A DNA stretch of 64,000 nucleotides from a virus. A program made the position numbers and the translations under genes. The notes under the pieces are model-generated. The model saw nothing but the letters and a program-made list of their open reading frames with translations, ran no database searches and was not told where the DNA came from. Positions 1 to 64,000 of the stretch are shown piece by piece (position 1 is the stretch's first letter; each line of letters opens with the position of its first letter). Location: the IMG/VR virus record IMGVR_UViG_3300049919_000418, positions 22,928 to 86,927 of that record. The stretch is one strand, 5' to 3'.

Positions 1-3000
1 CCACACAGCCAAGGTATGTTTGGCTTCGCTGGCGGATTTGTGCCTAATTTTGCGCGAGGAAGAAAGAAAAAGAGGGGGGAAAAGAATAGCGGGGGCGCTT
101 TTAACGATGGTTCCGTTTCCCCCGAATGGGCGGCGCGATACGGCAAGTGGAACGATATTAACGACCCAACTACTTCTAAAAGAAAACAGGATCAAGATGC
201 GCTTGCCAAAAAGCAATTAAAAGAGGAAAGAAACGCTCAAATCAGGGCGAATTATGCCGAAAAACAGGAATCCAAAAGGCTTGAAGCGGAAAAAAATGAG
301 CCGGAACCAAGGCCAACCTCTTTTTACTTTCCTGCCTCCCCTAAACTGCCCGGATATAGTAATTTTAGTCGTTACTACCCTGAAAGAGGCAATGGTAATC
401 CTTTCCCGGAAAAATCTAATAAAAAACAAATAGAAATAAACGCCGCTTCAGTTAGGTCTAGCGGCGCACAGTATATTGACTCTATAGATAACCCTGTCCC
501 TTCCCCATCAGAGGCCATTAGGTCAAGGATGCAAAGTCAATTTGACGTTGGCGGAAACCTTCGTGTTCGTCCAAATATTTCCACTGATTATGTTTCAAGA
601 GATAAATTCCCAAACCTATCGGTTTCCCCTTACCTTGCAACTGGCGGAATCCCGGCGATCAATGCTTCCGAACAAAGAAAAAGGGAAGCTAGGCTTAGAG
701 GCAGGGAGGCTAATCACGCTGGATGGCAGCGCAATGAAAAAGCGGCTGAACTTTGGGAATTAAGGAAAAACAAAAGATCTTTACGCGGCCTTAAGGGGGG
801 GCGAGGAAACTCTTCCCAACCGGGCGCTATGTCTAACGAGATTTTCGATGAAAACGGTGCCTCCGTTTCGCAAATGACCCAAGAGCAAAAAAACGCAGAC
901 AGTCATAATATTTTTGCCGAATTAATAGCTAAAAACCCATCTGCCAGTAAAAAAGAGGTGGAGGCTTTCGCGGGCGAAGCTATGTCAAAGGGCGGCGGTG
1001 TTATTGATAAAAAAAGAACTAGGGAGATGGTTCGCGAGACTCGCGGAAATAGAAATCAGAAAACCTTAATGAGAACTGCTATAACAGGCGGTGCCCTATC
1101 TTTTGCAGGATCTGTTGTTGGCGACTCTATGGGCGAGGGCGGACAAAAAGCAGGTAACGCTATTTCGACGGTAACAAGCGCGGCAACTTTTGGGTCAACT
1201 TTTGGCCCTTGGGGAACAGCTATTGGAGTTGCGGTTGGAGCCACCGCAGCTTACTCGACTTATCTCAAGGAGGCTCTAATCCCATTAGGCGACATGAGCA
1301 AACACCTTTCGGAGCTTGATATTGAAGCAGAAAAGGCAAAAGGTAATTTAAGCGAATATCTTGGCGCAAAGGAGCGCGGGGACGCGCTTTCCAAAGACCC
1401 GAACGCTTCCAAAGAAGAAATAAAAGCTTCCAACAGAAAGCAAGCTGTCGCTATTGCAGATATGCCAGAAGAACTTCGCAGCAAAATTCTTTCCGCGAAC
1501 GCAATTGGCGGAGACAAGGGGAAGTCCGATATGTCTGATGCGATCAGCCAGTTTGAACAAAAAACTCAAGGCAAATTAAATTCTGAAACCGCTCTTGCTA
1601 GCGTTACGAGTAATGCAGATAAAAATAATACCGCCCTCGGTTCTTTTTGGAGGGACTTGACTCGTCGTAAGGGCGACGATGGCGGCAAAATACAACTTGA
1701 CGATGAAGAACTCAACAAATCACTCGTTAGCTTTACGCAAAATTATGACTTTAAAGCCCTCAAAGAAAAGGCAGATGGGGGCGGGCCGGGAAACTCTCTG
1801 GCAAAAGCCGCGCTTGGGTTTTCAAAACAAGGGGACTTTAACGGATTTTTAAAAGCCAATAAGGGTCTTGGTATTGTAAGTGATAAAATAATTGACGATG
1901 CGCTTGTCACAACAACGAACGTATCACTCTCTCAATTAACGAACGCTTTCAAAAGAGCGACACAGAACGAAGAAAAGGTTGCAAAAATTCAAGAAGAAAT
2001 CGCTAATCGAGCCGAAAAAACCAAGGCGGCTTTTGAAGATTTTAAAAAATACGAAAAATCTTTTGGCAGAAAAAACGCTCTTGAAGGAACGGTTTCTTCT
2101 AATTCGAACTCATTAATGAATGCCCGCTTGGGTATAGTTGCGAATCAGCCCGGGACTTCAGATAGCGTCAAAAACGCTTTGGCCTATTCTCAAGAAATGG
2201 GCGATCTTGGCCAACAAGAAGAAAAATCCAAACGTGACCTATCTGCCTCCCTACTCAAAATTGTAGGGGAAACATATACCGATAAGGGTCGCGGCGCTTT
2301 AAATAAAGCGGGAGGCGAGAATTTTGTTAGTAATTTCTTAAAAAGCGGGCTTGATTCGGGCAATGCGGATCAAATGCTTGCGAGCCTTCTAAAAGTTGCT
2401 GAAAACTCAGAAGATATTAGCGGCGAGTCAAAAATAGAACTTGAAACTTTAAATAATGAGTATAAGGCCCAGTCTCTCGAAATTATGACCAACCGTCAAA
2501 TTGCGCTTGAGCAACTCAAAGCTGTTCAAGAAATTAGTCGCAAGCAAAAATTTGACCAACTTATTGAATCTCTTCAATCCAAAGATCCAATGCAGGCGGC
2601 GTTTGATAGTCTTGATTTCGCCGATTTGAAAAATAGCGTTTTAAAGCCGGATTCAAAAACCGTTAAAAAGGAGCAAGATATTCGCACCGAAGCGATTCGT
2701 AATAGAAATAGCGACCCATTAGTTAACTTAATTGGAGATAGAGTTACTAAGGCTCAGAATTTAATTAAGCTTGATGAGGAGAAGAAGAAAAACGGCGAAC
2801 AAGGATTGAATGTTACCGATGTCGCAAAAACCAAAAGAGATATTATCAATGGTAATTTTGTAATGCAAAACGATTTTGAGTCAAAAGGAAATATTGCGGC
2901 AAGCAAATCTCTTGAAGCTAAGAGGGCCTTAAAGGAAAGTAATTTTGAAATTGCCTCTGGTGGAGGAATTCAAGCCAGTATGCAGAAGGGAATTAACGTT

Positions 3001-4593
3001 TTGCTTGCAGCGGCAAGTAATCTCGACAGCCCAAGATTTAAAGAGGACAGGGCTCGTTTGATTGATCAAGCAGATAGCATTCGCGGCAGAATGCAGCCCC
3101 TTACTGGCCAAAGCGGAAAATATAGCGAAGCTCAGTTGAAAATTGACTCTGAAATAAATAAAACACGAGATAGCACTTCAATTACCGGCGCGGCGAAAGA
3201 AGACGCGATTAAGCGTTTATTGGAAACCAAAAGACTTTTGAGTTTTGGCGACGAAAAGGGTGCTCTTGCTGTGGCCAGCCCGACGAACGGTCGAGCATAC
3301 TCGGATACACAAAAAATTATTGAAGAAAGGTTAGCTAATCGCCCCAAGCAGAAGCATGCTGCCGCCTTCCAAACTCCGGAATACGCAAAGCAAGTTAGCG
3401 AAGAAAATAAGCGAAATTCTCAAGACGAAGAAATTTATCAAAAAGCTTTGGTTAAATTAAAAGCGGGCGATGGCGCGGGCGCGGCGATTGATTTGGCGTC
3501 ACTGAATAAAAGAGATAGCGAAGTTAATACCCAGTTAGGGTTAGACCAAGAAGGCTCCCGCTCCCAAGCCGAACCCTTTAAGGAGTTCCTTCAAGGAATG
3601 AAGGAAATTCGTGATTTAATTACCGGGGGAAAATCGCCTGACGCGGCAATAAATGACGGGTTAACAAAGAGCTCTCAAGATGCGGCGGGGATAACAGATA
3701 CAAAACCATTAAATCCTACAGAGGGTTTAGTGGCGCAGTCGAATAAACTTTTAACTACTGCCACTTCGAACCTTGGCGTTGATATAAGGAACCTTAGTGC
3801 AATGATGCAAAAAGAGGCGGCGGTGGCCGGGTTTAGCTCAAAAGCCGATACTTACGCTGGAATAGAATCATCTTTGAATTCTGAGCTTGGGGCTTTGAAA
3901 GCAAAATACGGAGATGGGCAGCCGACCACAGAACAATTAAGTTCGGCTAGAACAAATTCCAGCAATGTTGGATTCAAACAAAGCTTAGATGTTTTAGGGA
4001 ATGGTCAAACGACAGCGGTTGCCACCCCTGCGGGTTCAGTTAGTTATTATTCAGGTGGGGACACAAGACTTAGGAGTTTTGGTGATAGAGCGAAAGCTAT
4101 TGTTGAAACGGGCCAAATAGACCCGTATAAAAGAACTAACACAAAAGAAGATTATGATTATATTAAGGGCGAACTCGAATACGCTAAAACAAAAGCGCCC
4201 GAAGGATCGGCTCAGAGAAAAGTTCTTGATAAATTCGAGAAGGAAAACTTAAATGTTTACGGAAGGGGCGCGGGACTTGAAAAACAAGCCCCTTCAGTTG
4301 AAGATGGAAACAGAATGCAGGAAATTGTTGATTCTTTAAAGGTTCTTGCCGACGCTATTTCTGAAAACGCCAGCGCGAGCAAAACCGAGCGGGAAAAAGC
4401 GGTGAAGCTAGAAAGTAAACCAACAGAAGTAAATGTTAATGGAAACCATGTTGTTGAAGTGGTTACGAAAAATTCTGGGTTAACAAACGCAGACGGCGTT
4501 TTAATTGCAAATCTCGTTAAGTCCATACTTGAAGCAAAGGAAAAAAATCCAAACGCCGTGGCGGCTGGATTTACCCCCAACCTTAAAGGATGA
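1..4593 (+). CDS. Tail tape-measure protein, 5' end missing
   Basis: The reading frame is open from base 1, so the gene probably begins before the window; the first ATG is at 16. At least 1525 residues, mostly charged and predicted helical, with one Gly/Ala-rich hydrophobic stretch near residues 350-425 (GGALSFAGSVVG to VGATAAYSTYL). That design is typical of tape-measure proteins, which set tail length and help DNA entry. Three related short motifs recur: GGFVPNFA near the start, ATGGIPAIN about residue 212, and AAGFTPNLKG at the very end. The Lys/Arg-rich start resembles linker regions of large-phage tape measures. The next gene overlaps by an ATGA. Assignment rests on length, composition and position ahead of baseplate genes; no enzymatic domain was recognised. 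Confidence 0.72.
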   Translation, partial: PHSQGMFGFAGGFVPNFARGRKKKRGEKNSGGAFNDGSVSPEWAARYGKWNDINDPTTSKRKQDQDALAKKQLKEERNAQIRANYAEKQESKRLEAEKNEPEPRPTSFYFPASPKLPGYSNFSRYYPERGNGNPFPEKSNKKQIEINAASVRSSGAQYIDSIDNPVPSPSEAIRSRMQSQFDVGGNLRVRPNISTDYVSRDKFPNLSVSPYLATGGIPAINASEQRKREARLRGREANHAGWQRNEKAAELWELRKNKRSLRGLKGGRGNSSQPGAMSNEIFDENGASVSQMTQEQKNADSHNIFAELIAKNPSASKKEVEAFAGEAMSKGGGVIDKKRTREMVRETRGNRNQKTLMRTAITGGALSFAGSVVGDSMGEGGQKAGNAISTVTSAATFGSTFGPWGTAIGVAVGATAAYSTYLKEALIPLGDMSKHLSELDIEAEKAKGNLSEYLGAKERGDALSKDPNASKEEIKASNRKQAVAIADMPEELRSKILSANAIGGDKGKSDMSDAISQFEQKTQGKLNSETALASVTSNADKNNTALGSFWRDLTRRKGDDGGKIQLDDEELNKSLVSFTQNYDFKALKEKADGGGPGNSLAKAALGFSKQGDFNGFLKANKGLGIVSDKIIDDALVTTTNVSLSQLTNAFKRATQNEEKVAKIQEEIANRAEKTKAAFEDFKKYEKSFGRKNALEGTVSSNSNSLMNARLGIVANQPGTSDSVKNALAYSQEMGDLGQQEEKSKRDLSASLLKIVGETYTDKGRGALNKAGGENFVSNFLKSGLDSGNADQMLASLLKVAENSEDISGESKIELETLNNEYKAQSLEIMTNRQIALEQLKAVQEISRKQKFDQLIESLQSKDPMQAAFDSLDFADLKNSVLKPDSKTVKKEQDIRTEAIRNRNSDPLVNLIGDRVTKAQNLIKLDEEKKKNGEQGLNVTDVAKTKRDIINGNFVMQNDFESKGNIAASKSLEAKRALKESNFEIASGGGIQASMQKGINVLLAAASNLDSPRFKEDRARLIDQADSIRGRMQPLTGQSGKYSEAQLKIDSEINKTRDSTSITGAAKEDAIKRLLETKRLLSFGDEKGALAVASPTNGRAYSDTQKIIEERLANRPKQKHAAAFQTPEYAKQVSEENKRNSQDEEIYQKALVKLKAGDGAGAAIDLASLNKRDSEVNTQLGLDQEGSRSQAEPFKEFLQGMKEIRDLITGGKSPDAAINDGLTKSSQDAAGITDTKPLNPTEGLVAQSNKLLTTATSNLGVDIRNLSAMMQKEAAVAGFSSKADTYAGIESSLNSELGALKAKYGDGQPTTEQLSSARTNSSNVGFKQSLDVLGNGQTTAVATPAGSVSYYSGGDTRLRSFGDRAKAIVETGQIDPYKRTNTKEDYDYIKGELEYAKTKAPEGSAQRKVLDKFEKENLNVYGRGAGLEKQAPSVEDGNRMQEIVDSLKVLADAISENASASKTEREKAVKLESKPTEVNVNGNHVVEVVTKNSGLTNADGVLIANLVKSILEAKEKNPNAVAAGFTPNLKG

Positions 4594-6500
4594 TAATTTT
4601 CAATGAAGCGCAAACCCTTGGATATTCCACCAAATTTAACTATCTTGGGAATGCATTTAATTATAATAATAGTTCAACTATTAGCATTAAAGGGCGGCTA
4701 CAAAGCGACCGGGTTTTTGACGGCTCCCCCAACACTTTTTTTGGGCTCGCATATGTAAGTGAAGGTGGGGAAATTTACTACAATGGCTCCCCTCTTCTTT
4801 ACAATGGAACAGGTTTAACCTATAACGGGCTCGAAAACCAATGGACCCCACTTTACGGATCGCCAACCATATCAAGCGGGCTATCTCCAGAAATGTCGGG
4901 CAATCTTTATTTCGAAGGTGGCTACACTTATATAAATATTCAGGATACTGGAAATATTTTATCCGGTCTCTCTTCGGGATCAAATATCTATTCTCCGCTT
5001 TATGACATTTGGGACGAAATGTATGCAATTAAAGAGCGTTTCGCAGATTTCCAAGAAATATTTATGAATGGTGCCTCTATTGGCTCGGGCCGCGTCACTA
5101 AAATAACGTTTCCAGAATCAAAAGATCCGAGAGTTTCTAAATATGAAGCTGAGATTGAACTATATAGAACGGGAAATCTTTATAATTTAGTTGGGCCAAA
5201 CTACTCAAACGTGGTTATAGATAACGATTTTTGTAAATATACCTCGAACTTCAATGGAAGTTTTGACCTTAAAACGGATCGCGACGGGGTAATTTCATAT
5301 GACCGCTCCTTTGGTTTTAATTGTATTGACCCTAATTTATCCAGCGGGCTTTACCTACAAAAGGTCAAAAACTTCGCATCGGGAATTATTTATAATGACC
5401 CCGCTTTTGAAGTTGCTTTCAAACCATACCCAAGCTTTTACCAAAATGAAGGATCAAGACTTTTTTCCGAGAGTTACGATACCCTTCAAGGATCATATAA
5501 CTTCTCTGAGAAATTCCAAGGCCCAACTTCGGGGTGGAATTACAGATGGAATAACAACATGTCCGTTAATTTCGAAAACGAGGGGTTCTCCACCGTTTCC
5601 GAAAGGGGAACCATTATAGGCGTTAGAAAAAACACTTTGGACTCCGCATATGCGGGCATGGAATTCGCAGAAGAAACAGCGATTCAAAGAGCATCCAGTT
5701 TTTTCGCCGCTTACTCCTCTTCATCTGGGGATTGCCTTAGCGGATTGTTTCTTAAAACAAGGAACAAAATCATTAATGAAGCTGAGGGAACGATTGAATA
5801 TTCTTTTGACTATTCCAGTGATCCCCTCTCAAACGGCGCTTTTACCGTCCAACGTGATCTTCAATTCTCAAGATCTGATGACGGGAGCTCAACAATTTCG
5901 GAGCGGGGGTCTGTTCGTAATTCAAACGGCGCTACAAGCCCTTTGAAGTTAACGGCAGCGGTTAATTATTTTAATTCTAATATTTCTGGAGGAATTAACG
6001 GTAGAATTTTTGATACTTACTACTCTCAAGCTTCTGGTTGCGGATGTTCGGGCGCGGCTGCAAGCGGCGACCTAAGAAGAGCAGGAATAGAACATTCATA
6101 CTCCGATTATAACGGACTGTTTGGATACTCCTATGTCTTTCGCGATCAATGCACAAGTTTGACAAACGGAGCCTTCTTCGTTTCAAACGAAAAAAACACA
6201 ACAAAATCCGTTCACAATTTCTTTCTTGGTATAACGCCATATGACGGTGAAATAGCCCAAAGACAAAATACAAGCAGTTTAACAAGCGAAAAACAAACAA
6301 TTTCCGTCCTTTGCAACACAACGGGCAAAATAATTGATGACTATCTTGCGGCGGCAAAAACAAAAATCTCAGTTCCGGATTCAAATACATACTTTATGGA
6401 GTCGGCGGAGTATTCTTTTGAACCCGATAACTCTAAATTTGTTTTGAGCTTGGGCTACAACTACACTGGAAACAAAGTTTACAGCGATTACAATGTTTAA
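4590..6500 (+). CDS. Tail/baseplate structural protein
   Basis: 636 residues, Gly/Ser/Asn/Tyr-rich and predicted mostly beta. It overlaps the tape-measure stop by ATGA and the next gene by 8 bases, so the genes are probably translationally coupled. Position directly after a tape measure is where distal-tail and baseplate proteins lie. The second half contains blocks such as GTIEYSFDYSSD and QFSRSDDGSSTISERGS, and a C-terminal YSFEPDNSKFVLSLGYNY. The following protein has a similar ending (SRNRLSFSFSWN), so the two may be distant paralogues. A Cys pair in SGCGCSG (about residue 488) could bind metal or form a disulfide. No enzymatic motif was seen. The exact baseplate role is unknown. Confidence 0.55.
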   Translation: MIIFNEAQTLGYSTKFNYLGNAFNYNNSSTISIKGRLQSDRVFDGSPNTFFGLAYVSEGGEIYYNGSPLLYNGTGLTYNGLENQWTPLYGSPTISSGLSPEMSGNLYFEGGYTYINIQDTGNILSGLSSGSNIYSPLYDIWDEMYAIKERFADFQEIFMNGASIGSGRVTKITFPESKDPRVSKYEAEIELYRTGNLYNLVGPNYSNVVIDNDFCKYTSNFNGSFDLKTDRDGVISYDRSFGFNCIDPNLSSGLYLQKVKNFASGIIYNDPAFEVAFKPYPSFYQNEGSRLFSESYDTLQGSYNFSEKFQGPTSGWNYRWNNNMSVNFENEGFSTVSERGTIIGVRKNTLDSAYAGMEFAEETAIQRASSFFAAYSSSSGDCLSGLFLKTRNKIINEAEGTIEYSFDYSSDPLSNGAFTVQRDLQFSRSDDGSSTISERGSVRNSNGATSPLKLTAAVNYFNSNISGGINGRIFDTYYSQASGCGCSGAAASGDLRRAGIEHSYSDYNGLFGYSYVFRDQCTSLTNGAFFVSNEKNTTKSVHNFFLGITPYDGEIAQRQNTSSLTSEKQTISVLCNTTGKIIDDYLAAAKTKISVPDSNTYFMESAEYSFEPDNSKFVLSLGYNYTGNKVYSDYNV

Positions 6501-8121
6501 GATTCTTTATGATAATCAGAACCCGTTTGAGGGTATAGCTCCGACTCCGTTGGTGTCAAGAACAATTACGCCTCTATATTATTCCAAAAGACACGGCGAC
6601 GTTGACTCGTTTACCCTTCGCGGAACAATCACTGGGGCTCATTGCCCCGATGGTAACGAATTTTCTGGGTTTTGGGCTAAAAGCAACCAATTGATTGATC
6701 GTTTCTCCAAGCCGTTTAGAAGTTTCAAAATCATTGAAGAGGCGGTTTCGAACTCCAGAACTCTTTATTCTAACGGATTTGCAATTATAAGAAGCATTGA
6801 TTTTGAAGATAGCGTATATGCGGGAATACTTCCGTTCACGGTTTCCCTTGACGTTTTTAGAGAGGGGTCTTTCGCAAGCTATGGGGTGGTTGATCCATCG
6901 CAAAAAATTTCCTTCGATCAGGGGCAAAATGGTGATGTTACTATTTCAAAATCAACAAGCGCGAATGGATTCAATACTAATTTTAGCGCTTTGGAAAACG
7001 CAAAAGCGTTCGTTCAAAATATAACGGGAATCGGTTCCGTTATCGCCCCCTCATTCGTTTCATCCGTGGGGATGAATAGCGCGATTTTAGTAGGGCTCCA
7101 AGAGAAAATAAATAGATTTACCGGCTCCTATCAGGTTGACGAAAGCTGGGTTTACAACAACTACGGCAACAACCTTAGTCATAGTATTTACGAGAAAGCG
7201 GTTACCATTGACTCTGGAGAGGACGGCTTTAGGGTCGCCATTAATGGCAAGCTACAGGGAGCGATAAACTCGTCATTTAACGATTTGCGGGCGAACTTTG
7301 ATTTAATAGATCTTTACGGAGAAGCGGACGAGGTTTACTCTAAGTATTCGCCGGGCGAACTTTTTGTAAAACCAGTCAGTCGTCAAATTACTGAAAACAC
7401 TCAAGATAAGTCAATTACGTTTTCGGTGGCTTACCTTGATAAATTTCAAGAAGACCCGTATTTAATCGATTCTATTTCTGTTAATTGGGAATCAGAGACA
7501 AATAAAACGTGCGCCCAAGCTTCCGTTGAAATAAGATCAACTGATCCATGCCCTCAATCTCGTTGGACGAAAGTTAAAAATTACTCAGACTCTTTTTCAA
7601 TTTCCGCTTGGATGAAAACTCGTTTGGCAAATTTAGGATATACTTTAATTTTTCCGAATAGGGCAACAACATTTTCTTCGTCATTTAACGAACAGGATGG
7701 CTCAATTTCACATTCTGCAACTCTTTGCGACAAAAAAATTACTATTCCGGCCCATTTTGATGATTTCAGTTATACGGCTTCAATAACGCCCGCGATGCCC
7801 ACCTTTGTGCCCTTCCAAGGTCTTGACTCCGGGGGAGATTTTACCGTTCAAATGCTTGGCGGATTGAAGAGAAAAACCCTTACAATTAGCGGAACAGGCA
7901 CAATTTCGTCGTGTTCAACCCTTGATCAGGCGAAAGCGAGCCTGCGCGAACATATAAATAATTTAAAATCTTTGTATTTAACTGGATACGATACGTTTCT
8001 ATCTCAAGATAACGTTCAAACGGGAGACGGGAGCTCAAGAAACAGGCTGTCGTTTTCATTTTCATGGAATCAGATTTCAACAACTGTTTTTAGCGATGCA
8101 GAATTGCGTTCCTCACTGTAA
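6493..8121 (+). CDS. Tail/baseplate structural protein
   Basis: 542 residues, beta-rich, overlapping the preceding gene by 8 bases. The first 140 residues (SFTLRGTITG, GFAIIRSIDFEDS, GILPFTVSLDVFR) suggest a compact beta-sandwich, as in distal-tail hub proteins. The middle (YEKAVTIDSGEDGF, LQGAINSSFNDLRANFD) and C-terminus parallel the upstream 636-residue protein, which suggests duplication. The motif RSTDPCPQSRWT holds a Cys that recurs in CSTLD and TLCDKK. No catalytic residues were recognised. The role as a tail-tip component is inferred from gene order only. Confidence 0.5.
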   Translation: MFKILYDNQNPFEGIAPTPLVSRTITPLYYSKRHGDVDSFTLRGTITGAHCPDGNEFSGFWAKSNQLIDRFSKPFRSFKIIEEAVSNSRTLYSNGFAIIRSIDFEDSVYAGILPFTVSLDVFREGSFASYGVVDPSQKISFDQGQNGDVTISKSTSANGFNTNFSALENAKAFVQNITGIGSVIAPSFVSSVGMNSAILVGLQEKINRFTGSYQVDESWVYNNYGNNLSHSIYEKAVTIDSGEDGFRVAINGKLQGAINSSFNDLRANFDLIDLYGEADEVYSKYSPGELFVKPVSRQITENTQDKSITFSVAYLDKFQEDPYLIDSISVNWESETNKTCAQASVEIRSTDPCPQSRWTKVKNYSDSFSISAWMKTRLANLGYTLIFPNRATTFSSSFNEQDGSISHSATLCDKKITIPAHFDDFSYTASITPAMPTFVPFQGLDSGGDFTVQMLGGLKRKTLTISGTGTISSCSTLDQAKASLREHINNLKSLYLTGYDTFLSQDNVQTGDGSSRNRLSFSFSWNQISTTVFSDAELRSSL

Positions 8122-8164
8122 AGCCTTTTAAGTGTAATTCCCGAAAGGAAGGGTAAGGATCTGA

Positions 8165-9289
8165 ATGAGTTTTCTCACGAAATACATGGAATACGGTTTG
8201 TCTAGCGCGGATTTAAGCGCTTGGCATATATTCAATGACGCTCAAGATTCCGGCCCGAATAATCACGATATCTCTTATGTCTCGGGCTCATCTCTTTTTG
8301 CTTCCGGGCGCGGCGCGTTTAACGGGCATTACATTGCCTTGGCGGGGGTTAACGCCGATTCTATTTCTGTTATTTTTGATTTTCAGAAGATCAACCAAAC
8401 AAGCCCGTGTCTGATTCTTTCAAACAACAACAACTCGGGTTTCGGGTTTTTTCTTGGTTGCACTCAGAATGGAGACTTTTTCCTTTACGTGAACTCCTCA
8501 CAGGGCAAGATTATCAGATTTTTTGAATCAGTTAGAACGGCAAATCGCGCCATTCTTATTTTTTCCCGCTCGGGTAATTATTTTTCCCTATCCTCTTACT
8601 CACCTTTAACAAACTCGTTCGAAAGCCAAACAATAACAATTCAAGAGGCTGTTACTCTTCCCTCCTCGGATATTAAATTCGGAAACAACACCGCATATTC
8701 CCCTCCTGAGTTTCCTAACGCTGCGTTTAACATCTATGAAATGGCGGTTGTTAGCAATGGATTTCCAAGTTTTATTTTGCTCGACCTTTGTAAGGAAATT
8801 TACACCTCGGCATCTTCCCCAAGAAACGATTTTTTGTTTAAATTTGTCTCCGTTAAAGAAAAGTCAGATTCTCTCGGGCTAAATGTTATCACCAATAATA
8901 CAGGCGCAGATACATCTATTCTCCTCCCTTACGTCGAAGCTGTAAGTGGGTTCTCGTATTTCCCTGAAACGGGGTTGCAGGCAGCCCGATTCTATCGAAA
9001 CGGAATAAGAGAGGTTCCAACCATTTTCGATTCTTACGTTAGGTTTCCAGCCCAATCAAGCCTTGACATGGTTACTTTCGACAATTTTGACTTATCTGTT
9101 AGTGTCTCCGGGGTTGGTTCGACATTTTCGGGCCACACAAACGGACTTTTCCCTCGCGACAAGGCTGTTTTATTAATAAGCCCTTCAAGCAGAAGGTATT
9201 CGGGAAATTTTGTAACCCTTGACTCTGGAAATCTCTGTTATTCCAAAAATATCGTTTTTCCAAAAAAATCTAATCTCATAACTATTTAA
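8165..9289 (+). CDS. Tail protein, possible LamG/lectin-like fold
   Basis: 374 residues. A strong ribosome-binding sequence (AAGGAAGGGTAAGGA) lies just before the ATG, and the 43-base gap upstream is the only break in this otherwise overlapping tail operon. The N-terminal 210 residues (DLSAWHIFNDAQDSG, GNFSLSS-like strands, FNIYEMAVVS) resemble the concanavalin/LamG layout found in phage tail adhesins, with a central FGFFLG strand. The C-terminal part is a second beta region. The stop overlaps the next start as TAATG. Carbohydrate binding is an inference from overall pattern, not from identified ligand residues. Confidence 0.42.
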   Translation: MSFLTKYMEYGLSSADLSAWHIFNDAQDSGPNNHDISYVSGSSLFASGRGAFNGHYIALAGVNADSISVIFDFQKINQTSPCLILSNNNNSGFGFFLGCTQNGDFFLYVNSSQGKIIRFFESVRTANRAILIFSRSGNYFSLSSYSPLTNSFESQTITIQEAVTLPSSDIKFGNNTAYSPPEFPNAAFNIYEMAVVSNGFPSFILLDLCKEIYTSASSPRNDFLFKFVSVKEKSDSLGLNVITNNTGADTSILLPYVEAVSGFSYFPETGLQAARFYRNGIREVPTIFDSYVRFPAQSSLDMVTFDNFDLSVSVSGVGSTFSGHTNGLFPRDKAVLLISPSSRRYSGNFVTLDSGNLCYSKNIVFPKKSNLITI

Positions 9290-11796
9290 TGTCTGTCAAA
9301 TCCATTGATACCGTTGTAATCCCCGGATTTCAAAATTACTCGCTTTACTCTTTTCAATACGCTCCCGGCCTTTCTGGCGGATATGGAAGTGTTGACGCGG
9401 AGTTTTTGAGTCGTGACGGACTTTATAATACCGCTTCACTTGATTCGTCTTTAAATCAACATTCATTTTTTAACATAAAAATAACAACGGGCAACGGCGC
9501 GTCCAATTCGCTTGGCTTCTTTACCATTGCGGAGTATGAGACTTCAAAAACCGGACAATTCAAGGTTTTGAAGGTTAAATTCGTGGATAAGTCTGTTGAG
9601 CTTGATCGATACTTGGTGTGTCTTCGTGGAAAAGTGGGATACGACAATACCGCTCTTTTAAAACTAAGCTCTGACGAACGCGCAACCATTTCCGGGGCGG
9701 TGCAATCTTCTGGTCGTCTTATTTGGATTGGTGAAAGTGATGAAAACTGCAAAGAGGCTATTTTGAATTCTTCCAAACAAGATCCTTGCGATCCTTGCGA
9801 TAGTAGTTCACCAAAAAACGCCATTAATTGCGCTGAATTCTATTTAAAAACAAAAAGAACTTATAGCTACACACTCACGGATTTGTTGCAGAAACTCAGC
9901 TCTAGTTCCATGGGTATTTCCTTCACAACGTCGTTGAAATACAACGATCTTAAATTTGATTACTTTGGAACGGTTCGCGAGGTTTTAAACAACATATGCT
10001 CTGAAATCGGACTCTCATTCTACTATGATGCCGCAACAGGCGTTGTTAAAATTGTCGACGTTAGATACGGCATCAACATTAATGTTAAAAACATATACGA
10101 CACAAACGTTAAACACAAGATTCTTGAAGAAAGTATTAAGAAGTCACGACAAGGCTCTAAGGATTATTTTGGCGTATCATCTTTTCAACGAGAGGGCGAA
10201 GAAAGAAGCTATGCTTGTGAGCTTAAGATTTGTAAAAAACTGAAGTTAATGCCATTGGTTATTGACGATCTAATGACTACTGCGGCGCACTTTGCAACCG
10301 ATCCAATTATTTCCTCGAATCTTTTTGATAGGCTCGAATTCTATAGCACCTTAACTGGCCGTGTTAGTCGTGAGTTTCGCGATATGTTTTTATGGTATCA
10401 AGAGTATAAATTTAATAAACCTTCCGACGTTGAAGCGAAAAAGAATGAAAAACTTACAGCACTCAACGGTATGAAAATTAAAAAAGTTTTCCACGATGAA
10501 GCGGCTGACACTGAAGATAGACATATTTATAGAATTCTATCCCGTATAGAAACATCTAAGAATTTCGATTCCGTCGAAGAGAATGTTATAAAAGAAAAAC
10601 CATATTATTTCTTGGCGGAAATTGACGAGATTGAAGATGAGAAAATTCATAATTTAGAGGAATCACTTTGCAATTCTTTCTTTGGTCAATATTGGATTCG
10701 CAAGTATAAACAACATTGGACCAGTCTTAGTTATAACACGATGTCTCCCGATGGAAACATTCAATATTACGATTTCAAAAACCCAATAAACCTTCCTTTC
10801 GCGGATATTATAACTGAAGCGGGCGGAAATCTAGCAAACAGCGCAATTTTCAATAGGGTTGATAACGATTCGTTTTACTTCATGTCTCGTCCCGCGATGT
10901 ATTCTCCCGCCTCGCTAAGTGACGGAATTAAAGCTAATATCAAAAAAAGTATCGACAAATACTCTTACTCGGAAATATCCATCCCAAATGATCTTAAAAA
11001 TAAATTTGCCGAAGCGAGTTTCGGCCTGCCAGAATACGATCCGAAAAGATACAAAGTATATTGTGTCGGATCGGAAATGGGAGCCGGAACAGGGGTATCC
11101 TTATCTATCAGTTCTGCGAAACATCCAGAAGAATTACCGAATGTAATAATTCCAATTAACGCATGTGAAAAATACACGAGCTACGGATTGGAAAGCGCTA
11201 ATTCAAAAAAGTTCAACGTTCAATTTAAAGACGCCGCGTTTTCGATAACTATGCCTGTTCAATCTGATTCTGGCAGCAATCACGCCGGATATATCGCGTT
11301 AATTCAAAGATCTGGCGATGACAAGGAGGTCGCTATTCCAAAATATGAAGCCTATTCCTCTGGAGCTGTGCCGTCCGTTAATTCGGCAAGCCTTGGAATT
11401 CAATTGAATTCATATGATGCTTCCGCGAACGATCTTGACCTTTTGGTAGGAAGTAGTAGTCCTACGGTTTGCCAATTAAGCCCATCTAAAATAGCCGCGC
11501 TTATCAATAAATTCACCGCGTTGTTAAATTATTCTGTTAGAAACTCCGAAGAGAGAACCTACAAACTTGAAGGCGTTCCTTACAATATGTATAACCCCCT
11601 TGACGGATTAACATCATTTTCTATGATTATAGGCTCTTCCGGTCTTACCACCTCGCTTAATTTCAGCAACACATTCGCATTTAAACTAACCCCCGATCTT
11701 TTGCTTAAAAAACTGAAGTATCTAAGGCTTCAACAATTCGGCATACCGAAAGGTAAACTGATTGACGATTCGGGCGGAAACGTCCCTTCAATCTAA
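9289..11796 (+). CDS. Tail hub / tail-associated protein
   Basis: 835 residues. The middle section (about residues 190-265) reads YSYTLTDLLQKLS, then FGTVREVLNNICSEIGLSFYYD, then GVVKIVDVRYG. This is the layout of the hub domain shared by T4 gp27-like and Tal-like proteins, where short-loop modules precede a beta barrel. A small Cys cluster DPCDPCDSSSP lies near residue 164 and could be a metal or disulfide site. Starts at TAATG, overlapping the previous stop by one base, and the next gene starts the same way. Its size and place after distal-tail proteins suit a central hub that opens the tail tip. No peptidase or lysozyme motif was found. Confidence 0.5.
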   Translation: MSVKSIDTVVIPGFQNYSLYSFQYAPGLSGGYGSVDAEFLSRDGLYNTASLDSSLNQHSFFNIKITTGNGASNSLGFFTIAEYETSKTGQFKVLKVKFVDKSVELDRYLVCLRGKVGYDNTALLKLSSDERATISGAVQSSGRLIWIGESDENCKEAILNSSKQDPCDPCDSSSPKNAINCAEFYLKTKRTYSYTLTDLLQKLSSSSMGISFTTSLKYNDLKFDYFGTVREVLNNICSEIGLSFYYDAATGVVKIVDVRYGININVKNIYDTNVKHKILEESIKKSRQGSKDYFGVSSFQREGEERSYACELKICKKLKLMPLVIDDLMTTAAHFATDPIISSNLFDRLEFYSTLTGRVSREFRDMFLWYQEYKFNKPSDVEAKKNEKLTALNGMKIKKVFHDEAADTEDRHIYRILSRIETSKNFDSVEENVIKEKPYYFLAEIDEIEDEKIHNLEESLCNSFFGQYWIRKYKQHWTSLSYNTMSPDGNIQYYDFKNPINLPFADIITEAGGNLANSAIFNRVDNDSFYFMSRPAMYSPASLSDGIKANIKKSIDKYSYSEISIPNDLKNKFAEASFGLPEYDPKRYKVYCVGSEMGAGTGVSLSISSAKHPEELPNVIIPINACEKYTSYGLESANSKKFNVQFKDAAFSITMPVQSDSGSNHAGYIALIQRSGDDKEVAIPKYEAYSSGAVPSVNSASLGIQLNSYDASANDLDLLVGSSSPTVCQLSPSKIAALINKFTALLNYSVRNSEERTYKLEGVPYNMYNPLDGLTSFSMIIGSSGLTTSLNFSNTFAFKLTPDLLLKKLKYLRLQQFGIPKGKLIDDSGGNVPSI

Positions 11797-13127
11797 TGAG
11801 CTATTTAAGAACATTTTACAATCAAAACGGCGACTTCGAAGCTAATTTAAGCTTCGTTGGCGATACCGCTTATACCAGAAGTTCATTCGGACTTTCTGGA
11901 ACGGGCGGCGCTGTTCTTTTTGATGTTTCTGGCGGATTTGTTAGAGTCAATGGAACTCTTTGCGCTAGCCTCAACGAAGATCGTTCCGCGTTCTTTTCCG
12001 TGTGCGGAAACGGCGGAAACGTGACTGTGTGGCAAAATGAGAGGCCGCTGATTCACCTTTTTCCCTCTGGATTTACTTTTAATAGTATTTTTTGTAATTC
12101 GCCAACCGGAAGCTTGTTTGCTGAGTCGCTTGCGGGTCGTCAGCCTTCAATTGGCCACTCCTTCTCTGGCTGGAACAACACTTTAAAAAGCGGCAACATT
12201 TTCATCAAAAACAATGGAGCCTACTCTTTGGGAATAAGCGGCCTTTCCTTGGCGGACATCCCACTTGATTTGTATTTTACTCCAACCTCTATCGCTCCAA
12301 ACGCGTCTGGATACTTCCCAATTGCATACAGAAGCAATTCACCGTTTTCCGGGACCGGCATATTCAACGTAACAACCAATGCGGGGTCATATCAATTTAC
12401 AGAGTATTTTGATTGCCAACCAATCAATACATACGGATCTATTTCCGTATCATTCGCAAACGACTTTATTCGTCCAACTGGTCAATCTCAATTTTCGATT
12501 CGAAACGAGGGGATTCAAGACGCGATGGTGAATTTATTTTTGGACTATTCAAGCGGAACGCTTAAGGATATCTCTACTGGCTATGCTCGATACCCAACTG
12601 GAGTAGGAACGGGCACAGGATACTTCAATTACGCCTCTGGCGGCTTCTTTAGGCCAATTCCGGGTTCTGGTCGCTTCTCGTATTTTAGCGCGGTTACAGG
12701 GGGGGCTACGGGCCTTACATACGGTTATACGGGCAACTTCACTGGCATTGGCGGGAGACTTGGAGCAACTGGCGTTCAAGTTAAAAGCGGAAGTTACTTC
12801 GTATCGTTAACGGGCGTCGTTTCGGGCAATAATTATTTCAACATTCCAATGGATGTTGATGTATATGAAGGGCAGGGCTCTATTTTTGATCTTTGGAATA
12901 TTATTTATTACGATACAGAACGTGGGGCTGAAAACTTTACAACTTTATCGCGCAAAAATTCAAGCGGCTTTGGTGTAACTGGAGTTACTTACAGAGTTCC
13001 CGTTGGCGGAACCACAAGCGGCGTGGTTTATTTTGCCAACAACTACGCAAAAGACATTTTCCAAAATCTGATTTTCCGCGTAACCGACAACTCAAGTATT
13101 AACACGAACCTGTATATTAATTCATGA
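11796..13127 (+). CDS. Tail/baseplate protein with Ig-like beta repeats
   Basis: 443 residues, rich in Gly, Ser, Phe and Tyr, with short strands resembling immunoglobulin-like or fibronectin-like modules: IPLDLYFTPTSIAPNASGYFPIAYRS, followed by FNVTTNAGSYQF and a second set around NVPVGGTTSGVVYF-like sequence at the end. One-base TAATG overlap with the hub gene and ATGA overlap with the next gene place it in the baseplate operon. Such modules decorate baseplates and can bind surface sugars weakly. Specific function unknown. Confidence 0.45.
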   Translation: MSYLRTFYNQNGDFEANLSFVGDTAYTRSSFGLSGTGGAVLFDVSGGFVRVNGTLCASLNEDRSAFFSVCGNGGNVTVWQNERPLIHLFPSGFTFNSIFCNSPTGSLFAESLAGRQPSIGHSFSGWNNTLKSGNIFIKNNGAYSLGISGLSLADIPLDLYFTPTSIAPNASGYFPIAYRSNSPFSGTGIFNVTTNAGSYQFTEYFDCQPINTYGSISVSFANDFIRPTGQSQFSIRNEGIQDAMVNLFLDYSSGTLKDISTGYARYPTGVGTGTGYFNYASGGFFRPIPGSGRFSYFSAVTGGATGLTYGYTGNFTGIGGRLGATGVQVKSGSYFVSLTGVVSGNNYFNIPMDVDVYEGQGSIFDLWNIIYYDTERGAENFTTLSRKNSSGFGVTGVTYRVPVGGTTSGVVYFANNYAKDIFQNLIFRVTDNSSINTNLYINS

Positions 13128-13996
13128 GCAATTTAAAAGCGACTCCAAAAAACTACGGACCTTCATCAAGAAATTTCGATAACGATTTTTCTTTTCCCCC
13201 TTTTGAAGTTATTGATTTGGGAAACAAAAAGGTGGGAATTAACTTTGGAACCATGGTTGGTTATACTTTTACAGGGGATGTTTTGCCCCAAAAACTTTTG
13301 GGAAAAAAAATTGAAGAATCGAAACTTCTAACTGTTAAAGCAGGCGATTTTGTTTGCATCGTAAAGTCAGGTTCAAACGCAATGATTGAGGTGAAAACAG
13401 GGAACGAAGCGGAGGGGGAATTTGTTTTTAAACTTGCTGAAATAAAATCCGTGAAAGGGGAGGGGCAAACCGCTTATTTAGAAATAGATCAAATTTGGAC
13501 GGGAAACATCGACGGCGGGGGGGGGGTTACGTCGTCCCACCCCTTTAAACTAACAACCTCTATGGTTAGTGATACCGCTCACTATACGATTGGAAAAGGG
13601 ACAATTATAGACGGAACGAACGGAGCGGCACTTGACCTAGACGGAGTTATCGAAACGGCGTTTCCAGCAACAACAGAGGGCTACGTTGTTATAGAGGCTA
13701 CCGTTACTCCTGCCACTTTAGCTATAGGATCATGGGCGTCAAGAATCGCAGACGCCGAAGAGGCGTCGAAAGAGGTAGTTTTAACTGGCGACCCTCCCCA
13801 ACAAACGCAAATTCGTTTTTGCATCGGAAAAATTACTTTAAGTGGCGATCCAGAAGAAGTTGCGCCCGAAGACCCTCCTTTAACTGCAACAGCTTGGCAG
13901 GGGTGGATGTCCTCCGTGCGCGTGGTCCACGGCATCCTTAATGGGGTGGAAGTGCTGGTCCTCGAAGCAGCTCCGACCCATCCGTCCGTCATCTAA
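13124..13996 (+). CDS. Tail protein with internal G10 tract and GC-rich 3' end
   Basis: 290 residues. The N-terminal 130 residues (FEVIDLGNKKVGINFGT, TGDVLPQKLLGKK) are AT-rich like neighbouring genes and form a small beta domain. A run of ten G bases at 13517-13526 encodes the Gly stretch in NIDGGGGVTSS. Downstream, composition changes: from about 13890 the sequence becomes clearly GC-rich and stays so through the next gene, so a recombination joint seems to lie inside this gene. ATGA overlap with the previous gene. Probably a baseplate or receptor-contact protein, inferred from position; no domain family recognised. Confidence 0.5.
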   Translation: MSNLKATPKNYGPSSRNFDNDFSFPPFEVIDLGNKKVGINFGTMVGYTFTGDVLPQKLLGKKIEESKLLTVKAGDFVCIVKSGSNAMIEVKTGNEAEGEFVFKLAEIKSVKGEGQTAYLEIDQIWTGNIDGGGGVTSSHPFKLTTSMVSDTAHYTIGKGTIIDGTNGAALDLDGVIETAFPATTEGYVVIEATVTPATLAIGSWASRIADAEEASKEVVLTGDPPQQTQIRFCIGKITLSGDPEEVAPEDPPLTATAWQGWMSSVRVVHGILNGVEVLVLEAAPTHPSVI

Positions 13997-14000
13997 TATC

Positions 14001-14780
14001 ATGGGCAAGCGTATCTCCTCACATTCCCGGCTGAGATTCGATTTCCCGGTTGGACGCGGAAAAACGAACGACGCCTCCGCGATGGACAAAACCGGCTGGG
14101 CAGGACCATTTACCCGCGCCCAGCTCGTCGAATTATTCTGGCGGGCGGAGGAGATCAAAATCACAGCAAGCGGCGACTACGAATACGTGTTTTCCGAGGT
14201 GGAAGGGGCGGAGCCTTTAACCGGCACGCTGTCACTCGACGTGACTCTGGTGCGCGTGCATAGCGTCTCTGGCGTCACCTCTCCCGGCGACGAGCTCGAC
14301 GTTTTCCGGAGCCTCATGACATCCAACTACGGACAATATGAGGCCGAGTGGGTCGGCTCCGGTGCTAGTGGGGTCGGCTCGATGTATGTCCGCCTCGGCT
14401 CAGACGGACTGCTCAAAGACGCAGCAGGCTATTGGCTGGCACCAGTCGGTGGCTACGCGCAGGCCTCGTGCGGGGCCATCATCTCCGAGACGCTGGAGTG
14501 GGAGGCAGGTGGAGACGAGGAAACAGGGACGTGGGATGCCGGGTCGGCCATCGTGGATCTGAGGGTAATCCTATCCACCACCGAGGCGGGCACCATCGCG
14601 GCGACGATCAACCTCGGTGGCGGTGCGGTCGCTTTCCCCTTGCAAACGAGCTGCGACGGTGGATCTGTCAGCGCTGCCACCATCGCGGTCACCAAATGGT
14701 TCGAGTATGCCACCAGCACCGGGGCCGCTGCGTGGAATGCCTCCACCGGCGCGCCTGTGAACGGCGGGCCGGGAGCGTAA
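14001..14780 (+). CDS. Tail-operon protein of foreign (GC-rich) composition
   Basis: 259 residues, starting MGKRISSHSRLRF at 14001, four bases after the previous stop; an upstream in-frame GTG/ATG start at 13941 would overlap that gene and is not favoured. Codons are strongly GC-ending, unlike every other gene in the window, a sign of recent transfer. The protein has acidic beta-rich segments (YEYVFSEVEGAEP, SLDVTLVRVHSVSG) and a Gly/Ala/Thr-rich C-terminus (TIAATINLGGGAVAF). It ends right before a bidirectional terminator, so it is last in the tail operon, a usual place for exchangeable receptor-binding proteins. Function not recognised. Confidence 0.5.
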   Translation: MGKRISSHSRLRFDFPVGRGKTNDASAMDKTGWAGPFTRAQLVELFWRAEEIKITASGDYEYVFSEVEGAEPLTGTLSLDVTLVRVHSVSGVTSPGDELDVFRSLMTSNYGQYEAEWVGSGASGVGSMYVRLGSDGLLKDAAGYWLAPVGGYAQASCGAIISETLEWEAGGDEETGTWDAGSAIVDLRVILSTTEAGTIAATINLGGGAVAFPLQTSCDGGSVSAATIAVTKWFEYATSTGAAAWNASTGAPVNGGPGA

Positions 14781-14784
14781 AAAA

Positions 14785-14820
14785 GGCGGCACCAATAAAT
14801 GATGCCGCCCTTATTTTTAT
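14785..14820. terminator. Bidirectional Rho-independent terminator
   Basis: Perfect seven-pair stem GGCGGCA (14785-14791) with TGCCGCC (14803-14809), followed on the plus strand by TTATTTTTATT and preceded by AAAA, which gives a U-run on the minus strand too. It separates the convergent tail operon and replication operon. Confidence 0.88.
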
Positions 14821-14838
14821 TCCTCCCCTTTCCTGAGA

Positions 14839-15672
14839 CTATTCAGCTTTTTTGGTGATAATACTATCTATAATCAAAAAGCATTGCTCCGCAGGAACGT
14901 CGTTAAAGTCGTTCCAATCGGAATCAAACCCTTCCCACTTTTTCTTGCGAAGGTTCTCCTTTAAATCAGAGAAGGTTTTTGACCTGCCCGACACAAGAGC
15001 GCGTAGGCTTTCTTGAGGGGTTGTTGTCCCCTCTTCACTCAAAATAGAAACAGTTTGAGCGGGCGGCGCTTGAACCTCCTCCGCACCAAGCACATTGATA
15101 TTGAATGCCGCTTTAACAGCTCGGATAAACGAACGGTTTTCCGCCATGCTTTCAAGATACATGTTGAACGGATAGCTTGTGTTTTCGGATGTGGCGTTCG
15201 CGATTCCAGAAGCCTGAATTTCGGGAAAAAAGATTTCCTCGCCGCTTTCGGTCTTGAAAATTACCTCGTCAAGATTCAGATAGCAAATCGAAGTAACATG
15301 CTTTGCCTTATCGGCCCCGGTCATGTCATATTTGATTGACTTGATTCCCCTAAGAGCGGCCAAATGCTTGAACCCACCAAGTTTAATGATAAGGTTTTCC
15401 TCTCCGCATTTTTCCTTCAACTCCTCTTTGTTAGAATCGGTTACTCCGTTAGGGTCGATACCGTTGGTTGTCAACCAGTTGCTAGAGATATCAACAAACT
15501 TTGCGGGAATAAGCTCTTTCCAGTCAAAGATTTCGGTGGCTTTTGTAATAACCTTTGTAATCGTCCGAGCGGAGGGCTTCAATTCGGCGGCAGTTTCACA
15601 AATAAGCTTTGCAGCTTTTGCGCGAATCTTTTTTTCTTTTACCGCAGGCGCGGCCAATTCTTGTGTTTCCAT
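14839..15672 (-). CDS. Unknown; possible recombination/annealing protein
   Basis: 277 residues. It opens with a Lys-rich helix (KEKKIRAKAAKLICETAAEL). The segment MAENRSFIRAVKAAFNI (about residues 185-201) is a helix with the ENR-x-F-x-RAV pattern, reminiscent of the 'xR-A-RAL' helix of phage annealing proteins of the Rad52/Erf type, and is followed by GAEEV and a Pro/Glu/Thr-rich linker. The C-terminal 60 residues (KKKWEGFDSDWNDFN) look like a protein-interaction tail. It is the last gene of the replication operon. A role in recombination is weakly supported; it may be an unrelated phage family. Confidence 0.35.
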   Translation of the reverse strand: METQELAAPAVKEKKIRAKAAKLICETAAELKPSARTITKVITKATEIFDWKELIPAKFVDISSNWLTTNGIDPNGVTDSNKEELKEKCGEENLIIKLGGFKHLAALRGIKSIKYDMTGADKAKHVTSICYLNLDEVIFKTESGEEIFFPEIQASGIANATSENTSYPFNMYLESMAENRSFIRAVKAAFNINVLGAEEVQAPPAQTVSILSEEGTTTPQESLRALVSGRSKTFSDLKENLRKKKWEGFDSDWNDFNDVPAEQCFLIIDSIITKKAE

Positions 15673-15676
15673 ATTT

Positions 15677-16771
15677 TTAATTAAAGTAATAAAGCATATC
15701 TGCTTCGATTAGAAATTCATCGTCCTCCGCGCCATCCAAAATAAAGTTTCCTTTGTCGGCGGTTGAAGGCAAATTTCTTCTCCAGTGATACGTGCTTAAA
15801 AACAATCCGTCTCGACTGAATAAAATTCTTTTAGATCTGATTCGTGTGTCATAATTCAAATTTAGTAATTTGTCAACATTATTTTTCGACCAATTTTTAA
15901 CAACCTTGACTTCATAATCAAATAAATTGTATTTAATTTTTTCATTATTAGCTTCGCGAGTGAGAAGCTTGACTTTGATTCCCAACGATTCGGTCCTAAC
16001 GATATCTTCCGGTTTGGTTTCCTCCGTAACAAACAGATTGATTCCTGAAACACCAACCAAAAATGAAGCTATTGGCAGCGGCGGTAAAGTGTTCGAAATC
16101 ACAATCGGTTGAAGTCCAAGCGAAACAGCGGCCAAAACGAACTCCCAATTCTCAACAAGGTCGCATCGAATGCCAATCAAGGTGTCTGGAGACACGTTTG
16201 GCGGCGATTCCAACGGAAAGTCTGGAATCATTTCCAACAACTTGACCCCGTAAGACGGGCCGATTAACTTTGTTTCTGTTTCTATCTGTTGGTCTATTCC
16301 CAATCTTTCGAAAATTTCAACCGCCATTAATTCGGGTCTGTCAAGATTCTCAATGGAGCCTGAGTATTCCTTTGCAAATAAATCCTCTTTCTTTCCGGTT
16401 TCCAAAAATGAGTAATTCAGCCATTCATTATTTTGGCAGAGAGTCAATGACCAATCTTGCCCTGAAAAATGAAACAAGCTTTTCTTAATTAAATATGCCG
16501 CCGAACGGATATTTAACCCATTGATATTTTGGCAGTTCTCATACCTTGATTTATCCGCGCACGAAAAGCACACCACGCCGATGTTTTGCCCATATAGAAT
16601 AGGACAAATAAGCTCTATTACGTCCGCCCAGTATCGATAGGAGTTATCAACGCAAATGGTGATATATCTATCGAAATTCAAAGGAAGGTAGTTCCAATGA
16701 ATCGGATCAAACTTGGCGTCCGGATTTCCGTAAATCGAATACCTTAACGTATCGTTTTTATTTATTTTCAA
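15677..16771 (-). CDS. Probable GT-B glycosyltransferase (GT9-like)
   Basis: 364 residues. Its layout suggests a GT-B fold: an N-terminal domain with NIGVVCFSCADKSRY and NGLNIRSAAYLIKKS, then a C-terminal domain with SPDTLIGIRCDLVENWEFVLAAVSLGLQPIVIS, close to the sugar-nucleotide-binding region of heptosyltransferase-like enzymes. Overlaps the upstream glycosyltransferase by 14 bases, so the two are co-translated. The end of the upstream protein contains a further Rossmann-like segment, and the two might act together. Substrate cannot be inferred. Confidence 0.45.
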   Translation of the reverse strand: MKINKNDTLRYSIYGNPDAKFDPIHWNYLPLNFDRYITICVDNSYRYWADVIELICPILYGQNIGVVCFSCADKSRYENCQNINGLNIRSAAYLIKKSLFHFSGQDWSLTLCQNNEWLNYSFLETGKKEDLFAKEYSGSIENLDRPELMAVEIFERLGIDQQIETETKLIGPSYGVKLLEMIPDFPLESPPNVSPDTLIGIRCDLVENWEFVLAAVSLGLQPIVISNTLPPLPIASFLVGVSGINLFVTEETKPEDIVRTESLGIKVKLLTREANNEKIKYNLFDYEVKVVKNWSKNNVDKLLNLNYDTRIRSKRILFSRDGLFLSTYHWRRNLPSTADKGNFILDGAEDDEFLIEADMLYYFN

Positions 16772-18620
16772 TTTCTTCGATCTGGTTTCCGTTTTTGAAG
16801 TAGATTTTCTTAAACCTTGGTTTGCCCGACTCAGTTTTCACATTTTTCAGCCAGTCAATATTTGCCGTGTTGTTGTTTTTTGGAATCAGGGTGAACTTCC
16901 CATATTGGGAAAAGATGTTTCCGTCCGATTCTGTTCCGGCCAAAAATACATTAGCCTCTTCCCGGGAAAGCTTTGAGAAGAATTTTGAAACGATTAGTTT
17001 TTCCTCTAGCTCTGCGGGGCAAATCAAACAAACGTTATCTGTTTCCTCCTCGACCTTAAAGAAGTTACTGGCCGCGTTTGCTTTCTTCGAATCATTGTGA
17101 ATTTTAGCTTTGGAAAGAGCGTCGTTATGAATCTCTATCCGAGGGTGGCCCCTCTGAATGTGGGTCACTATTTTTTGAACAGTTTCATTTTTGCTAGACT
17201 CTTTATATCCAAAAATGTTTTTAATTAAATCAATCGCCCACTCTTCAGGGTCTTCAACGGTATCATTAAACGGATAGTTCTCGTTTTGCTCGTTTTTGCC
17301 CAAAATATAATCGTGGGTTGCTGGCGGGGAGGTATCAAGCCATCTTTCGATCCGCTTACAAATCAAATTAAGGTCAAATTCTTTAAGCGCCCAATCGCGG
17401 CCTTCTTGTGATACTTCGGATAGGGTTTTTGGGCTTATCCAGTCTTTGAATCCCCGCATAACATCCGCTACCCCCTGAGCATAGGGTTGCGATTTAATGA
17501 ACTGACTTCCCATTTCTCGGTATGTCGAAAACGGAAGCCTTGTAACAAATGGTTGTTCGCAGAATTCCTCCCCACAAGAATAGTTGACCGTGGCGATTGG
17601 TGTTCCAGCAAGCAAGCTTTCAACCAAGGGCATTTCCAATCCGCCCGAAGTAATCGGGTGAATATAAAAATCCATTAAATTGTAAACCTCGTTCATTTCC
17701 TTTTCGGAAAGTCCGAACGCGCCATGAGGAGTAATGCAGGAATGCGGTGCGTGACAAAAACGACAAGCCGTTTGTTCGCCTTCAAATGGGCGCACATCGT
17801 ATTTTTTGCAATTTGTGCAAATGTGGCTCGTTAGAATATCATCATTATTGAGATCGAATTCCTTGATAAATTTTGGAATATCCCAGCCCTCACTCCAACA
17901 AGTGTGAAGCAGTAGTTTTGAAGTATCGTTTGGACTGTTTTCTTTGAAAATTTTGAATCCCTCTAATAGTGTTCCAATTAATTTGCGCCCTTGATTTCGG
18001 AAAACAAACCCAAAGATAAGATTATCATTAATTTTGAATTTTTTCTTCAATTCCATTTTGTTATCCAAGGGGTAGAAGTCAGATACGTCAAATGCGCCAT
18101 GAAGGGTTTCAACATGATCGAAGCCGATACGCTTCATTTCATTCTCTGCGAACTTGCTCCAAACCCAAAAATCTTTAACCTTGTGTCCGTGCTCAATCGC
18201 CATTTCAAAAATAGGAAGACTATCAAGCGTGATCCACAGCGCACAATTGATTTTGTTCCACCATGGCTTGTCATAAACATCCACAAAGGCCCAAATATCA
18301 TTGACCCCCAAAAAGAAATCCGGTTTCTCTCGCCTAATAACCTCGTCAAGGTAAAAACTACCGTATCGTGAGGTTGCTTCAAACATTGGGTTTGCCTCCA
18401 ATTCCTTCCGAATAAAAGGGTCTTCTGGAATCGCGCCGTATGCCTTCCAAGGCACAGATTTCAGCCTTTTGTCCTCGAAGTGATAGGGCGCACAAGCGAA
18501 CTCAACGATTTCATACTTGCCCGTGTTATACAGGTAGCGCAAAACGGCTTTAGCATTTCTGCCAAAGCCCGTCTTCGTGCGGCTGAAATCGCTGTTGAAA
18601 AGTAATTTTTTCTTAGGCAA
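16758..18620 (-). CDS. GT4-like glycosyltransferase with zinc-ribbon insertion
   Basis: About 620 residues. The frame is open back to 18731, but that overlaps the upstream gene by 119 bases; a TTG at 18620 (LPKKKLLFNSDFSR) overlapping its stop by only eight bases is the more likely start. Core motifs are GT-B/GT4: SRTKTGFGRNAKAVL for the N-domain, FGFVFRNQGRKLIG, and the donor site SGGLEMPLVESLLAGTPI. Between the two halves of the C-domain sits an insertion with four cysteines, CTNCKKY and CRFCH, spaced like a zinc ribbon. The last 180 residues are a separate domain with possible Rossmann character. Transfers a sugar, acceptor unknown. Confidence 0.68.
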   Translation of the reverse strand: MPKKKLLFNSDFSRTKTGFGRNAKAVLRYLYNTGKYEIVEFACAPYHFEDKRLKSVPWKAYGAIPEDPFIRKELEANPMFEATSRYGSFYLDEVIRREKPDFFLGVNDIWAFVDVYDKPWWNKINCALWITLDSLPIFEMAIEHGHKVKDFWVWSKFAENEMKRIGFDHVETLHGAFDVSDFYPLDNKMELKKKFKINDNLIFGFVFRNQGRKLIGTLLEGFKIFKENSPNDTSKLLLHTCWSEGWDIPKFIKEFDLNNDDILTSHICTNCKKYDVRPFEGEQTACRFCHAPHSCITPHGAFGLSEKEMNEVYNLMDFYIHPITSGGLEMPLVESLLAGTPIATVNYSCGEEFCEQPFVTRLPFSTYREMGSQFIKSQPYAQGVADVMRGFKDWISPKTLSEVSQEGRDWALKEFDLNLICKRIERWLDTSPPATHDYILGKNEQNENYPFNDTVEDPEEWAIDLIKNIFGYKESSKNETVQKIVTHIQRGHPRIEIHNDALSKAKIHNDSKKANAASNFFKVEEETDNVCLICPAELEEKLIVSKFFSKLSREEANVFLAGTESDGNIFSQYGKFTLIPKNNNTANIDWLKNVKTESGKPRFKKIYFKNGNQIEEIENK

Positions 18621-19101
18621 TTTTTGTTTCAGGTAGGTTTTGAAGAAGCTTCTTTTCCTCCGTGTGTTCCGCAGTGAAAATGCGGTGAAGCGCAAATCTA
18701 ATCCATTCACCCAAAAGATGCGCCTCAGCAAAAGTCAAGGGAACCGACGCTTTTTTCTCGCCCTTTGTTGCAGACAGGGAAATCCCCGCAACAATGTCAG
18801 TATCTTTTTTATTGTAAGTTCCAAAGCTGATTTGACTCGTAATCGTTCCCGTGTTATGGAAAAACTTAGCCGAACCACGTTTGCTTTGACAAACGATTAG
18901 CATTTCCGCAACTTCTGTTGGCGTAAACTTAAGATTGAGCTTCTTTTCTTTTGTGGAATCGAAACTGCCTGTTTTGCTGGCTTCATCCCAACCTTTTTGC
19001 TTGATGATTTCGACATAAATCCCCTTGCTTTTACCGGAAGAGGTTACAGAAAACGAGCATGCACTTCCTGTGCCGCGTGGATTTGGTTTGTAGAGCTTCA
19101 T
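18613..19101 (-). CDS. Conserved phage protein, possible ssDNA-binding
   Basis: 162 residues starting MKLYKPNPRGTGSACSFSV. This opening and the following YVEIIKQKGWDEASKTGSF are typical of a widespread small phage protein family found near replication genes. The middle (LNLKFTPTEVAEMLIVCQ) is a helix, then beta strands with Ser/Gly (GISLSATKGEKKASVPLTF) and a C-terminal helix AEAHLLGEWIRFALHRIF. The shape (beta sheet closed by a helix) recalls Whirly/PC4-type single-strand DNA binders, which fits a place next to the polymerase, but this is inference. It has its own predicted promoter at 19114-19142. Confidence 0.45.
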   Translation of the reverse strand: MKLYKPNPRGTGSACSFSVTSSGKSKGIYVEIIKQKGWDEASKTGSFDSTKEKKLNLKFTPTEVAEMLIVCQSKRGSAKFFHNTGTITSQISFGTYNKKDTDIVAGISLSATKGEKKASVPLTFAEAHLLGEWIRFALHRIFTAEHTEEKKLLQNLPETKIA

Positions 19102-19113
19102 AATTTGTTGGTT

Positions 19114-19142
19114 TATTTAATCTATTTTTGAGCGAAAGTCAA
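19114..19142 (-). promoter_or_regulatory. Predicted sigma70-like promoter
   Basis: On the minus strand: TTGACT (19137-19142), 17 bases, TAAATA (19114-19119), 12 bases before the ATG at 19101. It would drive the 162-residue gene and the downstream glycosyltransferases. Confidence 0.6.
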
Positions 19143-19148
19143 GAAAAA

Positions 19149-20309
19149 TTATTTAATATCTGCCAATTTGAGATAGATTTTTTGAGTTTGGATAGACACG
19201 CTATTTAACCAAATAATTTCCTCCGTTTTCTCGCCCATGATGAAAACAACGTCGCCCACATCGGGGTCAGGAAACTTCGCTGCAAAATTATCGTATTTCT
19301 CACCAACAATCATCGCGTCGAAATGTCCCGTTTCATCTTGAACAACAAGCTTCAAATACTTGTTTCCGCGCCCGCTAACGCCTTTCTTGACTTCAGCAAC
19401 CTCAAATACGCCCTCAATCTTTTGCTTCCCGTAGAGATTTTTGATTTGTTGGATATTTTTGATCGATGGGCGTTCGCTGACGAAAACACTTTTCAGGTTT
19501 GACGAATAGGAGAATCCGAGAATTTTCTTTTCGTAGTAATATGAAGCAAGTCGGGCGTTCTTTTTATTTTGGAAATAGATTTCTTTGTATTTCTCACAAT
19601 GCTTGCGAATTGTCTCAAGCCTTGTTTTCGCCGCGATCTTTTTGCCCGCATCATTTACCCATGAATGAATGTTCTTCACCATAAGTAAAAGGTTATATTC
19701 ATAATCCTGTCCGCGTTCAAGACAGAAAACTTTTTCCTTGTCGGTTAATTTACCCCATACTTGAGCTTCAAAAACAAGGGTTTCCCGGTCTGGAGAAACG
19801 TTGCTTAACATTCCCGATTGGATCATGGCGCAAACAACACCAACGTTCAACTTGCAGTTTTCGGCAGCGCTGAAAACCTCAAACTTGTTCGTCTTTGGAG
19901 AAACCAAAAAGGATTTCATCGCAGAAAGTGATTTTTCACTCACACCCTTGATACTTGAGAACCCATAGCGAATGTTGTCGCCTTCGATTGTAAAGTTTTC
20001 CTTACTATTGATTAGATCGGGCGGCAGCAACTTGATGTTGAAGAACGCTAGCTCTTGTTGGATACGAGCAACGTGGTCTTGACTGTCCGCCTTATTTTCA
20101 GCCATTCTAAGGCACTCAGTATAAAAGTGTTGTGGATACTTATATTTCAAATAAAGGGTTAGGGCCGAAAGGTGAGAATAGGCTGCGGCGTGAGAGTTAG
20201 AAACAACGATTCCGTTGGCATAAAAGTTATGATCCTTACTGTCTATTTCCAAGTCGTAGCTTTCCTTGTCCTCAATTTCTTTAAATGTAATAATTTTTAT
20301 CTTTTTCAT
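19149..20309 (-). CDS. dnaE: DNA polymerase III alpha, C-part, with N-terminal C-intein
   Basis: 386 residues from ATG at 20309. Residues 1-38 are a C-intein ending DHNFYANGIVVSN. Residue 39 is the +1 Ser of the C-extein, which continues SHAAAYSHLSALTLYLKYKYP, the conserved Pol III alpha sequence that follows FNK. The C-extein (348 residues) holds the rest of the fingers, a helix-hairpin-helix region (NIRYGFSSIKGVSE) and an OB-fold near the end (KIEGVFEVAEVKKGVSGRGNKYL). The start overlaps the upstream stop by one base (TGATG), so translation is probably coupled. A TTG codon 15 bases upstream is an alternative start. Trans-splicing to the N-part would give a core polymerase of about 847 residues. 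Confidence 0.88.
   Translation of the reverse strand: MKKIKIITFKEIEDKESYDLEIDSKDHNFYANGIVVSNSHAAAYSHLSALTLYLKYKYPQHFYTECLRMAENKADSQDHVARIQQELAFFNIKLLPPDLINSKENFTIEGDNIRYGFSSIKGVSEKSLSAMKSFLVSPKTNKFEVFSAAENCKLNVGVVCAMIQSGMLSNVSPDRETLVFEAQVWGKLTDKEKVFCLERGQDYEYNLLLMVKNIHSWVNDAGKKIAAKTRLETIRKHCEKYKEIYFQNKKNARLASYYYEKKILGFSYSSNLKSVFVSERPSIKNIQQIKNLYGKQKIEGVFEVAEVKKGVSGRGNKYLKLVVQDETGHFDAMIVGEKYDNFAAKFPDPDVGDVVFIMGEKTEEIIWLNSVSIQTQKIYLKLADIK
20196..20309 (-). mobile_element. C-terminal half of split intein in DnaE
   Basis: 38 residues, the usual length of a natural C-intein. Block F is YDLEIDSKDHNFYANG (residues 18-33) with the conserved Asp and His; block G is NGIVVSN followed by Ser. The terminal Asn and the +1 Ser nucleophile are both present, so the chemistry for splicing is intact. 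Confidence 0.88.
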
Positions 20310-21133
20310 CAAATATGTTTCCAAGATTTGCGCTTACAAATAGACCAAGCATTATCATAGGTTATTCCGTGGCTAAGTGATATGTTTTTGATTCGTTCGC
20401 CAGATAAAAATTTTCTTCTAATTTCTATTACGTCCGAGTCCGCTAGCTTTGCCATGTTGTGTTTTGCGCCCCTTAAAACGGGTAGAGCGTTATTGTATTT
20501 ATTTAAACCCGTGGAAAATGCATGTCGATTATTGTCCCTCACGCTAATCCATTCTAAATTTTCTACACAGTTGTTAGTTTTGTTTCCGTCTTTATGATTT
20601 ACTGATGACAATTTTTTAACATTAGGCAGAAATGCTTCTGCAACAAGCCTATGGACAAAAAATCTTTTTCTTCCGTGTGTCGTGGTCTGCAACATGACTT
20701 TGTGATATCCGTCCTTTTCCAATTCAGGCTTCATTATTGACCCCCCATAGATTCTCAGTCCAACCCTCCCCCGTCTGGGGAGACTCTTGATGGTTCCCTT
20801 ATTTGATATTTCATAATAATTTTTATACCCCATAACAGGCTTGAAAACCTCAAGGTTTTCGCAAATTACTTCTAAATCCTTTTCAACAATAAGCTTTATT
20901 GGTAGCATACCCTCGTCTGTTAGAAATTTATGCTCCATAGAACACTTTATTGTTCTTCCGTCCTCAAAAGTGAATTCAAAAAGCTTGGATTCACTTCTCA
21001 TTACATCAATCGCCTCTACCCAAACATGGCGCGAGTCTTCGACACTAAACCCTTTTACCCTCTCACCTATTGAAACGTCCCTAATTGGCTTATTTCCATT
21101 CGGGGTCTCGACTTCAGTTTCCGGCGAAAGGCA
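20309..21133 (-). mobile_element. N-half of split intein plus NUMOD4-HNH homing endonuclease
   Basis: Codes for residues 500-773 of the polymerase N-part. Cys500 is the first intein residue; block A is CLSPETEVETPNG and block B DGRTIKCSMEHKFLTDEG. The endonuclease has NUMOD4-like GYKNYYEISNKGTIKSL, an HNH core with HRLVAEAF and VNHKDGNKTNN, and a DNA-binding tail ending CKRKSWKHI, the usual end of such proteins. Insertion is between FNK and SHAAAY, three residues after the cyanobacterial DnaE split-intein site (Y/CFN). The endonuclease sits exactly at the canonical intein split point. Confidence 0.87.
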
Positions 21134-22630
21134 TTTATTAAAGGAGTAGTTAGCCGACTCGTTTAGCAAGTCCCAAAAAAACTTCGCTAGCTCTTTTGGC
21201 ATTTGTCTTTTCTCTGCCGCCGAAAAAATCTTAGCTTCCCACTCTTTTACTTTTTCAACCTGTTTTTTACCAATGATTTTTCTTAAAACTTCCGCCTCAT
21301 CAAGAGAGAAGCCAAAGACTTCTGAGCATATTTTCATCGTAGTCTCCTGATATATAGGAACTCCGTGGGTTTTTCCCAGTAGTTCGCGCATTTTTGCGTT
21401 GCCCCAATAGTCATTATATTCGTTTTTAATGTAATCATCCACGTATGCTAGGCTTCCGGGCCTTGCTAAAGAAACCACTGCACTAAGCTCCTCCCAATTC
21501 TGAGGCTTTACTTTTTTAAATACCCTGTAGTTAGCATCCGCACCAATTTGGAACAATCCGTATGGCAAGTCGCCCTCTTCTGAAAGTTGATAGATTTCAG
21601 GGTTGTTGGGGTCAAAATTATCAAAACTAATTCCAAGACTTTTCTCAATTCTTGAAACAAGTGTTACGCCGTGAAGCCCAAGCAAGTCCAGCTTGATGGT
21701 TTCCTTCTGCGCGTAACTCATATCAAACGAGCAAACAACTTCGCCGTTTAGATCGAGTTCGCACGGAAGATATTGGTCAAAATCATAATATCCGATAAGA
21801 TACGCAGAAGCGTGACTGCCCTTTTGGCGCATCATGTCTTCAACAACCTTGGCGCACTCTATGATTTCAGGGTTCTCTTCCGCGAACTGCGCGAAAACCT
21901 CGCTCGCCTCGATACTATCAACAATGGAAAGCGGCTGGCCGTATTTGACCGGAATTGTTTTTGTTAAAACGTTCAGTTCGTCTTCTGTAAAGCCACCATG
22001 AATTTTACAAACGTCCTTAATGGCCGCTCGTGTTGCCAACGTAGAAATGGTTGGAAGCTTGCAGAATTTGCCGCTGTATTTATTTTTTAAGTAATTAATT
22101 ACTTCTTCGCGTCGATCTGTGCAAATGTCAAGGTCAACGTCTGGAGCCATGTCGCCGTCAATGTATCTAACACCATCAATGATTTGACTTTTCGCCCGCG
22201 TGCGAGATACAAACCGCTCAAAGATAAGGTCATTCTGAATTGGATCAATTCCTGTCACCCCAATGAGATACAAGATTAATGAACCCGCCGCGCTTCCACG
22301 GCCTTTTCCGACTGGAATATCATTTTCGTGGCAAAAGTTAATAACGTCCCAAATTAGAATAAAATAATCTGAAAAGCCAATCTCACTAACGATTTCATAC
22401 TCGTATTTTAAACGAGTCATATACTCTTTTTTCCCAGTTAAGCCTTTTGACTTAATTCCGTTACGGCACAGAATTTTAAGGAACTCTTCGTTGTCGGTGG
22501 ACTCATCAATACCTAATTTCGCGTAATAGTGATGCGGAATGATAATTTTTGGCAACCTAACGCCTTTAACGTCGAAAGTTACGTCTTGAAAATCATCGAA
22601 AAATGAATCCTTAATTAAGGTCGAGGGCAT
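20309..22630 (-). CDS. dnaE: DNA polymerase III alpha, N-part, fused to N-intein and HNH
   Basis: 773 residues. Residues 1-499 are the N-extein and lack the usual PHP domain, which is a separate gene at 23808-24542. Polymerase motifs: GKGRGSAAGSL (108-118), catalytic Asp pair in PDVDLD (163-168), third Asp in IKLDLLGL (312-319), GSHASAYLIG (271-280). The extein ends NYSFNK. Residues 500-592 are an N-intein starting CLSPETEVETPNG with the SMEHKF block near 564-569. Residues 593-773 are a NUMOD4-HNH endonuclease. The ATG overlaps the end of the exonuclease gene by 20 bases. The stop TGA overlaps the ATG of the C-part gene. Both extein motifs and intein residues look functional. Confidence 0.9.
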   Translation of the reverse strand: MPSTLIKDSFFDDFQDVTFDVKGVRLPKIIIPHHYYAKLGIDESTDNEEFLKILCRNGIKSKGLTGKKEYMTRLKYEYEIVSEIGFSDYFILIWDVINFCHENDIPVGKGRGSAAGSLILYLIGVTGIDPIQNDLIFERFVSRTRAKSQIIDGVRYIDGDMAPDVDLDICTDRREEVINYLKNKYSGKFCKLPTISTLATRAAIKDVCKIHGGFTEDELNVLTKTIPVKYGQPLSIVDSIEASEVFAQFAEENPEIIECAKVVEDMMRQKGSHASAYLIGYYDFDQYLPCELDLNGEVVCSFDMSYAQKETIKLDLLGLHGVTLVSRIEKSLGISFDNFDPNNPEIYQLSEEGDLPYGLFQIGADANYRVFKKVKPQNWEELSAVVSLARPGSLAYVDDYIKNEYNDYWGNAKMRELLGKTHGVPIYQETTMKICSEVFGFSLDEAEVLRKIIGKKQVEKVKEWEAKIFSAAEKRQMPKELAKFFWDLLNESANYSFNKCLSPETEVETPNGNKPIRDVSIGERVKGFSVEDSRHVWVEAIDVMRSESKLFEFTFEDGRTIKCSMEHKFLTDEGMLPIKLIVEKDLEVICENLEVFKPVMGYKNYYEISNKGTIKSLPRRGRVGLRIYGGSIMKPELEKDGYHKVMLQTTTHGRKRFFVHRLVAEAFLPNVKKLSSVNHKDGNKTNNCVENLEWISVRDNNRHAFSTGLNKYNNALPVLRGAKHNMAKLADSDVIEIRRKFLSGERIKNISLSHGITYDNAWSICKRKSWKHI

Positions 22631-23222
22631 ATTTTAATTTATTAAAAAGTTTTAAATTTAATTCAATGTCATAAAGCGCGTTATGCGTTTTTGTCTCGTC
22701 AACCTCAATATCGTTTCTTTTACAACAGGCCGCAAGGCTTCCCTTAAATGATTTATCGAATTTTGCGAGGTGTTTATACTGCCAAGCTAGCCACTCGTAT
22801 TTATCTTTTGGCGGTGGCGACTCATAATGTTGAGCGCGGGCAATGCAAAGCGTATCGTAAAATCGGTAAACAATTTTCTTAAAATCTAACTTACGGCCCG
22901 CATACTTATATAATGTGGCAAGCATAAAAATGTCAAATCCAAGAATATTATGGCCAATTAAACGATTATTTTCATTCATCAAATAAGGCTCAATATCGTC
23001 AATAACATCATTCGCGGGAATTTTAATTTGATTATATTTGTCTATATTAAATCCGGTAATTCGGGCCGCGTCCTTGCCAACATTCAAATCATGGATATCG
23101 ATGTGGTGATTGACGCTTTTTTTAATTTTGCCGTTTTCCTCAAAAATAAAGGCTAACTGCCAAGGTCTTGATAGGCCAAGCGAAAGCGACTCTGTTTCAG
23201 TGTCTAGGACTAAGTTATTCAT
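22611..23222 (-). CDS. DnaQ-like 3'-5' exonuclease (DEDDh)
   Basis: 203 residues, the size of a stand-alone proofreading exonuclease. Exo I is VLDTETESL (Asp7, Glu9), Exo II is IGHNILGFDIFML, and Exo III is HNALYDIELN with the His and Asp of the DEDDh class. These residues bind two metal ions and remove mispaired 3' nucleotides. It overlaps the polymerase N-part start by 20 bases and begins two bases after the ClpP-like gene's stop, so it is embedded among the polymerase pieces and is probably the epsilon-type proofreading subunit. Confidence 0.85.
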   Translation of the reverse strand: MNNLVLDTETESLSLGLSRPWQLAFIFEENGKIKKSVNHHIDIHDLNVGKDAARITGFNIDKYNQIKIPANDVIDDIEPYLMNENNRLIGHNILGFDIFMLATLYKYAGRKLDFKKIVYRFYDTLCIARAQHYESPPPKDKYEWLAWQYKHLAKFDKSFKGSLAACCKRNDIEVDETKTHNALYDIELNLKLFNKLKYALDLN

Positions 23223-23224
23223 AG

Positions 23225-23824
23225 TTATAAAAGCTTGAATTTTTGATCTAGGAAAATCTCAAAAGACGGAGATTTAACTTTATCGATTAAGCCAACCTTT
23301 ACCGCGTTAGACGGAGAATAGTATAAGTCGGCGTTGCCATTTTGTTTCAATTCTTCTTTAAAAAACCCTTTTGAATTTCCAGAAAGCTTGTCAAGGATCG
23401 AGAATAATTTTTCGTTTAACTCAACAATATTGTCCATATCGTTAAGCATTTCACTGCTTTTGCCAAAGGTTCCTGCTGACATTTCATGAACTAAAACCGA
23501 ACTGTTTTTTGAGGCAAATCGAAATCCCGGTGTTCCAGCGGCAAGAAGAACTGAACCGCATGAAAATGCTTTTGTGTTGGTGAAGGTGCAAATATTTTTA
23601 TTTGACCTTTGGATAACGTCAAGCATGCCGAGAAGCGAGTAAACACAGCCTCCCGGAGAATCGATTTGTATCGGAATTATTTCTTGGCCAGAAGATTCGG
23701 CGTATATAAAATCTTTAGTGAATTCTTCAAGACTAATTTCGCTAAACTTTCTAACCAAAATTATTTTCGGATGCTTTTCAAGCGGGTCTGACTTTATATT
23801 AAAGTGTTTATTTAGAGTTAACAT
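23225..23824 (-). CDS. ClpP-like serine protease (S14)
   Basis: 199 residues, the length of ClpP. Motifs: IDSPGGCVYSLLGMLDVIQ, catalytic Ser in KAFSCGSVLLAAG, catalytic His in VLVHEMSAG, and a likely Asp in NADLYYSP ahead of AVKVGLIDKV. The triad therefore looks complete. No prohead fusion domain is present and structural genes are far away, so a cytoplasmic role in protein turnover or maturation near the replication proteins is more likely than capsid maturation. It overlaps the PHP-domain gene by 17 bases. Confidence 0.82.
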   Translation of the reverse strand: MLTLNKHFNIKSDPLEKHPKIILVRKFSEISLEEFTKDFIYAESSGQEIIPIQIDSPGGCVYSLLGMLDVIQRSNKNICTFTNTKAFSCGSVLLAAGTPGFRFASKNSSVLVHEMSAGTFGKSSEMLNDMDNIVELNEKLFSILDKLSGNSKGFFKEELKQNGNADLYYSPSNAVKVGLIDKVKSPSFEIFLDQKFKLL

Positions 23825-24542
23825 GATTTAAGTAGCTTTCGAAGCTAAATTCCTTACTGTGACAATGATCAAACATTGGATTTTCTAAACTTCTGTTTTT
23901 CCCTTTGTTCGAAAAATTCAAACAGCATCGGTAGGTTAACCAAGTTTTAAAGTCGGCGTTTTTTTCGTAAAAAATACTTTTAACCAATGTTTTGTTATCT
24001 GGAATCTTCGAGGCAACAAGATCGTCAAATGGAAGTCCGTTGTCTTCGTGGAAAAATGTATGCTCAACGTTTCCAAATTCAGGCAGGCAAAAGGTTTCAT
24101 ACATTGTGTTGCGAAACAGGTAGCTATCGTAAAACGGGATTGCCAGTTTTAAGTTTTCTGTCCAATGCTTTTCCATAACCTCCGCTGTAATAAAACCGCC
24201 GAAATCAATGTTTGATACATTGTGGATCTTAATTAAATCTTTGTAGCCTTGTGTATTTTTTACAAAGACAACAACCCTGTGCCAATTGTTTGCATTGTCA
24301 GGATTATTCTCGTGAACGAATCGATAGTTAAGCCCGAAACGCGGCGAAAGGCCAAGGGGAACCAAATTTTGAAACAGTTCCGCAACTCCCGTCATTTTGG
24401 TATCAACCACAACCGGGCTTTGGATTTCGTTGTCGAGACAAATCGTAGCGATACTTTGCTTGTGATTTTTCAGAGCCTTTTCGGGCTTTTCAAATGTTAA
24501 CAAACTTTTTCCACTGTATTGTGAATAGAAAATCGGGGTCAT
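23808..24542 (-). CDS. Stand-alone PHP domain of DNA polymerase III alpha (degenerate)
   Basis: 244 residues. It aligns by eye with the N-terminal PHP domain that DnaE normally carries: an opening TPIFYSQYSGKSLLTF in place of the HxHSxYS motif, GVAELFQNLVPLGLSPRFG where DnaE has 'GAVEFY..AGIKPI.G', then HRVVVFVKNTQGYKDLIKIHN, and ENGLPFDDLV-like HEDNGLPFDDLV. The metal-binding His residues are largely lost, so it is probably structural. The polymerase core downstream begins just after where this domain would end. Two other genes separate them, so the polymerase is assembled from separate polypeptides. Confidence 0.72.
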   Translation of the reverse strand: MTPIFYSQYSGKSLLTFEKPEKALKNHKQSIATICLDNEIQSPVVVDTKMTGVAELFQNLVPLGLSPRFGLNYRFVHENNPDNANNWHRVVVFVKNTQGYKDLIKIHNVSNIDFGGFITAEVMEKHWTENLKLAIPFYDSYLFRNTMYETFCLPEFGNVEHTFFHEDNGLPFDDLVASKIPDNKTLVKSIFYEKNADFKTWLTYRCCLNFSNKGKNRSLENPMFDHCHSKEFSFESYLNHVNSK

Positions 24543-24545
24543 TAT

Positions 24546-24743
24546 TTATTGTTTTTCTTTTTTTCCAAAACACCCTTTTTGGCCGTAACTGCCCGTGTGT
24601 TTTCCTGATTTGCGGCGCGGCTCAGGTTCCTTTATGTGTTCATCCGGCCAATTCACTTCAAGCATGGTGTCAGTGCCGCAGGTTCCCACATCGTTATAAG
24701 TAACTGTTGTTAAAGTTGATGGGGTGTGTGATGTAGCAAACAT
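24546..24743 (-). CDS. Small hypothetical protein
   Basis: 65 residues. The start overlaps the nuclease gene's stop as TAATG and it ends three bases before the PHP gene, so it fits the operon exactly. The first half is Thr-rich (HTPSTLTTVTYNDVGTCGTD), the C-terminal half is basic (EPEPRRKSGKHTG, GKKEKQ). No family recognised. It could bind nucleic acid or be an adaptor; this is only a guess from charge. Confidence 0.55.
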   Translation of the reverse strand: MFATSHTPSTLTTVTYNDVGTCGTDTMLEVNWPDEHIKEPEPRRKSGKHTGSYGQKGCFGKKEKQ

Positions 24744-25711
24744 TATTTAAATTTATTCCAAGCGGGACACCCAGCGAAGTATTTCTGCACGATAGTATCG
24801 CCTTCGCTCATTTTGTCAAGCGAATCCTTTTCTTTTTTGGATGTATATTTAATTTTTCCTTCCGATGATTTAACCTCCCAATAAAGAAACGGTCGCTTGA
24901 AGCTACAGACCCAAGCGGGGCTTCCATCTTTTTTTAAATCGCCGGGCTCTTTTCCGCATAAAAAATAATTTTCATTGTTTTTCGCAAAATTGGAACAAGC
25001 TTTTTTATTGTTAAAATTTGTTAAATATTTGTAAATCTCTGCAAGATAATATTCAAACCCCCTTAATGTTTTTTCGCTATATTGAAAACTTTGAATTGGG
25101 CCTTTTGGGCTTCTTTTAGTGATTGGGAATTTCAAAAAGATAAAATTAACAAAGAAATTCTTATAGCCCCCTTCTTTCCACATGGCGAGGGCATACATAA
25201 GACCCTGAATATTCATTTCAAGGTCTTTCCCTGAGAACTTCATTTTGGAGGTTTTATAATCGTCAATACGGACGTTCTGTCCGCAATGAGAGAGCGCATT
25301 TTTATCAATAAATCCGAGCACCCGGTATTCGGGGCTTGCATTCTCAATACAAAATTTCATTTCCGGCTCACGAAGCTTCCAACCCTCACAAAGAAAATCG
25401 CTCGCAAGCCCAACCTTAATGAAATTTTCCATCAAGGACATGTCTTCCTCATTTTCGATCCCAACAGTTTTAGCGTTTTTCAAAACCAGTCGGTGAATGT
25501 TTGGACAGCCCGCAAATCCTGTTTTTTGAAATTTTTCTATTAAATAATGTCGCCTTGGGTTTTGTATGCACTCCAAAACTAAGTGAACTATGGTTCCCCG
25601 CTTGCTGCCGGAATTTCCTTCGTCCATAGACCTAAAGCCTAAATTGTAGGTGCAATGATAACTCCAACTACAGGTTTTAAACGTTTTTATTCTGCTCGCG
25701 CTTAGGAACAT
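24743..25711 (-). CDS. PD-(D/E)XK nuclease, RecB/Cas4-like
   Basis: 322 residues. The opening LSASRIKTFKTCSWSYHC is the usual start of RecB-type nuclease domains, followed by RGTIVHLVLE. The catalytic core is VLGFIDKNAL (Asp) and IDDYKTSKMKF (Asp-Tyr-Lys), then QGLMYALAMW. Cysteines at the start (CSWSYHC) and near the end (FLCGK, WVCSF, AGCPAW) could hold an iron-sulfur cluster as in Cas4/AddB proteins. It likely degrades or processes DNA ends during recombination or host DNA breakdown. Confidence 0.72.
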   Translation of the reverse strand: MFLSASRIKTFKTCSWSYHCTYNLGFRSMDEGNSGSKRGTIVHLVLECIQNPRRHYLIEKFQKTGFAGCPNIHRLVLKNAKTVGIENEEDMSLMENFIKVGLASDFLCEGWKLREPEMKFCIENASPEYRVLGFIDKNALSHCGQNVRIDDYKTSKMKFSGKDLEMNIQGLMYALAMWKEGGYKNFFVNFIFLKFPITKRSPKGPIQSFQYSEKTLRGFEYYLAEIYKYLTNFNNKKACSNFAKNNENYFLCGKEPGDLKKDGSPAWVCSFKRPFLYWEVKSSEGKIKYTSKKEKDSLDKMSEGDTIVQKYFAGCPAWNKFK

Positions 25712-25712
25712 A

Positions 25713-26006
25713 TCAACAACTTGGAGTTCCGGTATTTTCGTTGCTAAAAAATGCTCCCTCGGTTTTAAACGAATACATATCTAATTTATCCAAACCTTCA
25801 TTGTAGGGGGCGGGATTTACCTGTGAACAATATCTTCTGGGCTCTAGCTTTGTAATTGTTGGCAATGGCTCACGAGTTGGAGTAACTTTGTTAAAAACCA
25901 AATCAAGGTGATCCTTAATTACTTTAACTTGAGTTTCATTTAAAACTGTAGCTCCAGAAATTTCAAAATATCCATTAATCCAATATGCGAACTGTTCTGA
26001 ATTCAT
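25713..26006 (-). CDS. Conserved phage hypothetical protein
   Basis: 97 residues. The opening SEQFAYWINGYFEISG and then VLNETQVKVIKDHLDLVFNKVTP form a pattern seen in many unrelated phages: an aromatic helix, then a 'T-x-x-Q-v-x-x-I-x-x-H-L' helix. The function of that family is unknown to me. The C-terminal part is low-complexity. It overlaps the phosphoesterase stop by four bases and is followed by the nuclease after one base, so it belongs to the same transcript. Confidence 0.6.
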   Translation of the reverse strand: MNSEQFAYWINGYFEISGATVLNETQVKVIKDHLDLVFNKVTPTREPLPTITKLEPRRYCSQVNPAPYNEGLDKLDMYSFKTEGAFFSNENTGTPSC

Positions 26007-27259
26007 AGTGAGTCAATATAATAATGGTTAACGGATTTGAGTCCGGTCTTATCGATAATAAGACAATTTTGACGGGCACGGGAATGTAAATTAAGGTTAT
26101 CGGAATATTGGTCGCCCATTGGTAATGCGCCCATCATAATGAATTCAAAATCATTAAATTCGTGATGCTCCCAATGGTGCTTGTCGTTTTGGATAAAAAT
26201 TGCGCTATTGCACTCACTATATATACTGCTTTTCGCCAAGATTAAACTTTGAACATAGCTTTCTCTGGGTTTTCCGCCGCTTGGAACATCCGCTTTGAAT
26301 TGGGCACTCGCTCCGTGATCCAAAATAACCATTGTATTGGAAATTTTGAAAACAGCAGTTCTGTTGCTATAGACATTAATTTCTATGGTTTTTACCGCCC
26401 TAAAATAGCCCTTAAGGGCCATAACAACCGGATAATCGTAACTCCCCCCATGATTTCCCTGAACTGAATGCACGACTATTTTTCCAAAAACCTCGTTAAG
26501 CTTACCGACAAAGCTATAGAGAATTTCCAATATTGCATCGCATTGGGTGGCCCTATAACAATCAACCTCAAGCTGAGTCCCCTTCTCTGTCGCCCCTCTA
26601 AGACCATGAAATAAGTCACCTCCAAGAATACACACGCACCCCTCAAATCCTACTTTGTCATTTTTAACATCTTCGACAATTTTACTTAAAAGTTTACCTA
26701 GAGCTTCTTTCGCTTTTTCTGTGCTCCATCCGACTTGCCTATATAAGTCTCTTTCGTCGGCAACCAAACCAATCTGAAGATCATTTAAAGACACAACAAA
26801 ATATCGCCCATTTTTATTAATTTGGTTTGCCGCAATTTTTAACGATTCCCTTGGTTTAAAATTATTTAAACTTTTTTCGAATGGGTTCAATACTCCACTT
26901 TGGAAGTTTTGCCAACTTTCTGCATCTTTTTTAATTTTTTCAATATAAAAGTCTTGTGCTTTTTCAAGTGCTGCCGCTTTGCGCTCAACGATAACACGCG
27001 CAAGATCATCTTCACTCAATTCCAAAACTTCCTCGTCGGACACTGGAACGGAATCCCTTGTAAACCCAAGTGCCCTGCGGTAAGACTCAAAGCCTGATTT
27101 GCTGAATCCGTATTTTAAACAGATATTTTCGACGCTTGTTTTATTGGCACAATAATCAACAATTAAATTCTTATGTAAATCGCGGCCAAGAGAAAGTTTG
27201 CTTCCATTTTTCAGCGTTATTGTGTATCCGTTTTCAGTTAGTTCGTATTTTTTTGACAT
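26003..27259 (-). CDS. Metallophosphoesterase with N-terminal helix-turn-helix
   Basis: 418 residues from the ATG at 27259 (MSKKYELTENG); an upstream alternative start overlaps the primase gene further and is not favoured. The N-terminal 90 residues look like an HTH (TSVENICLKYGFSKSGFESYRR). The phosphoesterase domain has SLNDLQIGL, GGDLFHGL, VQGNHGGSYD, LDHGASA and NDKHHWEHHEF, the usual two-metal set, although the first motif has Asn-Asp rather than Asp-x-His. Related phage proteins are common next to primases. It could be a nuclease or phosphatase. Confidence 0.72.
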   Translation of the reverse strand: MSKKYELTENGYTITLKNGSKLSLGRDLHKNLIVDYCANKTSVENICLKYGFSKSGFESYRRALGFTRDSVPVSDEEVLELSEDDLARVIVERKAAALEKAQDFYIEKIKKDAESWQNFQSGVLNPFEKSLNNFKPRESLKIAANQINKNGRYFVVSLNDLQIGLVADERDLYRQVGWSTEKAKEALGKLLSKIVEDVKNDKVGFEGCVCILGGDLFHGLRGATEKGTQLEVDCYRATQCDAILEILYSFVGKLNEVFGKIVVHSVQGNHGGSYDYPVVMALKGYFRAVKTIEINVYSNRTAVFKISNTMVILDHGASAQFKADVPSGGKPRESYVQSLILAKSSIYSECNSAIFIQNDKHHWEHHEFNDFEFIMMGALPMGDQYSDNLNLHSRARQNCLIIDKTGLKSVNHYYIDSL

Positions 27260-28136
27260 ATTGTTTTCTTTGCGATTCCTCCATATCCCCCCAATCGCCA
27301 TTGGGCGGCAGACAGATTTTAATTATATTTTCGTCAATTACCTTAGAAAGTTTCATTTTGATTCCCTCTGCCGCAAGAGCGCCCCAATTTTTTTCTTTTT
27401 CTTTGTCGTTATTTGTGGATACGAATATCCGTTTTAAATTTAATGTTGATAGAATATTTAAAACCTTTGGGGAAAGATCAATTCCAAACAGCACTATAAC
27501 ATTCTTTACACTAATTTCGTAAAGGGCGAGCGCGTCTCCGACACTTTCCACCAGAAAAACCTCCTGCTCTTCCTGAGCGTTGTCAAGCGAAGCAAGCGGA
27601 AAAATCCACTTTCGCGAATCTCCTAACTTTTTCCATTTAACTCTGCCGCCGATAAGGTCGCGCCCAACAACTCCAATTACATCGCCCTCTTCATTGCGAA
27701 TTACAAAGACAAATCTATTGCTTTGTTTTCCAGAAAAACAGACTCCGCATTCAAAATTATTTAATGTTTCCGGCGAGATTCCGCGCTTCTCGTAAAACGA
27801 GAAATGTGGCATCAGGCCCGTAACATACTTCATATCAATCTTCTTGTCAAGCTTTATTTTCGGTTTTTTCTCAATTGTGCTAGGCGAATACCCTTCGTTT
27901 TTCACCCAATCCTTCGCCTCTTTAATGGAGGTTAAACCGAGGGAGAGTTGAACGAGTTCAAAAAGGTTCCCTTTAATATTTGCCGCAAAATCGACAAACG
28001 AACCGTATTCCTTGGAGATACGAAGCGACGAAGCGTTGGAGCTTTCCCGGTAAACCGGGATCGCTCTCCAGAAACTCGCGCTTTCGTTTCTCAGGTCGAA
28101 ACCTAATTTTGTTAAAAGATCTTCAATATCTGTCAT
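27234..28136 (-). CDS. DnaG-like primase with TOPRIM domain, zinc finger degenerate
   Basis: 300 residues. The TOPRIM domain has the acidic motif FLVESVGDALALYE, VIVLFGIDL and IFVSTNNDKEKEKN. The N-terminal region keeps the outline of the primase zinc domain (AIPVYRESSNASSLRIS, FVDFAANIKGNLFELVQ) but the metal-binding Cys and His residues are missing. It overlaps the replicative helicase start by four bases (ATGA), so the two are co-translated, as expected for partners that make primers at the fork. Confidence 0.8.
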   Translation of the reverse strand: MTDIEDLLTKLGFDLRNESASFWRAIPVYRESSNASSLRISKEYGSFVDFAANIKGNLFELVQLSLGLTSIKEAKDWVKNEGYSPSTIEKKPKIKLDKKIDMKYVTGLMPHFSFYEKRGISPETLNNFECGVCFSGKQSNRFVFVIRNEEGDVIGVVGRDLIGGRVKWKKLGDSRKWIFPLASLDNAQEEQEVFLVESVGDALALYEISVKNVIVLFGIDLSPKVLNILSTLNLKRIFVSTNNDKEKEKNWGALAAEGIKMKLSKVIDENIIKICLPPNGDWGDMEESQRKQYVKKIRTN

Positions 28137-29647
28137 AACGGGTCTTCAATTACCAACGGTTTTTTTCTATCTTTCCAAGGCTTCCCCTCGTTATCTCCGC
28201 CGCTATCGGGTCCACTTTCCGTAATATCAATTTGTTCCTGTCCTTTCGCAACAACGTCCGCATATGTTCCACACTCAGTAATATTGAAATTTTTAACTTT
28301 TAAATTCAATTTATTAATCGTGTAGGTAATTCCGGCTTTGCCGTTTTCCTTCACATACATTTCATCGTCCCAATCCTCGCCTTGGTTTCTCAGCACACAA
28401 GGGTAAAGAACGTGAGTTCCAAACTCCTCGCCATCGCGGGCCAATTCTTCTGGAGATTTCTTTTGGAAAAACAGAATGTTGGAAGCGAACCACTTGATTC
28501 GTTGGGAAGATGCTACATCATGAGCGGCGTTTGTTTGAACTGCCGCCAATCCAGATGCTTGAACGCCCTTTTCAGACATTAGATGCTTGAGCGTGTCGCA
28601 TTTTTGACCTAACACCTGCCACTCTTGATTGAATCCAGTGATATTTTCTCCCGTGATTTTCATGTAGTCATAAATCACAAGACGAAGATCGTCCGGTTCC
28701 GTTTCAGTCGCTGCCCAACGACGAACAATTTTACAAACCTTTTCAATCGGCGTGTTAGCAACATAAACGTGCTTGATATTGCCGGAACGCTTTTTCATAA
28801 CAGGGAACTTTTGAGTTACCTTGTCCACCATATCGGAATCGTTCTGCCACTTTCCGTTTTTGATGAAAATTTCGTTAACGTCCGTTAGCGCTGCAATCTT
28901 CCGAGTCTTGACGCGTTCTGTTTCAAGCTCAGTATCAAGAATGAGAACTTTGATGGTTTTGCCTTGATTGTATCGACAAAACGGAACGTCTGCTAGATAA
29001 TTCAATATCGTGGACTTACCTGTTTTTGGTGGAGAAGCAATAATGTTGAAGTCTCCGGGAGTTAACGGACCCCACCAACGATTCCAAGTTTTAAAAGGGG
29101 TCATGATTCCGTCTGCACCTTGTTTTTGGCCAAGGTTTTCCGCGAACTCGTCAAGGTTTTCGTAAAGGTCGATTAACTCATATCCATCTTCAACTGAAGT
29201 TGTCATGGCTGTTGCTAGACCCTTTTCCGTTGCAGTTATAATATCCCCTACATCACCATTGATTGCCTTGTTGATCGAGGCGATTGTATTCTGGCAAGCT
29301 TGGATAGAGCTACGTGCGATTTTATATTTATAGCATTCTTTAAAATACGTTTCGGCCATTTCCTTCGTGACAGCACTTCTGGCGGAAATCGTTCTAATAT
29401 AATCGGGAAGGTCAACGCCATCCTGCTCTTTCAGGCCAATATTAGAAATGTGGTCAGAAAGAATAATTACGTCAACGGTTTTCTTGCTTTTGAACTGGAA
29501 TCTAATCGCACCACAAATTACCCTATGAACGTCGGAATAAAAAAGATCATCCGAAAGATGATCGATATAATCTGAAATTATTTCAGGGTTCTTAATTAAT
29601 GTTGCGAGGAATGTTCTTTCTTTGTCTAGCGAATGCGGTAATTTCAA
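28133..29647 (-). CDS. DnaB-like replicative helicase
   Basis: 504 residues. The N-domain starts SLDKERTFLATLIKNPE and has the helical layout of DnaB. The RecA-like ATPase core has Walker A IIASPPKTGKST (about 202-213), VLILDTELETER and LVIYDYMKI (Walker B), and a late arginine-containing stretch. The N-terminal SARSAVTKEMAETYF helix matches the DnaB linker. It forms a unit with the primase and is probably the hexameric fork helicase. The C-terminal 30 residues are Gly/Asp/Lys-rich and disordered. Confidence 0.86.
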   Translation of the reverse strand: MKLPHSLDKERTFLATLIKNPEIISDYIDHLSDDLFYSDVHRVICGAIRFQFKSKKTVDVIILSDHISNIGLKEQDGVDLPDYIRTISARSAVTKEMAETYFKECYKYKIARSSIQACQNTIASINKAINGDVGDIITATEKGLATAMTTSVEDGYELIDLYENLDEFAENLGQKQGADGIMTPFKTWNRWWGPLTPGDFNIIASPPKTGKSTILNYLADVPFCRYNQGKTIKVLILDTELETERVKTRKIAALTDVNEIFIKNGKWQNDSDMVDKVTQKFPVMKKRSGNIKHVYVANTPIEKVCKIVRRWAATETEPDDLRLVIYDYMKITGENITGFNQEWQVLGQKCDTLKHLMSEKGVQASGLAAVQTNAAHDVASSQRIKWFASNILFFQKKSPEELARDGEEFGTHVLYPCVLRNQGEDWDDEMYVKENGKAGITYTINKLNLKVKNFNITECGTYADVVAKGQEQIDITESGPDSGGDNEGKPWKDRKKPLVIEDPL

Positions 29648-29964
29648 GGTAATTTCAGTCTGTCTTTTAATGGAATGGAACTCAAACTCTGTTCGGTTGT
29701 TCGAACATATTTGATATCGTTTTTTATCTCAACTTTTTCAGGTTTCTGGAGCTGGAGAAATATTTTTTTTGTTTTTGCAATCTCTTGTTTCCCGTCCTTG
29801 GAATTGAACCAAGCAAGGGATGCTAGGTTGAAACCTAACACTAGAAATTTCCAAAACTCAAGAGGCTCTTGCTTTAGAAGCGATTTAATCAACTTCATTT
29901 CGCGGGGCCAATTAATTGATTCTTTTTTGCAAAACTTCTCAATAAGAAGCTGCATTTCCCTCAT
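29644..29964 (-). CDS. Small hypothetical protein before helicase
   Basis: 106 residues from the ATG at 29964 (MREMQLLIEKFCKK); the frame extends to 30099 with an ATG at 30003 that would overlap the upstream gene by 29 bases, so the start is uncertain. Basic and helical, with EFWKFLVLGFNLASLAWFNSKDGKQEI in the centre. Its position immediately before the helicase (four-base overlap) suits a helicase loader or adaptor, but there is no recognisable motif for that. Confidence 0.5.
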   Translation of the reverse strand: MREMQLLIEKFCKKESINWPREMKLIKSLLKQEPLEFWKFLVLGFNLASLAWFNSKDGKQEIAKTKKIFLQLQKPEKVEIKNDIKYVRTTEQSLSSIPLKDRLKLP

Positions 29965-29974
29965 TGGCGAAAGG

Positions 29975-30304
29975 TCAGGATTCTTCGAACTCTTCTTCTC
30001 CATCGTCGTCTTCATCGTCATCGTCTTCGATATCACTAAGGTCAAAATCTCCGAAATCGGAGGGAGTTGATAACGATCTAACTGCCAATGCGTTATCAAT
30101 AGTATTTAAAGCTAAAAGAATACTAAGAGCTTTTTTTGCAAGCGCCAGATAGTGAATCTCTGAATCGAAGCATAAATCCTCAATAACGTTACCATTCGGT
30201 CCAATTCTAAATAATATAAATCCTCCCGCCGAATGCTCTTCTAACTGAGCTTTTACGTTTGGGGGGAGTTCTCCTGTGTATTCTTGCGGATCTTGTTGCG
30301 GCAT
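29975..30304 (-). CDS. Small protein with acidic tail
   Basis: 109 residues. The first 80 residues form a small alpha/beta domain (GFILFRIGPNGNVIEDLCF, YLALAKKALSILLAL). The last 25 residues are almost all Asp and Glu (DIEDDDDEDDDGEEE), which may mimic DNA or contact basic proteins. It ends one base before the endonuclease gene's coding region upstream starts to read into it, with no gap. No family recognised. Confidence 0.6.
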   Translation of the reverse strand: MPQQDPQEYTGELPPNVKAQLEEHSAGGFILFRIGPNGNVIEDLCFDSEIHYLALAKKALSILLALNTIDNALAVRSLSTPSDFGDFDLSDIEDDDDEDDDGEEEFEES

Positions 30305-30712
30305 TTAAATTAGGTCGTGTTTTTCTAAGAATTCTTTCGTTAATGGTAGATCAGAAGGGTAGATTTCGACTAGTCTCAATCCATTCAATTCGCACCACCT
30401 CCTTTTTTCAACATCCCTCTGCAATTGAGCGTAATAATTGCCCTTATTCCCATTGTGAAAAAATTCATTAAATTCGGAGTGCTGCGCCCCTTGAATCTCC
30501 AACGCTATCTTACGCGTTAAATTCACAATGTCAAGCGTCATTTTCGTGCCAACCACAGGAAATTCCTCATAAATAACGTGAGTGCGCCAAAAAGGTTGCA
30601 AAAAAAACTTTACGCCCTCTTGAAATTTGCTTCGGGATTTCTTTTCCCACTTCATTCGATACTTGGAAACGTCTTTATTCGCCTCGTTTCCGGTTAATTT
30701 AATAAATTTCAT
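30305..30712 (-). CDS. Vsr/EDxHD-like PD-(D/E)XK endonuclease
   Basis: 135 residues, similar in size to very-short-patch-repair nucleases. The core is MTLDIVNLTRKIALEIQGAQH: an Asp then E-x-Q followed by a His, then FHNGNKGNYYAQLQRDVEKRRWCELNGLRLVEIYPSD, where the final strand plus 'VEIYPSDL' is typical of the Vsr fold. Proteins of this kind occur in phages both as repair nucleases and as free-standing homing endonucleases. It overlaps the glycosyltransferase gene upstream by four bases. Confidence 0.62.
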   Translation of the reverse strand: MKFIKLTGNEANKDVSKYRMKWEKKSRSKFQEGVKFFLQPFWRTHVIYEEFPVVGTKMTLDIVNLTRKIALEIQGAQHSEFNEFFHNGNKGNYYAQLQRDVEKRRWCELNGLRLVEIYPSDLPLTKEFLEKHDLI

Positions 30713-31482
30713 TTAATCGGCGGTAAATATTTTTTAATTTCTTCGGCGGACATTAATTTAATCTTTTCAAATTCAATGTTATTTTGAAAAAAATGGGGAT
30801 TTCCGCCCCCACTATCGCCCCCCCTTGAATGTTCAAAGTGGTAAACGGTTCCATCTTCAAGCCTTCCAACCCTCAACTCAAGCTTTTCGAATCGGAAAAG
30901 CCTTTCTCGGTCTTCGGGGCCGTAAGACACAAACCCCTCGTTTTCCCCTCCGCTCTCCCGATAAACCTTTGTTGACGCGAAAAAGACATGTCCACAATAG
31001 GCATCAGATACATTTTTATGGCCACTACTTTTAATTAATTTTTCTTCAAATTCCTCGTTGAATTCAGTTCGATCAAAACTCTCCCAAATCTGAACCTGAG
31101 ACATTCCCACGGGGTAAGGATAAACTATATCCGCAAACCCAAACGCAATCATTTTCGAACATAGCCCGTAAGAATCAACAGGCAAAATAACGTCGATGTC
31201 ATAATTGGAAACGATTGGTGTTGAGACTTTTGACAGAAGCGTGTTTAAAAATTTTGTTCTGTGGAAATACTTCGATTCCGAATCTTTAATTATGCTTACG
31301 TTCAAGTTTTTTAAATCCCCCAAAAAGTCAAGCTTGGTTTCTCCATCGCACATTTCGTAAATAAATACATTTGTTTTGAAATGTTTATTAAGATACCCAA
31401 GCACTGACTTAGCGTTTAAATATCGATCTTTGGACTCGATTTTAATGGCAGTAATAAATGTTACATTTGCTAGATCTTTCAT
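30709..31482 (-). CDS. GT-A glycosyltransferase with GT7-type C-terminal motif
   Basis: 257 residues. A GT-A layout: N-terminal VTFITAIKIES, the metal-binding YDIDVILP, and the acceptor motif NEGFVSYGPEDRERLFRFEKL, which matches the 'NE-x-F-x-x-W/Y-G-x-ED' element of galactosyltransferase-like family 7 C-terminal domains. The later FEHSRGGDS gives the His often found near the end. It is co-translated with the next glycosyltransferase. Donor and acceptor unknown. Confidence 0.68.
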   Translation of the reverse strand: MKDLANVTFITAIKIESKDRYLNAKSVLGYLNKHFKTNVFIYEMCDGETKLDFLGDLKNLNVSIIKDSESKYFHRTKFLNTLLSKVSTPIVSNYDIDVILPVDSYGLCSKMIAFGFADIVYPYPVGMSQVQIWESFDRTEFNEEFEEKLIKSSGHKNVSDAYCGHVFFASTKVYRESGGENEGFVSYGPEDRERLFRFEKLELRVGRLEDGTVYHFEHSRGGDSGGGNPHFFQNNIEFEKIKLMSAEEIKKYLPPIK

Positions 31483-32303
31483 GTATTGTAAATTGCTCCA
31501 TGTTGGTAGTGAATACCGGAAACTGGCGAGACTTCACCTATTTCAAAAAATAGGTTTACCTGAAGATACCTTAAAACGTGGTCGCCCCATCTTTTTGAGA
31601 AGATTCTTCCAGTTTTATTTATGAGGGTGTAAAATGAGCGGCTTTCCTCGCTTCTCATTGAGGAAACTCGGCACATTTCAAAATTCGTGTAGTAAAGTGT
31701 TCCATTCTCAATTTCCTTAATGTTGATTTTTGTTTTTATTGACTTACGATCTATCCATTCTGAAACGGTATCGTTTAAACCCTCGCAAACAGCTTGGTTA
31801 TCAACCTGAATCGCTGGCGCAATATACGCGTAACTAAGGTTGTTAGAGTTGAACCATTCGAAAATATCGTAACCAATCGGGCTAAGGATAAAAGAGTCTG
31901 TGTCTAACCTCATGTATGATTCGTAGTCCGAAAGATATTCAAAAATTCCAGAAAAGAAAAAATTACACATATGTCTATAACCCATGGTGAACCCTTTATG
32001 CCAATAAGCTATTGGGCCATTTTGATGAGTAGGGTGCGGATAAAATTCTGGAATTTCATCCAATATATCTTGCTGGTATGGAGGAAGAACAAATGATACT
32101 TTTTTGTAAATTATTCTTTCGCGCTTAAGTATTTTATCTTTGAACGGCTCCAAGTCCTCCTCATGAAAAAGGAGGATATCAAATTCCGAGCAAAAAGGCG
32201 AGACATTTTTTTCCAAAAGATCAAGCGATTTATTTAGGCTTTCTACATCCTCCTGAGTCGCCCTTACCAAATAAGCTACACAGCTTTTATTTATAACACC
32301 CAT
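31479..32303 (-). CDS. GT15-like (Kre2/Mnt1-type) glycosyltransferase
   Basis: 274 residues. The motifs match the fungal alpha-1,2-mannosyltransferase family GT15: GYRHMCNFFFSGIF, YESYMRLDTDSFI (donor site), the PIGYDIFEWFNSNNLSYAYI stretch, YTNFEMCRVSSMRS, and RWGDHVLRYLQVNLFF near the end. This family is mainly eukaryotic and uses GDP-mannose. No membrane anchor or signal peptide is present, unlike the Golgi enzymes. Mannose is plausible as donor, since a GDP-mannose dehydratase lies in the same operon. Its presence in a phage is unusual. Confidence 0.72.
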   Translation of the reverse strand: MGVINKSCVAYLVRATQEDVESLNKSLDLLEKNVSPFCSEFDILLFHEEDLEPFKDKILKRERIIYKKVSFVLPPYQQDILDEIPEFYPHPTHQNGPIAYWHKGFTMGYRHMCNFFFSGIFEYLSDYESYMRLDTDSFILSPIGYDIFEWFNSNNLSYAYIAPAIQVDNQAVCEGLNDTVSEWIDRKSIKTKINIKEIENGTLYYTNFEMCRVSSMRSEESRSFYTLINKTGRIFSKRWGDHVLRYLQVNLFFEIGEVSPVSGIHYQHGAIYNT

Positions 32304-32956
32304 CCTATTTGATAATCTTCGAATATTTTTTTTGCACTCATTTTTTCGATAGCTTCCCTTACAAGATTTCCCTTTCCTATTGGAGGATCTGTAAAAAACG
32401 CATTGTGGTCGTCAACAACAATGATAGATCCCTTTCCAAGAAAGGGTCGCGCTGCATTAAATTCTTTTAAATGGTGCTCTTGGGACGGACCCGGATTTTC
32501 TTTTGTAATATCAAACGAATCCAAATATAACAAATCAATTATTACCCCTCTTGATTCATCGTTTTGACCATACCTATAATAATCCGTTTTAATAAATTCA
32601 ACAGAATCGGAACAAAAAGCTTTCGCCGAGCCTCCCTTAGTAAAAAAGCTATTGGCGTAATCAACATTTTTCTGATTAATATCAACAGATATTAGTTGCC
32701 CATTATTATATTTTAAAAACTCATTAAACAGAAACGAGCTACACCCATCGTCTCCGAAACACATGCTTCCGTGGTCTTGCCTCATACACCCAGTCTCCAG
32801 AATACAATAATGAGCCTCTTCTTTCTCTTCAAGAAGTTGAAATACTTTGAGAAAGCTGTCCGCCCTGTTTCTAATTGGATTGGCCGGGTGGCCGGGACGC
32901 AACATTAAATCATAATAATCTCTTTTAAATATTTCTGAGAATTTCATTTTATCCAC
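32291..32956 (-). CDS. Class I SAM-dependent methyltransferase
   Basis: 221 residues. The SAM-binding region is CILETGCMRQ (motif I, glycine-rich) followed by GQLISVDINQKNVDYA (motif II acidic Asp) and LLYLDSFDIT, with IIVVDDHNAF as the catalytic-end strand. This corresponds to Methyltransf_24-type enzymes that often modify sugars or phenols. It overlaps both neighbours by about 13 bases and sits among glycosyltransferases, so it may cap a glycan by O-methylation. The acceptor is unknown. Confidence 0.65.
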   Translation of the reverse strand: MDKMKFSEIFKRDYYDLMLRPGHPANPIRNRADSFLKVFQLLEEKEEAHYCILETGCMRQDHGSMCFGDDGCSSFLFNEFLKYNNGQLISVDINQKNVDYANSFFTKGGSAKAFCSDSVEFIKTDYYRYGQNDESRGVIIDLLYLDSFDITKENPGPSQEHHLKEFNAARPFLGKGSIIVVDDHNAFFTDPPIGKGNLVREAIEKMSAKKIFEDYQIGWVL

Positions 32957-33528
32957 ACTCCATAACTACAATTAGCGCCGTGAAAATTTTTCTTAACTGT
33001 TCCCCCTACATATCTCTTCACGCAACCCTCCCCGAATTGGGATTCAAGATAATCAAAGGTGATGCAATGGGGGTGCGCTGCGTCCTTGCCCCCGTGTCCA
33101 TCGGGCTCAAAAAATCTAATTATCTTACAGTTCTTTTTACATAGATTTATAATTTCAGTAGGATCGATAACATGTTCCAACACGTTAAATAACCAAGCTT
33201 CGTCCACAGAGGGGAAATTACACGTTTCGGCGGGTTCGTGGATGAATGTTATTTTTTTGTTATAAAGTGGCAAAGCGTCCTCATAGATAGTCGGTTCTAT
33301 AATATATGACTCACCATAATTCTCACAGAAATAAAGTCCTGCTACCTTTGCAGGACCAATCTCCACAACAGATGAACCTTTTAAGTCTCTGTTTACTCCG
33401 GTGTATCGAAAGTAATTTTCATAAGCCTTTTCGTAGTGCTTCGCTGATTCTTCAAATTTTTGCTGATGGAATGTTCTTTCGCTAATTTGCGCTTCCGCCC
33501 ATCTATCTTGAGATATTCTATTTATCAT
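32944..33528 (-). CDS. SAM-dependent methyltransferase-like protein
   Basis: 194 residues. SSVVEIGPAKVAGLYF is motif I, GESYIIEPTIYED motif II, and DEAWLFNVLEHVIDP is the 'NVLEH' motif of methyltransferase type 11 proteins. The first 40 residues form a basic helix. Gene overlaps of 13 and 11 bases tie it to the other methyltransferase and the next glycosyltransferase. It probably methylates a glycan built by the cluster. Activity is inferred from motifs only. Confidence 0.62.
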   Translation of the reverse strand: MINRISQDRWAEAQISERTFHQQKFEESAKHYEKAYENYFRYTGVNRDLKGSSVVEIGPAKVAGLYFCENYGESYIIEPTIYEDALPLYNKKITFIHEPAETCNFPSVDEAWLFNVLEHVIDPTEIINLCKKNCKIIRFFEPDGHGGKDAAHPHCITFDYLESQFGEGCVKRYVGGTVKKNFHGANCSYGVWIK

Positions 33529-34339
33529 CGATTAGTATTCTATTTTCGTTTTTTGGCGATTGCGAGATCATATCTCTGTGTCTATTGTAAAGTGTTCTGG
33601 TATTTTTTTGATTGGCTTGTAGCATCCAAGGCTTAGTTTGTCCGCCCTCTCTTGTTCCGCCCCAAGAATCATCACAAATAAATTCGATAGGGTAACAACC
33701 ACATCTAAAACCCGTGGAAGCGCGAACCCTATAACATAAATCGTGATCGTCGCTGTCTTGCGGGCAGAAAGCTTCGTCAAATCCCCCTGCCTGCTCAAAC
33801 ACATCGCGCCTTATAGCCAACGGCCCACGGTTAACACAATCCCTTACTCCGAAGATATCCCTACTCAAGTTGGCGCTGTTTGCGTGATCCGTATGAAATA
33901 AAATGTCACTCCAACAATCGCTTCTTCCGTTAGGTTCAAATAAGTGGCTTGAGTTGGGATTTGCAATCCAATTATGCGCTGTTCTCGCAGTTACAGCGAA
34001 TATATCATCAAAAGCTTGAAACGGCTTAAGAAGTCTTTTGTCCCACCCTAATTCGTTTACAATCATATCATCTTGAACAATAACTATATATTCGCCCGTG
34101 CTTTCCGAAGCGGCAAGATTATTCGACTTTGTTTCAAACACGTTTGGCGCGGAAAGTTTCTTGATTTTGATGTCTTTGTTTTGACTTATAAACGTGTCAA
34201 GAATTATTTCGGAATTATCGTTACACCCATCCAAAACGCAAATTAATTCATAGTCTTGAACGGTTAGGCGTTTAATGGCGTCAAGCACCCTTTCCAAAAG
34301 GAAACCTTTGTTGTGGATTGTAAGATTAATACTAATCAT
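33518..34339 (-). CDS. GT2 family glycosyltransferase
   Basis: 273 residues. Classic GT2: ISINLTIHNKGFLLERVLDA at the start, LICVLDGCNDNSE, SNNLAASESTGEYIVIVQDDMIV with the Asp-Asp metal site, and later GGFDEAFCPQDSDDHDLCYR, the acceptor-side 'ED' type motif. No transmembrane helix, so the enzyme is cytoplasmic. Overlaps by 8-11 bases with both neighbours. Sugar donor not predictable. Confidence 0.8.
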   Translation of the reverse strand: MISINLTIHNKGFLLERVLDAIKRLTVQDYELICVLDGCNDNSEIILDTFISQNKDIKIKKLSAPNVFETKSNNLAASESTGEYIVIVQDDMIVNELGWDKRLLKPFQAFDDIFAVTARTAHNWIANPNSSHLFEPNGRSDCWSDILFHTDHANSANLSRDIFGVRDCVNRGPLAIRRDVFEQAGGFDEAFCPQDSDDHDLCYRVRASTGFRCGCYPIEFICDDSWGGTREGGQTKPWMLQANQKNTRTLYNRHRDMISQSPKNENRILIDDK

Positions 34340-34994
34340 TTACGTTGCAAACTACGGATTTTCTTATTTCTTGGGATATTTTTAGATTTAAACTTATAGC
34401 AAGATTGCTTAATATACTTTGATCGTGACGGTGATCAATAAAATCTGGAAAGTTCGGCTTCCCACAAATATTTGGAATGTCGGTTAAGATATTTTCATCG
34501 CAGCAATACGAAAGCCACTCTTTAAATATTCTCTTTGAGTTTTGGTTCGCCCTAAATGCGATTACCCCCGCTTCAATCTGTATTGAATCCCAATACTTTC
34601 TTTCATCACACTCCATCATTTCGAAACAGTCTCTTTTCGTATATTTAGAGGATTTGAATGACCCGGCAGTTAAACATATATCACTATCTCTAAGGCACTG
34701 GCTCAAAGTTTTTTTGATATCAAAGTTAAAGTCGTCGCCGCAATCCAAATATAGAATTTCATCCCCATCGGTTGATCTTGTAATTGAGTCAAGAAGAATA
34801 TAGGGCTTCCAAATCCAATAGCCCGCGCCCCTTTCTTCCTGTGCAATATAAGAATACCTATTATAAAACGAAGTTTGCTTAAAATACTCCTCTTTATATT
34901 CTATTACCTCGCCAAAATACAATCGACCTTTGCTTGCCAACCTCTTCGCTTTTTCTTCAAACTTTTCGTTATAGTATAAAACTAACTTATGCAT
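34332..34994 (-). CDS. GT-A-like glycosyltransferase, capsule type
   Basis: 220 residues. The pattern GAGYWIWKPYILLDSI, followed by GDEILYLDCGDDFN with a D-x-G-D metal site, is a recurrent signature of small bacterial glycosyltransferases from capsule and LPS loci. The C-terminal HRHDQSILSNLAI is the conserved catalytic-end block. Co-translated with the fucosyltransferase-like gene. Acceptor unknown. Confidence 0.68.
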   Translation of the reverse strand: MHKLVLYYNEKFEEKAKRLASKGRLYFGEVIEYKEEYFKQTSFYNRYSYIAQEERGAGYWIWKPYILLDSITRSTDGDEILYLDCGDDFNFDIKKTLSQCLRDSDICLTAGSFKSSKYTKRDCFEMMECDERKYWDSIQIEAGVIAFRANQNSKRIFKEWLSYCCDENILTDIPNICGKPNFPDFIDHRHDQSILSNLAISLNLKISQEIRKSVVCNVND

Positions 34995-35803
34995 CAGATT
35001 AACTTTGTTGCGATTGACAAAACCTCCCTAGGGTTATTTTGTGAATAATCATCCCCGAACCAACGGCGCGGCGCAATAATTTCCTTTCTTTTATTTTTAT
35101 TTAAATAAGCGCCCCACCAACTGAAGGTGCTGTTGGCGATGATATTGTGATCGCAAAGTCTCATGCGCTGCAAATCTTCGGATTCGCTGAAACCCTCAGA
35201 AAATAAAAACTGCGGTCCAACAAAATTTTCCTTACACCATCCGATATCGTCCGAGAAAAACATAAAGTTGCATCCGTCGAAATAATTAATCGCGGTATCG
35301 TAATATTCGTGAGAGCAAACAGGGTGATTGTTCTGAAGGGCTAGATAGTCGCCACGTCTAACATGAATAGAAACTAGCGGTTTGCCCCTCTTGAAGTTTA
35401 TAAGTTCATGATTGAACTCCAAAATGTCTAACAAATCTTCCCGATATGCATCAAAATACATTGGACTTTGAAAGTAGCCGTGAAGATTGATATTTCCATG
35501 CGCCACGCACTCCGTCATTAGATACGAATCATAAGTAAACGATTGTTCTGATAGTGTTCGAAAATGGCCGCGAATAATATTGAGATCAACAAATTCGCCA
35601 ACCCCTTCGAATATGTCGGGCAGGTTGAACTTGACGGGCCTTTCCAGCCCGTCAGCGCCCGTTTCAAGCCTCTCAAGCATGTTAGAGAAGGGCAGTGCCA
35701 CTTCAAGCCCGCAACGCCGTGCAATGCCATACAGGGAGGCAAATTGGAAAAGCTGATTTCCCAATCGTCCGTTATATCCGATGCCTGCGTTTGTAATTAT
35801 CAT
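34994..35803 (-). CDS. GT11 alpha-1,2-fucosyltransferase-like
   Basis: 269 residues. All GT11 signatures are present: GRLGNQLFQFASLYG near the start, SIHVRRGDYL (about residue 147) and NSTFSWWGAYLN near residue 233. GT11 enzymes transfer L-fucose from GDP-fucose in alpha-1,2 linkage. A GDP-mannose 4,6-dehydratase, the first step to GDP-fucose, is encoded at 37135-38178. The start overlaps the RecA gene stop by four bases. Confidence 0.82.
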   Translation of the reverse strand: MIITNAGIGYNGRLGNQLFQFASLYGIARRCGLEVALPFSNMLERLETGADGLERPVKFNLPDIFEGVGEFVDLNIIRGHFRTLSEQSFTYDSYLMTECVAHGNINLHGYFQSPMYFDAYREDLLDILEFNHELINFKRGKPLVSIHVRRGDYLALQNNHPVCSHEYYDTAINYFDGCNFMFFSDDIGWCKENFVGPQFLFSEGFSESEDLQRMRLCDHNIIANSTFSWWGAYLNKNKRKEIIAPRRWFGDDYSQNNPREVLSIATKLI

Positions 35804-36942
35804 ACAAGATCTTTTGCGGAAATATAATTACTGAGGGTCGATTTCCAGAAATTCAAAATTTCTGGTTGAGATATATATTTGTCAAATTTTGCCGCACCAT
35901 TAACCTTGTCCCGAACATCCTCTATTTTGGCCTCCCGCATTTTTGCAAGTGCATTTTCGGAAAAATAAATCCACGCGCCACCCGTTGTTATAAAGCCAAG
36001 CATCAACAGCATTTTTTTAATTTCAAGCTCTGTCGCAATGCGTCCATCTTCTCCGTCCGCAGAGTAAAGGACTGGATACTTTACCAGTAATCTGCTTTTT
36101 TCGTTTTCCGTCTTTTCCAATAAAACTCCTACCCAATGCCCGATGACATTTGTTTCGCTAAAATCTAAAATGGCTTTATCTCCGCTTTTAAGAATAAGTC
36201 CCTCTTTATATCTTGGTTTGAATGTCAGAATATAATTGGCGAAATGAATTGCCGCATTTCCGCCGCCGCCGCTAATTGCCATCTGCTCCTTAATCGCGTA
36301 TTTGTCTTCGATTTTTGCAATAACCTGAACAATGACAATCATCATATGTCCAAGCTCAGACATAGGAAGGGAAACCTTTTTAAATAATAATTTTGTTAAA
36401 ACGTTAGGTCCGCAAACTTGAACGGCGTCCGTAAAATCCTTGTTTAAATCGGATCTCTTCATCATTCCATCGAGACTATCGATAATAAACGCATACCGAT
36501 AATTATCTGGATTAATTTTAATTAAATCGTAAATAAATTGAGCGACAGGTTCGTAAACATTGCATTTTAAAATAAAGCATGTCCCCGGAACCCACTCTTT
36601 CGGTTCGGTTACGAATTTAATGCCACTCCTTTTTTGCATCTTTTTCGACATTCTACCCTCGGCCTTAACGTAAAGGGCTTTTGAATTCGGAACTGATTGA
36701 AGAAAGTTTTTTACGACTTCAAGGCTTTGGCTCGTTTTTCCAGATTCACTCGCTCCACCGAATCGATGGATTCCCGGCGTGAAACCTCCGTCCATGGCGA
36801 GGTCAAGTTCTATGCTACCGCTAGATACCTTAAACGATACTTCTGGGCAAAAATTATAATGATCGTCCTTGTATTCGCTAAGGAATAACTCTAGCGGATT
36901 TTTTTTCTCTTTGGGGAACTCTTCTGTTTTTTCTTTTGCCAT
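35800..36942 (-). CDS. recA: RecA-like recombinase
   Basis: 380 residues. The N-domain has VSSGSIELDLAMDGGFTPGIH, Walker A GGASESGKTSQS, and a mid-domain AFIIDSLDGMMKR (Walker B with IIDS). The DNA-binding loop 2 region is near AISGGGGNAAIHFANYI. Length fits bacterial RecA/UvsX. A C-terminal KYISQPEILNFWK helix gives an extra tail. It would catalyse strand exchange for recombination-driven replication. Lies in the replication operon between glycan genes. Confidence 0.85.
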   Translation of the reverse strand: MAKEKTEEFPKEKKNPLELFLSEYKDDHYNFCPEVSFKVSSGSIELDLAMDGGFTPGIHRFGGASESGKTSQSLEVVKNFLQSVPNSKALYVKAEGRMSKKMQKRSGIKFVTEPKEWVPGTCFILKCNVYEPVAQFIYDLIKINPDNYRYAFIIDSLDGMMKRSDLNKDFTDAVQVCGPNVLTKLLFKKVSLPMSELGHMMIVIVQVIAKIEDKYAIKEQMAISGGGGNAAIHFANYILTFKPRYKEGLILKSGDKAILDFSETNVIGHWVGVLLEKTENEKSRLLVKYPVLYSADGEDGRIATELEIKKMLLMLGFITTGGAWIYFSENALAKMREAKIEDVRDKVNGAAKFDKYISQPEILNFWKSTLSNYISAKDLV

Positions 36943-36946
36943 AATT

Positions 36947-37153
36947 TTAAATATTTCTTTTTTGTTTGTATAAGTTGCATTCCAAACAGTGTAGCGGTTG
37001 AAGGTCTTCTATGTTTCGTCGGAAACAAATGTATCCAAGGTGAAGGGTATTATTTCCGCAGCATCCGAAATCCCCGATTTCCTCCTGATTCGTGCTTCTA
37101 AATTTGCAGGCATCGAACTTTTCTTGCCCGGGAATTAACTCTTCGTCTGGCAT
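36947..37153 (-). CDS. Small Cys-rich protein, probable metal binding
   Basis: 68 residues with seven cysteines: CKF, GCCGN, YICF and a C-terminal CLECN. The spacing suggests a zinc or iron-sulfur site. Similar short Cys-rich proteins sit beside sugar-modifying genes in other loci. It overlaps the GDP-mannose dehydratase gene by 19 bases. Function unknown; a structural or regulatory metal-binding role is a guess. Confidence 0.55.
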   Translation of the reverse strand: MPDEELIPGQEKFDACKFRSTNQEEIGDFGCCGNNTLHLGYICFRRNIEDLQPLHCLECNLYKQKRNI

Positions 37154-38178
37154 ATCGCGTGGTCAATCAATTCTTCAATAATCAAATCAAAATTATACTT
37201 TGGATTCCAACCTAACTCAGTGCGAGCCAAGGAACTATTGCCGCAAAGGCTAAACTCTTCTCTCCCTCTAAAAAATAGAGGATCGATTGTAACCAATGTT
37301 CCGTATAAACTTTCTAACGTTTCGCTGCCCTCTCCGAACCATCTTTGCCAAGCGCAATCAATTCCAGCGGTCCTAAAAGATTTTTCAATGAACTCTCTAA
37401 CGGAATGGGTTTTGCCAGAGCTGAGAATATAGGATTTTGGTTCTGGCGCGTTGAGGATTTTCCAAATTCCGTCGGCGAAATCAGATGCGTGACTCCAATC
37501 CCTCACACTTTCCAGATTACCAACAGCAATCGGGCGGAATTTCTTTTTTAAATCAATTGCATTTTTAATTTCTGCAACTCCTGATGCGATTTTTCCGCTC
37601 AAAAAAGCGGTTGATCTTCGCGGGCTTTCAGCATTATAAAGGATGGCTTCGGATGCGAACAACTCGTATTTTTCCCGATAACATCTAATTAATGTTTGCG
37701 CCGCGCCCTTTGCAACTCCGTAAGGGTTTCTTGGGTTTGCTGGCGTTGATTCATCTTGAAGATCGCAATGAACTTTTCCAAAAATCTCAGAGCTTCCCAT
37801 TGAAATATAACGACAATAAGGGTGGAGTTGCAAACTTTCTAACTGATGTAAAACCCCATTGAGATTCGCGTCGATACTGGAATATGGGGAAACCCAACTA
37901 TCCTCAACGGAGCCATTTCCGGCAAAATTAATAAAATAATTCGGACTTTCGTTATTGATTAACGAATTCACCGCTGACTTATCGGTGATATCAAGGCCAA
38001 CAACCTTAATTCTATCGCCATAATTAGTAATACATTGTTTTAAATTTTTATTGTAATTGGCAAGCCCCGCTCTTCTAACAGCGGCGACAACTTGAAAATC
38101 AGTGTTTTCAAGGATGAATTCGGCCATGTAGCTGCCTAGCTGTCCGCTAGCTCCGGTGATAATTACGTTTTTTGGCAT
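37135..38178 (-). CDS. gmd: GDP-mannose 4,6-dehydratase
   Basis: 347 residues, family length. NADP-binding GASGQLGSYMAEF at the start; active-site SSEIFG (Ser) and NPYGVAKGAA (Tyr-x3-Lys); NAESPRRSTAFLSGKI and SVRDWSHASDFADGIW, both diagnostic of GMD. It converts GDP-D-mannose to GDP-4-keto-6-deoxymannose, the precursor of GDP-fucose, GDP-rhamnose and GDP-perosamine. No GDP-fucose synthase was seen in this window, so the next enzyme is elsewhere or host-supplied. Confidence 0.88.
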   Translation of the reverse strand: MPKNVIITGASGQLGSYMAEFILENTDFQVVAAVRRAGLANYNKNLKQCITNYGDRIKVVGLDITDKSAVNSLINNESPNYFINFAGNGSVEDSWVSPYSSIDANLNGVLHQLESLQLHPYCRYISMGSSEIFGKVHCDLQDESTPANPRNPYGVAKGAAQTLIRCYREKYELFASEAILYNAESPRRSTAFLSGKIASGVAEIKNAIDLKKKFRPIAVGNLESVRDWSHASDFADGIWKILNAPEPKSYILSSGKTHSVREFIEKSFRTAGIDCAWQRWFGEGSETLESLYGTLVTIDPLFFRGREEFSLCGNSSLARTELGWNPKYNFDLIIEELIDHAICQTKS

Positions 38179-38369
38179 TAGATTCCGCTGAAAGTCAGAA
38201 TGATTTTGGCATTATCCAATATCTCATCTTCGAGCTTTTCATTTAATCTTAATGTGATTGCGGCCTTTAATTCATCGCATTCTTCCGGCGAAATGAATCG
38301 ATTCCGAGTGTAATCCAAAATTGCTTCATCAAAAACTTCCGAAAAGAAGTCCCTCGTTATAGTCCTCAT
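38178..38369 (-). CDS. Small hypothetical protein
   Basis: 63 residues, acidic and helical (FFSEVFDEAILDYTRNRF, ECDELKAAITLRLNEKLEDEIL). It shares one base with the GMD start and four with the next gene, so it is a tight member of the operon. No family recognised. Confidence 0.6.
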   Translation of the reverse strand: MRTITRDFFSEVFDEAILDYTRNRFISPEECDELKAAITLRLNEKLEDEILDNAKIILTFSGI

Positions 38370-38710
38370 TGTTGTTTTTTTGGTTTGTAAAAATTCTCTT
38401 TTGCTTTCTCTGTCTGCGGATCTGGCGCTCCAAGCTTGCTTTCCCTTTGTTGGCTCATTTCTTTGCTAAGGTCGAAAAGCTCTCCATAGGTTTTGGCATT
38501 TTGAGTTTTTCTAACAAAATCCTTTCCTGAGAAAGGGTTTACCTTCACATCGATTGCCATTTGTGGCGCTGAGTAAACGCGCTTCCACTCGGATTTTCCA
38601 AGCTCCGCAATCTCTTCCTCGGAACCAAAATACTCCTTAAGGTCATTCATTTGGAAAAACACATCACGATATTCCTGAGTTTCGTGGTTTACAAAAACGT
38701 AGTACGGCAT
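38366..38710 (-). CDS. FmdB-like small regulatory protein
   Basis: 114 residues. The first 60 (MPYYVFVNHETQEYRDVFF, QMNDLKEYFGSEEEIAEL) follow the pattern of phage FmdB-type proteins: a short beta hairpin, an 'M-x-x-L' helix, then a strand with APQMAIDVK. The zinc-binding cysteines of cellular FmdB are absent, as in other phage versions. Rest is charged. Transcription-linked roles are suggested for the family but unproven here. Confidence 0.5.
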   Translation of the reverse strand: MPYYVFVNHETQEYRDVFFQMNDLKEYFGSEEEIAELGKSEWKRVYSAPQMAIDVKVNPFSGKDFVRKTQNAKTYGELFDLSKEMSQQRESKLGAPDPQTEKAKENFYKPKKQQ

Positions 38711-39789
38711 TAAATAATATTTTCTAAAATTGTATTGGCGGTTTTTTCAAACGTCCACTCTTTAAGTTTTTCGCCTTCGAAATTGTTGACTTTTGCCCTT
38801 TCAACAGAAAGCAGCATGGCACTAATAAGATCTTTTTCATCGAAATCGAACCATTGACCCTGATTTGTCGTTTGCCCCTTCGCGAAAAACATTCCGTCCT
38901 CCGCGTCAATCATTCCGCTTGGGTTAATTAAAATAGAGTTGCTTTCATTGCAAAAGTCTTTGTGAACGTGGGCATTTAATACAATTACTTGTTTTCCAAG
39001 GCACATTGATTGAAAAAGGGGAAGGTTGAAACCCTCGCAACCGCTCATGCCTGTAAGATCGATATCGGCTTGATTTAAAGTCTTGTTGTAAAGATCGTTC
39101 GTTGGGAGAAACGGCAAAATATTAATATTCCAAGGCATCGTCCGGTCTGGCATCGCGTCAAGAATGGCGTTATTTTGGGATTCATCCATATGCATATTAT
39201 GCACCGAACAATCCAATCTAAATCGTGGGTCGCCGCCGAATGTTTTTGCCCATGCCGCAATAACCTTTAATGTGTGTTTACGTTTTTCGATTTTGCCACG
39301 AATGCCAAAGGTGATAACCTCTTCCTTCGGGTCTTTGTCAATTTTGTGAAATGAATTCGAATCGAAAGCCAATGGACAGTAAATTACTTCTGTTGAACCC
39401 TTCAGATGTGCGTCAAACACATTTTTTGTGTATCGACTCGTTACAAACACCTTATCTAGCTGAGACAATCTTGAAGCCTCATAAGTGGTAAGCGTGTCTG
39501 TTTCGTGGAACGTAAGCAGATTTTGCTTTGAACCAATGGCTTTTTCGGAGCCTCGAATGTGCCAGATTGCAAGTGACGGCGATTCACGATTGTAATTCTC
39601 TTCAGAGAATTTAGAGTTTTTACTAATTCTATTTTTTTCCTCCTCGGAAACGGAAAAACATCCCAAATCGATTCGATCTTGAACCGGGAAAAGGCAAATA
39701 TCGTTGTTTTTACTTAATTCCCGATAGATGTTAAAGCTCGTTTGCCCGATGGATGTCGGATTGAACGGCGCGTCAAAATTAATTATCAT
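38710..39789 (-). CDS. GT4-like glycosyltransferase
   Basis: 359 residues, GT-B fold. NFDAPFNPTSIGQTSFNIYREL begins the N-domain; VFVTSRYTKNVF and ITFGIRGKIEKRKHTLKVI link the domains; LTGMSGCEGFNLPLFQSMCLGKQVIV is the GT4 donor site with the conserved Glu. One-base overlap with the FmdB-like gene. Its ribosome-binding sequence GGGGAA lies in a hairpin (39796-39827), so translation may be limited. Donor unknown. Confidence 0.8.
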   Translation of the reverse strand: MIINFDAPFNPTSIGQTSFNIYRELSKNNDICLFPVQDRIDLGCFSVSEEEKNRISKNSKFSEENYNRESPSLAIWHIRGSEKAIGSKQNLLTFHETDTLTTYEASRLSQLDKVFVTSRYTKNVFDAHLKGSTEVIYCPLAFDSNSFHKIDKDPKEEVITFGIRGKIEKRKHTLKVIAAWAKTFGGDPRFRLDCSVHNMHMDESQNNAILDAMPDRTMPWNINILPFLPTNDLYNKTLNQADIDLTGMSGCEGFNLPLFQSMCLGKQVIVLNAHVHKDFCNESNSILINPSGMIDAEDGMFFAKGQTTNQGQWFDFDEKDLISAMLLSVERAKVNNFEGEKLKEWTFEKTANTILENII

Positions 39790-39795
39790 TTTATG

Positions 39796-39827
39796 TTCCC
39801 CGTTTGTATTTTACAACAAGCGGGGAA
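39796..39827 (-). promoter_or_regulatory. Hairpin covering the ribosome-binding site of the GT4 gene
   Basis: TTCCCCG (39796-39802) pairs perfectly with CGGGGAA (39821-39827), with further pairing of TTTGT and ACAAG. On the minus strand the 3' arm is GGGGAA, six bases before the GT4 ATG at 39789. No U-run follows, so a translation-control or processing element is likelier than a terminator. Confidence 0.55.
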
Positions 39828-39835
39828 GGGTTAAA

Positions 39836-40222
39836 TTACCAATCTTCAACCTCGTCAACCGGAGCGGTGCGCTTGCCGTCTGCTCGCGGTGAGGGCTTAG
39901 CCGCCGCCTCGCCAGAGGATGCTGAGCGCGGAGGGAGCTCAACTCGTTCCGCCACAATCACAACCTTTGAACGCTTTTCGCCCTCCTTTTCCCAAGTTTC
40001 TTGGGTCAATCGACCAGAGATAATCGCAAGATCACCTTTTTTACAATATTGCAGGGCAATTTCTGCGGGCTTGCCCCAAACTGCAACGTCGAAGAAGTGA
40101 GCTTCATCCTTTTTAAAGGTGTCAACCGCAATGCGGCCTTCTGCTTTAACACTATCTCCAACTTTTTTTTCGGTTAGGTCAGAAACCCAACGTCCCGTCA
40201 TATTCACACTATTTAGACTCAT
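39836..40222 (-). CDS. ssb: Single-stranded DNA-binding protein
   Basis: 128 residues. The OB-fold core is MSLNSVNMTGRW, AVDTFKKDEAHFFDVAVWG, YCKKGDLAIISGRLTQETW, VVIVAERVELP, matching bacterial SSB. The linker is Ala/Pro/Ser-rich and the end is the acidic DEVEDW tail used to contact partner proteins. It has its own predicted promoter at 40258-40285. Confidence 0.88.
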   Translation of the reverse strand: MSLNSVNMTGRWVSDLTEKKVGDSVKAEGRIAVDTFKKDEAHFFDVAVWGKPAEIALQYCKKGDLAIISGRLTQETWEKEGEKRSKVVIVAERVELPPRSASSGEAAAKPSPRADGKRTAPVDEVEDW

Positions 40223-40225
40223 ACT

Positions 40226-40525
40226 TTACTTTGTTTTATTTGGTTTTACCAGCCCGTAGTTTAATCTTTCTATCGAAAATGTCAAGACAAAACTTAACAT
40301 TAAATCAAAAAGATTTCCAAAAAACAGGCTTGGCCCCATATTACACCAAAAGACGAAGCATGCGGCACAAATTGTTGTTGGATACCTAAAATAATACAAA
40401 AAACTGTATTTATTTTCTAATAAAATTAATTTATTAATTAGTCTAACTCGTTGACGCGCAAAAAGCGGCGTCTGGTTGAAAATAATCCAGAAAAAATACG
40501 CCGCGAAATAATATTTTAATTCCAT
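40226..40525 (-). CDS. Small membrane protein
   Basis: 99 residues with two hydrophobic stretches: YYFAAYFFWIIFN near the start and the pair ICAACFVFWCNM/FFGNLFDLMLSFVLTFSI near the end, so two or three membrane segments. It overlaps the next upstream gene by ten bases. No lysis motif was recognised, although holins have this size. Function unknown. Confidence 0.5.
   Translation of the reverse strand: MELKYYFAAYFFWIIFNQTPLFARQRVRLINKLILLENKYSFLYYFRYPTTICAACFVFWCNMGPSLFFGNLFDLMLSFVLTFSIERLNYGLVKPNKTK
40258..40285 (-). promoter_or_regulatory. Predicted promoter for ssb
   Basis: On the minus strand TTGACA (40280-40285), 16 bases, TAAACT (40258-40263), 36 bases before the ssb ATG and inside the end of the membrane-protein gene. 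The -10 TAAACT is identical to that of the ribonucleotide reductase promoter. Confidence 0.6.
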
Positions 40526-40731
40526 TTTGATTTTTTTGCGTATTCCCGGAAGTTTTTAAATATGAAGATCTGAGTTGTTTTCCAAAACCAAACCTTGAAA
40601 AGCGAATTGTGCCACCAAAAGAAAAAGTTTGACCAAAATTCGCCACGGGTAAATTCAATCACCTCGTCATCGGACCAAAGACGCTCAGACAATTGGTGGT
40701 AGCGCCGGATAAAATCTACTTTATTTAACAT
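40516..40731 (-). CDS. Small aromatic-rich hypothetical protein
   Basis: 71 residues, rich in Trp and Phe (GEFWSNFFFWWHNSLFKVWFWKTTQIF), with a basic C-terminus. Overlaps both neighbours (ten and seven bases), which supports a real gene. The Trp/Phe stretch could be membrane-associated. No family recognised. Confidence 0.5.
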   Translation of the reverse strand: MLNKVDFIRRYHQLSERLWSDDEVIEFTRGEFWSNFFFWWHNSLFKVWFWKTTQIFIFKNFREYAKKSKWN

Positions 40732-41096
40732 TTTTCATTCCTTTTTCTAACAACATACCCGGCAGCTTTTTCATAATCCATTTCTGATATTCTTTCGTAA
40801 ACGGACGATTTTGAAAACAGGTCATTAAAAAGATCTAACGAAATAGTTTTTCCCAAAATTAAAGGCATTCCGGCTTCAAGGCTTTGAACCCCACATTTTA
40901 GAATTAATTTTACTTTAGCTATGTTCCAAGGAAAAAGCGCCGCCCGCAAACTTTTCGTTAAAATAATTTCGTCACTTTCTTGTGCCTTCTTTATTTTCTT
41001 TAAAAACGATAAGTCTCTCCTTAATCGACATGCTCCTGAAGCCGTTAATTCCCTCAAAAGACCCCTCTTGTTGCTACTGTAGCTGTCTATATTCAT
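40725..41096 (-). CDS. Hypothetical protein, first gene of minus operon
   Basis: 123 residues, basic and helical. No recognised domain; RGLLRELTASGACRLRRDL and LFPWNIAKVKLILKC are distinctive stretches. It is the promoter-proximal gene of the minus-strand transcription unit and faces a divergent plus-strand operon. Early phage genes in that position often alter host functions, but no evidence points to a role here. Confidence 0.52.
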   Translation of the reverse strand: MNIDSYSSNKRGLLRELTASGACRLRRDLSFLKKIKKAQESDEIILTKSLRAALFPWNIAKVKLILKCGVQSLEAGMPLILGKTISLDLFNDLFSKSSVYERISEMDYEKAAGYVVRKRNEKC

Positions 41097-41491
41097 TACT
41101 ATATATTATATTAATTCCAAGGGCTCAGGCTCCGCACCTGCTTTCAAAAAGAAAGACACAGCGAAGCCATAAGCCCTATCACGAATAAAATCGTATTTTT
41201 CCAATGGGACGAGTATTTCACCAACCTTTCGATTGATGCTCCACAAGAAAACTTAAAAGCGGCCAAACGTTTGGGAATAATAATTCTGAAAGCCTCGTTT
41301 TCTTGTCCTGTCGGGTTTTCCTTGGTCCCGAACTCCCTTCTTAAACCTATCACAGAGCATACTGCGAAGAGAACGTTATGTCGGGAACAATATCGGATAT
41401 TTTCAATAAGTCAACGAAAAAGATTGACTTTTTTAATATTTTCTGTTAATTTCTTTCAAAACCAAGCAACTACAAGGAAAAATAAAAATAA
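41097..41491. other. Divergent intergenic control region
   Basis: 395 bases between the two divergent operons. It holds a clear plus-strand promoter (41424-41452) and, on the minus strand, a TATAAT in the AT-rich stretch near 41108-41113 without a convincing -35. An open frame at 41144-41353 on the minus strand ends in a hydrophobic tail but lacks other support. Confidence 0.5.
41424..41452 (+). promoter_or_regulatory. Predicted sigma70-like promoter
   Basis: TTGACT (41424-41429), 17 bases, TAATTT (41447-41452), 40 bases before the sigma-like gene. Fits a promoter read by host RNA polymerase. Confidence 0.65.
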
Positions 41492-41947
41492 ATGGCGGCG
41501 GAAATAGGAGAAATGGAGCTGATCGAGGCTTACAAAAAAGGCGACGAGAGGGCGGGGAACCAATTATTTGAAAACAATAAAAAATTAATTCATTTTATTT
41601 ACGAAAGGCACTTCAAATTGAGCGGATGCCCGCAAGAGGATCTTTTCCAAGAGGGCTGTTTGGGTCTTTTCGAAGCAATCCGTAAGTTTGATCCGCTACA
41701 AAAAGATCGGTTTGCCAGCTACAAAAGTCTTTTAATCAGGGCGAAAATGTATGGTTTCAGGCATAAATTTTTTAAAATCGTTGCGGAGCCCTTGGGGGAT
41801 GAGCATTTAAAAATTCCAAGCGTTCCATCCAGTTACGAAAAAATGAATTATTTAATCTTTGAGCTTGACAATTTGGTAGGGTCCGGTAAGATGTCGAAAT
41901 CTAAAGCCACTCAGGTTTTAACAAAAATAATTAAAGGAACAAGATGA
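41492..41947 (+). CDS. Small sigma-70 region-2-like protein
   Basis: 151 residues. ELIEAYKKGDERAGNQLFENN followed by EDLFQEGCLGLFEAIRKFDP and DRFASYKSLLIRAKMYGFR corresponds to sigma-70 regions 2.1-2.2, the part that binds the RNA polymerase beta-prime clamp. No clear region 4 is present; the C-terminal 50 residues are helical and short. It may be a truncated sigma factor, an anti-host factor that occupies the clamp, or a late-gene regulator. An ATG at 41513 behind GGAG is an alternative start. First gene of the plus operon. Confidence 0.68.
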   Translation: MAAEIGEMELIEAYKKGDERAGNQLFENNKKLIHFIYERHFKLSGCPQEDLFQEGCLGLFEAIRKFDPLQKDRFASYKSLLIRAKMYGFRHKFFKIVAEPLGDEHLKIPSVPSSYEKMNYLIFELDNLVGSGKMSKSKATQVLTKIIKGTR

Positions 41948-42150
41948 TGAGAGATAAAATCAAAGTAATGGAAAATAGTCGCGGGCGTTTTATTGGGGTT
42001 GCTACGACTCAGGGCGCTACAATGAATGCGCGATACATTGGAAGCACGGACAATTACGTTCGACTCTTTGATCGTAATTCAAAGCAGGAAGTGAAAATGA
42101 AAAAGTCAAGTGTGGCGAGCGTCACATATGCGGGCGAAACATACGCCTAA
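41944..42150 (+). CDS. Conserved small phage protein
   Basis: 68 residues. KVMENSRGRFIGVATTQGATMNARYIG and the rest form a beta-rich small fold similar to a short family common in large phages. It overlaps the sigma-like gene by four bases. Function unknown. Confidence 0.58.
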   Translation: MMRDKIKVMENSRGRFIGVATTQGATMNARYIGSTDNYVRLFDRNSKQEVKMKKSSVASVTYAGETYA

Positions 42151-42159
42151 ACCTTTGAG

Positions 42160-42185
42160 GATGTAAGGGAAACTTTACATCTTTA
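42160..42185 (+). terminator. Weak hairpin, possible terminator or attenuator
   Basis: GATGTAA (42160-42166) pairs with TTACATC (42175-42181), loop GGGAAACT, then TTTAA. The U-run is short, so termination would be partial. Confidence 0.4.
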
Positions 42186-42195
42186 ACCATAAGAA

Positions 42196-42876
42196 ATGCT
42201 ACAAACTCTAAAATTTACGGGAGACGAATCTAATTTTTTCATTTCGTCGGACCTTCATATCAACCAAACGTGTTCTAGCTGGACGACCCCGCTATGGGCT
42301 TCGAGGGGATATTCTTCGAAGCAAGCTCATAAAGAAGGGGTTGTAAAGTCTTGGAACGCGGTGTGCTCGTTTAATTCGGTTTGTTTTCTATTGGGTGATA
42401 TTATTTTTGAAGATGAGTGCGGCGATCGCTTTGAAAGCTTGATGAACGAGCTTGTTTTTAAAAAGCTTTACATCTTGTGGGGGAACCACAATTCCGGTCA
42501 TGGAATAACTTACAAAAAAATCCTTAGAGAAAAGTTTCCCAATGTTTTTGGAGTCGGGGCAGAGGTTTACCCCCTTGAATGGAATATAAATTCCGAGAAA
42601 ACGGTTGTTTTTTTGCCTCAATATGCCGAGGTGTCAATTAATCGAACTTTTTACGTTTTAAGTCACTATCCAATTATCAGTCACAACAAGATGGCTAAGG
42701 AAAGTATTCATCTGAGTGGACACACACATTCGAATCTTCCCTTAACCAACAAGGATACGGGAGACGGGAAAAGGCTCGACACGGGGTGGGATAGCTTTGG
42801 AAGGCCGATTAGCTTTCATGAAGTAAAAAACCTCATGCGGCACCGCCCAATTGATGCGCGTGACCATCATCGATAA
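42196..42876 (+). CDS. Calcineurin-like metallophosphoesterase
   Basis: 226 residues. ISSDLHINQ (D-x-H), LLGDIIFED, ILWGNHNSGHG, LSHYPIISH and LSGHTHSN give the full two-metal set of calcineurin-type phosphoesterases. Similar phage proteins act on phosphoesters of nucleotides or RNA. The nearby dNMP kinase suggests nucleotide metabolism. Substrate unknown. Confidence 0.8.
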   Translation: MLQTLKFTGDESNFFISSDLHINQTCSSWTTPLWASRGYSSKQAHKEGVVKSWNAVCSFNSVCFLLGDIIFEDECGDRFESLMNELVFKKLYILWGNHNSGHGITYKKILREKFPNVFGVGAEVYPLEWNINSEKTVVFLPQYAEVSINRTFYVLSHYPIISHNKMAKESIHLSGHTHSNLPLTNKDTGDGKRLDTGWDSFGRPISFHEVKNLMRHRPIDARDHHR

Positions 42877-42887
42877 TTTTAAAACAT

Positions 42888-43469
42888 ATGAAATTAATTG
42901 GAATTAGCGCCCATGCGGCCCGAAGCGGGAAAGACACCCTTGCTCAGTGTTTACAAATCATTCTCTCGGAGCGGGGAAAAACGGTTGAGATTCGAAGCCT
43001 TGCATCGCCGCTCAAGGAAAAAATGAAGGGTTTCATTATGGATGAATTCGGAATTGATGTTTTTAATTGCTCTGACGAAGAGAAGAAAATTATTAGGCCG
43101 CTTCTTGTCGCATATGGGGGCGCAAGACGTAAGCAAACGCAGGGAAAGTATTGGACTAATTTGATGGAGTCCGAAATTGCTCTGCTCGAAAAGAAGAATA
43201 TAGATTTCTGCATAATTCCCGACATTAGATACAGCGAATTTCCGGGCGACGAGTGCGAATGGATTAAAAACAAAGGCGGCGCATTATTTTTTGTTTCAAT
43301 GATTCTTGAGAATGGAAATTTGCTTCCCCCGCCAAACGAAGACGAGGAAAGGAATAGCCCCTTGTTAAAAGGGGCGGCAGATATTGAAATTTCTTGGGAG
43401 CACATGAAATTTGAAGATTGCTTGTTTTTTGTAAAAAATACCCTTCACGTTTACGATAAATTTTTATGA
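42888..43469 (+). CDS. Deoxynucleoside monophosphate kinase (T4 gp1-like)
   Basis: 193 residues. P-loop IGISAHAARSGKDTLAQCL near the start; YGGARRKQTQGKYWTNLM is the substrate-side motif of phage dNMP kinases; DFCIIPDIRYSEF is the Walker-B-like region. It phosphorylates dNMPs to dNDPs for DNA synthesis and would work with the ribonucleotide reductase at 61223-63880. ATGA overlap with the next gene. Confidence 0.78.
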   Translation: MKLIGISAHAARSGKDTLAQCLQIILSERGKTVEIRSLASPLKEKMKGFIMDEFGIDVFNCSDEEKKIIRPLLVAYGGARRKQTQGKYWTNLMESEIALLEKKNIDFCIIPDIRYSEFPGDECEWIKNKGGALFFVSMILENGNLLPPPNEDEERNSPLLKGAADIEISWEHMKFEDCLFFVKNTLHVYDKFL

Positions 43470-44002
43470 ACGTTTTAAATAAAACAAAAACATATTTAGT
43501 TGGCCCGATTGAGTTTAAAAACGGGAGGGCTTGGCGAAAGGAAATTACAGACAAGTTGTCCCCGATGGGCATCGTTTGTTATGACCCATATTGCAAGCCA
43601 TTTGTGATTGACGTTGACGAAACCGAAAGCGCCAACGAATCTTTAAAACTTCTTCGGGCAAAAGGCGAGTATGATGAAGTTGAAAGGATCATGAAAAGGA
43701 TTCGCAGCTTCGACCTTGCACTAACAGACAAAGCGGACTTCATTGTTGCATATATAGATCCAGAAGTTTTCACATGCGGGAGCATAGAGGAGCTGAGCTG
43801 GGCAAACAGACAAAAAAAACCAATTTTTTTAATTGTTGAAGGTGGAAAGTCGAAATGTCCGCTTTGGCTGTTTGGAATGATTCCTTATAAATACATTTAC
43901 AATAACCTTGATGAGGTGGTTGAGGCTATAAAAAAGATTGATTCGGGCGAAAAGGAAACAGACTCTTCCCGATGGAGGATTCTTAGAGAAGAGTTCCGTT
44001 AA
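43466..44002 (+). CDS. Nucleoside 2-deoxyribosyltransferase-like protein
   Basis: 178 residues. KTYLVGPIEFKNGRAWRKEITD, then CYDPYCKPF, FDLALTDKADFIVAYIDPEVFTCGSIEELSWANRQKKPIF, the fold pattern of nucleoside deoxyribosyltransferases and related small proteins (start strand 'YL-x-GP', then DIVVA, 'G-x-x-E-L-x-x-A'). Catalytic Glu is likely in SIEELSWA. It may salvage or hydrolyse modified nucleosides. Function of the phage branch is not settled. Confidence 0.65.
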   Translation: MNVLNKTKTYLVGPIEFKNGRAWRKEITDKLSPMGIVCYDPYCKPFVIDVDETESANESLKLLRAKGEYDEVERIMKRIRSFDLALTDKADFIVAYIDPEVFTCGSIEELSWANRQKKPIFLIVEGGKSKCPLWLFGMIPYKYIYNNLDEVVEAIKKIDSGEKETDSSRWRILREEFR

Positions 44003-44310
44003 TCCAAAATATCAAAAAAGTCTTTTTCCCCACGGTGGAAAGAGGCTAGGAAAGATTCTTCGTTTCCCGCAAGCTTGCCGTCTTTATAAACGGCAGGGCG
44101 AAATAAATTTAAATTAATTAATCCATTTAACATGGAAAACATTATTTTTTGTTTTTTTAGTATTTCTTTTGCGGAGGATTGTGCCTGAGAATTCCACCAA
44201 ATATCCCATTTTTCTTCTTGACCATTGATTAAAAAGTGGTAGTATGCATCGACGCCGCGAAACCTTTCGGAGGTTTGAAAGTTGATGTCGTAAACAAAAG
44301 ACGCGTCCAT
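43999..44310 (-). CDS. Hypothetical protein on opposite strand
   Basis: 103 residues, converging with the deoxyribosyltransferase-like gene (four-base overlap at the ends) and divergent from the MoxR gene, with only 21 bases between starts. Aromatic-rich (DAYYHFLINGQEEKWDIWWN), mixed alpha/beta. No family. Orientation opposite to its neighbours suggests separate regulation. Confidence 0.5.
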   Translation of the reverse strand: MDASFVYDINFQTSERFRGVDAYYHFLINGQEEKWDIWWNSQAQSSAKEILKKQKIMFSMLNGLINLNLFRPAVYKDGKLAGNEESFLASFHRGEKDFFDILD

Positions 44311-44331
44311 AAAAATAAATTACACTAATTA

Positions 44332-45813
44332 ATGAATACCTATACTGCAAGAGATACAATCACCGATGACCAAATGGAAAAATGGTTTACGCATGGGAAA
44401 AATCTTCTTGTTTATGGCGATCATGGTTGCGGAAAGACAACGATGGTTAAGGACTTTTGGGATAAAAGAGGACTAAAATACGCTTTTTTTAGTGGCGCGA
44501 CAATTGATCCTTGGGTTGATCTTATCGGGATTCCAAAGCTGGCGATTGAGGGGGGCGAATCCGTTATTCACTTTGCTCGACCAAAAACGGTTGACGAAAA
44601 CCTTGAAGCGATTTTCATTGACGAATACAACAGAAGCCCCGCCGCAGTCAGGAACGCGGTGTTGGAATTAATTCAATTTAAATCAATTAACAATAGATCT
44701 TTCCCGAATTTGAAGGTAGTTTGGGCGGCAGCTAATCCGCCAGACACTCAAAATAATTACGATGTAGAGGAAATTGATCCTGCCCAATTGGACAGGTTTC
44801 ATATCATCGTCAAGCTTTCTGGAAAGCCTAGTTCAAAGTATTTCACAGGTAAATACGGAATTGACATCTCTAACGGTGCGCTCAAGTGGTATGAAAACTT
44901 AGCGCCCGATATTAGAAGAATCATTTCCCCTCGTCGTCTTGATTATGCGATTGATTGGGTTGTGAACTGCGGCGGCGAAGCTCGCGACATTTTAGCCGAC
45001 GAAAGAATTAACGTTTCTCAGTTTACGCGGAATGTTCGCGGCAACGACAAAATGAAGCTTCTGTTGGACTTGAAGGGCAAGCAAGACTCTGCGGGAATTA
45101 AGAAATTCTTCAAGTCTCAGGCAAACGTTCAACCGTGCTTGAAGGAAATTCTTCGGGATTTCGAGCTGTCAAACCTGTTCATTGAGAACGGAAACACGGA
45201 AGAGGTTCTAGCTTTTGCCAACTCCGACGAAGCCTTCTCAATTCTGGTTTCGCAAGCATCCACTCAAAATGAGAATGTCAAAACGGCGCTGGAATCTTAC
45301 AGGTCAATTCACAAATCGAATCCAACGTGGTTTGATAGTGCCGATAGGGTGATTGCATCCTCTCGCGCCGCGCTGGATGATTTCCTCGAAAACAAAGATG
45401 TTTTCTCCCCTTCGGGTATGAACTTGAAGGTTTCGGATCTTTGCTCGCTTTTGCTTCACAAGGATGCGGATGAAATCGTTGACGAAATCAGGTGTTTGCC
45501 ATCGGCGTCTATGTATAATTTTGACGAAGATTCTTCCAAGAACGCGCTTGCTTTCTTTGCTAGAATTGACTTCAGGGATTTCTGCGAAACAAACAAGGAT
45601 TCGGATTGGGTTAAGAAATCTTATTCTTTGATTTATTCTGCATTTAATTTCTTTTATTTGAGGGATGGGAATCTTCAGGGTGCGTCTTTCGCTGTTAAGG
45701 GTTGCGAAAGGCTTGCCTCAGCGCCGCCGTTCGCGCTCAAAAACAAGGGGTTGGTTAATCGTGGAGGGAGAGGCGGAAGCGGTAAGCTTTCGGTGAGGGA
45801 GCAGGCATTATGA
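44332..45813 (+). CDS. MoxR-type AAA+ ATPase
   Basis: 493 residues. Walker A VYGDHGCGKTTMV (about 27-39), Walker B EAIFIDEYNR, sensor 1 VWAAANPPDTQNNYDVEEID and the arginine-bearing AQLDRFHI, the standard MoxR pattern. The C-terminal 280 residues are helical and extend far past the AAA core. The next gene, overlapping by four bases, encodes a VWA-metallopeptidase, the usual MoxR partner. Such pairs act as chaperone-like systems that fold or remodel protein complexes. Confidence 0.83.
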   Translation: MNTYTARDTITDDQMEKWFTHGKNLLVYGDHGCGKTTMVKDFWDKRGLKYAFFSGATIDPWVDLIGIPKLAIEGGESVIHFARPKTVDENLEAIFIDEYNRSPAAVRNAVLELIQFKSINNRSFPNLKVVWAAANPPDTQNNYDVEEIDPAQLDRFHIIVKLSGKPSSKYFTGKYGIDISNGALKWYENLAPDIRRIISPRRLDYAIDWVVNCGGEARDILADERINVSQFTRNVRGNDKMKLLLDLKGKQDSAGIKKFFKSQANVQPCLKEILRDFELSNLFIENGNTEEVLAFANSDEAFSILVSQASTQNENVKTALESYRSIHKSNPTWFDSADRVIASSRAALDDFLENKDVFSPSGMNLKVSDLCSLLLHKDADEIVDEIRCLPSASMYNFDEDSSKNALAFFARIDFRDFCETNKDSDWVKKSYSLIYSAFNFFYLRDGNLQGASFAVKGCERLASAPPFALKNKGLVNRGGRGGSGKLSVREQAL

Positions 45814-46988
45814 TTTCAAGGGAGGAAAGACACTCAAAAATTGTTGAAGAAATCGTTGATTTTAGCGAAATCTTCGAAACGTTAGCTCTTCACGGGAAAC
45901 CCATTTTTTCTGATTCGGTTCCAACGGCTTGTATCTGTTGGAACGTTGACGGGGATTCAATTGGGTTCGTTTGGGGCAAGGAATTCTTTGATACGTGCTC
46001 CGATTACAAGGCACGTTTCATTCTTTGTCACGAAATGCTTCATATCTTTTTGAGGCATGGTAGGCGCGGCGCGAAATTAGAGGATCACAAAAAAGCCAAC
46101 ATTGCGATGGACCTTTCAATCAACCATCTTTTGGTTGACGAGTTTGGTTTCGTTCGCGGCATGATTGAGGGATGGGACCAATATTGCTGGAGAGACACGG
46201 TTTTCAAAACTTACGTTGAGGAATTGCCGTCATTCGAGAGCTACTATGCAATCGATTCAAGCAATTACAAAGAGGGCTTCTTAACTGTTGATCAACACAA
46301 CTTCATGGAGGAAGCGGAAGACGGCGAGGTTTCTCCCGAGCTTCAAAAAGCGATTGACGATCTTAGAAAAAAAATGTCAGGCTCTTTCCCTAGTCATGGA
46401 ATGGGGAATGACTTCGCGGTTATTGAGGAAGAGGTTGAGATTGAGCCTATCAAAAAGCCAAAATTTGAAACCCTTGTTAAGAAAATCGTAGCTAAAGCTA
46501 TTGAAAAAAAGAAATTTGAGGAATCAAGCTGGACAACTCTTGATCGTCGTCTTTGCGAAGTCGCGCCCGACATTCCAACAAAAAACAAGATGCGGGAAAG
46601 AAAGTGCCGCAAAAAGTATAAGTGCGCCTTTTTCATCGACAATAGCGGAAGCTGTTCGGGATACATCAAAAGGTTCTGCAAGGTGGCGGCATCTTTGAAT
46701 CCGGAGGTGTTTGAAGTGGAGGTTTATTCCTTTGACACTCGCGCCTACAAGATTCCAAAAATTAACAATTCCTATCGAATCCTAGGCGGCGGCGGAACGG
46801 ACTTCAACTGTATTGAAAAATCAGTTGAACAGGACAACCCGGACGTTGTTTTCGTTGTAACAGACGGATTCGCTTCGTCATTCGTTCCAAAGGACAAAAA
46901 GAAATATTTCTGGTTTCTGGTTGAAGGTGGATCGGAAGCCGCGATTAGAGGAGCAGGAAAAATCCACAGACTATCCCAATTCGAATGA
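45810..46988 (+). CDS. VWA-like domain protein with zinc metallopeptidase motif
   Basis: 392 residues. The N-domain has FILCHEMLHIFLRHGRR, an HExxH zinc-protease motif, as in the DUF2201/COG3864 family. The C-domain is a VWA fold with the metal-ion site FIDNSGSC, then YRILGGGGTDFNCI and VVFVVTDGFASSF. An acidic/Lys linker lies between. Co-translated with the MoxR ATPase. The pair probably forms one functional complex; the target is unknown. Confidence 0.8.
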   Translation: MISREERHSKIVEEIVDFSEIFETLALHGKPIFSDSVPTACICWNVDGDSIGFVWGKEFFDTCSDYKARFILCHEMLHIFLRHGRRGAKLEDHKKANIAMDLSINHLLVDEFGFVRGMIEGWDQYCWRDTVFKTYVEELPSFESYYAIDSSNYKEGFLTVDQHNFMEEAEDGEVSPELQKAIDDLRKKMSGSFPSHGMGNDFAVIEEEVEIEPIKKPKFETLVKKIVAKAIEKKKFEESSWTTLDRRLCEVAPDIPTKNKMRERKCRKKYKCAFFIDNSGSCSGYIKRFCKVAASLNPEVFEVEVYSFDTRAYKIPKINNSYRILGGGGTDFNCIEKSVEQDNPDVVFVVTDGFASSFVPKDKKKYFWFLVEGGSEAAIRGAGKIHRLSQFE

Positions 46989-47093
46989 ACGCAACCTTTG
47001 ACAACGCCGCCGCAACAATTATTTATTTATATGTATTTAACTATAGATATAAGCAATTCAATCTTCACCAATATCTAAATCAGCCGCTTCGAT

Positions 47094-47804
47094 ATGAAAT
47101 CACACTCAGTTAACTTGGCTTACTTTTCTTGCGACAGGGACAGAGAAATGCTGAAAATCTCAATTGAGAGTTCGCGGCGAAATTATAATTTCAATAAGAT
47201 TTTTGTTTTTTCCGACCCAAATGATATAGTCAACGCAACAGAGTTTGATGATGGGGTTGAATTTATTTGCCGTGTGGCTGGAAGCCAAAAGCTTTACGGA
47301 TTGGAAAATATCCGGGATATGCATGATTGCCTTAAGCTTGCTGCGGTAGGGTGCGATTACGTGCTCAAAAAGGATAGCGATATTCTGGATTGTTCCGATT
47401 TCGCTTATAATATTTTAAATCAAAATAATTTCGATTGTTTGGGCGCTTTCCCAATGGCGCGGGAGAACCTGATTCCACCCGATCACTTTAACGGTAATGC
47501 TTATTTTATCAAATCAAACATTATAAATCAATTTCCAGAAGAATTCCCCGCAATTGTCCATAACTGGAAAATTATGAATTATCCTGAAGACATGGTTACA
47601 AGTGCGATTTGCGGCAATCTAACACAAAACATTTCCATCATGGGAACGGCGCAGAATTTCGATGATCTTTATTTGTTTGATATCTTTCTATCAAGAATTG
47701 CGGAAAAGACGCCAGAGGAGATTCAAAGATACGGATTTGCGCACTGCCGCACAAATCTGCGAGTGATGCAATATTTAAATAACAAAATTTATGAAAAAAA
47801 TTAA
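47094..47804 (+). CDS. GT-A-like glycosyltransferase
   Basis: 236 residues. The start SVNLAYFSCDRDREMLKISIESS followed by CDYVLKKDSDILD, with the K-K-D-S-D metal site, and NGNAYFIKSNI, indicates a small GT-A enzyme. It precedes a 128-residue protein and a tail fibre by short gaps, so it may modify the fibre. Donor unknown. Confidence 0.55.
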   Translation: MKSHSVNLAYFSCDRDREMLKISIESSRRNYNFNKIFVFSDPNDIVNATEFDDGVEFICRVAGSQKLYGLENIRDMHDCLKLAAVGCDYVLKKDSDILDCSDFAYNILNQNNFDCLGAFPMARENLIPPDHFNGNAYFIKSNIINQFPEEFPAIVHNWKIMNYPEDMVTSAICGNLTQNISIMGTAQNFDDLYLFDIFLSRIAEKTPEEIQRYGFAHCRTNLRVMQYLNNKIYEKN

Positions 47805-48177
47805 ACTAACGCTTGGTAAAGACGAAAAGGGCATCGTGAATAACGTTCTTTTGGAAAACTGTATGAGAATGACGGACGTTCTTCGTGGTCAAACAAGCAA
47901 AGAGGGGCACGAACAAGTTATGCAGATTTTACAGGTAACTGTTTCCATACAGCAGAACTTCTTTTCGGCGTGTTTGGAGGATGAGGTTGAAATGCCCGAG
48001 CAGATGGTTCACTTTATTAAACCCATTTTGGAGGGATCTCTTGAAAATTTAAAAGGAGTTAAGGAAAACTTAATCAAATCGGGCGACCCTAACGGATTCG
48101 CAGCGGCGAACTTTTACGAGATACTTAATAATATTGTAAACAAATTCCCAAACCCAAGCGTTATTATTGCACCATAA
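47791..48177 (+). CDS. Hypothetical protein before tail fibre
   Basis: 128 residues, mostly helical (NNVLLENCMRMTDVLRG, GHEQVMQILQVTVSIQQNF). Overlaps the glycosyltransferase gene by 14 bases and ends 14 bases before the tail fibre. Size and position suit a fibre chaperone or an adaptor, but no family was recognised. Confidence 0.5.
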   Translation: MKKIKLTLGKDEKGIVNNVLLENCMRMTDVLRGQTSKEGHEQVMQILQVTVSIQQNFFSACLEDEVEMPEQMVHFIKPILEGSLENLKGVKENLIKSGDPNGFAAANFYEILNNIVNKFPNPSVIIAP

Positions 48178-48191
48178 GTGTAATATAATGT

Positions 48192-50186
48192 ATGAGCGAC
48201 TTAAAATTACTATTACACAAAAAAATAGGCGGCGTTTGGACCCCGGTAAACGAAACCGATTTCCCAGCGTCGTTTTCTTTTGCGTTTGGAGATCTAACAG
48301 GAAAACCCACGACACTTGCGGGGTATGGAATAAGCGACGCCGCATCGCTTTCCCACACTCACACCTTTGCAAGCCTTACTAGTAAGCCCACAACACTAGC
48401 TGGTTATGGTATTGGTGACGCCGCCAGTGCGGGACACACCCACACTTTCGCCAGCTTAACAAGTAAACCTACGACGCTTGCGGGGTATGGAATAACAGAT
48501 GCGGCTGGAATCAGTCACACCCACACTTTCGCTAGCTTAACAAGTAAACCTACGACGCTTGCGGGGTATGGAATAGTTGACGGAGAAGCGCAAACTTACT
48601 CCGGTTCAAACGCGCCGATCAATACGGGGGATGCAACAATATCCGTCTCTGGAATTACGGTTCCTTCTGGGGCGAATGGGGTATATACCATTTCCGGGGT
48701 TTCCAACGGATATTATAAGTATTCAAAAGGCGGGTATTTTATTGAATTCAATGGTTCATTTTGGGAGTTTGGGCTCACTTCGCCGTATGATCTTTATTTC
48801 TCTAGCGGCTATTTGGAGACACTACCCGAAGACGCGGTATTTTATCCCGAATCAGGAGCATCCGGTTCTCCAATTTTGTTTTCCAATTCCAATAAAAGTA
48901 AGCTTGGGTCGATTTATATTGGAGAAGCGGAGGCGGACGAATCTAGGGCGGCTTATATTAGCACAAGAGATAGCCTTATCGCGGGGTATCGTTGGTTAAA
49001 AGTTCCAACGACAATGATTGATATAGAAAATATTATTATTGGCGGGGATTTAATTGCTTTTAAAGATGACTTAGGTATATCTTCGATAACTGGAAACAAT
49101 ACTTATTATGGTGTAAATACCTTTGCTTCAACACTTGTGGTCGAAAATCAAATCGCATTTGATGCGGCGAGTTCATTTATTTATAATGGTGATTCTGCGG
49201 CAACCCATAGGGCTGCATTAAATGCAGCAAGTCTTTTGAGTAATAATACTTTTGAAGATAATTGTAGTTTTCTTGAAAATGTTAATTTTTATGAGACTGT
49301 ATCTATCAATAGTGGAATTACTTTTGCTGAGGGTGGATATTTTTCATATGGAACAGGCGCAGCGGCTTTCCACAGAGCTTCATTGGGCGCGGCAGGATTG
49401 GAAGACGACAACGTTTTTACTGCGTCGAATTTGTTTTCGGCTGGAGTTGCTTTCGACGCCGGATTTGAGCTTTATGGAACGGCGCATTTTAACTCAGGAC
49501 TTACCTTTGATTATGCTTCTGGAGTTGCGGCAACCCATCGCACAGCGTTAGGGTTGACCATAGGAACGAACGTTCAAGCATACGATGCGGCTCTTGCGGC
49601 GTTGGCGGGTGGAAGTGATTTTGTTCAATTCACAGGTCCAACAACCTCGACTAAGGTTTTTACTCTTCCTAATGCAAATGCAACGTTGGCAAGAACGGAT
49701 GCGGGGCAAACGTTTGTGGGGAACAACATTTTTTCAGGAACAGGAATCTTCAATAGTGACTTAACACTAAACGGTGATACTTTTGTAGCTGGAGTTATGG
49801 AGTTCGACGGAAACGCGCTGTTCTATCAATATGTTTCGTTCAGCAACGATGTTGCTTTTTTTGGAAAATTTCAATTAAACGCCGCGCCAATCCTTTCCGC
49901 GAACTCTATGTCAGGTGCGGGAGCAGTTAGTATTTTCTTGCCAACAACAAAATTAACAACAACAGCGCCGGGACATGCACTTACGTTGGCGAACGGGGAG
50001 GATGGGCAAATTAAGACTATCGCACACGTTGCCAGCAGCGGCAGCGGAACGGCGATTTTAACTCCAGCAACAAAAACCGGATACACGACGATTACCTTCA
50101 ACGCTTTGGGCGATACGGTAACGCTTCAATATTTCACAACGGTTGGTTGGTTGGTGATTGGGTCTAGGGGGGTAACGATTGCATAA
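48192..50186 (+). CDS. Tail fibre protein with tandem KPTTLAGYGI repeats
   Basis: 664 residues. Four near-identical 27-residue units 'SKPTTLAGYGI..AA..SHTHTF' occupy residues 34-133; this repeat is a known signature of phage tail fibres, forming triple-stranded segments with His-rich metal sites. After it come collar-like beta stretches and a C-terminal domain (GQIKTIAHVASSGSGTAIL, LQYFTTVGWLVIGSRG) typical of fibre tips. It probably binds the host surface. It lies far from the baseplate operon. Confidence 0.8.
   Translation: MSDLKLLLHKKIGGVWTPVNETDFPASFSFAFGDLTGKPTTLAGYGISDAASLSHTHTFASLTSKPTTLAGYGIGDAASAGHTHTFASLTSKPTTLAGYGITDAAGISHTHTFASLTSKPTTLAGYGIVDGEAQTYSGSNAPINTGDATISVSGITVPSGANGVYTISGVSNGYYKYSKGGYFIEFNGSFWEFGLTSPYDLYFSSGYLETLPEDAVFYPESGASGSPILFSNSNKSKLGSIYIGEAEADESRAAYISTRDSLIAGYRWLKVPTTMIDIENIIIGGDLIAFKDDLGISSITGNNTYYGVNTFASTLVVENQIAFDAASSFIYNGDSAATHRAALNAASLLSNNTFEDNCSFLENVNFYETVSINSGITFAEGGYFSYGTGAAAFHRASLGAAGLEDDNVFTASNLFSAGVAFDAGFELYGTAHFNSGLTFDYASGVAATHRTALGLTIGTNVQAYDAALAALAGGSDFVQFTGPTTSTKVFTLPNANATLARTDAGQTFVGNNIFSGTGIFNSDLTLNGDTFVAGVMEFDGNALFYQYVSFSNDVAFFGKFQLNAAPILSANSMSGAGAVSIFLPTTKLTTTAPGHALTLANGEDGQIKTIAHVASSGSGTAILTPATKTGYTTITFNALGDTVTLQYFTTVGWLVIGSRGVTIA
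48291..48590 (+). repeat. Four tandem 81-bp repeats in tail fibre gene
   Basis: Unit starts at about 48291, 48372, 48453 and 48534. The third and fourth copies are almost identical over their first halves, so the array could expand or contract by recombination. Confidence 0.8.
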
Positions 50187-50202
50187 AAAATTAAAAAAAA
50201 GA

Positions 50203-50230
50203 TTGACGGCGCGGAATTTTCTGGTATTCT
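50203..50230 (+). promoter_or_regulatory. Predicted promoter for the Nudix gene
   Basis: TTGACG (50203-50208), 16 bases, TATTCT (50225-50230), seven bases before the ATG at 50237. The transcript would have almost no leader. Confidence 0.5.
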
Positions 50231-50236
50231 TCGTCC

Positions 50237-50764
50237 ATGGAATTCAAAAATAAAGATAATACCTGCTACGACACAACTTGCGGCAAAAAAGTTTGGCATT
50301 CGCGAAATGTGGCCACATCGACCACTATTATCCGAACAAAGCCGGAAAATAAGACGAAAATTCAAATTTTGGGAGTCAAGCGCGGCCCGAAAGTTACGAA
50401 TACGGGAAAATACTGCTTTCCGTGTGGATATCTTGATTGGGATGAAAGTGTGCCTCAAGCTGCTGTTCGGGAGATTTACGAGGAAACTGGATTGACAATA
50501 AATCTTCACGAATTGGATTTTGTGGAGTTGGATAGCAGTCCGTTAAAGTTTCTGCAAAACGTAACAGTTCATTTCGTGCATTATTACGTTGGCTCCGATG
50601 AGCCTCACTTGCGCAATTCTGCGGAAGGTGAAGTCGATGAGGTTCGTTGGATTGACTTTGAGGAGGCAATGGAATTGGATTGGGCCTTCGACCATAAATT
50701 AAGGATTAAAACTTTGATTAGAAACATGGAAGAAAACACTCCCAAATTGCCTGAAACAGTGTAA
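50237..50764 (+). CDS. Nudix hydrolase
   Basis: 175 residues. The Nudix box is GYLDWDESVPQAAVREIYEETGL with the Glu residues REIYEE that bind magnesium. Surrounding strands (TTIIRTKPENK, VHFVHYYVGSD) fit the fold. Such enzymes hydrolyse nucleoside diphosphates attached to another group, such as modified dNTPs or caps. Substrate unknown. Confidence 0.82.
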   Translation: MEFKNKDNTCYDTTCGKKVWHSRNVATSTTIIRTKPENKTKIQILGVKRGPKVTNTGKYCFPCGYLDWDESVPQAAVREIYEETGLTINLHELDFVELDSSPLKFLQNVTVHFVHYYVGSDEPHLRNSAEGEVDEVRWIDFEEAMELDWAFDHKLRIKTLIRNMEENTPKLPETV

Positions 50765-50774
50765 TACACTAATA

Positions 50775-50987
50775 GTGAGAATTCGTAACATTTGTGACAT
50801 TGTTGTAACTTCCGGCCCAGAGCGTAGGACTGGAATGGCTGGAAGAGTTTTGGCAAATGAAACACGGGGCGTGTTGGCGATTTTAGCGAATGGAGAAAAG
50901 CTGAGCCTTAAAAACGAACAGTTTGATTATATTTCAGAATTGGAAATTAATTCTTCACAAGAAGAAGAAAAGTGTGTAAAAGAATAA
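50775..50987 (+). CDS. Small hypothetical protein
   Basis: 70 residues, GTG start ten bases after the Nudix stop. Beta-rich N-half (RNICDIVVTSGPERRTGMAGRVLAN) with a Gly/Arg segment reminiscent of KOW/SH3-type small barrels, then an acidic Glu/Lys tail. Could bind nucleic acid. Not recognised. Confidence 0.45.
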   Translation: MRIRNICDIVVTSGPERRTGMAGRVLANETRGVLAILANGEKLSLKNEQFDYISELEINSSQEEEKCVKE

Positions 50988-50992
50988 AGGGT

Positions 50993-51070
50993 ATGAAAAT
51001 TAGAAGTAATAGCACAGTGTCCGCGAAATGCGGCTCAACCTTTGGGTTTAATCACCCTTTGGCGGCGTAA
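50993..51070 (+). CDS. Possible 25-residue peptide
   Basis: ATG preceded by AAAGGGT, five bases after the previous stop; encodes MKIRSNSTVSAKCGSTF then GFNHPLAA. Followed by a terminator. Short and unconfirmed. Confidence 0.3.
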   Translation: MKIRSNSTVSAKCGSTFGFNHPLAA

Positions 51071-51101
51071 TTATTTTAATTTAATATTTTAATTTTTATT
51101 A

Positions 51102-51134
51102 CCCGCTCTCCAAATAGGAAGCGGGCTTTTTATT
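51102..51134 (+). terminator. Rho-independent terminator
   Basis: CCCGCT (51102-51107) pairs with AGCGGG (51120-51125), then CTTTTTATT. Ends the sigma-to-Nudix operon before the RNA island. Confidence 0.8.
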
Positions 51135-51273
51135 GGAAGGTTTGTCAGTTGTGCCTGAAACAATGAGTGTGAGCTAGAGGCGAGCGGGGTAATGAAACAA
51201 ATACATCGAAACAACCTTTTCATTGGTAGAAATATAAATTCAAATTAGAATATATTCTCCAGTGATAAAATAT

Positions 51274-51346
51274 CCACACTAAACTAATCTAGTGAAAGTG
51301 CGATTCTGAAAAAATCGAAAGGGAGGGGCGGAACCTCCAGTGTGGA
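51274..51346 (+). tRNA. tRNA-Phe(GAA), noncanonical T-loop GGCGGAA
   Basis: 73 nt cloverleaf: acceptor CCACACT/AGTGTGG with A73, D-arm ACT/AGT with an 11-nt loop lacking GG, anticodon stem CGATT/AATCG with loop CTGAAAA, T-stem GGAGG/CCTCC. The T-loop GGCGGAA has G54, G55 and G58 instead of T54, T55 and A58. All stems pair, so it is not random decay. Followed by C then TTTTT. Confidence 0.6.
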
Positions 51347-51362
51347 CTTTTTAAAAAAAGTC

Positions 51363-51391
51363 TTGACAAAGAACAAAAATAAGTGTAAACA
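51363..51391 (+). promoter_or_regulatory. Predicted promoter of the tRNA array
   Basis: TTGACA (51363-51368), 17 bases, TAAACA (51386-51391), in a TGTAAAC context shared with the RNR promoter. Confidence 0.6.
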
Positions 51392-51393
51392 GG

Positions 51394-51466
51394 TGTGGGG
51401 CAGGTGGTCTGGTTGACCATATTGGGTTCATATCCCGATGAGGCTTGTTCGATTCAGCGCCCCGAA
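51394..51466 (+). tRNA. Initiator-like tRNA-fMet(CAT)
   Basis: Anticodon stem TTGGG/CCCGA with loop TTCATAT: three G-C pairs next to the loop are the initiator hallmark. T-loop TTCGATT. Acceptor GGGG/CCCC pairs but its outer end is irregular, and the T-stem has mismatches, so ends are approximate. Confidence 0.55.
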
Positions 51467-51537
51467 CCTAAAACAATGAAATCCAACTGACTATTGGAGA
51501 TTAGATGTTAAGCCTATTGGCTAGTCACCGATAGGAA

Positions 51538-51606
51538 GGACTTTGGTGTAACAGCAACATGCCCGTCGCTTATGGCGGGAGACAAGGTGCAAATCCTTAA
51601 TGTCCA
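51538..51606 (+). tRNA. tRNA-like, anticodon loop expanded, TAT triplet
   Basis: Acceptor GGAC/GTCC plus two A-T pairs, D-arm TGT/ACA, T-arm AAGG-TGCAAAT-CCTT. The anticodon stem CCCG/CGGG leaves ten bases (TCGCTTATGG), or eight with a T-G pair. A TAT triplet after T could be the anticodon; decoding is uncertain. Confidence 0.5.
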
Positions 51607-51608
51607 AC

Positions 51609-51694
51609 GGAAAGTTAACCAGTCAGGGATTGGAGCTAATTGCTAATTAGCATGTGGCCTATAAAGCCATAGATTTCGAGTATCTATCTTTCCT
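51609..51694 (+). tRNA. tRNA-Ser(GCT)
   Basis: Acceptor GGAAAG/CTTTCC, anticodon stem GCTAA/TTAGC with loop TTGCTAA, long variable arm TGGC/GCCA, T-arm TAGAT-TTCGAGT-ATCTA. Type II structure as expected for serine. Confidence 0.82.
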
Positions 51695-51705
51695 CTTTTT
51701 ATAAA

Positions 51706-51792
51706 TCTCAGGTGGCGGAATTTGGCAGACGCACTCGACTGTTAATCGAGAAAGGGGAACCTTAACTACTGGATCGTGGCCAGTTCTGAGAG
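51706..51792 (+). tRNA. tRNA-Asn(GTT), type II, A54/T58 T-loop
   Basis: Acceptor TCTCAGG/TTCTGAGA fully paired, T1-A72 and G73 as in bacterial tRNA-Asn. Anticodon stem CTCGA/TCGAG, loop CTGTTAA. Has a Leu-like D-arm and a long variable arm AAGG-GGAA-CCTT, unusual for Asn. T-stem ACTGG/CCAGT with loop ATCGTGG: A54 and T58 are swapped. Confidence 0.68.
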
Positions 51793-51837
51793 CGAGTCTT
51801 GACTCCGAATTTTTTATACAGTAGGATCGAGCACAAC

Positions 51838-51909
51838 GCGGGTGTAGCTCAGAGGAAGAGCAAGATGCTTTTAACATCAAGGCCGGGATTTCGAAATTCT
51901 CCGCCCGCA
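51838..51909 (+). tRNA. tRNA-Lys(TTT)
   Basis: Acceptor GCGGGTG/CGCCCGC, D-arm GCTC/GAGC with GG, anticodon loop CTTTTAA, T-loop TTCGAAA with a T-T mismatch at 53-61. A73 then CA. CCA is not fully encoded. Confidence 0.8.
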
Positions 51910-51917
51910 CATATTTA

Positions 51918-51990
51918 GCTAGTGTAGCTCAGAGGCCAGAGCACGCGTCCGATAAATGCGGGGTCGGGATTTCGAAATTCCCCACTAGCA
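51918..51990 (+). tRNA. tRNA-Ile(GAT) with C33
   Basis: Acceptor GCTAGTG/CACTAGC, D-arm GCTC/GAGC, anticodon stem CGCGT/ATGCG with loop CCGATAA: position 33 is C, not U. T-arm as in the preceding Lys gene, also with T53-T61. Confidence 0.75.
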
Positions 51991-51991
51991 C

Positions 51992-52062
51992 GGGAGATTA
52001 ATTTAATAGTAAAATTACTCGTTTGCACCGAGAGTTCGAGGGAACGTAACCTTCATTTCCTA
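51992..52062 (+). tRNA. tRNA-Ala(TGC), T-loop AACGTAA
   Basis: Acceptor GGGAGAT/ATTTCCT with wobble, D-arm ATTT/AAAT, anticodon loop TTTGCAC identical to bacterial tRNA-Ala, T-stem GAGGG/CCTTC. T-loop AACGTAA has A54 and T58. Confidence 0.65.
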
Positions 52063-52067
52063 CATTT

Positions 52068-52156
52068 GGATCGTGCCGGGGTCGGCCCCCCAAATAGTCT
52101 TGAAAACTATGGTATGCGTAACCACTCGGATAACAGTTCGATGCTGTCACGGTCCT
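52068..52156 (+). tRNA. tRNA-Ser(TGA)
   Basis: Acceptor GGATCGT/ACGGTCC, anticodon stem ATAGT/ACTAT with loop CTTGAAA, long variable region, T-loop TTCGATG. D-stem GGGG/CCCC has a short loop. Confidence 0.72.
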
Positions 52157-52166
52157 CCTTTAAAAA

Positions 52167-52239
52167 AGCTCTAGGTCGGAATTGGTTTCCGAAATGATTT
52201 CATAAGTCGTTTAAGCCGGATCGTAACCGGATAGAGCTA
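52167..52239 (+). tRNA. tRNA(CAT), elongator Met or Ile2, T-loop ATCGTAA
   Basis: Acceptor AGCTCTA/TAGAGCT perfect, D-arm TCGG/CCGA with GG in loop, anticodon stem ATGAT/GTCGT with loop TTCATAA, T-stem CCGG/CCGG. T-loop ATCGTAA has A54-T58. Whether C34 becomes lysidine cannot be seen. Confidence 0.7.
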
Positions 52240-52240
52240 C

Positions 52241-52331
52241 GGAAAGTTAATCGTCAGGGTGACGGGTCTAATTGGAAATTAGAAGGTTCCAAAATAAAAT
52301 TTGGGATAGATTTCGAGTATCTAGCTTTCCG
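52241..52331 (+). tRNA. tRNA-Ser(GGA)
   Basis: Acceptor GGAAAGT/GCTTTCC, anticodon stem TCTAA/TTAGA with loop TTGGAAA, long variable arm, T-arm TAGAT-TTCGAGT-ATCTA identical to tRNA-Ser(GCT), discriminator G. Likely a duplicate of that gene with a new anticodon. Confidence 0.8.
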
Positions 52332-52332
52332 C

Positions 52333-52403
52333 GTCGAATAAATGTTACGGCAGCATGCCTCATTGCCTGTGAGGAAGAGAGGTTTCAATTACCTCATTCG
52401 ATA
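52333..52403 (+). tRNA. tRNA-Gly(GCC)
   Basis: Acceptor GTCGAAT/ATTCGAT, D-arm ATG/CAT with GG, anticodon stem CCTCA/TGAGG with loop TTGCCTG (T at 37 is unusual), T-stem GAGGT/ACCTC with canonical loop TTCAATT. Confidence 0.75.
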
Positions 52404-52427
52404 CATTTTTAATTTATTAAAAACAAT

Positions 52428-52501
52428 GACGTATTAGCCAAAAAGAAAGGCAAGGCGCTGCAACCGCCTGATTGAGATTGCAAAATTCTCATACGTCTCC
52501 A
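52428..52501 (+). tRNA. tRNA-Cys(GCA), CCA encoded
   Basis: Acceptor GACGTAT/ATACGTC, T73 as in bacterial tRNA-Cys then CCA. D-stem GCC/GGC with a loop lacking GG. Anticodon stem AGGCG/CGCCT, loop CTGCAAC. T-loop TGCAAAA with T53-T61. Confidence 0.78.
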
Positions 52502-52523
52502 AAAAAAAGATTAATAAAAGATC

Positions 52524-52551
52524 TTGACAAATTCAAAAAGTCCATTATAAT
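52524..52551 (+). promoter_or_regulatory. Consensus promoter inside the tRNA array
   Basis: TTGACA (52524-52529), 16 bases, TATAAT (52546-52551): both hexamers match the sigma70 consensus exactly. Drives the second half of the array. Confidence 0.8.
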
Positions 52552-52564
52552 GGCGGCACACAAA

Positions 52565-52633
52565 GCGCGGTTCGTCTAAGTTAGGACGCCTTCCCCTCCG
52601 GAAGGAAATGAAGTATCAAATCTTCGCCACTCA
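52565..52633 (+). tRNA. tRNA-Glu(CTC)-like, C33
   Basis: D-arm TTCGTCTA to GGAC matches tRNA-Glu. Anticodon stem CCTTC/GAAGG, loop CCCTCCG with C33. Acceptor has C-A and C-T mismatches. T-loop has one extra base. Confidence 0.5.
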
Positions 52634-52637
52634 CAAT

Positions 52638-52706
52638 ACCGGGATATTTTAATGGTAGAAAATCGCAATCAACGCGAAAACGAACGTTCGAATCGTTCTC
52701 CCGGCT
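52638..52706 (+). tRNA. tRNA-like, TCA in anticodon position, A33
   Basis: Acceptor CCGGGA/TCCCGG, D-arm TTTT/AAAA with GG, T-arm GAACG-TTCGAAT-CGTTC canonical. Anticodon stem TCGC/GCGA, loop AATCAAC: TCA with A33. Confidence 0.5.
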
Positions 52707-52709
52707 CAG

Positions 52710-52781
52710 TTTAGAGTAGTATAATGGATATTGCGCCCCGCAAGTAAGAGGGAAATTTTGGTTCGAACCCAAACTCTTAAC
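52710..52781 (+). tRNA. tRNA-like with collapsed anticodon arm
   Basis: T-arm TTTGG-TTCGAAC-CCAAA canonical; acceptor paired except one T-T. The anticodon region TTGCG-CCC-CGCAA folds as a five-pair stem with three loop bases; with a seven-base loop the triplet would be CCC with G33. Confidence 0.5.
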
Positions 52782-52786
52782 CTAAT

Positions 52787-52857
52787 GGGCCGGTGTTGTA
52801 ATGGTAGCATCGAAATTTGTGAAATTTCCGGACAGGGATCGTAACCCTGACGGCCCT
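52787..52857 (+). tRNA. tRNA-His(GTG), T-loop ATCGTAA
   Basis: Acceptor GGGCCG/CGGCCC, anticodon stem GAAAT/ATTTC with loop TTGTGAA, T-stem CAGGG/CCCTG with loop ATCGTAA (A54, T58). No extra 5' G paired to C73 is obvious. Confidence 0.7.
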
Positions 52858-52862
52858 CATAT

Positions 52863-52932
52863 CGGTTGGTAGCTTATAGAAAAGCGCTCGTGTTGTAATG
52901 AGTAGATGGAGGCTCAAACCCTTCCCTTCCGG
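52863..52932 (+). tRNA. tRNA-Thr(TGT)-like, 6/8-base anticodon loop
   Basis: D-arm GCTT/AAGC without GG, T-stem GGAGG/CCTTC with loop CTCAAAC (C54). Acceptor has two T-T mismatches. Anticodon loop is eight bases (TGTTGTAA), or six if T-A pairs. Confidence 0.48.
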
Positions 52933-52934
52933 CT

Positions 52935-53048
52935 TACAGTAGTAACAAATAGGAAAGCACTCGATAAGTTCATTGACTTTTTTCAAACAGTAAAAACGAC
53001 AAGTTAGGGTCGCAAGATGCATTGCGCGGATTGAGTTTTTACACTGTA
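52935..53048 (+). ncRNA. 114-nt structured RNA, possible degenerate tRNA
   Basis: Ends TACAGT/ACTGTA pair. Inside, GTAAAAAC (52990-52997) pairs perfectly with GTTTTTAC (53035-53042) and CGCAA/TTGCG forms a hairpin with six loop bases. No standard T-arm. May be one insertion-bearing tRNA or a different RNA. Confidence 0.35.
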
Positions 53049-53055
53049 TATTTTT

Positions 53056-53128
53056 GGGAGATTAGTTTAATTCTGAAAAACATCCGGCATTTGGCTGGAA
53101 GATGCTGGTTCGAACCCAGCAACTCTCA
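53056..53128 (+). tRNA. tRNA-like, TTT with A33
   Basis: Acceptor GGGAG/CTCTC, D-stem GTTT/AAAC without GG, anticodon stem TCCGG/CTGGA with loop CATTTGG (A33, G37), T-arm GCTGG-TTCGAAC-CCAGC canonical. Isotype uncertain. Confidence 0.52.
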
Positions 53129-53165
53129 CATTTGGCAAAATAAATAAATAAAAAAAATAGTATAT

Positions 53166-53243
53166 GGGGGATGGGACTGCTTAGGGTGGTCGTCGCACTT
53201 GCAATGCGAATACAGATCGGGGCAGAACCGATATTCTCCACCA
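53166..53243 (+). tRNA. tRNA-Ala(TGC), T-loop GGCAGAA, CCA encoded
   Basis: Acceptor GGGGGAT/ATTCTCC, anticodon stem TCGCA/TGCGA with loop CTTGCAA, T-stem ATCGG/CCGAT with loop GGCAGAA, A73 then CCA. Second Ala gene, with a different T-loop class from the one at 51992. Confidence 0.68.
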
Positions 53244-53273
53244 TAATTAATTGATTTTCAGTGAGTTATAAAT

Positions 53274-53348
53274 TATGGTTTAATTTAAATAGTAAAGTCC
53301 CGGAGATTTATACGGGATGATGAAGGATGCAAGGGCCTTCAACCATAG
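53274..53348 (+). tRNA. tRNA-like with 10-base anticodon loop
   Basis: Acceptor TATGGTT/AACCATA perfect, D-stem TTT/AAA, anticodon stem TCCCG/CGGGA enclosing GAGATTTATA, T-stem GAAGG/CCTTC with nine loop bases. Decoding not predictable. Confidence 0.45.
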
Positions 53349-53402
53349 CTTTGTTACGTGTAGGTAACAAACCCCTGTCCCAAAACTACAATTGTGGGAC
53401 GA
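53349..53402 (+). other. tRNA remnant-like hairpins
   Basis: TTTGTTAC/GTAACAAA forms a perfect eight-pair hairpin with GG in the loop edge, then TCCCA/TGGGA closes a 12-base loop. Looks like D and anticodon arms without a T-arm. Confidence 0.3.
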
Positions 53403-53475
53403 CATGAAAAAAGCATCTTGGAGATGCGCTTGCCGTGGAGGCTTGAGAGTTGAAGTTCGAATCTTCATTTTGTGC
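53403..53475 (+). tRNA. tRNA-Pro(TGG)-like, G33
   Basis: Acceptor CATGAAA/TTTTGTG with wobble, D-arm GCAT/ATGC with GG, anticodon region CTTGC-CGTGGAG-GCTTG (two T-T mismatches, G33), T-stem TGAAG/CTTCA with canonical TTCGAAT. Confidence 0.48.
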
Positions 53476-53476
53476 C

Positions 53477-53581
53477 TTCGGTTCGTGTATAAGTGATCTA
53501 TTTCCCAACTAGTTACAGGAAGTAGAAAAGGGGCAAGGTAGCCCATTATTACTACTTTGGGTTCGATTCCCAAAACCGGAG
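53477..53581 (+). tRNA. Long tRNA-like gene, type II
   Basis: 105 nt. Acceptor TTCGGTT/AACCGGA, T-arm TTGGG-TTCGATT-CCCAA canonical, variable arm GGGC/GCCC, G73. The anticodon region is CTATTTCC/GGAAGTAG enclosing 12 bases with CTAGTT. Leu(TAG) or Ser are possible; unclear. Confidence 0.42.
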
Positions 53582-53682
53582 CATACCTCGCGCCTCTTCG
53601 GCAAATTGCAGCGGTTTAATTTAGGAACAATTTTAAATCAAAGAAAAACAATTGCCGCCATGCGGAATTCGGGGTATTTTAT

Positions 53683-53755
53683 GCGTCGTTCGCCTAGTGG
53701 TATGGCATTTCGCTTCCAACGAAAAATAAGGAGAATTCGATTTTCTCACGGCGCA
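53683..53755 (+). tRNA. tRNA-Gly(TCC)
   Basis: Fully canonical: acceptor GCGTCGT/ACGGCGC, D-arm with GG, anticodon stem TTTCG/CGAAA with loop CTTCCAA, T-stem GAGAA/TTCTC with loop TTCGATT, A73. CCA not encoded. Confidence 0.88.
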
Positions 53756-53783
53756 CATACGAGAGCTAAAAAGCCTCACATTT

Positions 53784-53921
53784 ATGAAGTTTATTAAAAT
53801 GTTTTTTCACTCACTTTTACTGACTATTATTTTGCCCTGTTTGCTTTGGAGTGTATGCGTCGATTGTAGCGACATTGTTAACTGGTGGCTTGATAGGTTT
53901 TTTAAAATTAAAAATTCATAA
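53784..53921 (+). CDS. 45-residue membrane peptide
   Basis: Starts MKFIKMFFHSLLLTIILPC and continues LLWSVCVDCSDIVNWW, then a basic end (RFFKIKNS). One transmembrane helix with a basic C-terminus. Lies between a tRNA and the CCA-adding enzyme. No family recognised. Confidence 0.45.
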   Translation: MKFIKMFFHSLLLTIILPCLLWSVCVDCSDIVNWWLDRFFKIKNS

Positions 53922-53949
53922 AAAGAGCCTCGGCGGCGAAAATTAGTTG

Positions 53950-53977
53950 TTGACTTTTTGGTGTTTATTTGTAGAGT
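53950..53977 (+). promoter_or_regulatory. Predicted promoter for the CCA-adding enzyme
   Basis: TTGACT (53950-53955), 16 bases, TAGAGT (53972-53977), seven bases before the ATG at 53985. Confidence 0.45.
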
Positions 53978-53984
53978 AGCCGCA

Positions 53985-54665
53985 ATGAAACCGAAATACT
54001 ATATCGTGGGTGGATATGTTCGCGACCTTTTTTTAAATGTAAAAAGTAAGGATGTGGATTTTTGCTGTGAATGCGACTCATACGCTGAAATGAGGGCGGA
54101 CCTTATTTCCAAGGGCGTTGAAATATTTTTGGAGAATGAAAAATTCTTAACAATCAGAGCGCGGCACCCTAAATTTGGTGGAGTTGATTATGTTTGTTGT
54201 CGAGAAGAGGCAGGATACGCTGACGGAAGACGGCCAGACGAAGTAAGGATTGGAACATTGCTATCTGACTTAAGTAGGAGAGACGCGACTTGCAACGCCA
54301 TTGCAATGACCGAAGACGGAGAATTTATTGACCCATTCAATGGAATTGAAGATATTAAAAAGAATCTTTATCGTTGCGTGGGAGACACTTATGAGCGATT
54401 CGAAGAAGATTACCTCAGAATGATTAGGTCCGTGAGGTTTTCTATAACCAAGGGTTTCGCGCTTCACTATGATATTCAGGAAGCTTTTCTTGATAAAAAC
54501 TTGGTAATTAAATTAAAAAACATTAGCCGCGAACGAATTTATGAGGAGTTGAGAAAGTGTTTTGAATTTGATACTAAAAAAACTCTTGACTTCTTCCGCG
54601 AATTTAGCTACTTAGAGCAAGTGATTTTTGGCGAATGCGGAATTAAGCTGGAACCAAAAATTTGA
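53985..54665 (+). CDS. tRNA nucleotidyltransferase (CCA-adding enzyme)
   Basis: 226 residues from ATG 53985 (MKPKYYIVGGYVRD); an upstream start at 53958 lacks support. The head has GGYVRDLFLNVKSKDVDF with the two catalytic Asp residues, RIGTLLSDLSRRDATCNAIAM and DPFNGIEDIKKNLYRCVG, then FEEDYLRMIRSVRF, all class II CCA-adding motifs. At 226 residues it lacks much of the usual C-terminal body. Most tRNAs around it do not encode CCA, so it would finish them. Could also repair cut 3' ends. Confidence 0.87.
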   Translation: MKPKYYIVGGYVRDLFLNVKSKDVDFCCECDSYAEMRADLISKGVEIFLENEKFLTIRARHPKFGGVDYVCCREEAGYADGRRPDEVRIGTLLSDLSRRDATCNAIAMTEDGEFIDPFNGIEDIKKNLYRCVGDTYERFEEDYLRMIRSVRFSITKGFALHYDIQEAFLDKNLVIKLKNISRERIYEELRKCFEFDTKKTLDFFREFSYLEQVIFGECGIKLEPKI

Positions 54666-54672
54666 AAGTAAT

Positions 54673-54746
54673 CGGGGTGTAGCTGAGTGGTTATAGCACA
54701 GGTTTTATAAACCTGAGACGCGGGTTCAATTCTTCCGCCATCCCAA
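54673..54746 (+). tRNA. tRNA-Ile(TAT)
   Basis: Acceptor GGGGTG/CATCCC, D-arm GCT/AGC with GG, anticodon stem CAGGT/ACCTG with loop TTTATAA. T-loop begins TTCAATT but the stem GCGG/CCGC has extra bases, so that arm is irregular. Confidence 0.68.
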
Positions 54747-54754
54747 CTTTTAAG

Positions 54755-54861
54755 GCGCTTGTAGCTTAGGGGTGAAAGCTGCCGTCTCTTTAGCAGAATT
54801 ACATTAACTTGAAATTTTGCAAAATAAACGGTCGATAATGGTTCAACTCCATTCTGGCGCA
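54755..54861 (+). tRNA. tRNA-like, long insertion, 10-base anticodon loop
   Basis: 107 nt. Acceptor GCGC/GCGC extended, D-arm GCTT/AAGC, anticodon-like CTGC/GCAG enclosing CGTCTCTTTA, T-arm AATGG-TTCAACT-CCATT canonical. A long variable region contains ATTTTGCAAAAT. Isotype unknown. Confidence 0.48.
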
Positions 54862-54879
54862 CATAATAAAATTTAAATA

Positions 54880-55494
54880 ATGAGTAATACAGATAAATAC
54901 AAAGGTGAAAAAGTTTACGTGATTCCGCGTAGCTCGTTGTTGGGCATTGAAGGTGTTCAAGGTTTTCAGCTTTTGGGCGAAGACTTAATTCAGGAGGAAA
55001 TAATTGGACATCCCGATGGATTTTTAATGGATCGCGGGGCGGCGGAAATTGATCCGAATTATAAGCAAATTATTCCTTATTGTATTTTCTTTTGCGGCGA
55101 CAAGGTTTTAAACTATACTCGTGGTAAATCGGGTAACGAATCCCGCCTTCACTCTAAAATTTCTGTTGGAGTTGGTGGGCATATCAACGACGATGGGTTT
55201 GGGTTTTACGACGAAAGCGTTAATCGCGAACTTCAGGAGGAATTAGATTTGAATCAGGAGGATATTATCGGCCATCAAATGATTGGTATTTTAAACGACA
55301 ATACAGCTCTTGTTAGTCAAGTTCACCTTGGAGTCGTTCACCTTATTCAGTTGACAAGCGAAAACGTAACCGCAAAAGAGGATTGTTTGGCAAATCTTAC
55401 ATTTACGAATATTAAAGAATTAAATGGGCCGCTGTATGATCGCCTTGAAGGATGGTCACAATTTATCGTTAGGTATTTGGCGAGTGAAGAGTAA
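54880..55494 (+). CDS. Nudix-like hydrolase
   Basis: 204 residues. GVGGHINDDGFGFYDESVNRELQEELDL resembles a Nudix box with an extra few residues between Gly and Glu; RELQEEL supplies the metal-binding Glu residues. Before it, IPYCIFFCGDKVLNYTRGK fits the first strands. Lies among tRNAs. Substrate unknown. Confidence 0.7.
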   Translation: MSNTDKYKGEKVYVIPRSSLLGIEGVQGFQLLGEDLIQEEIIGHPDGFLMDRGAAEIDPNYKQIIPYCIFFCGDKVLNYTRGKSGNESRLHSKISVGVGGHINDDGFGFYDESVNRELQEELDLNQEDIIGHQMIGILNDNTALVSQVHLGVVHLIQLTSENVTAKEDCLANLTFTNIKELNGPLYDRLEGWSQFIVRYLASEE

Positions 55495-55501
55495 AAACAA
55501 G

Positions 55502-55575
55502 TGGTCCATAGCTCAGTCCGGTAGAGCTTTCGACCGATATTCGAAAAGTCAGTGGTTCGAATCCACTTGGGCCAA
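55502..55575 (+). tRNA. tRNA-Ile(GAT) with C33, second copy
   Basis: Acceptor TGGTCCA/TGGGCCA, D-arm GCTC/GAGC, anticodon stem TTCGA/TCGAA with loop CCGATAT, T-arm AGTGG-TTCGAAT-CCACT canonical. Shares C33 with the Ile gene at 51918. Confidence 0.72.
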
Positions 55576-55632
55576 CGTAAAAATACATTCGAAAGAGTGT
55601 TATTTTAACCTTTATAATAAAAATTAAAATAT

Positions 55633-55884
55633 ATGAGAGCAAAATTACAAGTCGTGTCGGTTGAAGATGCCAATCTTCCAGATGGTTCCAAACATGCGGA
55701 GCAAGTCAAATTTATGGCTGTTTGCGGCAATGATCCGTTCAAACCCGGTGGATATAGTGAGGATAATACCTTTGCAAAGTGGACGCCAACGGCGAATCTT
55801 GACATGCGAATCAACAACGAAGCATCTTGGGGAACATTGGTTCCGGGGCAGAAGTATTATGTTGATTTTACTTTAACTGAGTAA
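55633..55884 (+). CDS. Conserved small phage protein
   Basis: 83 residues, beta-rich: MRAKLQVVSVEDANLPDGS, QVKFMAVCGNDPFKPGGYSEDNTFAKWTP, then NLDMRINN and GQKYYVDFTLTE. The 'SEDNTFAxxTP' and 'GQxxYVDF' segments mark a small family common in large phages. Function unknown. It directly precedes the tmRNA. Confidence 0.6.
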   Translation: MRAKLQVVSVEDANLPDGSKHAEQVKFMAVCGNDPFKPGGYSEDNTFAKWTPTANLDMRINNEASWGTLVPGQKYYVDFTLTE

Positions 55885-55892
55885 GAATTTTA

Positions 55893-56224
55893 GGGGGTGA
55901 AATAGTTTCGACGTAACTTTGCACGTTTTCAATTGCAACAAAAGATCCGCTGGATTTAAACAGCAAAAATAATTGGCGAAAATCAATTAGCACTCGCAGC
56001 GTAATGCGAGAACGGCTAGCTTCTCTGTGAAAGCTTGATCCGTTAATTAGCAGATATTTGATGTTTAAGAATTAAACGTATAGGTAGCATCAAGCCGAAA
56101 AATGAAGCGTGGTATATACGATAGAAGCCTAGGGTGTAAGTTCCCAAGTCCAAACTTAAAATTGTTGTAGATGGTTGATTATAAAGAAGTTACGGACGGC
56201 GGGGGCAGTTCCCGCCCATCTCCA
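55893..56224 (+). ncRNA. ssrA: tmRNA (transfer-messenger RNA)
   Basis: 332 nt. Acceptor GGGGGTG (55893-55899) pairs with CATCTCC (56217-56223) before A73. The internal frame at 55963-56004 codes AKIIGENQLALAA and stops at TAA; ending in LAA is what cellular proteases recognise. 5' GGGGGTGAAATAGTTTCGACG resembles bacterial tmRNA 5' ends. The T-stem GGCGGG/CCCGCC has loop GGCAGTT, with G54-G55 instead of T54-T55. It would rescue stalled ribosomes and tag proteins. Bacteriophage tmRNAs are rare. Confidence 0.85.
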
Positions 56225-56225
56225 T

Positions 56226-56750
56226 ATGGTAAATAAAAACGCATCAGAGGGGGCTAGGGCTCTTTTAGTCGCCTTTGGCAAAGGATATAAAGTAACAAAA
56301 TCGGGCGAGGTGATTTCCCCAAATGACATAAACCTGTCTTTATTTAATGATTCACGGGGTTATTTAAATTTCAAAATCTGCATGAATTGCGGGAAGAAGA
56401 AAAACGTTCCCGTCCATCGTTTCCAAGCCTACATGAAATTCGGCTCAAGCATTTTTGATGCTGAAGTTGTAAGGCACTTGGACGGAAATTGCAAAAATAA
56501 TAGTTGGGACAATCTTGAGCTGGGAACCCACAAAGAAAACTCTGCGGATCGCTGTCCTAAAGAGGTTAAGGGGTTTTCAATTGCCGCGTCCAATAAAATT
56601 AGAAGATTTTCCGATTCGGAAATGTCCAATATCAAAGAGTTTTACAAAACAAATAAATCTTATAAAAAAACAATGGAGAAATTCGGAATCTCCACGAAGT
56701 CAACGATGCATCGAATTTTAAATGTTGACTATGTAACGAAAAAAGATTAA
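56226..56750 (+). CDS. HNH homing endonuclease abutting tmRNA
   Basis: 174 residues from ATG 56226, one base after the tmRNA discriminator. HNH core: KKNVPVHRFQAYMKFG and VVRHLDGNCKNNSWDNLELGTH with the typical H-N-N; two Cys in ICMNCGK. The C-terminal half (RRFSDSEMSNIKEFYK, TMEKFGISTKSTMHRIL) is a helix-turn-helix that would read its DNA target. Free-standing, so probably a homing gene inserted at the tmRNA 3' end. Confidence 0.8.
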   Translation: MVNKNASEGARALLVAFGKGYKVTKSGEVISPNDINLSLFNDSRGYLNFKICMNCGKKKNVPVHRFQAYMKFGSSIFDAEVVRHLDGNCKNNSWDNLELGTHKENSADRCPKEVKGFSIAASNKIRRFSDSEMSNIKEFYKTNKSYKKTMEKFGISTKSTMHRILNVDYVTKKD

Positions 56751-56755
56751 TTAAT

Positions 56756-56839
56756 GCCGTCCTGCCTGAGAAGTCGAAAGGGCTCGTTTTGTAAGCGAGA
56801 AGGGAAACTACGTCACTGGTGCAAATCCAGTGGGCGGCT
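56756..56839 (+). tRNA. tRNA-Thr(TGT), long variable arm
   Basis: Acceptor GCCGTCC/GGGCGGC, anticodon stem CTCGT/GCGAG with loop TTTGTAA, variable region of 14 bases, T-arm CACTGG-TGCAAAT-CCAGTG, which is seen in other phage tRNAs. T73. Confidence 0.65.
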
Positions 56840-56847
56840 CACAAAAA

Positions 56848-57168
56848 ATGAATAATTTCCAAAAAGATGTAAAAAATCTATGGACAACGGATGACCGAAG
56901 CAATCGGTTCTTTTCCGATGATTTAATTAGCAAGTTAGAAACTGCGTCGCGCAATGACCTTGCGGAGAGAATTGAACTTTTAAATAAATTATACAAAGAA
57001 GTTAATCGCCGCGAAAAAATTTATTTGCTTGCGCACGAAGCTTTGCTTGACAACCGTGCATTAGCTGATAAAACAATTGCGAACGAATACCCAGCCGGGT
57101 ATTGCCCGCCAGAAAAGCGGCGCAAATTAATTGATGCATTTGAACAAATTTTAGAACTAGTTAAATGA
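56848..57168 (+). CDS. Hypothetical protein
   Basis: 106 residues from ATG 56848 (MNNFQKDVKNLW); a six-residue longer start overlaps the tRNA. Helical and charged (FFSDDLISKLETASRNDLAERIELLNKLYKEVNRREKIYLL). Ends four bases into the next gene. No domain recognised. Confidence 0.5.
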   Translation: MNNFQKDVKNLWTTDDRSNRFFSDDLISKLETASRNDLAERIELLNKLYKEVNRREKIYLLAHEALLDNRALADKTIANEYPAGYCPPEKRRKLIDAFEQILELVK

Positions 57169-57551
57169 TTTACGAATCTGGAAAAATTGCTCCTTCGCCA
57201 AAAGAGAGAAAAGAAAATAAACTGAAAGGGGACGAGTCTTTTAGTCGCCTTTGTTCTGAGACTTTTGGCAAAAATCTCCCAAATTTCGAAAAACGAGAAT
57301 TGGATTTCAATTCGATGATTTTATTGGCGTGTAAAAACGTAGAGCCTCATCGTGACCCGTTAGTTGTTGATAAAATAACAGGGCTCAGGAGAGCGGCACT
57401 TTTTTGGTTGACAGAAGGAAGGGTGCATCTACAATGCGGAGACGACTTTATAAGAATGAGTTCCGGGGATTATGTAATTTTTGATGATTCAATTGCTCAT
57501 TGCGTAGTGGCCGATAGAAAATGGCGGGGTGCCGCCGCACAATTTATTTAA
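57165..57551 (+). CDS. Cupin / double-stranded beta-helix protein
   Basis: 128 residues. NVEPHRDPLVVDK (HxD), RRAALFWLTEGRVHLQCGDDF, MSSGDYVIFDDSIAHCVVADRKWRGAA: a jelly-roll with His-x-Asp and a later His, the two-metal-ligand pattern seen in 2-oxoglutarate oxygenases, though the overall small size is cupin-like. It may hydroxylate something or bind a ligand. Overlaps the previous gene by ATGA. Confidence 0.5.
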   Translation: MIYESGKIAPSPKERKENKLKGDESFSRLCSETFGKNLPNFEKRELDFNSMILLACKNVEPHRDPLVVDKITGLRRAALFWLTEGRVHLQCGDDFIRMSSGDYVIFDDSIAHCVVADRKWRGAAAQFI

Positions 57552-57557
57552 AACAAC

Positions 57558-57935
57558 ATGAGATTATTTAATTTTGCAATGTATAATATTTCCCCAATTC
57601 AAGCGGGAATCCAGTGCATTCATAGCTGCGTAGAGTATTCATTGAAATATCCGTTCGACGCCAATTTCAAAGAGTGGGCAAATGAACATAAAACCGTTAT
57701 TATTCTTAGTGGCGGCGGATCGAATGATATGGTAGAGCGTGAAAAAGAGCTTGAATCTTTTAATATTCAGTTCGCTTCGTTTCAAGAGCCGGATTTAAAT
57801 AATTCAATTAGCGCAATCTCATTTTTAGTCGGAGAAAAGATTTACGCTTACGATCCTGAAAAACACGGAATGCGCTCGTCGCGGGAAGTGGAATTTGAAA
57901 CGTATTTGAAATCATTTAAATTGGCCGCGAATTAA
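57558..57935 (+). CDS. Peptidyl-tRNA hydrolase 2-like protein
   Basis: 125 residues. NISPIQAGIQCIHSCVEYSLKYP, then EWANEHKTVIILSGGGSNDM, EREKELESFNIQFASFQEPDLNNSISAISFLV, the strand-helix order of Pth2/PTRHD1 proteins ('K-x-s-x-G-i-Q-x-aH' helix start, 'D-x-x-x-T' late). Pth2 frees tRNA from stalled peptidyl-tRNA. Position in a tRNA/tmRNA region supports this. Catalytic residues not certain. Confidence 0.6.
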   Translation: MRLFNFAMYNISPIQAGIQCIHSCVEYSLKYPFDANFKEWANEHKTVIILSGGGSNDMVEREKELESFNIQFASFQEPDLNNSISAISFLVGEKIYAYDPEKHGMRSSREVEFETYLKSFKLAAN

Positions 57936-57936
57936 C

Positions 57937-58065
57937 ATGCTATCCCTTATAGTTAATATTCCTGATTGGATTTTTAACGGGCCATTTTGGCTTGGTTTCG
58001 TAGCGGGCGCGGTTGCGACAATTGGAATTATTTTGTTTTCAATTAGAAACTGGAATCCATTTTAA
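57937..58065 (+). CDS. 42-residue membrane peptide
   Basis: MLSLIVNIPDWIFNGPF then a transmembrane segment WLGFVAGAVATIGIILFSI and a short end (RNWNPF). Starts one base after the previous stop; the next gene follows immediately. Could be a holin-like or membrane-anchored small protein. Confidence 0.45.
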   Translation: MLSLIVNIPDWIFNGPFWLGFVAGAVATIGIILFSIRNWNPF

Positions 58066-58066
58066 T

Positions 58067-58285
58067 ATGAAATACTATGAAATAATTTTAAACGATTTTG
58101 TTATTACAGTATGCGCTGAAGATCATTGTGAGCATGCATTTAGGGGAAATTCAAAATACGCTTTTGGAAGGATAACAAAGCAAAAGTTCCAAAGTTACGG
58201 AGATAAGCCTTGGGAAATTCCATTTTCAATGGTTAGATATAGCCCAAGATATATTTTTACAATGGGCTTGTCTCATTGCGAATAA
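58067..58285 (+). CDS. Small hypothetical protein
   Basis: 72 residues from ATG 58067 (MKYYEIILNDFVITVC). A beta-start, then KYAFGRITKQKFQSYGDKPWEIPFSMVRY. Ends next to a tRNA. No family recognised. Confidence 0.48.
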   Translation: MKYYEIILNDFVITVCAEDHCEHAFRGNSKYAFGRITKQKFQSYGDKPWEIPFSMVRYSPRYIFTMGLSHCE

Positions 58286-58287
58286 AC

Positions 58288-58360
58288 GCCTCGTTAGTGT
58301 TAAAGGCCAACACGCCGCTGTGGTATTGCGGAGGAAAGGGTTCGATTCCCTTACGAGGCT
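58288..58360 (+). tRNA. tRNA-Thr(GGT)
   Basis: Acceptor GCCTCGT/ACGAGGC, D-arm GTGT/ACAC with GG, anticodon stem CCGC/GCGG plus T-T with loop GTGGTAT, T-arm AAGGG-TTCGATT-CCCTT. T73. Confidence 0.78.
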
Positions 58361-58361
58361 C

Positions 58362-58432
58362 GCCGCGATAGTTCATTGGTAGAACGCTATTTTCGTATAT
58401 TAGAGAGGCGGGTTCGATTCCTGTTCGTGGCT
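58362..58432 (+). tRNA. tRNA-Thr(CGT)
   Basis: Acceptor GCCGCGA/TCGTGGC, D-arm GTTC/GAAC with GG, anticodon stem CTATT/ATTAG (one T-T) with loop TTCGTAT, T-stem GCGGG/CCTGT, loop TTCGATT. Ends one base before the next gene's ATG. Confidence 0.75.
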
Positions 58433-58433
58433 C

Positions 58434-58976
58434 ATGAATCAATGTTTTGAATGTGATAAAACAGAAAACTTACACAAACACCATGTAATTCCTAGGTCGC
58501 TGGGAGGCGAGCGAACTCTTTTGTTATGTCCTGAATGTCATGGCAAAATACATGGTCTTGATTTTTCAAATCACGGAAATTTAATTAAACTTGGCATCGC
58601 AAAAACAGAAAAAAAATTGGGCAGACCTTGTTTTGGGGAGTTTGATGGGGAAGAAGAAATTATAAAAATGATACGCGCCCTGCGCCGAAAATCAAAGGGA
58701 GGAAAACGTCTTTCGCTTGCTAGGGTTGCCGAAATATTAAATCAAGACGGCGTTCCGTCCAGAGAGGGAAAACCGTGGCGTCCAGAAGTAGTTAGAAGAA
58801 TATTGATGGCGGAAAGCCAAAGACAAAAAGCTAAAAAAGAATTATTAATTAATCATTCCGATATCGTTGAGCTTCTTAAGGAGGGCAAAGAGTCTATAAG
58901 AAACATAGCGAAAATTACAGGTAAAGGCGGATCAACAGTGCAAAGAGTAAAAAAAGAATATGAGTCCAGAATTTAA
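58434..58976 (+). CDS. HNH endonuclease fused to recombinase-type and HTH segments
   Basis: 180 residues. HNH: CFECDKTENLHKHHVIPRSLGGERTLLLCPECHGKIHG with C-x2-C, HH-x-IPRS-x-GG and C-x2-CH-x2-H. The middle SLARVAEILNQDGVPSREGKPWRPEVVRRIL matches the DNA-binding stretch of large serine recombinases. The end (KEGKESIRNIAKITGKGGSTVQRVK) is a helix-turn-helix. No resolvase catalytic domain, so it is a nuclease with borrowed DNA-binding parts. ATG one base after the tRNA-Thr. Confidence 0.75.
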   Translation: MNQCFECDKTENLHKHHVIPRSLGGERTLLLCPECHGKIHGLDFSNHGNLIKLGIAKTEKKLGRPCFGEFDGEEEIIKMIRALRRKSKGGKRLSLARVAEILNQDGVPSREGKPWRPEVVRRILMAESQRQKAKKELLINHSDIVELLKEGKESIRNIAKITGKGGSTVQRVKKEYESRI

Positions 58977-59115
58977 AATAAAGAAAACAATTCTTATGTC
59001 TGAGTTAGAAGCAATGGATGCTTATCCAGAAGGGTTCGAACCCGATTTGGAGTCAGAGGAGGGGATTGAAAAAACTTGGGAATTCTTGACTTTCTGCAAA
59101 AAAAATGAAGAATAA
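58960..59115 (+). CDS. 51-residue acidic protein
   Basis: Overlaps the HNH gene's end by 17 bases. MSPEFKIKKTILMSELEAM then DAYPEGFEPDLESEEGIEKTW and FLTFCKKNEE. Acidic; no family recognised. Confidence 0.4.
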   Translation: MSPEFKIKKTILMSELEAMDAYPEGFEPDLESEEGIEKTWEFLTFCKKNEE

Positions 59116-59123
59116 GTTCACAA

Positions 59124-59216
59124 AGCACTCGTAACGGAAAGGTCTTCTAAACCTTAGTCTCAAAATATACCGTAATTGGAAACGACTTATGCTCGTTCAA
59201 ATCGAGTCGGGTGCTC
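59124..59216 (+). tRNA. tRNA-Arg(TCT) without D-arm, long variable region
   Basis: Acceptor AGCACTC/GGGTGCT perfect, anticodon stem AAGGT/ACCTT with loop CTTCTAA, T-arm CTCG-TTCAAAT-CGAG canonical. Only eight bases join acceptor to anticodon stem, so no D-arm is possible, while about 35 bases lie between anticodon stem and T-arm. Confidence 0.6.
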
Positions 59217-59236
59217 ACACCAAACCAAACAAAACA

Positions 59237-59656
59237 ATGAAAAGTAAGCAAATTTTGATCCTTAAGGGGGTTTCAGGAAGTGGAAAATCGTCGCTTGCAA
59301 ACTTGCTTTGCTCGCAGAGGGTCGGCTGGACAATCTGCGAGGCAGATTTATTCTTCTACGATAAGCAAGGTAATTACAATTTTGATCCAGCTAAATTGGG
59401 CTCGGCCCATAAATTTTGTCAAAATCAATTTGTCGATTATTTAAATGAACCGTCCGTTGAGACGATTATCGTTAGCAATACGAATTGCGACCCCAAGGAT
59501 ATGAAATTTTATGAAGATCAGGCGGCTAAAAGAAATATTCGTGTTACTTATTTGGTTATTGAAAGAAGGCATAATAACGTTAATTCACATGGCGTGCCTG
59601 AAGCTACCCTTGATAGGCAAGAGCAAAAACTAAGGAACAGTTTGAAGTTGCGATAA
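59237..59656 (+). CDS. P-loop kinase, Pnk/AAA_33 type
   Basis: 139 residues from ATG 59237 (MKSKQILILKGVSGSGKSS); an upstream ATG/TTG start overlaps the tRNA. Walker A GVSGSGKSSLA; ICEADLFFYDKQGNYNFDPAKL is the 'lid-side' block; IIVSNTNCDPKDMKFYEDQA and VNSHGVPEATLDRQEQKL follow the pattern of polynucleotide-kinase-like and N4BP2-like kinases. Its place by the tRNAs suggests RNA end repair, but no ligase is seen. Confidence 0.65.
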   Translation: MKSKQILILKGVSGSGKSSLANLLCSQRVGWTICEADLFFYDKQGNYNFDPAKLGSAHKFCQNQFVDYLNEPSVETIIVSNTNCDPKDMKFYEDQAAKRNIRVTYLVIERRHNNVNSHGVPEATLDRQEQKLRNSLKLR

Positions 59657-59660
59657 AAAC

Positions 59661-59779
59661 GGGAGTTTATTTTAAAGGTAAAATATTGCCACTCGGCAAA
59701 GATTGTGGTTTGAAATTTGTAACGAAGGCTAGCGCAGTAATTACAAACGTAGGATAAGGTTCGATTCCCGCAAGTCCCC
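59661..59779 (+). tRNA. tRNA-like with 30-base insertion
   Basis: Acceptor GGGAGTT/AAGTCCC with one G-G mismatch, D-arm TTTT/AAAA with GG, anticodon-like TTGCC-ACTC-GGCAA. TTTGTAA/TTACAAA forms a large extra hairpin before a TTCGATT T-loop with weak stem. Confidence 0.4.
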
Positions 59780-59782
59780 CAT

Positions 59783-61057
59783 ATGTTAAACGAAAAACAA
59801 CAATTATTTTTCAAAGCATTCGAAAGAGGCTCGAATGTTTTCATTTCCGGCCCCGCTGGGGTTGGAAAAAGTTTTTGCATTAAAAAACTGATAGATGATT
59901 TGTCAAAAAATGGCGCGGCATTTGGCGTGACAGCTTCGACAGGAATAGCCGCGCTTTCGATTGGGGGGTCAACCCTGCATAGTTGGTGCGGGATAGGTTT
60001 GGGCGAAGAAAACGCTGAATTTTTAGTTTCCCGGATTCGCAAGATGAAAAATATCAGGGAGCGGATTCAATTGACTAAAATTTTAATTATTGATGAAATA
60101 TCAATGATTTCCGGCGAGTTGATTGATAAAATTGATTTTATCTTTAAAAAAATAAGGGGCAGCCGCAAGCCATTTGGGGGAATGCAGATTATATTTTCCG
60201 GTGACATGTTACAACTGCCAGCGGTATCCAAGGGAAAGCCTATCAAATTTCCTTTTGAGTCGGAAGGGTGGAAAAACGCGAAAGTCGAACTTGTATTGTT
60301 GACCGAGCTTGTTAGGCAGAAGGGCGACAATGAATTTGGCACGATATTAAATGAGATTAGAATCGGCAACAAAGAAGCGGCGCGTAAATTAATTGATAAT
60401 AAAGTTGTTTTTCCTGATGACGGTATTCGCCCTGTCGTGCTTTACTGCCTCAATAAATATGTTGATTCTCATAACGAGGCGGAAATGATGAAACTTCCCG
60501 GAATGGAAAAGAAATATTTTTCACAAAGCAGTGGGGACGCGAAAAGCAGGGAATCACTGGAAAAAAACTGTCCCGCGCCGCCAGTTTTAAAACTCAAGGT
60601 TGGAGCGCAGGTTATATTGTTGAAAAATCTGGATCAAGAATTGGGGCTTGTAAATGGATCGTTAGGGGTCGTTGTAAGCCTTGCTAACGAGTCTGTGGTA
60701 GTCAAGTTTGAAAGCGGAGAGCAAACCCTCTCTAAGGGGGTCTGGGAGCTTAAAAAGCAATCTATAGAGGCGGGGGGTTCGACGAAATTCAAGGTGGCGG
60801 CAACAGTAAGCCAAATCCCTCTTAAACTAGCATATAGTTTGTCAATACATCGCTCTCAGGGCCAAACATTAAGTAGGGTAGTTTTGGACGCAACGGGGGC
60901 ATTTGAGGACGGGCTTATCTACGTTGGATTGTCTCGTGTTGAAAATCAAAATAATATAATTATTAAAAATTTAAATATTAATAAAATCACCGCCAACCCA
61001 AAGGCCCTTGAATTTTATGGCTATTCTGTTCCGAGTGACGATCCATTCGATTTTTAG
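59783..61057 (+). CDS. PIF1/Dda-like helicase
   Basis: 424 residues. Walker A ISGPAGVGKSFCI, motif Ia GVTASTGIAAL, STLHSWCGIG, Walker B LIIDEISMIS, motif III FSGDMLQLPAV, motif V/VI LAYSLSIHRSQGQTLSRV and YVGLSRVEN. All superfamily 1B helicase motifs are present in order. It would unwind DNA 5'-to-3', helping replication or recombination. Confidence 0.88.
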   Translation: MLNEKQQLFFKAFERGSNVFISGPAGVGKSFCIKKLIDDLSKNGAAFGVTASTGIAALSIGGSTLHSWCGIGLGEENAEFLVSRIRKMKNIRERIQLTKILIIDEISMISGELIDKIDFIFKKIRGSRKPFGGMQIIFSGDMLQLPAVSKGKPIKFPFESEGWKNAKVELVLLTELVRQKGDNEFGTILNEIRIGNKEAARKLIDNKVVFPDDGIRPVVLYCLNKYVDSHNEAEMMKLPGMEKKYFSQSSGDAKSRESLEKNCPAPPVLKLKVGAQVILLKNLDQELGLVNGSLGVVVSLANESVVVKFESGEQTLSKGVWELKKQSIEAGGSTKFKVAATVSQIPLKLAYSLSIHRSQGQTLSRVVLDATGAFEDGLIYVGLSRVENQNNIIIKNLNINKITANPKALEFYGYSVPSDDPFDF

Positions 61058-61122
61058 AAAAATCCGCAACTTGTTGAGGGTTAGTGGTGGGAAAAATAAA
61101 TTAGAATTGTGTTTTAAAAATC

Positions 61123-61151
61123 TTGCAAATCATTAATTAATGGTGTAAACT
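61123..61151 (+). promoter_or_regulatory. Predicted promoter for ribonucleotide reductase
   Basis: TTGCAA (61123-61128), 17 bases, TAAACT (61146-61151). Same -10 as the ssb promoter and a TGTAAAC context shared with the tRNA promoter. Confidence 0.6.
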
Positions 61152-61170
61152 TTAAGGCAAGGCGAATTAG

Positions 61171-61199
61171 AAAGCCCGGAAATCCTCCGGGCCTTTTTA
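61171..61199 (+). terminator. Terminator in the RNR leader (possible attenuator)
   Basis: GCCCGG (61174-61179) pairs with CCGGGC (61187-61192), then CTTTTT. It lies between the RNR promoter and the ATG, so transcripts must read through it. Confidence 0.78.
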
Positions 61200-61222
61200 G
61201 TCTCAAAATTTAAACAAAAAAC

Positions 61223-62227
61223 ATGGAAAAAATAGGGATCAGGGATAGTGGGAAAAGCATTTTTGACGAGCAAATTGGTTTGAAGCCGGACAGATACCCT
61301 TGGACCAATTTTTATGTGGAGTCAATCCAAAATTCCTTTTGGACTCACAGGCTGTTTACTTTCCAATCCGATGTTCAGGACTTTAAAGTTAATTTAAGCG
61401 ATAGGGAAAGAGAAACAATTGTTAGGGCTCTCTCGACAATTGGACAGATAGAAATTTCTGTCAAAAAGTTTTGGGCGAAACTTGGTGAAAACCTTCCCCA
61501 TCCGTCGATTATAGATCTTGGATTCACGATGGCTTCGAACGAGGTAGTTCATGGGAAAGCATACTCCAAACTTTTAGAGGTGTTGGGGATCAACGATTCA
61601 TTTGAATCAATTTTAGAGTTAGATATTATAAAGGGCCGGGTTAATTATCTTAAAAAATATTTGCATAAGTTTCATTCTGACAATAAAAAGCAATTTATCT
61701 ATTCTCTAATTCTTTTTACGTTATTTGTTGAAAACGTGGCCCTTTTTTCTCAGTTTTATACTATTTCGTGGTTTGGGCGTGAAAAAAATGTTTTGAAGGA
61801 CGCCAACAAGCAAATCGAATATACAACAAGAGAAGAGGAGCTTCACAAAAACATTGGAATCAAATTGATTAATGAGATTAAAAAGGAGTTTCCCGAGTTA
61901 TTTGACGACGAGCTTGAAGAAAAAATTCTTAAAGAATCAAGGCTGGCCGTTCAATATGAATGTCAAATTATCGAATGGATACTTGGCGAAATTAACGAGG
62001 ATTCATTAAATCCTGCCGTTCTTCATGAATTCATTAAAAATAGGTTAAATCTCTCCCTTGCGGAGATAGGATACCCGAATGTCTTCGATGTTGATTTAGA
62101 CAAGTTAAAGAAAACCGAGTGGTTTGACGAGCAAATCTTGGGAAACTCGCAGTCTGACTTTTTCAATGCAAGACCGTCTGAGTACGGAGTTGCGAATCAA
62201 AGCTTTTCTGAGGACGAGCTTTTTTAA
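61223..62227 (+). CDS. nrdB: Ribonucleotide reductase, small (beta) subunit
   Basis: 334 residues, family length. FTMASNEVVHGKAYSKLLEVL holds Glu and His iron ligands; EEELHKNIGIKLINEI holds the second E-x-x-H pair; the intermediate region matches class I R2. The C-terminal tail NQSFSEDELF is the short segment that docks on the large subunit. It makes the radical for ribonucleotide reduction. Three bases separate it from the large-subunit gene. Confidence 0.87.
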   Translation: MEKIGIRDSGKSIFDEQIGLKPDRYPWTNFYVESIQNSFWTHRLFTFQSDVQDFKVNLSDRERETIVRALSTIGQIEISVKKFWAKLGENLPHPSIIDLGFTMASNEVVHGKAYSKLLEVLGINDSFESILELDIIKGRVNYLKKYLHKFHSDNKKQFIYSLILFTLFVENVALFSQFYTISWFGREKNVLKDANKQIEYTTREEELHKNIGIKLINEIKKEFPELFDDELEEKILKESRLAVQYECQIIEWILGEINEDSLNPAVLHEFIKNRLNLSLAEIGYPNVFDVDLDKLKKTEWFDEQILGNSQSDFFNARPSEYGVANQSFSEDELF

Positions 62228-62230
62228 TTT

Positions 62231-63880
62231 ATGAGTAAAAAATATCAATGGCTAAATAAAGAGAGCAGAGTCTTTCTGTCTCGTGGGTATCTTGAAGAGG
62301 GGGTAACTCCAGAGGCTAGAATAAGACAAATCGCAGAGAGAGCGGAGTCAATTTTAAAAATTGATGGATTTGCGGATAAATTTGAGGACTATATGGAGAG
62401 GGGCTTCTTTTCCATGTCAACCCCGGTTTGGAATAATTTTGGGAACGAAAGGGGCCTACCTGTTGCCTGTTACGGATCATATATAAGCGATTGCACAACA
62501 AAGATTTTTGAAAAGGTTGGTGAGGTCGGAATAATGTCCAAGCTCGGAGGGGGGACTTCAGCATATTTCGGTGACGTGAGGGCGCGAGGATCTAACATTT
62601 CAACCGGGGGGAAAACAGACGGACCCATTAGGTTTATGGAGTTGTTTGACAAAACAACAGATGTTATCTCCCAAGGTTCAAGTCGAAGAGGCAGCTTCGT
62701 TGCGTATCTTCCGGTCGAACATCCAGATATTGAAGAATTTCTCCATATCAAAGCGGAGGGCAATCCGATTCAGAATATGAGCTTTGCCGTAACGATATCG
62801 GACGATTGGATGAATGACCTTAAAAACGGGGACAAAGCTAAAAGAAAAATTTGGGCGAAAATAATTCAGAAAAAATTTGAAACGGGCTTCCCTTATATTA
62901 TGTTTTCCGACAATACTAATAACGCCGCGCCACAAGTCTATAAAGATAAGGGCATGAAAATTAAGGCTTCAAATTTGTGTTCCGAAATTCAGCTATTTTC
63001 CGACGAATTTAATTCCTTCGTTTGCGTTTTGTCCTCTTTTAATCTTTTAAAATGGGATGAAATAAAAGAAACGGACGCAATTGAAACCTTGATTTACTTT
63101 TTGGATGCGGTGAACGAAGAGTTCGTAAATAAAACGGAAGGGGTTAAATTCATGGAAACTGCGAACCACTTCGCTAAAACGCAAAGAGCTTTGGGTGCGG
63201 GAGTTTTGGGGTGGCACTCGTTACTTCAGTCGAAATCGATTCCATTCGAATCTATGGAAGCAAAATTTTTAAATTCAGAAATATTTAGCACAATCAGGGA
63301 TCGCGCCGATAAAGCTACGGAGGAATTGGCGAAGATTTTTGGGGAGCCCGAATTATTGAAGGGGTATGGGCGTAGGAACGTAACGACGCTTGCTGTTGCT
63401 CCAACAACCTCGTCTTCGTTTATTTTAGGGCAAGTTTCCCAAGGGGTTGAGCCGATTAATTCGAACTTTTACACGTCAAAACTCGCAAAAGGGACGTTTA
63501 CAATTAAAAACATTTATTTGAAAGAACTTTTAAAAACTAAGGGTCGCGATAGTGACGAAACTTGGAAAAGTATTCTGTCTAAAGGGGGATCGGTTCAACA
63601 TTTAGATTTTCTTTCTCAAGAGGAGAAGGATGTTTTTAAAACCTTTGGAGAGATAAGCCAAAAAGAAATCGTTATTCAGAACATTCAAAGGCAAAAATAC
63701 GTTGATCAAGCAATTTCTCTGAACTTGATGGTTCCACACGGCGCGAAAGCCAAAGAGGTTAGTGATTTAATGATTTTCGGATGGGAAAATGGAATAAAAA
63801 CCTTTTATTATCAAAGAAGTAGTTCACCAAGTCTGGACGCCGTTCGGTCAATTATGGAATGTAAGAGTTGCGAATCTTAA
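62231..63880 (+). CDS. nrdA: Ribonucleotide reductase, large (alpha) subunit
   Basis: 549 residues. MSTPVWNNFG, VACYGSYISDCTTKIF (substrate-site Cys), SKLGGGTSAYFGDVRARGS, then NLCSEIQL (the middle catalytic Cys and Glu), VAPTTSSSFILGQVSQG and YYQRSSS, all class I markers. The end is ECKSCES, the redox-active Cys pair. Shorter than E. coli NrdA because the N-terminal ATP-cone is missing, so dATP overall inhibition should be absent. Confidence 0.88.
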   Translation: MSKKYQWLNKESRVFLSRGYLEEGVTPEARIRQIAERAESILKIDGFADKFEDYMERGFFSMSTPVWNNFGNERGLPVACYGSYISDCTTKIFEKVGEVGIMSKLGGGTSAYFGDVRARGSNISTGGKTDGPIRFMELFDKTTDVISQGSSRRGSFVAYLPVEHPDIEEFLHIKAEGNPIQNMSFAVTISDDWMNDLKNGDKAKRKIWAKIIQKKFETGFPYIMFSDNTNNAAPQVYKDKGMKIKASNLCSEIQLFSDEFNSFVCVLSSFNLLKWDEIKETDAIETLIYFLDAVNEEFVNKTEGVKFMETANHFAKTQRALGAGVLGWHSLLQSKSIPFESMEAKFLNSEIFSTIRDRADKATEELAKIFGEPELLKGYGRRNVTTLAVAPTTSSSFILGQVSQGVEPINSNFYTSKLAKGTFTIKNIYLKELLKTKGRDSDETWKSILSKGGSVQHLDFLSQEEKDVFKTFGEISQKEIVIQNIQRQKYVDQAISLNLMVPHGAKAKEVSDLMIFGWENGIKTFYYQRSSSPSLDAVRSIMECKSCES

Positions 63881-63886
63881 CTATAT

Positions 63887-64000
63887 ATGAATAAAAATAG
63901 ACCCTACGCGCTTTTTATCGATGATGTTAGAATGCCAAACGTCGCTTATCTATACGGGCAGAGAAAAAATCTTATCGATGAGTCACGAATTCCGCAAGGT
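63887..64000 (+). CDS. Start of receiver-like (DDxRxP) protein, cut by window end
   Basis: 38 codons seen: MNKNRPYALFIDDVRMPN and VAYLYGQRKN. FIDDVRMP matches the cyclic-phosphate-processing/receiver-like family. Starts six bases after the nrdA stop. Rest is outside the window. Confidence 0.5.
   Translation, partial: MNKNRPYALFIDDVRMPNVAYLYGQRKNLIDESRIPQG

What the first reader, a model, noticed from the sequence alone, without database searches (positions are those of the whole stretch)
51706..52857. Four tRNAs with swapped A54/T58 in the T-loop
tRNA-Asn (51706), Ala (51992), CAT (52167) and His (52787) have loops ATCGTGG, AACGTAA, ATCGTAA and ATCGTAA, with T-stems perfectly paired or with one outer mismatch. 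The nearly universal reverse-Hoogsteen pair T54-A58 is replaced by A54-T58, a covarying change in four unlike tRNAs. Random damage would not change both positions together. The change might hide the tRNAs from host modification enzymes or nucleases.
Basis: partly seen in the sequence, partly recalled or inferred. Interest (0 to 1): 0.87.

Follow-up and report, generated by a model that had tools for sequence, protein, structure and literature searches.

The report
Phage tRNAs with a swapped elbow pair
Four tRNA genes of this phage really do have a nearly universal base pair in the T-loop turned round (A54/T58 instead of T54/A58), and the same swap turns up as a compensated, phage-enriched change in about one in twenty phage tRNA genes sampled, including phages of ordinary laboratory E. 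coli, which makes it testable.

Summary
All four tRNAs fold best with A54...T58 loops (ATCGTGG, AACGTAA, ATCGTAA, ATCGTAA); no better register exists and shuffled DNA gives no comparable cloverleaf. It is also larger than reported. About ten of 26 tRNAs in this 166-kb phage have non-standard elbows: A54/T58, G54/G58, or A18/G55. In 555 distinct tRNAs from viral contigs sampled without regard to the T-loop, 27 are A54/T58 (4.9%) against 4 A54/A58 and 1 T54/T58. Pooled phage tRNAs (2,079) hold 180 A54/T58 where independence predicts 19. A second pair covaries almost perfectly (G18-U55 to A18-G55, 58 of 58), and 8-14 swaps too. A small bacterial control was 74/74 standard. Cultured E. coli K-12 phages provide a natural pair: tRNA-Phe identical over 48 nt, but T54/A58 in BF23 and Bas32 and A54/T58 in Bas28. 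The best reading is functional tRNAs with a compensated alternative elbow that predictably lacks T54 and probably psi55. 'Hiding from modification enzymes' follows from enzyme specificity but is untested; 'hiding from nucleases' has no support. The closest known case is A54-A58 in eukaryotic initiator and Ala tRNAs. I found no description of A54/U58 in the searchable open-access literature.

The parts
51706..51792 (+). class II-like tRNA, anticodon GTT, T-loop ATCGTGG (A54/T58), G18/T55
51992..52062 (+). tRNA-Ala(TGC), T-loop AACGTAA (A54/T58) with A18/A55
52167..52239 (+). tRNA with CAT anticodon, T-loop ATCGTAA (A54/T58), G18/T55, A48
52787..52857 (+). tRNA-His(GTG), T-loop ATCGTAA (A54/T58), G18/T55, A48; the same T-arm occurs in 7 other viral contigs
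51274..51346 (+). tRNA-Phe(GAA), T-loop GGCGGAA (G54/G58) with A18/G55; missed by ARAGORN and Rfam
53166..53240 (+). tRNA-Ala(TGC), T-loop GGCAGAA (G54/G58, G55), encodes ACCA
52428..52498 (+). tRNA-Cys(GCA), T-loop TGCAAAA (T54/A58) with A18/G55; an alternative register with a 9-nt loop also pairs
56756..56840 (+). class II-like tRNA, anticodon TGT, T-loop TGCAAAT (T54/A58) with A18/G55
53958..54665 (+). CCA-adding enzyme / poly(A) polymerase head-domain protein inside the tRNA cluster; nearly all the tRNA genes lack CCA
   Evidence: PF01743, E=2e-21; tails
51274..58432 (+). tRNA cluster of the phage (19 cloverleafs in the window; 7 more in L001 just beyond it)

Best explanation
These are real, functional phage tRNAs whose elbow uses an alternative, compensated set of tertiary contacts. 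The U54-A58 pair that closes the T-loop is replaced by A54-U58, usually with a purine at 60, a strong G-C pair at 52-62 and often a purine at 48. C56 stays and its partner G19 stays, so the G19-C56 stacking platform of the elbow is kept. In other tRNAs of the same cluster the neighbouring contact is replaced too (G18-U55 by A18-G55), or 54/58 becomes G/G. The T-loop therefore still folds and docks on the D-loop and the tRNA works in translation, but the loop no longer fits the recognition rules of the host's T54 methylase and psi55 synthase. The likely evolutionary path is TTCGATT to TTCGATA (A60) to ATCGATA (A54/A58) to ATCGTTA (A54/U58). Shown: the sequences, the covariation, intact stems, enrichment in phages over the bacteria sampled, near-identical natural pairs. 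Inferred: the tRNAs are made, charged and used; the pair forms; T54/psi55 are absent; the elbow is less dependent on modification.
For: 54/58 covariation: 180 A/T against 19 expected and only 2 T/T; at the level of 80%-identity clusters 109 against 12.5. Unbiased viral sample 27 A/T of 555, over 15 anticodons. 18/55: 58 of 58 G55-C56-G19 tRNAs have A18, against 5 of 1,955 others. 8/14 swap A8/T14 49 against 5.8 expected, linked to A54/T58 (odds ratio 9.8). Linked changes: R60 154/176 against 52/1501, 52-62 G-C 170/176 against 993/1501, R48 98/176 against 225/1501. Stems as intact as in normal tRNAs, 93% encode CCA, T33 99%. Natural pairs: E. coli phage tRNA-Phe identical over nt 1-48 with TTCGATT, TTCAATT or TTCGATA in Tequintavirus and ATCGTTA or ATCATTA in Epseptimavirus; tRNA-Glu pair ATCGAAA/ATCGTAA, 98% identical over the 5' part. 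Bacterial control 74/74 T54-A58; scan of 257 Gb of bacterial and archaeal genomes gave 77 pattern hits, of which only about a dozen loci are cloverleafs. The phage keeps a CCA-adding enzyme gene inside the cluster.
Against: No RNA, charging or modification data. The four window tRNAs lie in a cluster that also holds doubtful tRNA-like sequences (52710, 53056), so individual genes could be decaying. Many sampled tRNAs are related, so counts are not independent events; clustering reduces but does not remove this. The A54-U58 geometry was not modelled. The bacterial control is small. If modification-free folding were strongly favoured, more than about 5% of phage tRNAs should show it.
Confidence: 0.62

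Rival explanations
1. Neutral compensation: phage tRNAs are used briefly and modified incompletely, so constraint on 54/58 (maintained in cells partly by TrmA and TruB) is relaxed; the loop drifts through the tolerated A54-A58 pair to A54-U58 with no gain.
For: Mosaic presence, one to three per locus in most loci; both versions in phages of one host; A54/A58 intermediates exist (33) and T/T almost never (2); tRNA-Glu pair ATCGAAA/ATCGTAA.
Against: A54/T58 is five times commoner than the supposed intermediate A54/A58 and comes with several linked changes (R60, G52-C62, R48), which looks like a preferred state; it is uneven across isoacceptors (Ile-GAT 45 of 88, Glu-TTC 3 of 79).
Confidence: 0.3
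2. Evasion: the swap hides phage tRNAs from a host defence nuclease or other factor that reads the T-loop, while the phage uses them in translation.
For: Strong enrichment in viruses over the bacteria sampled; the changed bases are those that the TruB consensus reads (PMC7912444).
Against: Only a minority of tRNAs per phage are swapped; phages of the same host carry both forms of tRNA-Phe; I found no T-loop-specific tRNA nuclease defence in the papers searched.
Confidence: 0.1
3. Damaged or pseudo-tRNA genes, or sequencing errors.
For: Some other genes in the window cluster are weak cloverleafs (52710, 53056).
Against: Same loops in cultured, independently sequenced phages; stems intact, CCA present, covariation far beyond chance.
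Confidence: 0.03

Closest known systems
A54-A58 T-loops of eukaryotic initiator tRNA-Met and of AGC-tRNA-Ala (Westhof et al. 2020, PMC7566577; PMC9023262)
   Same: A54 instead of T54; purine at 60; in tRNA-Ala linked to a purine at 48. Phage A54/A58 loops (ATCGAAA, ATCGATA) show the same set: R48 in 23 of 33.
   Different: Residue 58 is A there and T here; those authors state that these pairs are not seen in bacterial or archaeal tRNAs; here they are phage genes in many isoacceptors, and 18/55 and 8/14 also vary.
Canonical bacterial tRNA elbow (Rfam RF00005; U54-A58, G18-psi55, G19-C56)
   Same: Cloverleaf, G53-C61, G19-C56, T33 and anticodon arm.
   Different: The 54/58 pair is reversed; some tRNAs also have A18-G55, G54/G58 or A8/U14.
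C54-A58 in human/primate tRNA-Ile-GAU (PMC9023262)
   Same: A natural exception at the same pair. C54/A58 occurs 15 times among the phage tRNAs.
   Different: A one-sided change; not a swap.
Combinatorial suppressor-tRNA libraries that probed 54-58 and the D/T-loop contact (Zagryadskaya, Doyon, Kotlova, Steinberg; known to me only from memory and reference lists)
   Same: Selected functional tRNAs with altered 54/58 or 18/55.
   Different: Made in the laboratory; the papers could not be read here, so whether A54-U58 or A18-G55 was among their clones is unknown.

Membership tests
Canonical tRNA (RF00005) | Four-stem cloverleaf with 7-nt T-loop and G53-C61 | tested here: met
Canonical tRNA (RF00005) | T54-A58 | tested here: not met
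   A54/T58 in all four
Canonical tRNA (RF00005) | G18-U55 and G19-C56 | tested here: met
   Both met in 51706, 52167, 52787; 51992 has A18/A55 but keeps G19-C56
Canonical tRNA (RF00005) | Rfam gathering score (29 bits) | tested here: inconclusive
   51992 38.2 and 51706 37.8 bits pass; 52167 and 52787 are not reported
Eukaryotic A54-A58 class (initiator/Ala-AGC) | A54 with A58 | tested here: not met
   T58 in all four
Eukaryotic A54-A58 class (initiator/Ala-AGC) | purine at 60 | tested here: met
   G, A, A, A in the four; 154 of 176 class I A54/T58 phage tRNAs
Eukaryotic A54-A58 class (initiator/Ala-AGC) | purine at 48 | tested here: inconclusive
   2 of 4 in the window; 98 of 176 class I A54/T58 phage tRNAs
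TruB/TrmA substrate | 53-GUUYRANYC-61 T-loop | tested here: not met
Functional tRNA | transcribed, CCA-tailed, aminoacylated | not testable with these tools
   needs tRNA sequencing; the CCA-adding enzyme gene nearby is indirect support

The most novel reading that the evidence does not exclude
Phages have evolved a modification-independent tRNA elbow: the two U-A trans Watson-Crick/Hoogsteen pairs (8-14, 54-58) can be turned round and 18-55 rewired to A-G as interchangeable modules, so that phage tRNAs fold and work without the host's T54, psi55 or Gm18 machinery and are invisible to factors that read those bases.
Probability: 0.3. Interest if true: 0.88.

Novelty: new variant of a known kind. 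Interest (0 to 1): 0.74.

Why it matters
T54-A58, G18-psi55 and U8-A14 are textbook invariants, and several of these bases are those modified by TrmA, TruB and TrmH. Phages supply natural, compensated exceptions to all of them, in near-identical pairs infecting laboratory E. coli. That makes a long-standing question testable: are these bases conserved for folding, for modification, or for recognition by processing enzymes and the ribosome? It also shows an annotation gap: ARAGORN finds 99% of standard phage tRNAs but 26% of those with A54/T58 plus G55 and 52% of G54/G58 ones, so phage tRNA sets are under-counted.

Tried and rejected
Better cloverleafs in other registers: none for the four. Pseudogenes/sequencing errors: rejected by covariation and by cultured isolates. 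Origin from host tRNAs: rejected as a general cause; 74/74 sampled bacterial tRNAs are standard, and many of the few genomic A54/T58 hits lie in arrays of 9-28 tRNAs that look like mobile elements. A general shield against nucleases: weak, because only a minority of tRNAs per phage are swapped. Relatives of the window phage itself: none usable (no nucleotide match, none, only a remote helicase match); its proteins gave only general hits, so host and taxonomy stay unknown. Literature searches for A54-U58 and 18-55 variants gave nothing; most subscription papers are not held.

Full report
What is in the window. The window is part of a 166,137-bp virus record with a tRNA cluster at 51.27-58.43 kb that continues in L001 (positions 86,928 on of the record). 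Because standard tools score the T-loop, I wrote a cloverleaf finder that uses stems, T33 and weak D-loop features but ignores the T-loop sequence. It gives 26 cloverleafs in the two stretches. The four tRNAs of the finding are confirmed with the loops stated. No alternative T-arm register is better, and shuffles of the region give nothing of score 44 or more in 1.2 Mb. ARAGORN misses two of the four, and Rfam's tRNA model misses two.

More than four. L001:6291 (AGCATTA) is a fifth A54/T58 tRNA. 51274 (GGCGGAA), 53166 (GGCAGAA) and L001:6445 (GTCGGAA) have G54/G58. Where position 55 is G the D-loop usually has A18-G19 instead of G18-G19 (51274, 52428, 56756, L001:6291; 53166 was scored as G18 but its D-loop also offers A-G); where 55 is A (51992), position 18 is A. 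C56 is kept throughout. So two tertiary contacts of the elbow change in a paired way within one genome.

Other phages. A scan of viral contigs with the His T-arm (18 nt) returned seven contigs full of clean tRNAs that encode CCA, several with A54/T58. I then drew a sample that does not depend on the T-loop, using an 18-nt canonical D-arm. It gave 555 distinct tRNAs: T54/A58 510, A54/T58 27, A54/A58 4, C54/G58 4, C54/A58 3, G54/G58 3, G54/A58 2, T54/T58 1, C54/T58 1. The loci are contigs with at least one tRNA, not all phages. Pooled, 2,079 distinct tRNAs hold 180 A54/T58 against 19 expected under independence; clustered at 80% identity, 109 against 12.5. G55-C56 tRNAs with G19 have A18 in 58 of 58 cases; other tRNAs have A18 in 5 of 1,955. 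Position 18 was assigned with a preference for GG, which works against this result. 19/56 also shows paired exceptions (A/T 21, T/A 8), alongside 29 unpaired G/T. [quoted passage not shown] PMC7912444 for 54-58), is swapped to A8/T14 49 times against 5.8 expected and is linked to A54/T58.

Linked features. A54/T58 comes with a purine at 60 (154/176 against 52/1501), G52-C62 (170/176 against 993/1501) and a purine at 48 (98/176 against 225/1501). A54/A58 phage loops have a purine at 60 in all cases listed and R48 in 23/33. This is the set described for eukaryotic tRNA-Ala, where A54-A58, a purine at 48 and a purine at 60 occur together (PMC7566577). A54/T58 can therefore be read as one step beyond a known alternative. 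G34 anticodons are over-represented (133/180 against 437/1501), unexplained.

Not damage. Stems are as intact as in normal tRNAs, 93% encode CCA and 99% have T33. Cultured phages carry the swap: Vibrio pv27, Aeromonas 4_4572, Proteus Stubb, Serratia CHI14, Acinetobacter Mithridates, Pseudomonas Ab02, Streptomyces Zeigle, Arthrobacter Racecar. The clearest case is tRNA-Phe of T5-like phages. The first 48 nt are identical in BF23, slur09, IrisVonRoten, IrmaTschudi, mar003J3, SH9 and Tennessee. The loop is TTCAATT, TTCGATT and TTCGATA in the first three (Tequintavirus), ATCGTTA in IrmaTschudi, mar003J3 (Epseptimavirus) and Tennessee, and ATCATTA in SH9. The T-stem changes with it (GTTCG to GTTGG). 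BF23, IrisVonRoten and IrmaTschudi are all recorded on E. coli K-12. Other sister pairs at 80% identity or more over the 5' part occur in 15 anticodons (48 tRNAs), one of them A54/A58 against A54/T58 in tRNA-Glu. Some of the GTTGG...ATCGTTA tRNAs of unrelated phages also share a D-arm, so part of the spread is probably by exchange of tRNA genes, not repeated origin.

Bacteria. Tertiary pairs were standard in 74 of 74 distinct tRNAs from four bacterial genomes, a small control. A scan of 257 Gb of genomes with GGGATCGTWACCC..ACCA gave 77 hits, of which only about a dozen loci are cloverleafs. Several of those lie in arrays of 9-28 tRNAs. Possible chromosomal exceptions are tRNA-Ala(GGC) in two Patescibacteria (L162, L221) and single tRNAs in L160 and L212.

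Mechanism. In the standard elbow U54-A58 stacks on G53-C61 and flips out 59 and 60, letting U55 and C56 meet G18 and G19 (PMC7912444). Retention of G53-C61, C56 and G19, with compensated change elsewhere, indicates that the elbow still forms. TruB accepts 53-GUUYRANYC-61 and the T54 methylases act on U54 only (PMC7912444), so A54/U58 tRNAs should lack T54 and probably psi55. The rest is inference: such tRNAs are charged and used, and gain independence from elbow modification. The CCA-adding enzyme gene in the window cluster fits active maturation of tRNAs whose genes mostly lack CCA. A review reports that phage tRNAs of a vibriophage are made, modified and sustain translation (PMC13191261), which supports function of phage tRNAs in general but not of these.

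Limits. No RNA data, no three-dimensional model, a small bacterial control, related sequences in the counts, and a literature search limited to open-access papers. The host of the window phage is unknown.

Noticed in passing
window 51706-51792; also IrmaTschudi L348:3897-3982, L018, L012, L310, L287: tRNAs with Asn anticodon GTT but a long (12-20 nt) variable arm, and Leu- or Ser-like D-arms in some, recur in phages (9 of 103 GTT tRNAs in the sample, plus the window and Bas28). If charged by LeuRS or SerRS they would misread Asn codons.
   Followed up: partly
window 55893-56227: A tmRNA gene (Rfam RF00023, 54.9 bits) inside the phage tRNA cluster.
   Followed up: no
window 54755-54861: A tRNA with a 39-nt insertion in the anticodon loop (Rfam hit 46.6 bits).
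   Followed up: no
window 52638, 52710, 53056: tRNA-like genes with A instead of T at position 33, two of them with weak stems or odd anticodon loops; may be decaying genes or misread registers.
   Followed up: no
L001:8640-8890: Overlapping tRNA pieces; one tRNA-like unit (GGTAAG...CTTACC) seems to contain a second T-arm (GGGTTCGATTCCC) inside it.
   Followed up: no
phage tRNA sample, 49 tRNAs: Swap of the 8-14 pair (A8/T14), linked to A54/T58.
   Followed up: partly
phage tRNA sample: A54/T58 is concentrated in G34 anticodons (133/180 against 437/1501), above all Ile-GAT, Phe-GAA, Thr-GGT and Asp-GTC.
   Followed up: partly
L151, L163, L219: Acidobacterial (Bryobacterales/Solibacter) assemblies with arrays of 15-28 tRNAs in a similar anticodon order, each with one A54/T58 tRNA-Glu.
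   Followed up: no
L162:333-405, L221:3406-3478: tRNA-Ala(GGC) with A54/T58 in two Patescibacteria genomes with few neighbouring tRNAs: possible chromosomal cases.
   Followed up: no
cultured phage records (e.g. SH9, Tennessee, Stubb, DU_PP_V): A54/T58 tRNA-Phe genes left unannotated, or overlain by or overlapping hypothetical-protein calls (e.g. Serratia Slocum).
   Followed up: partly
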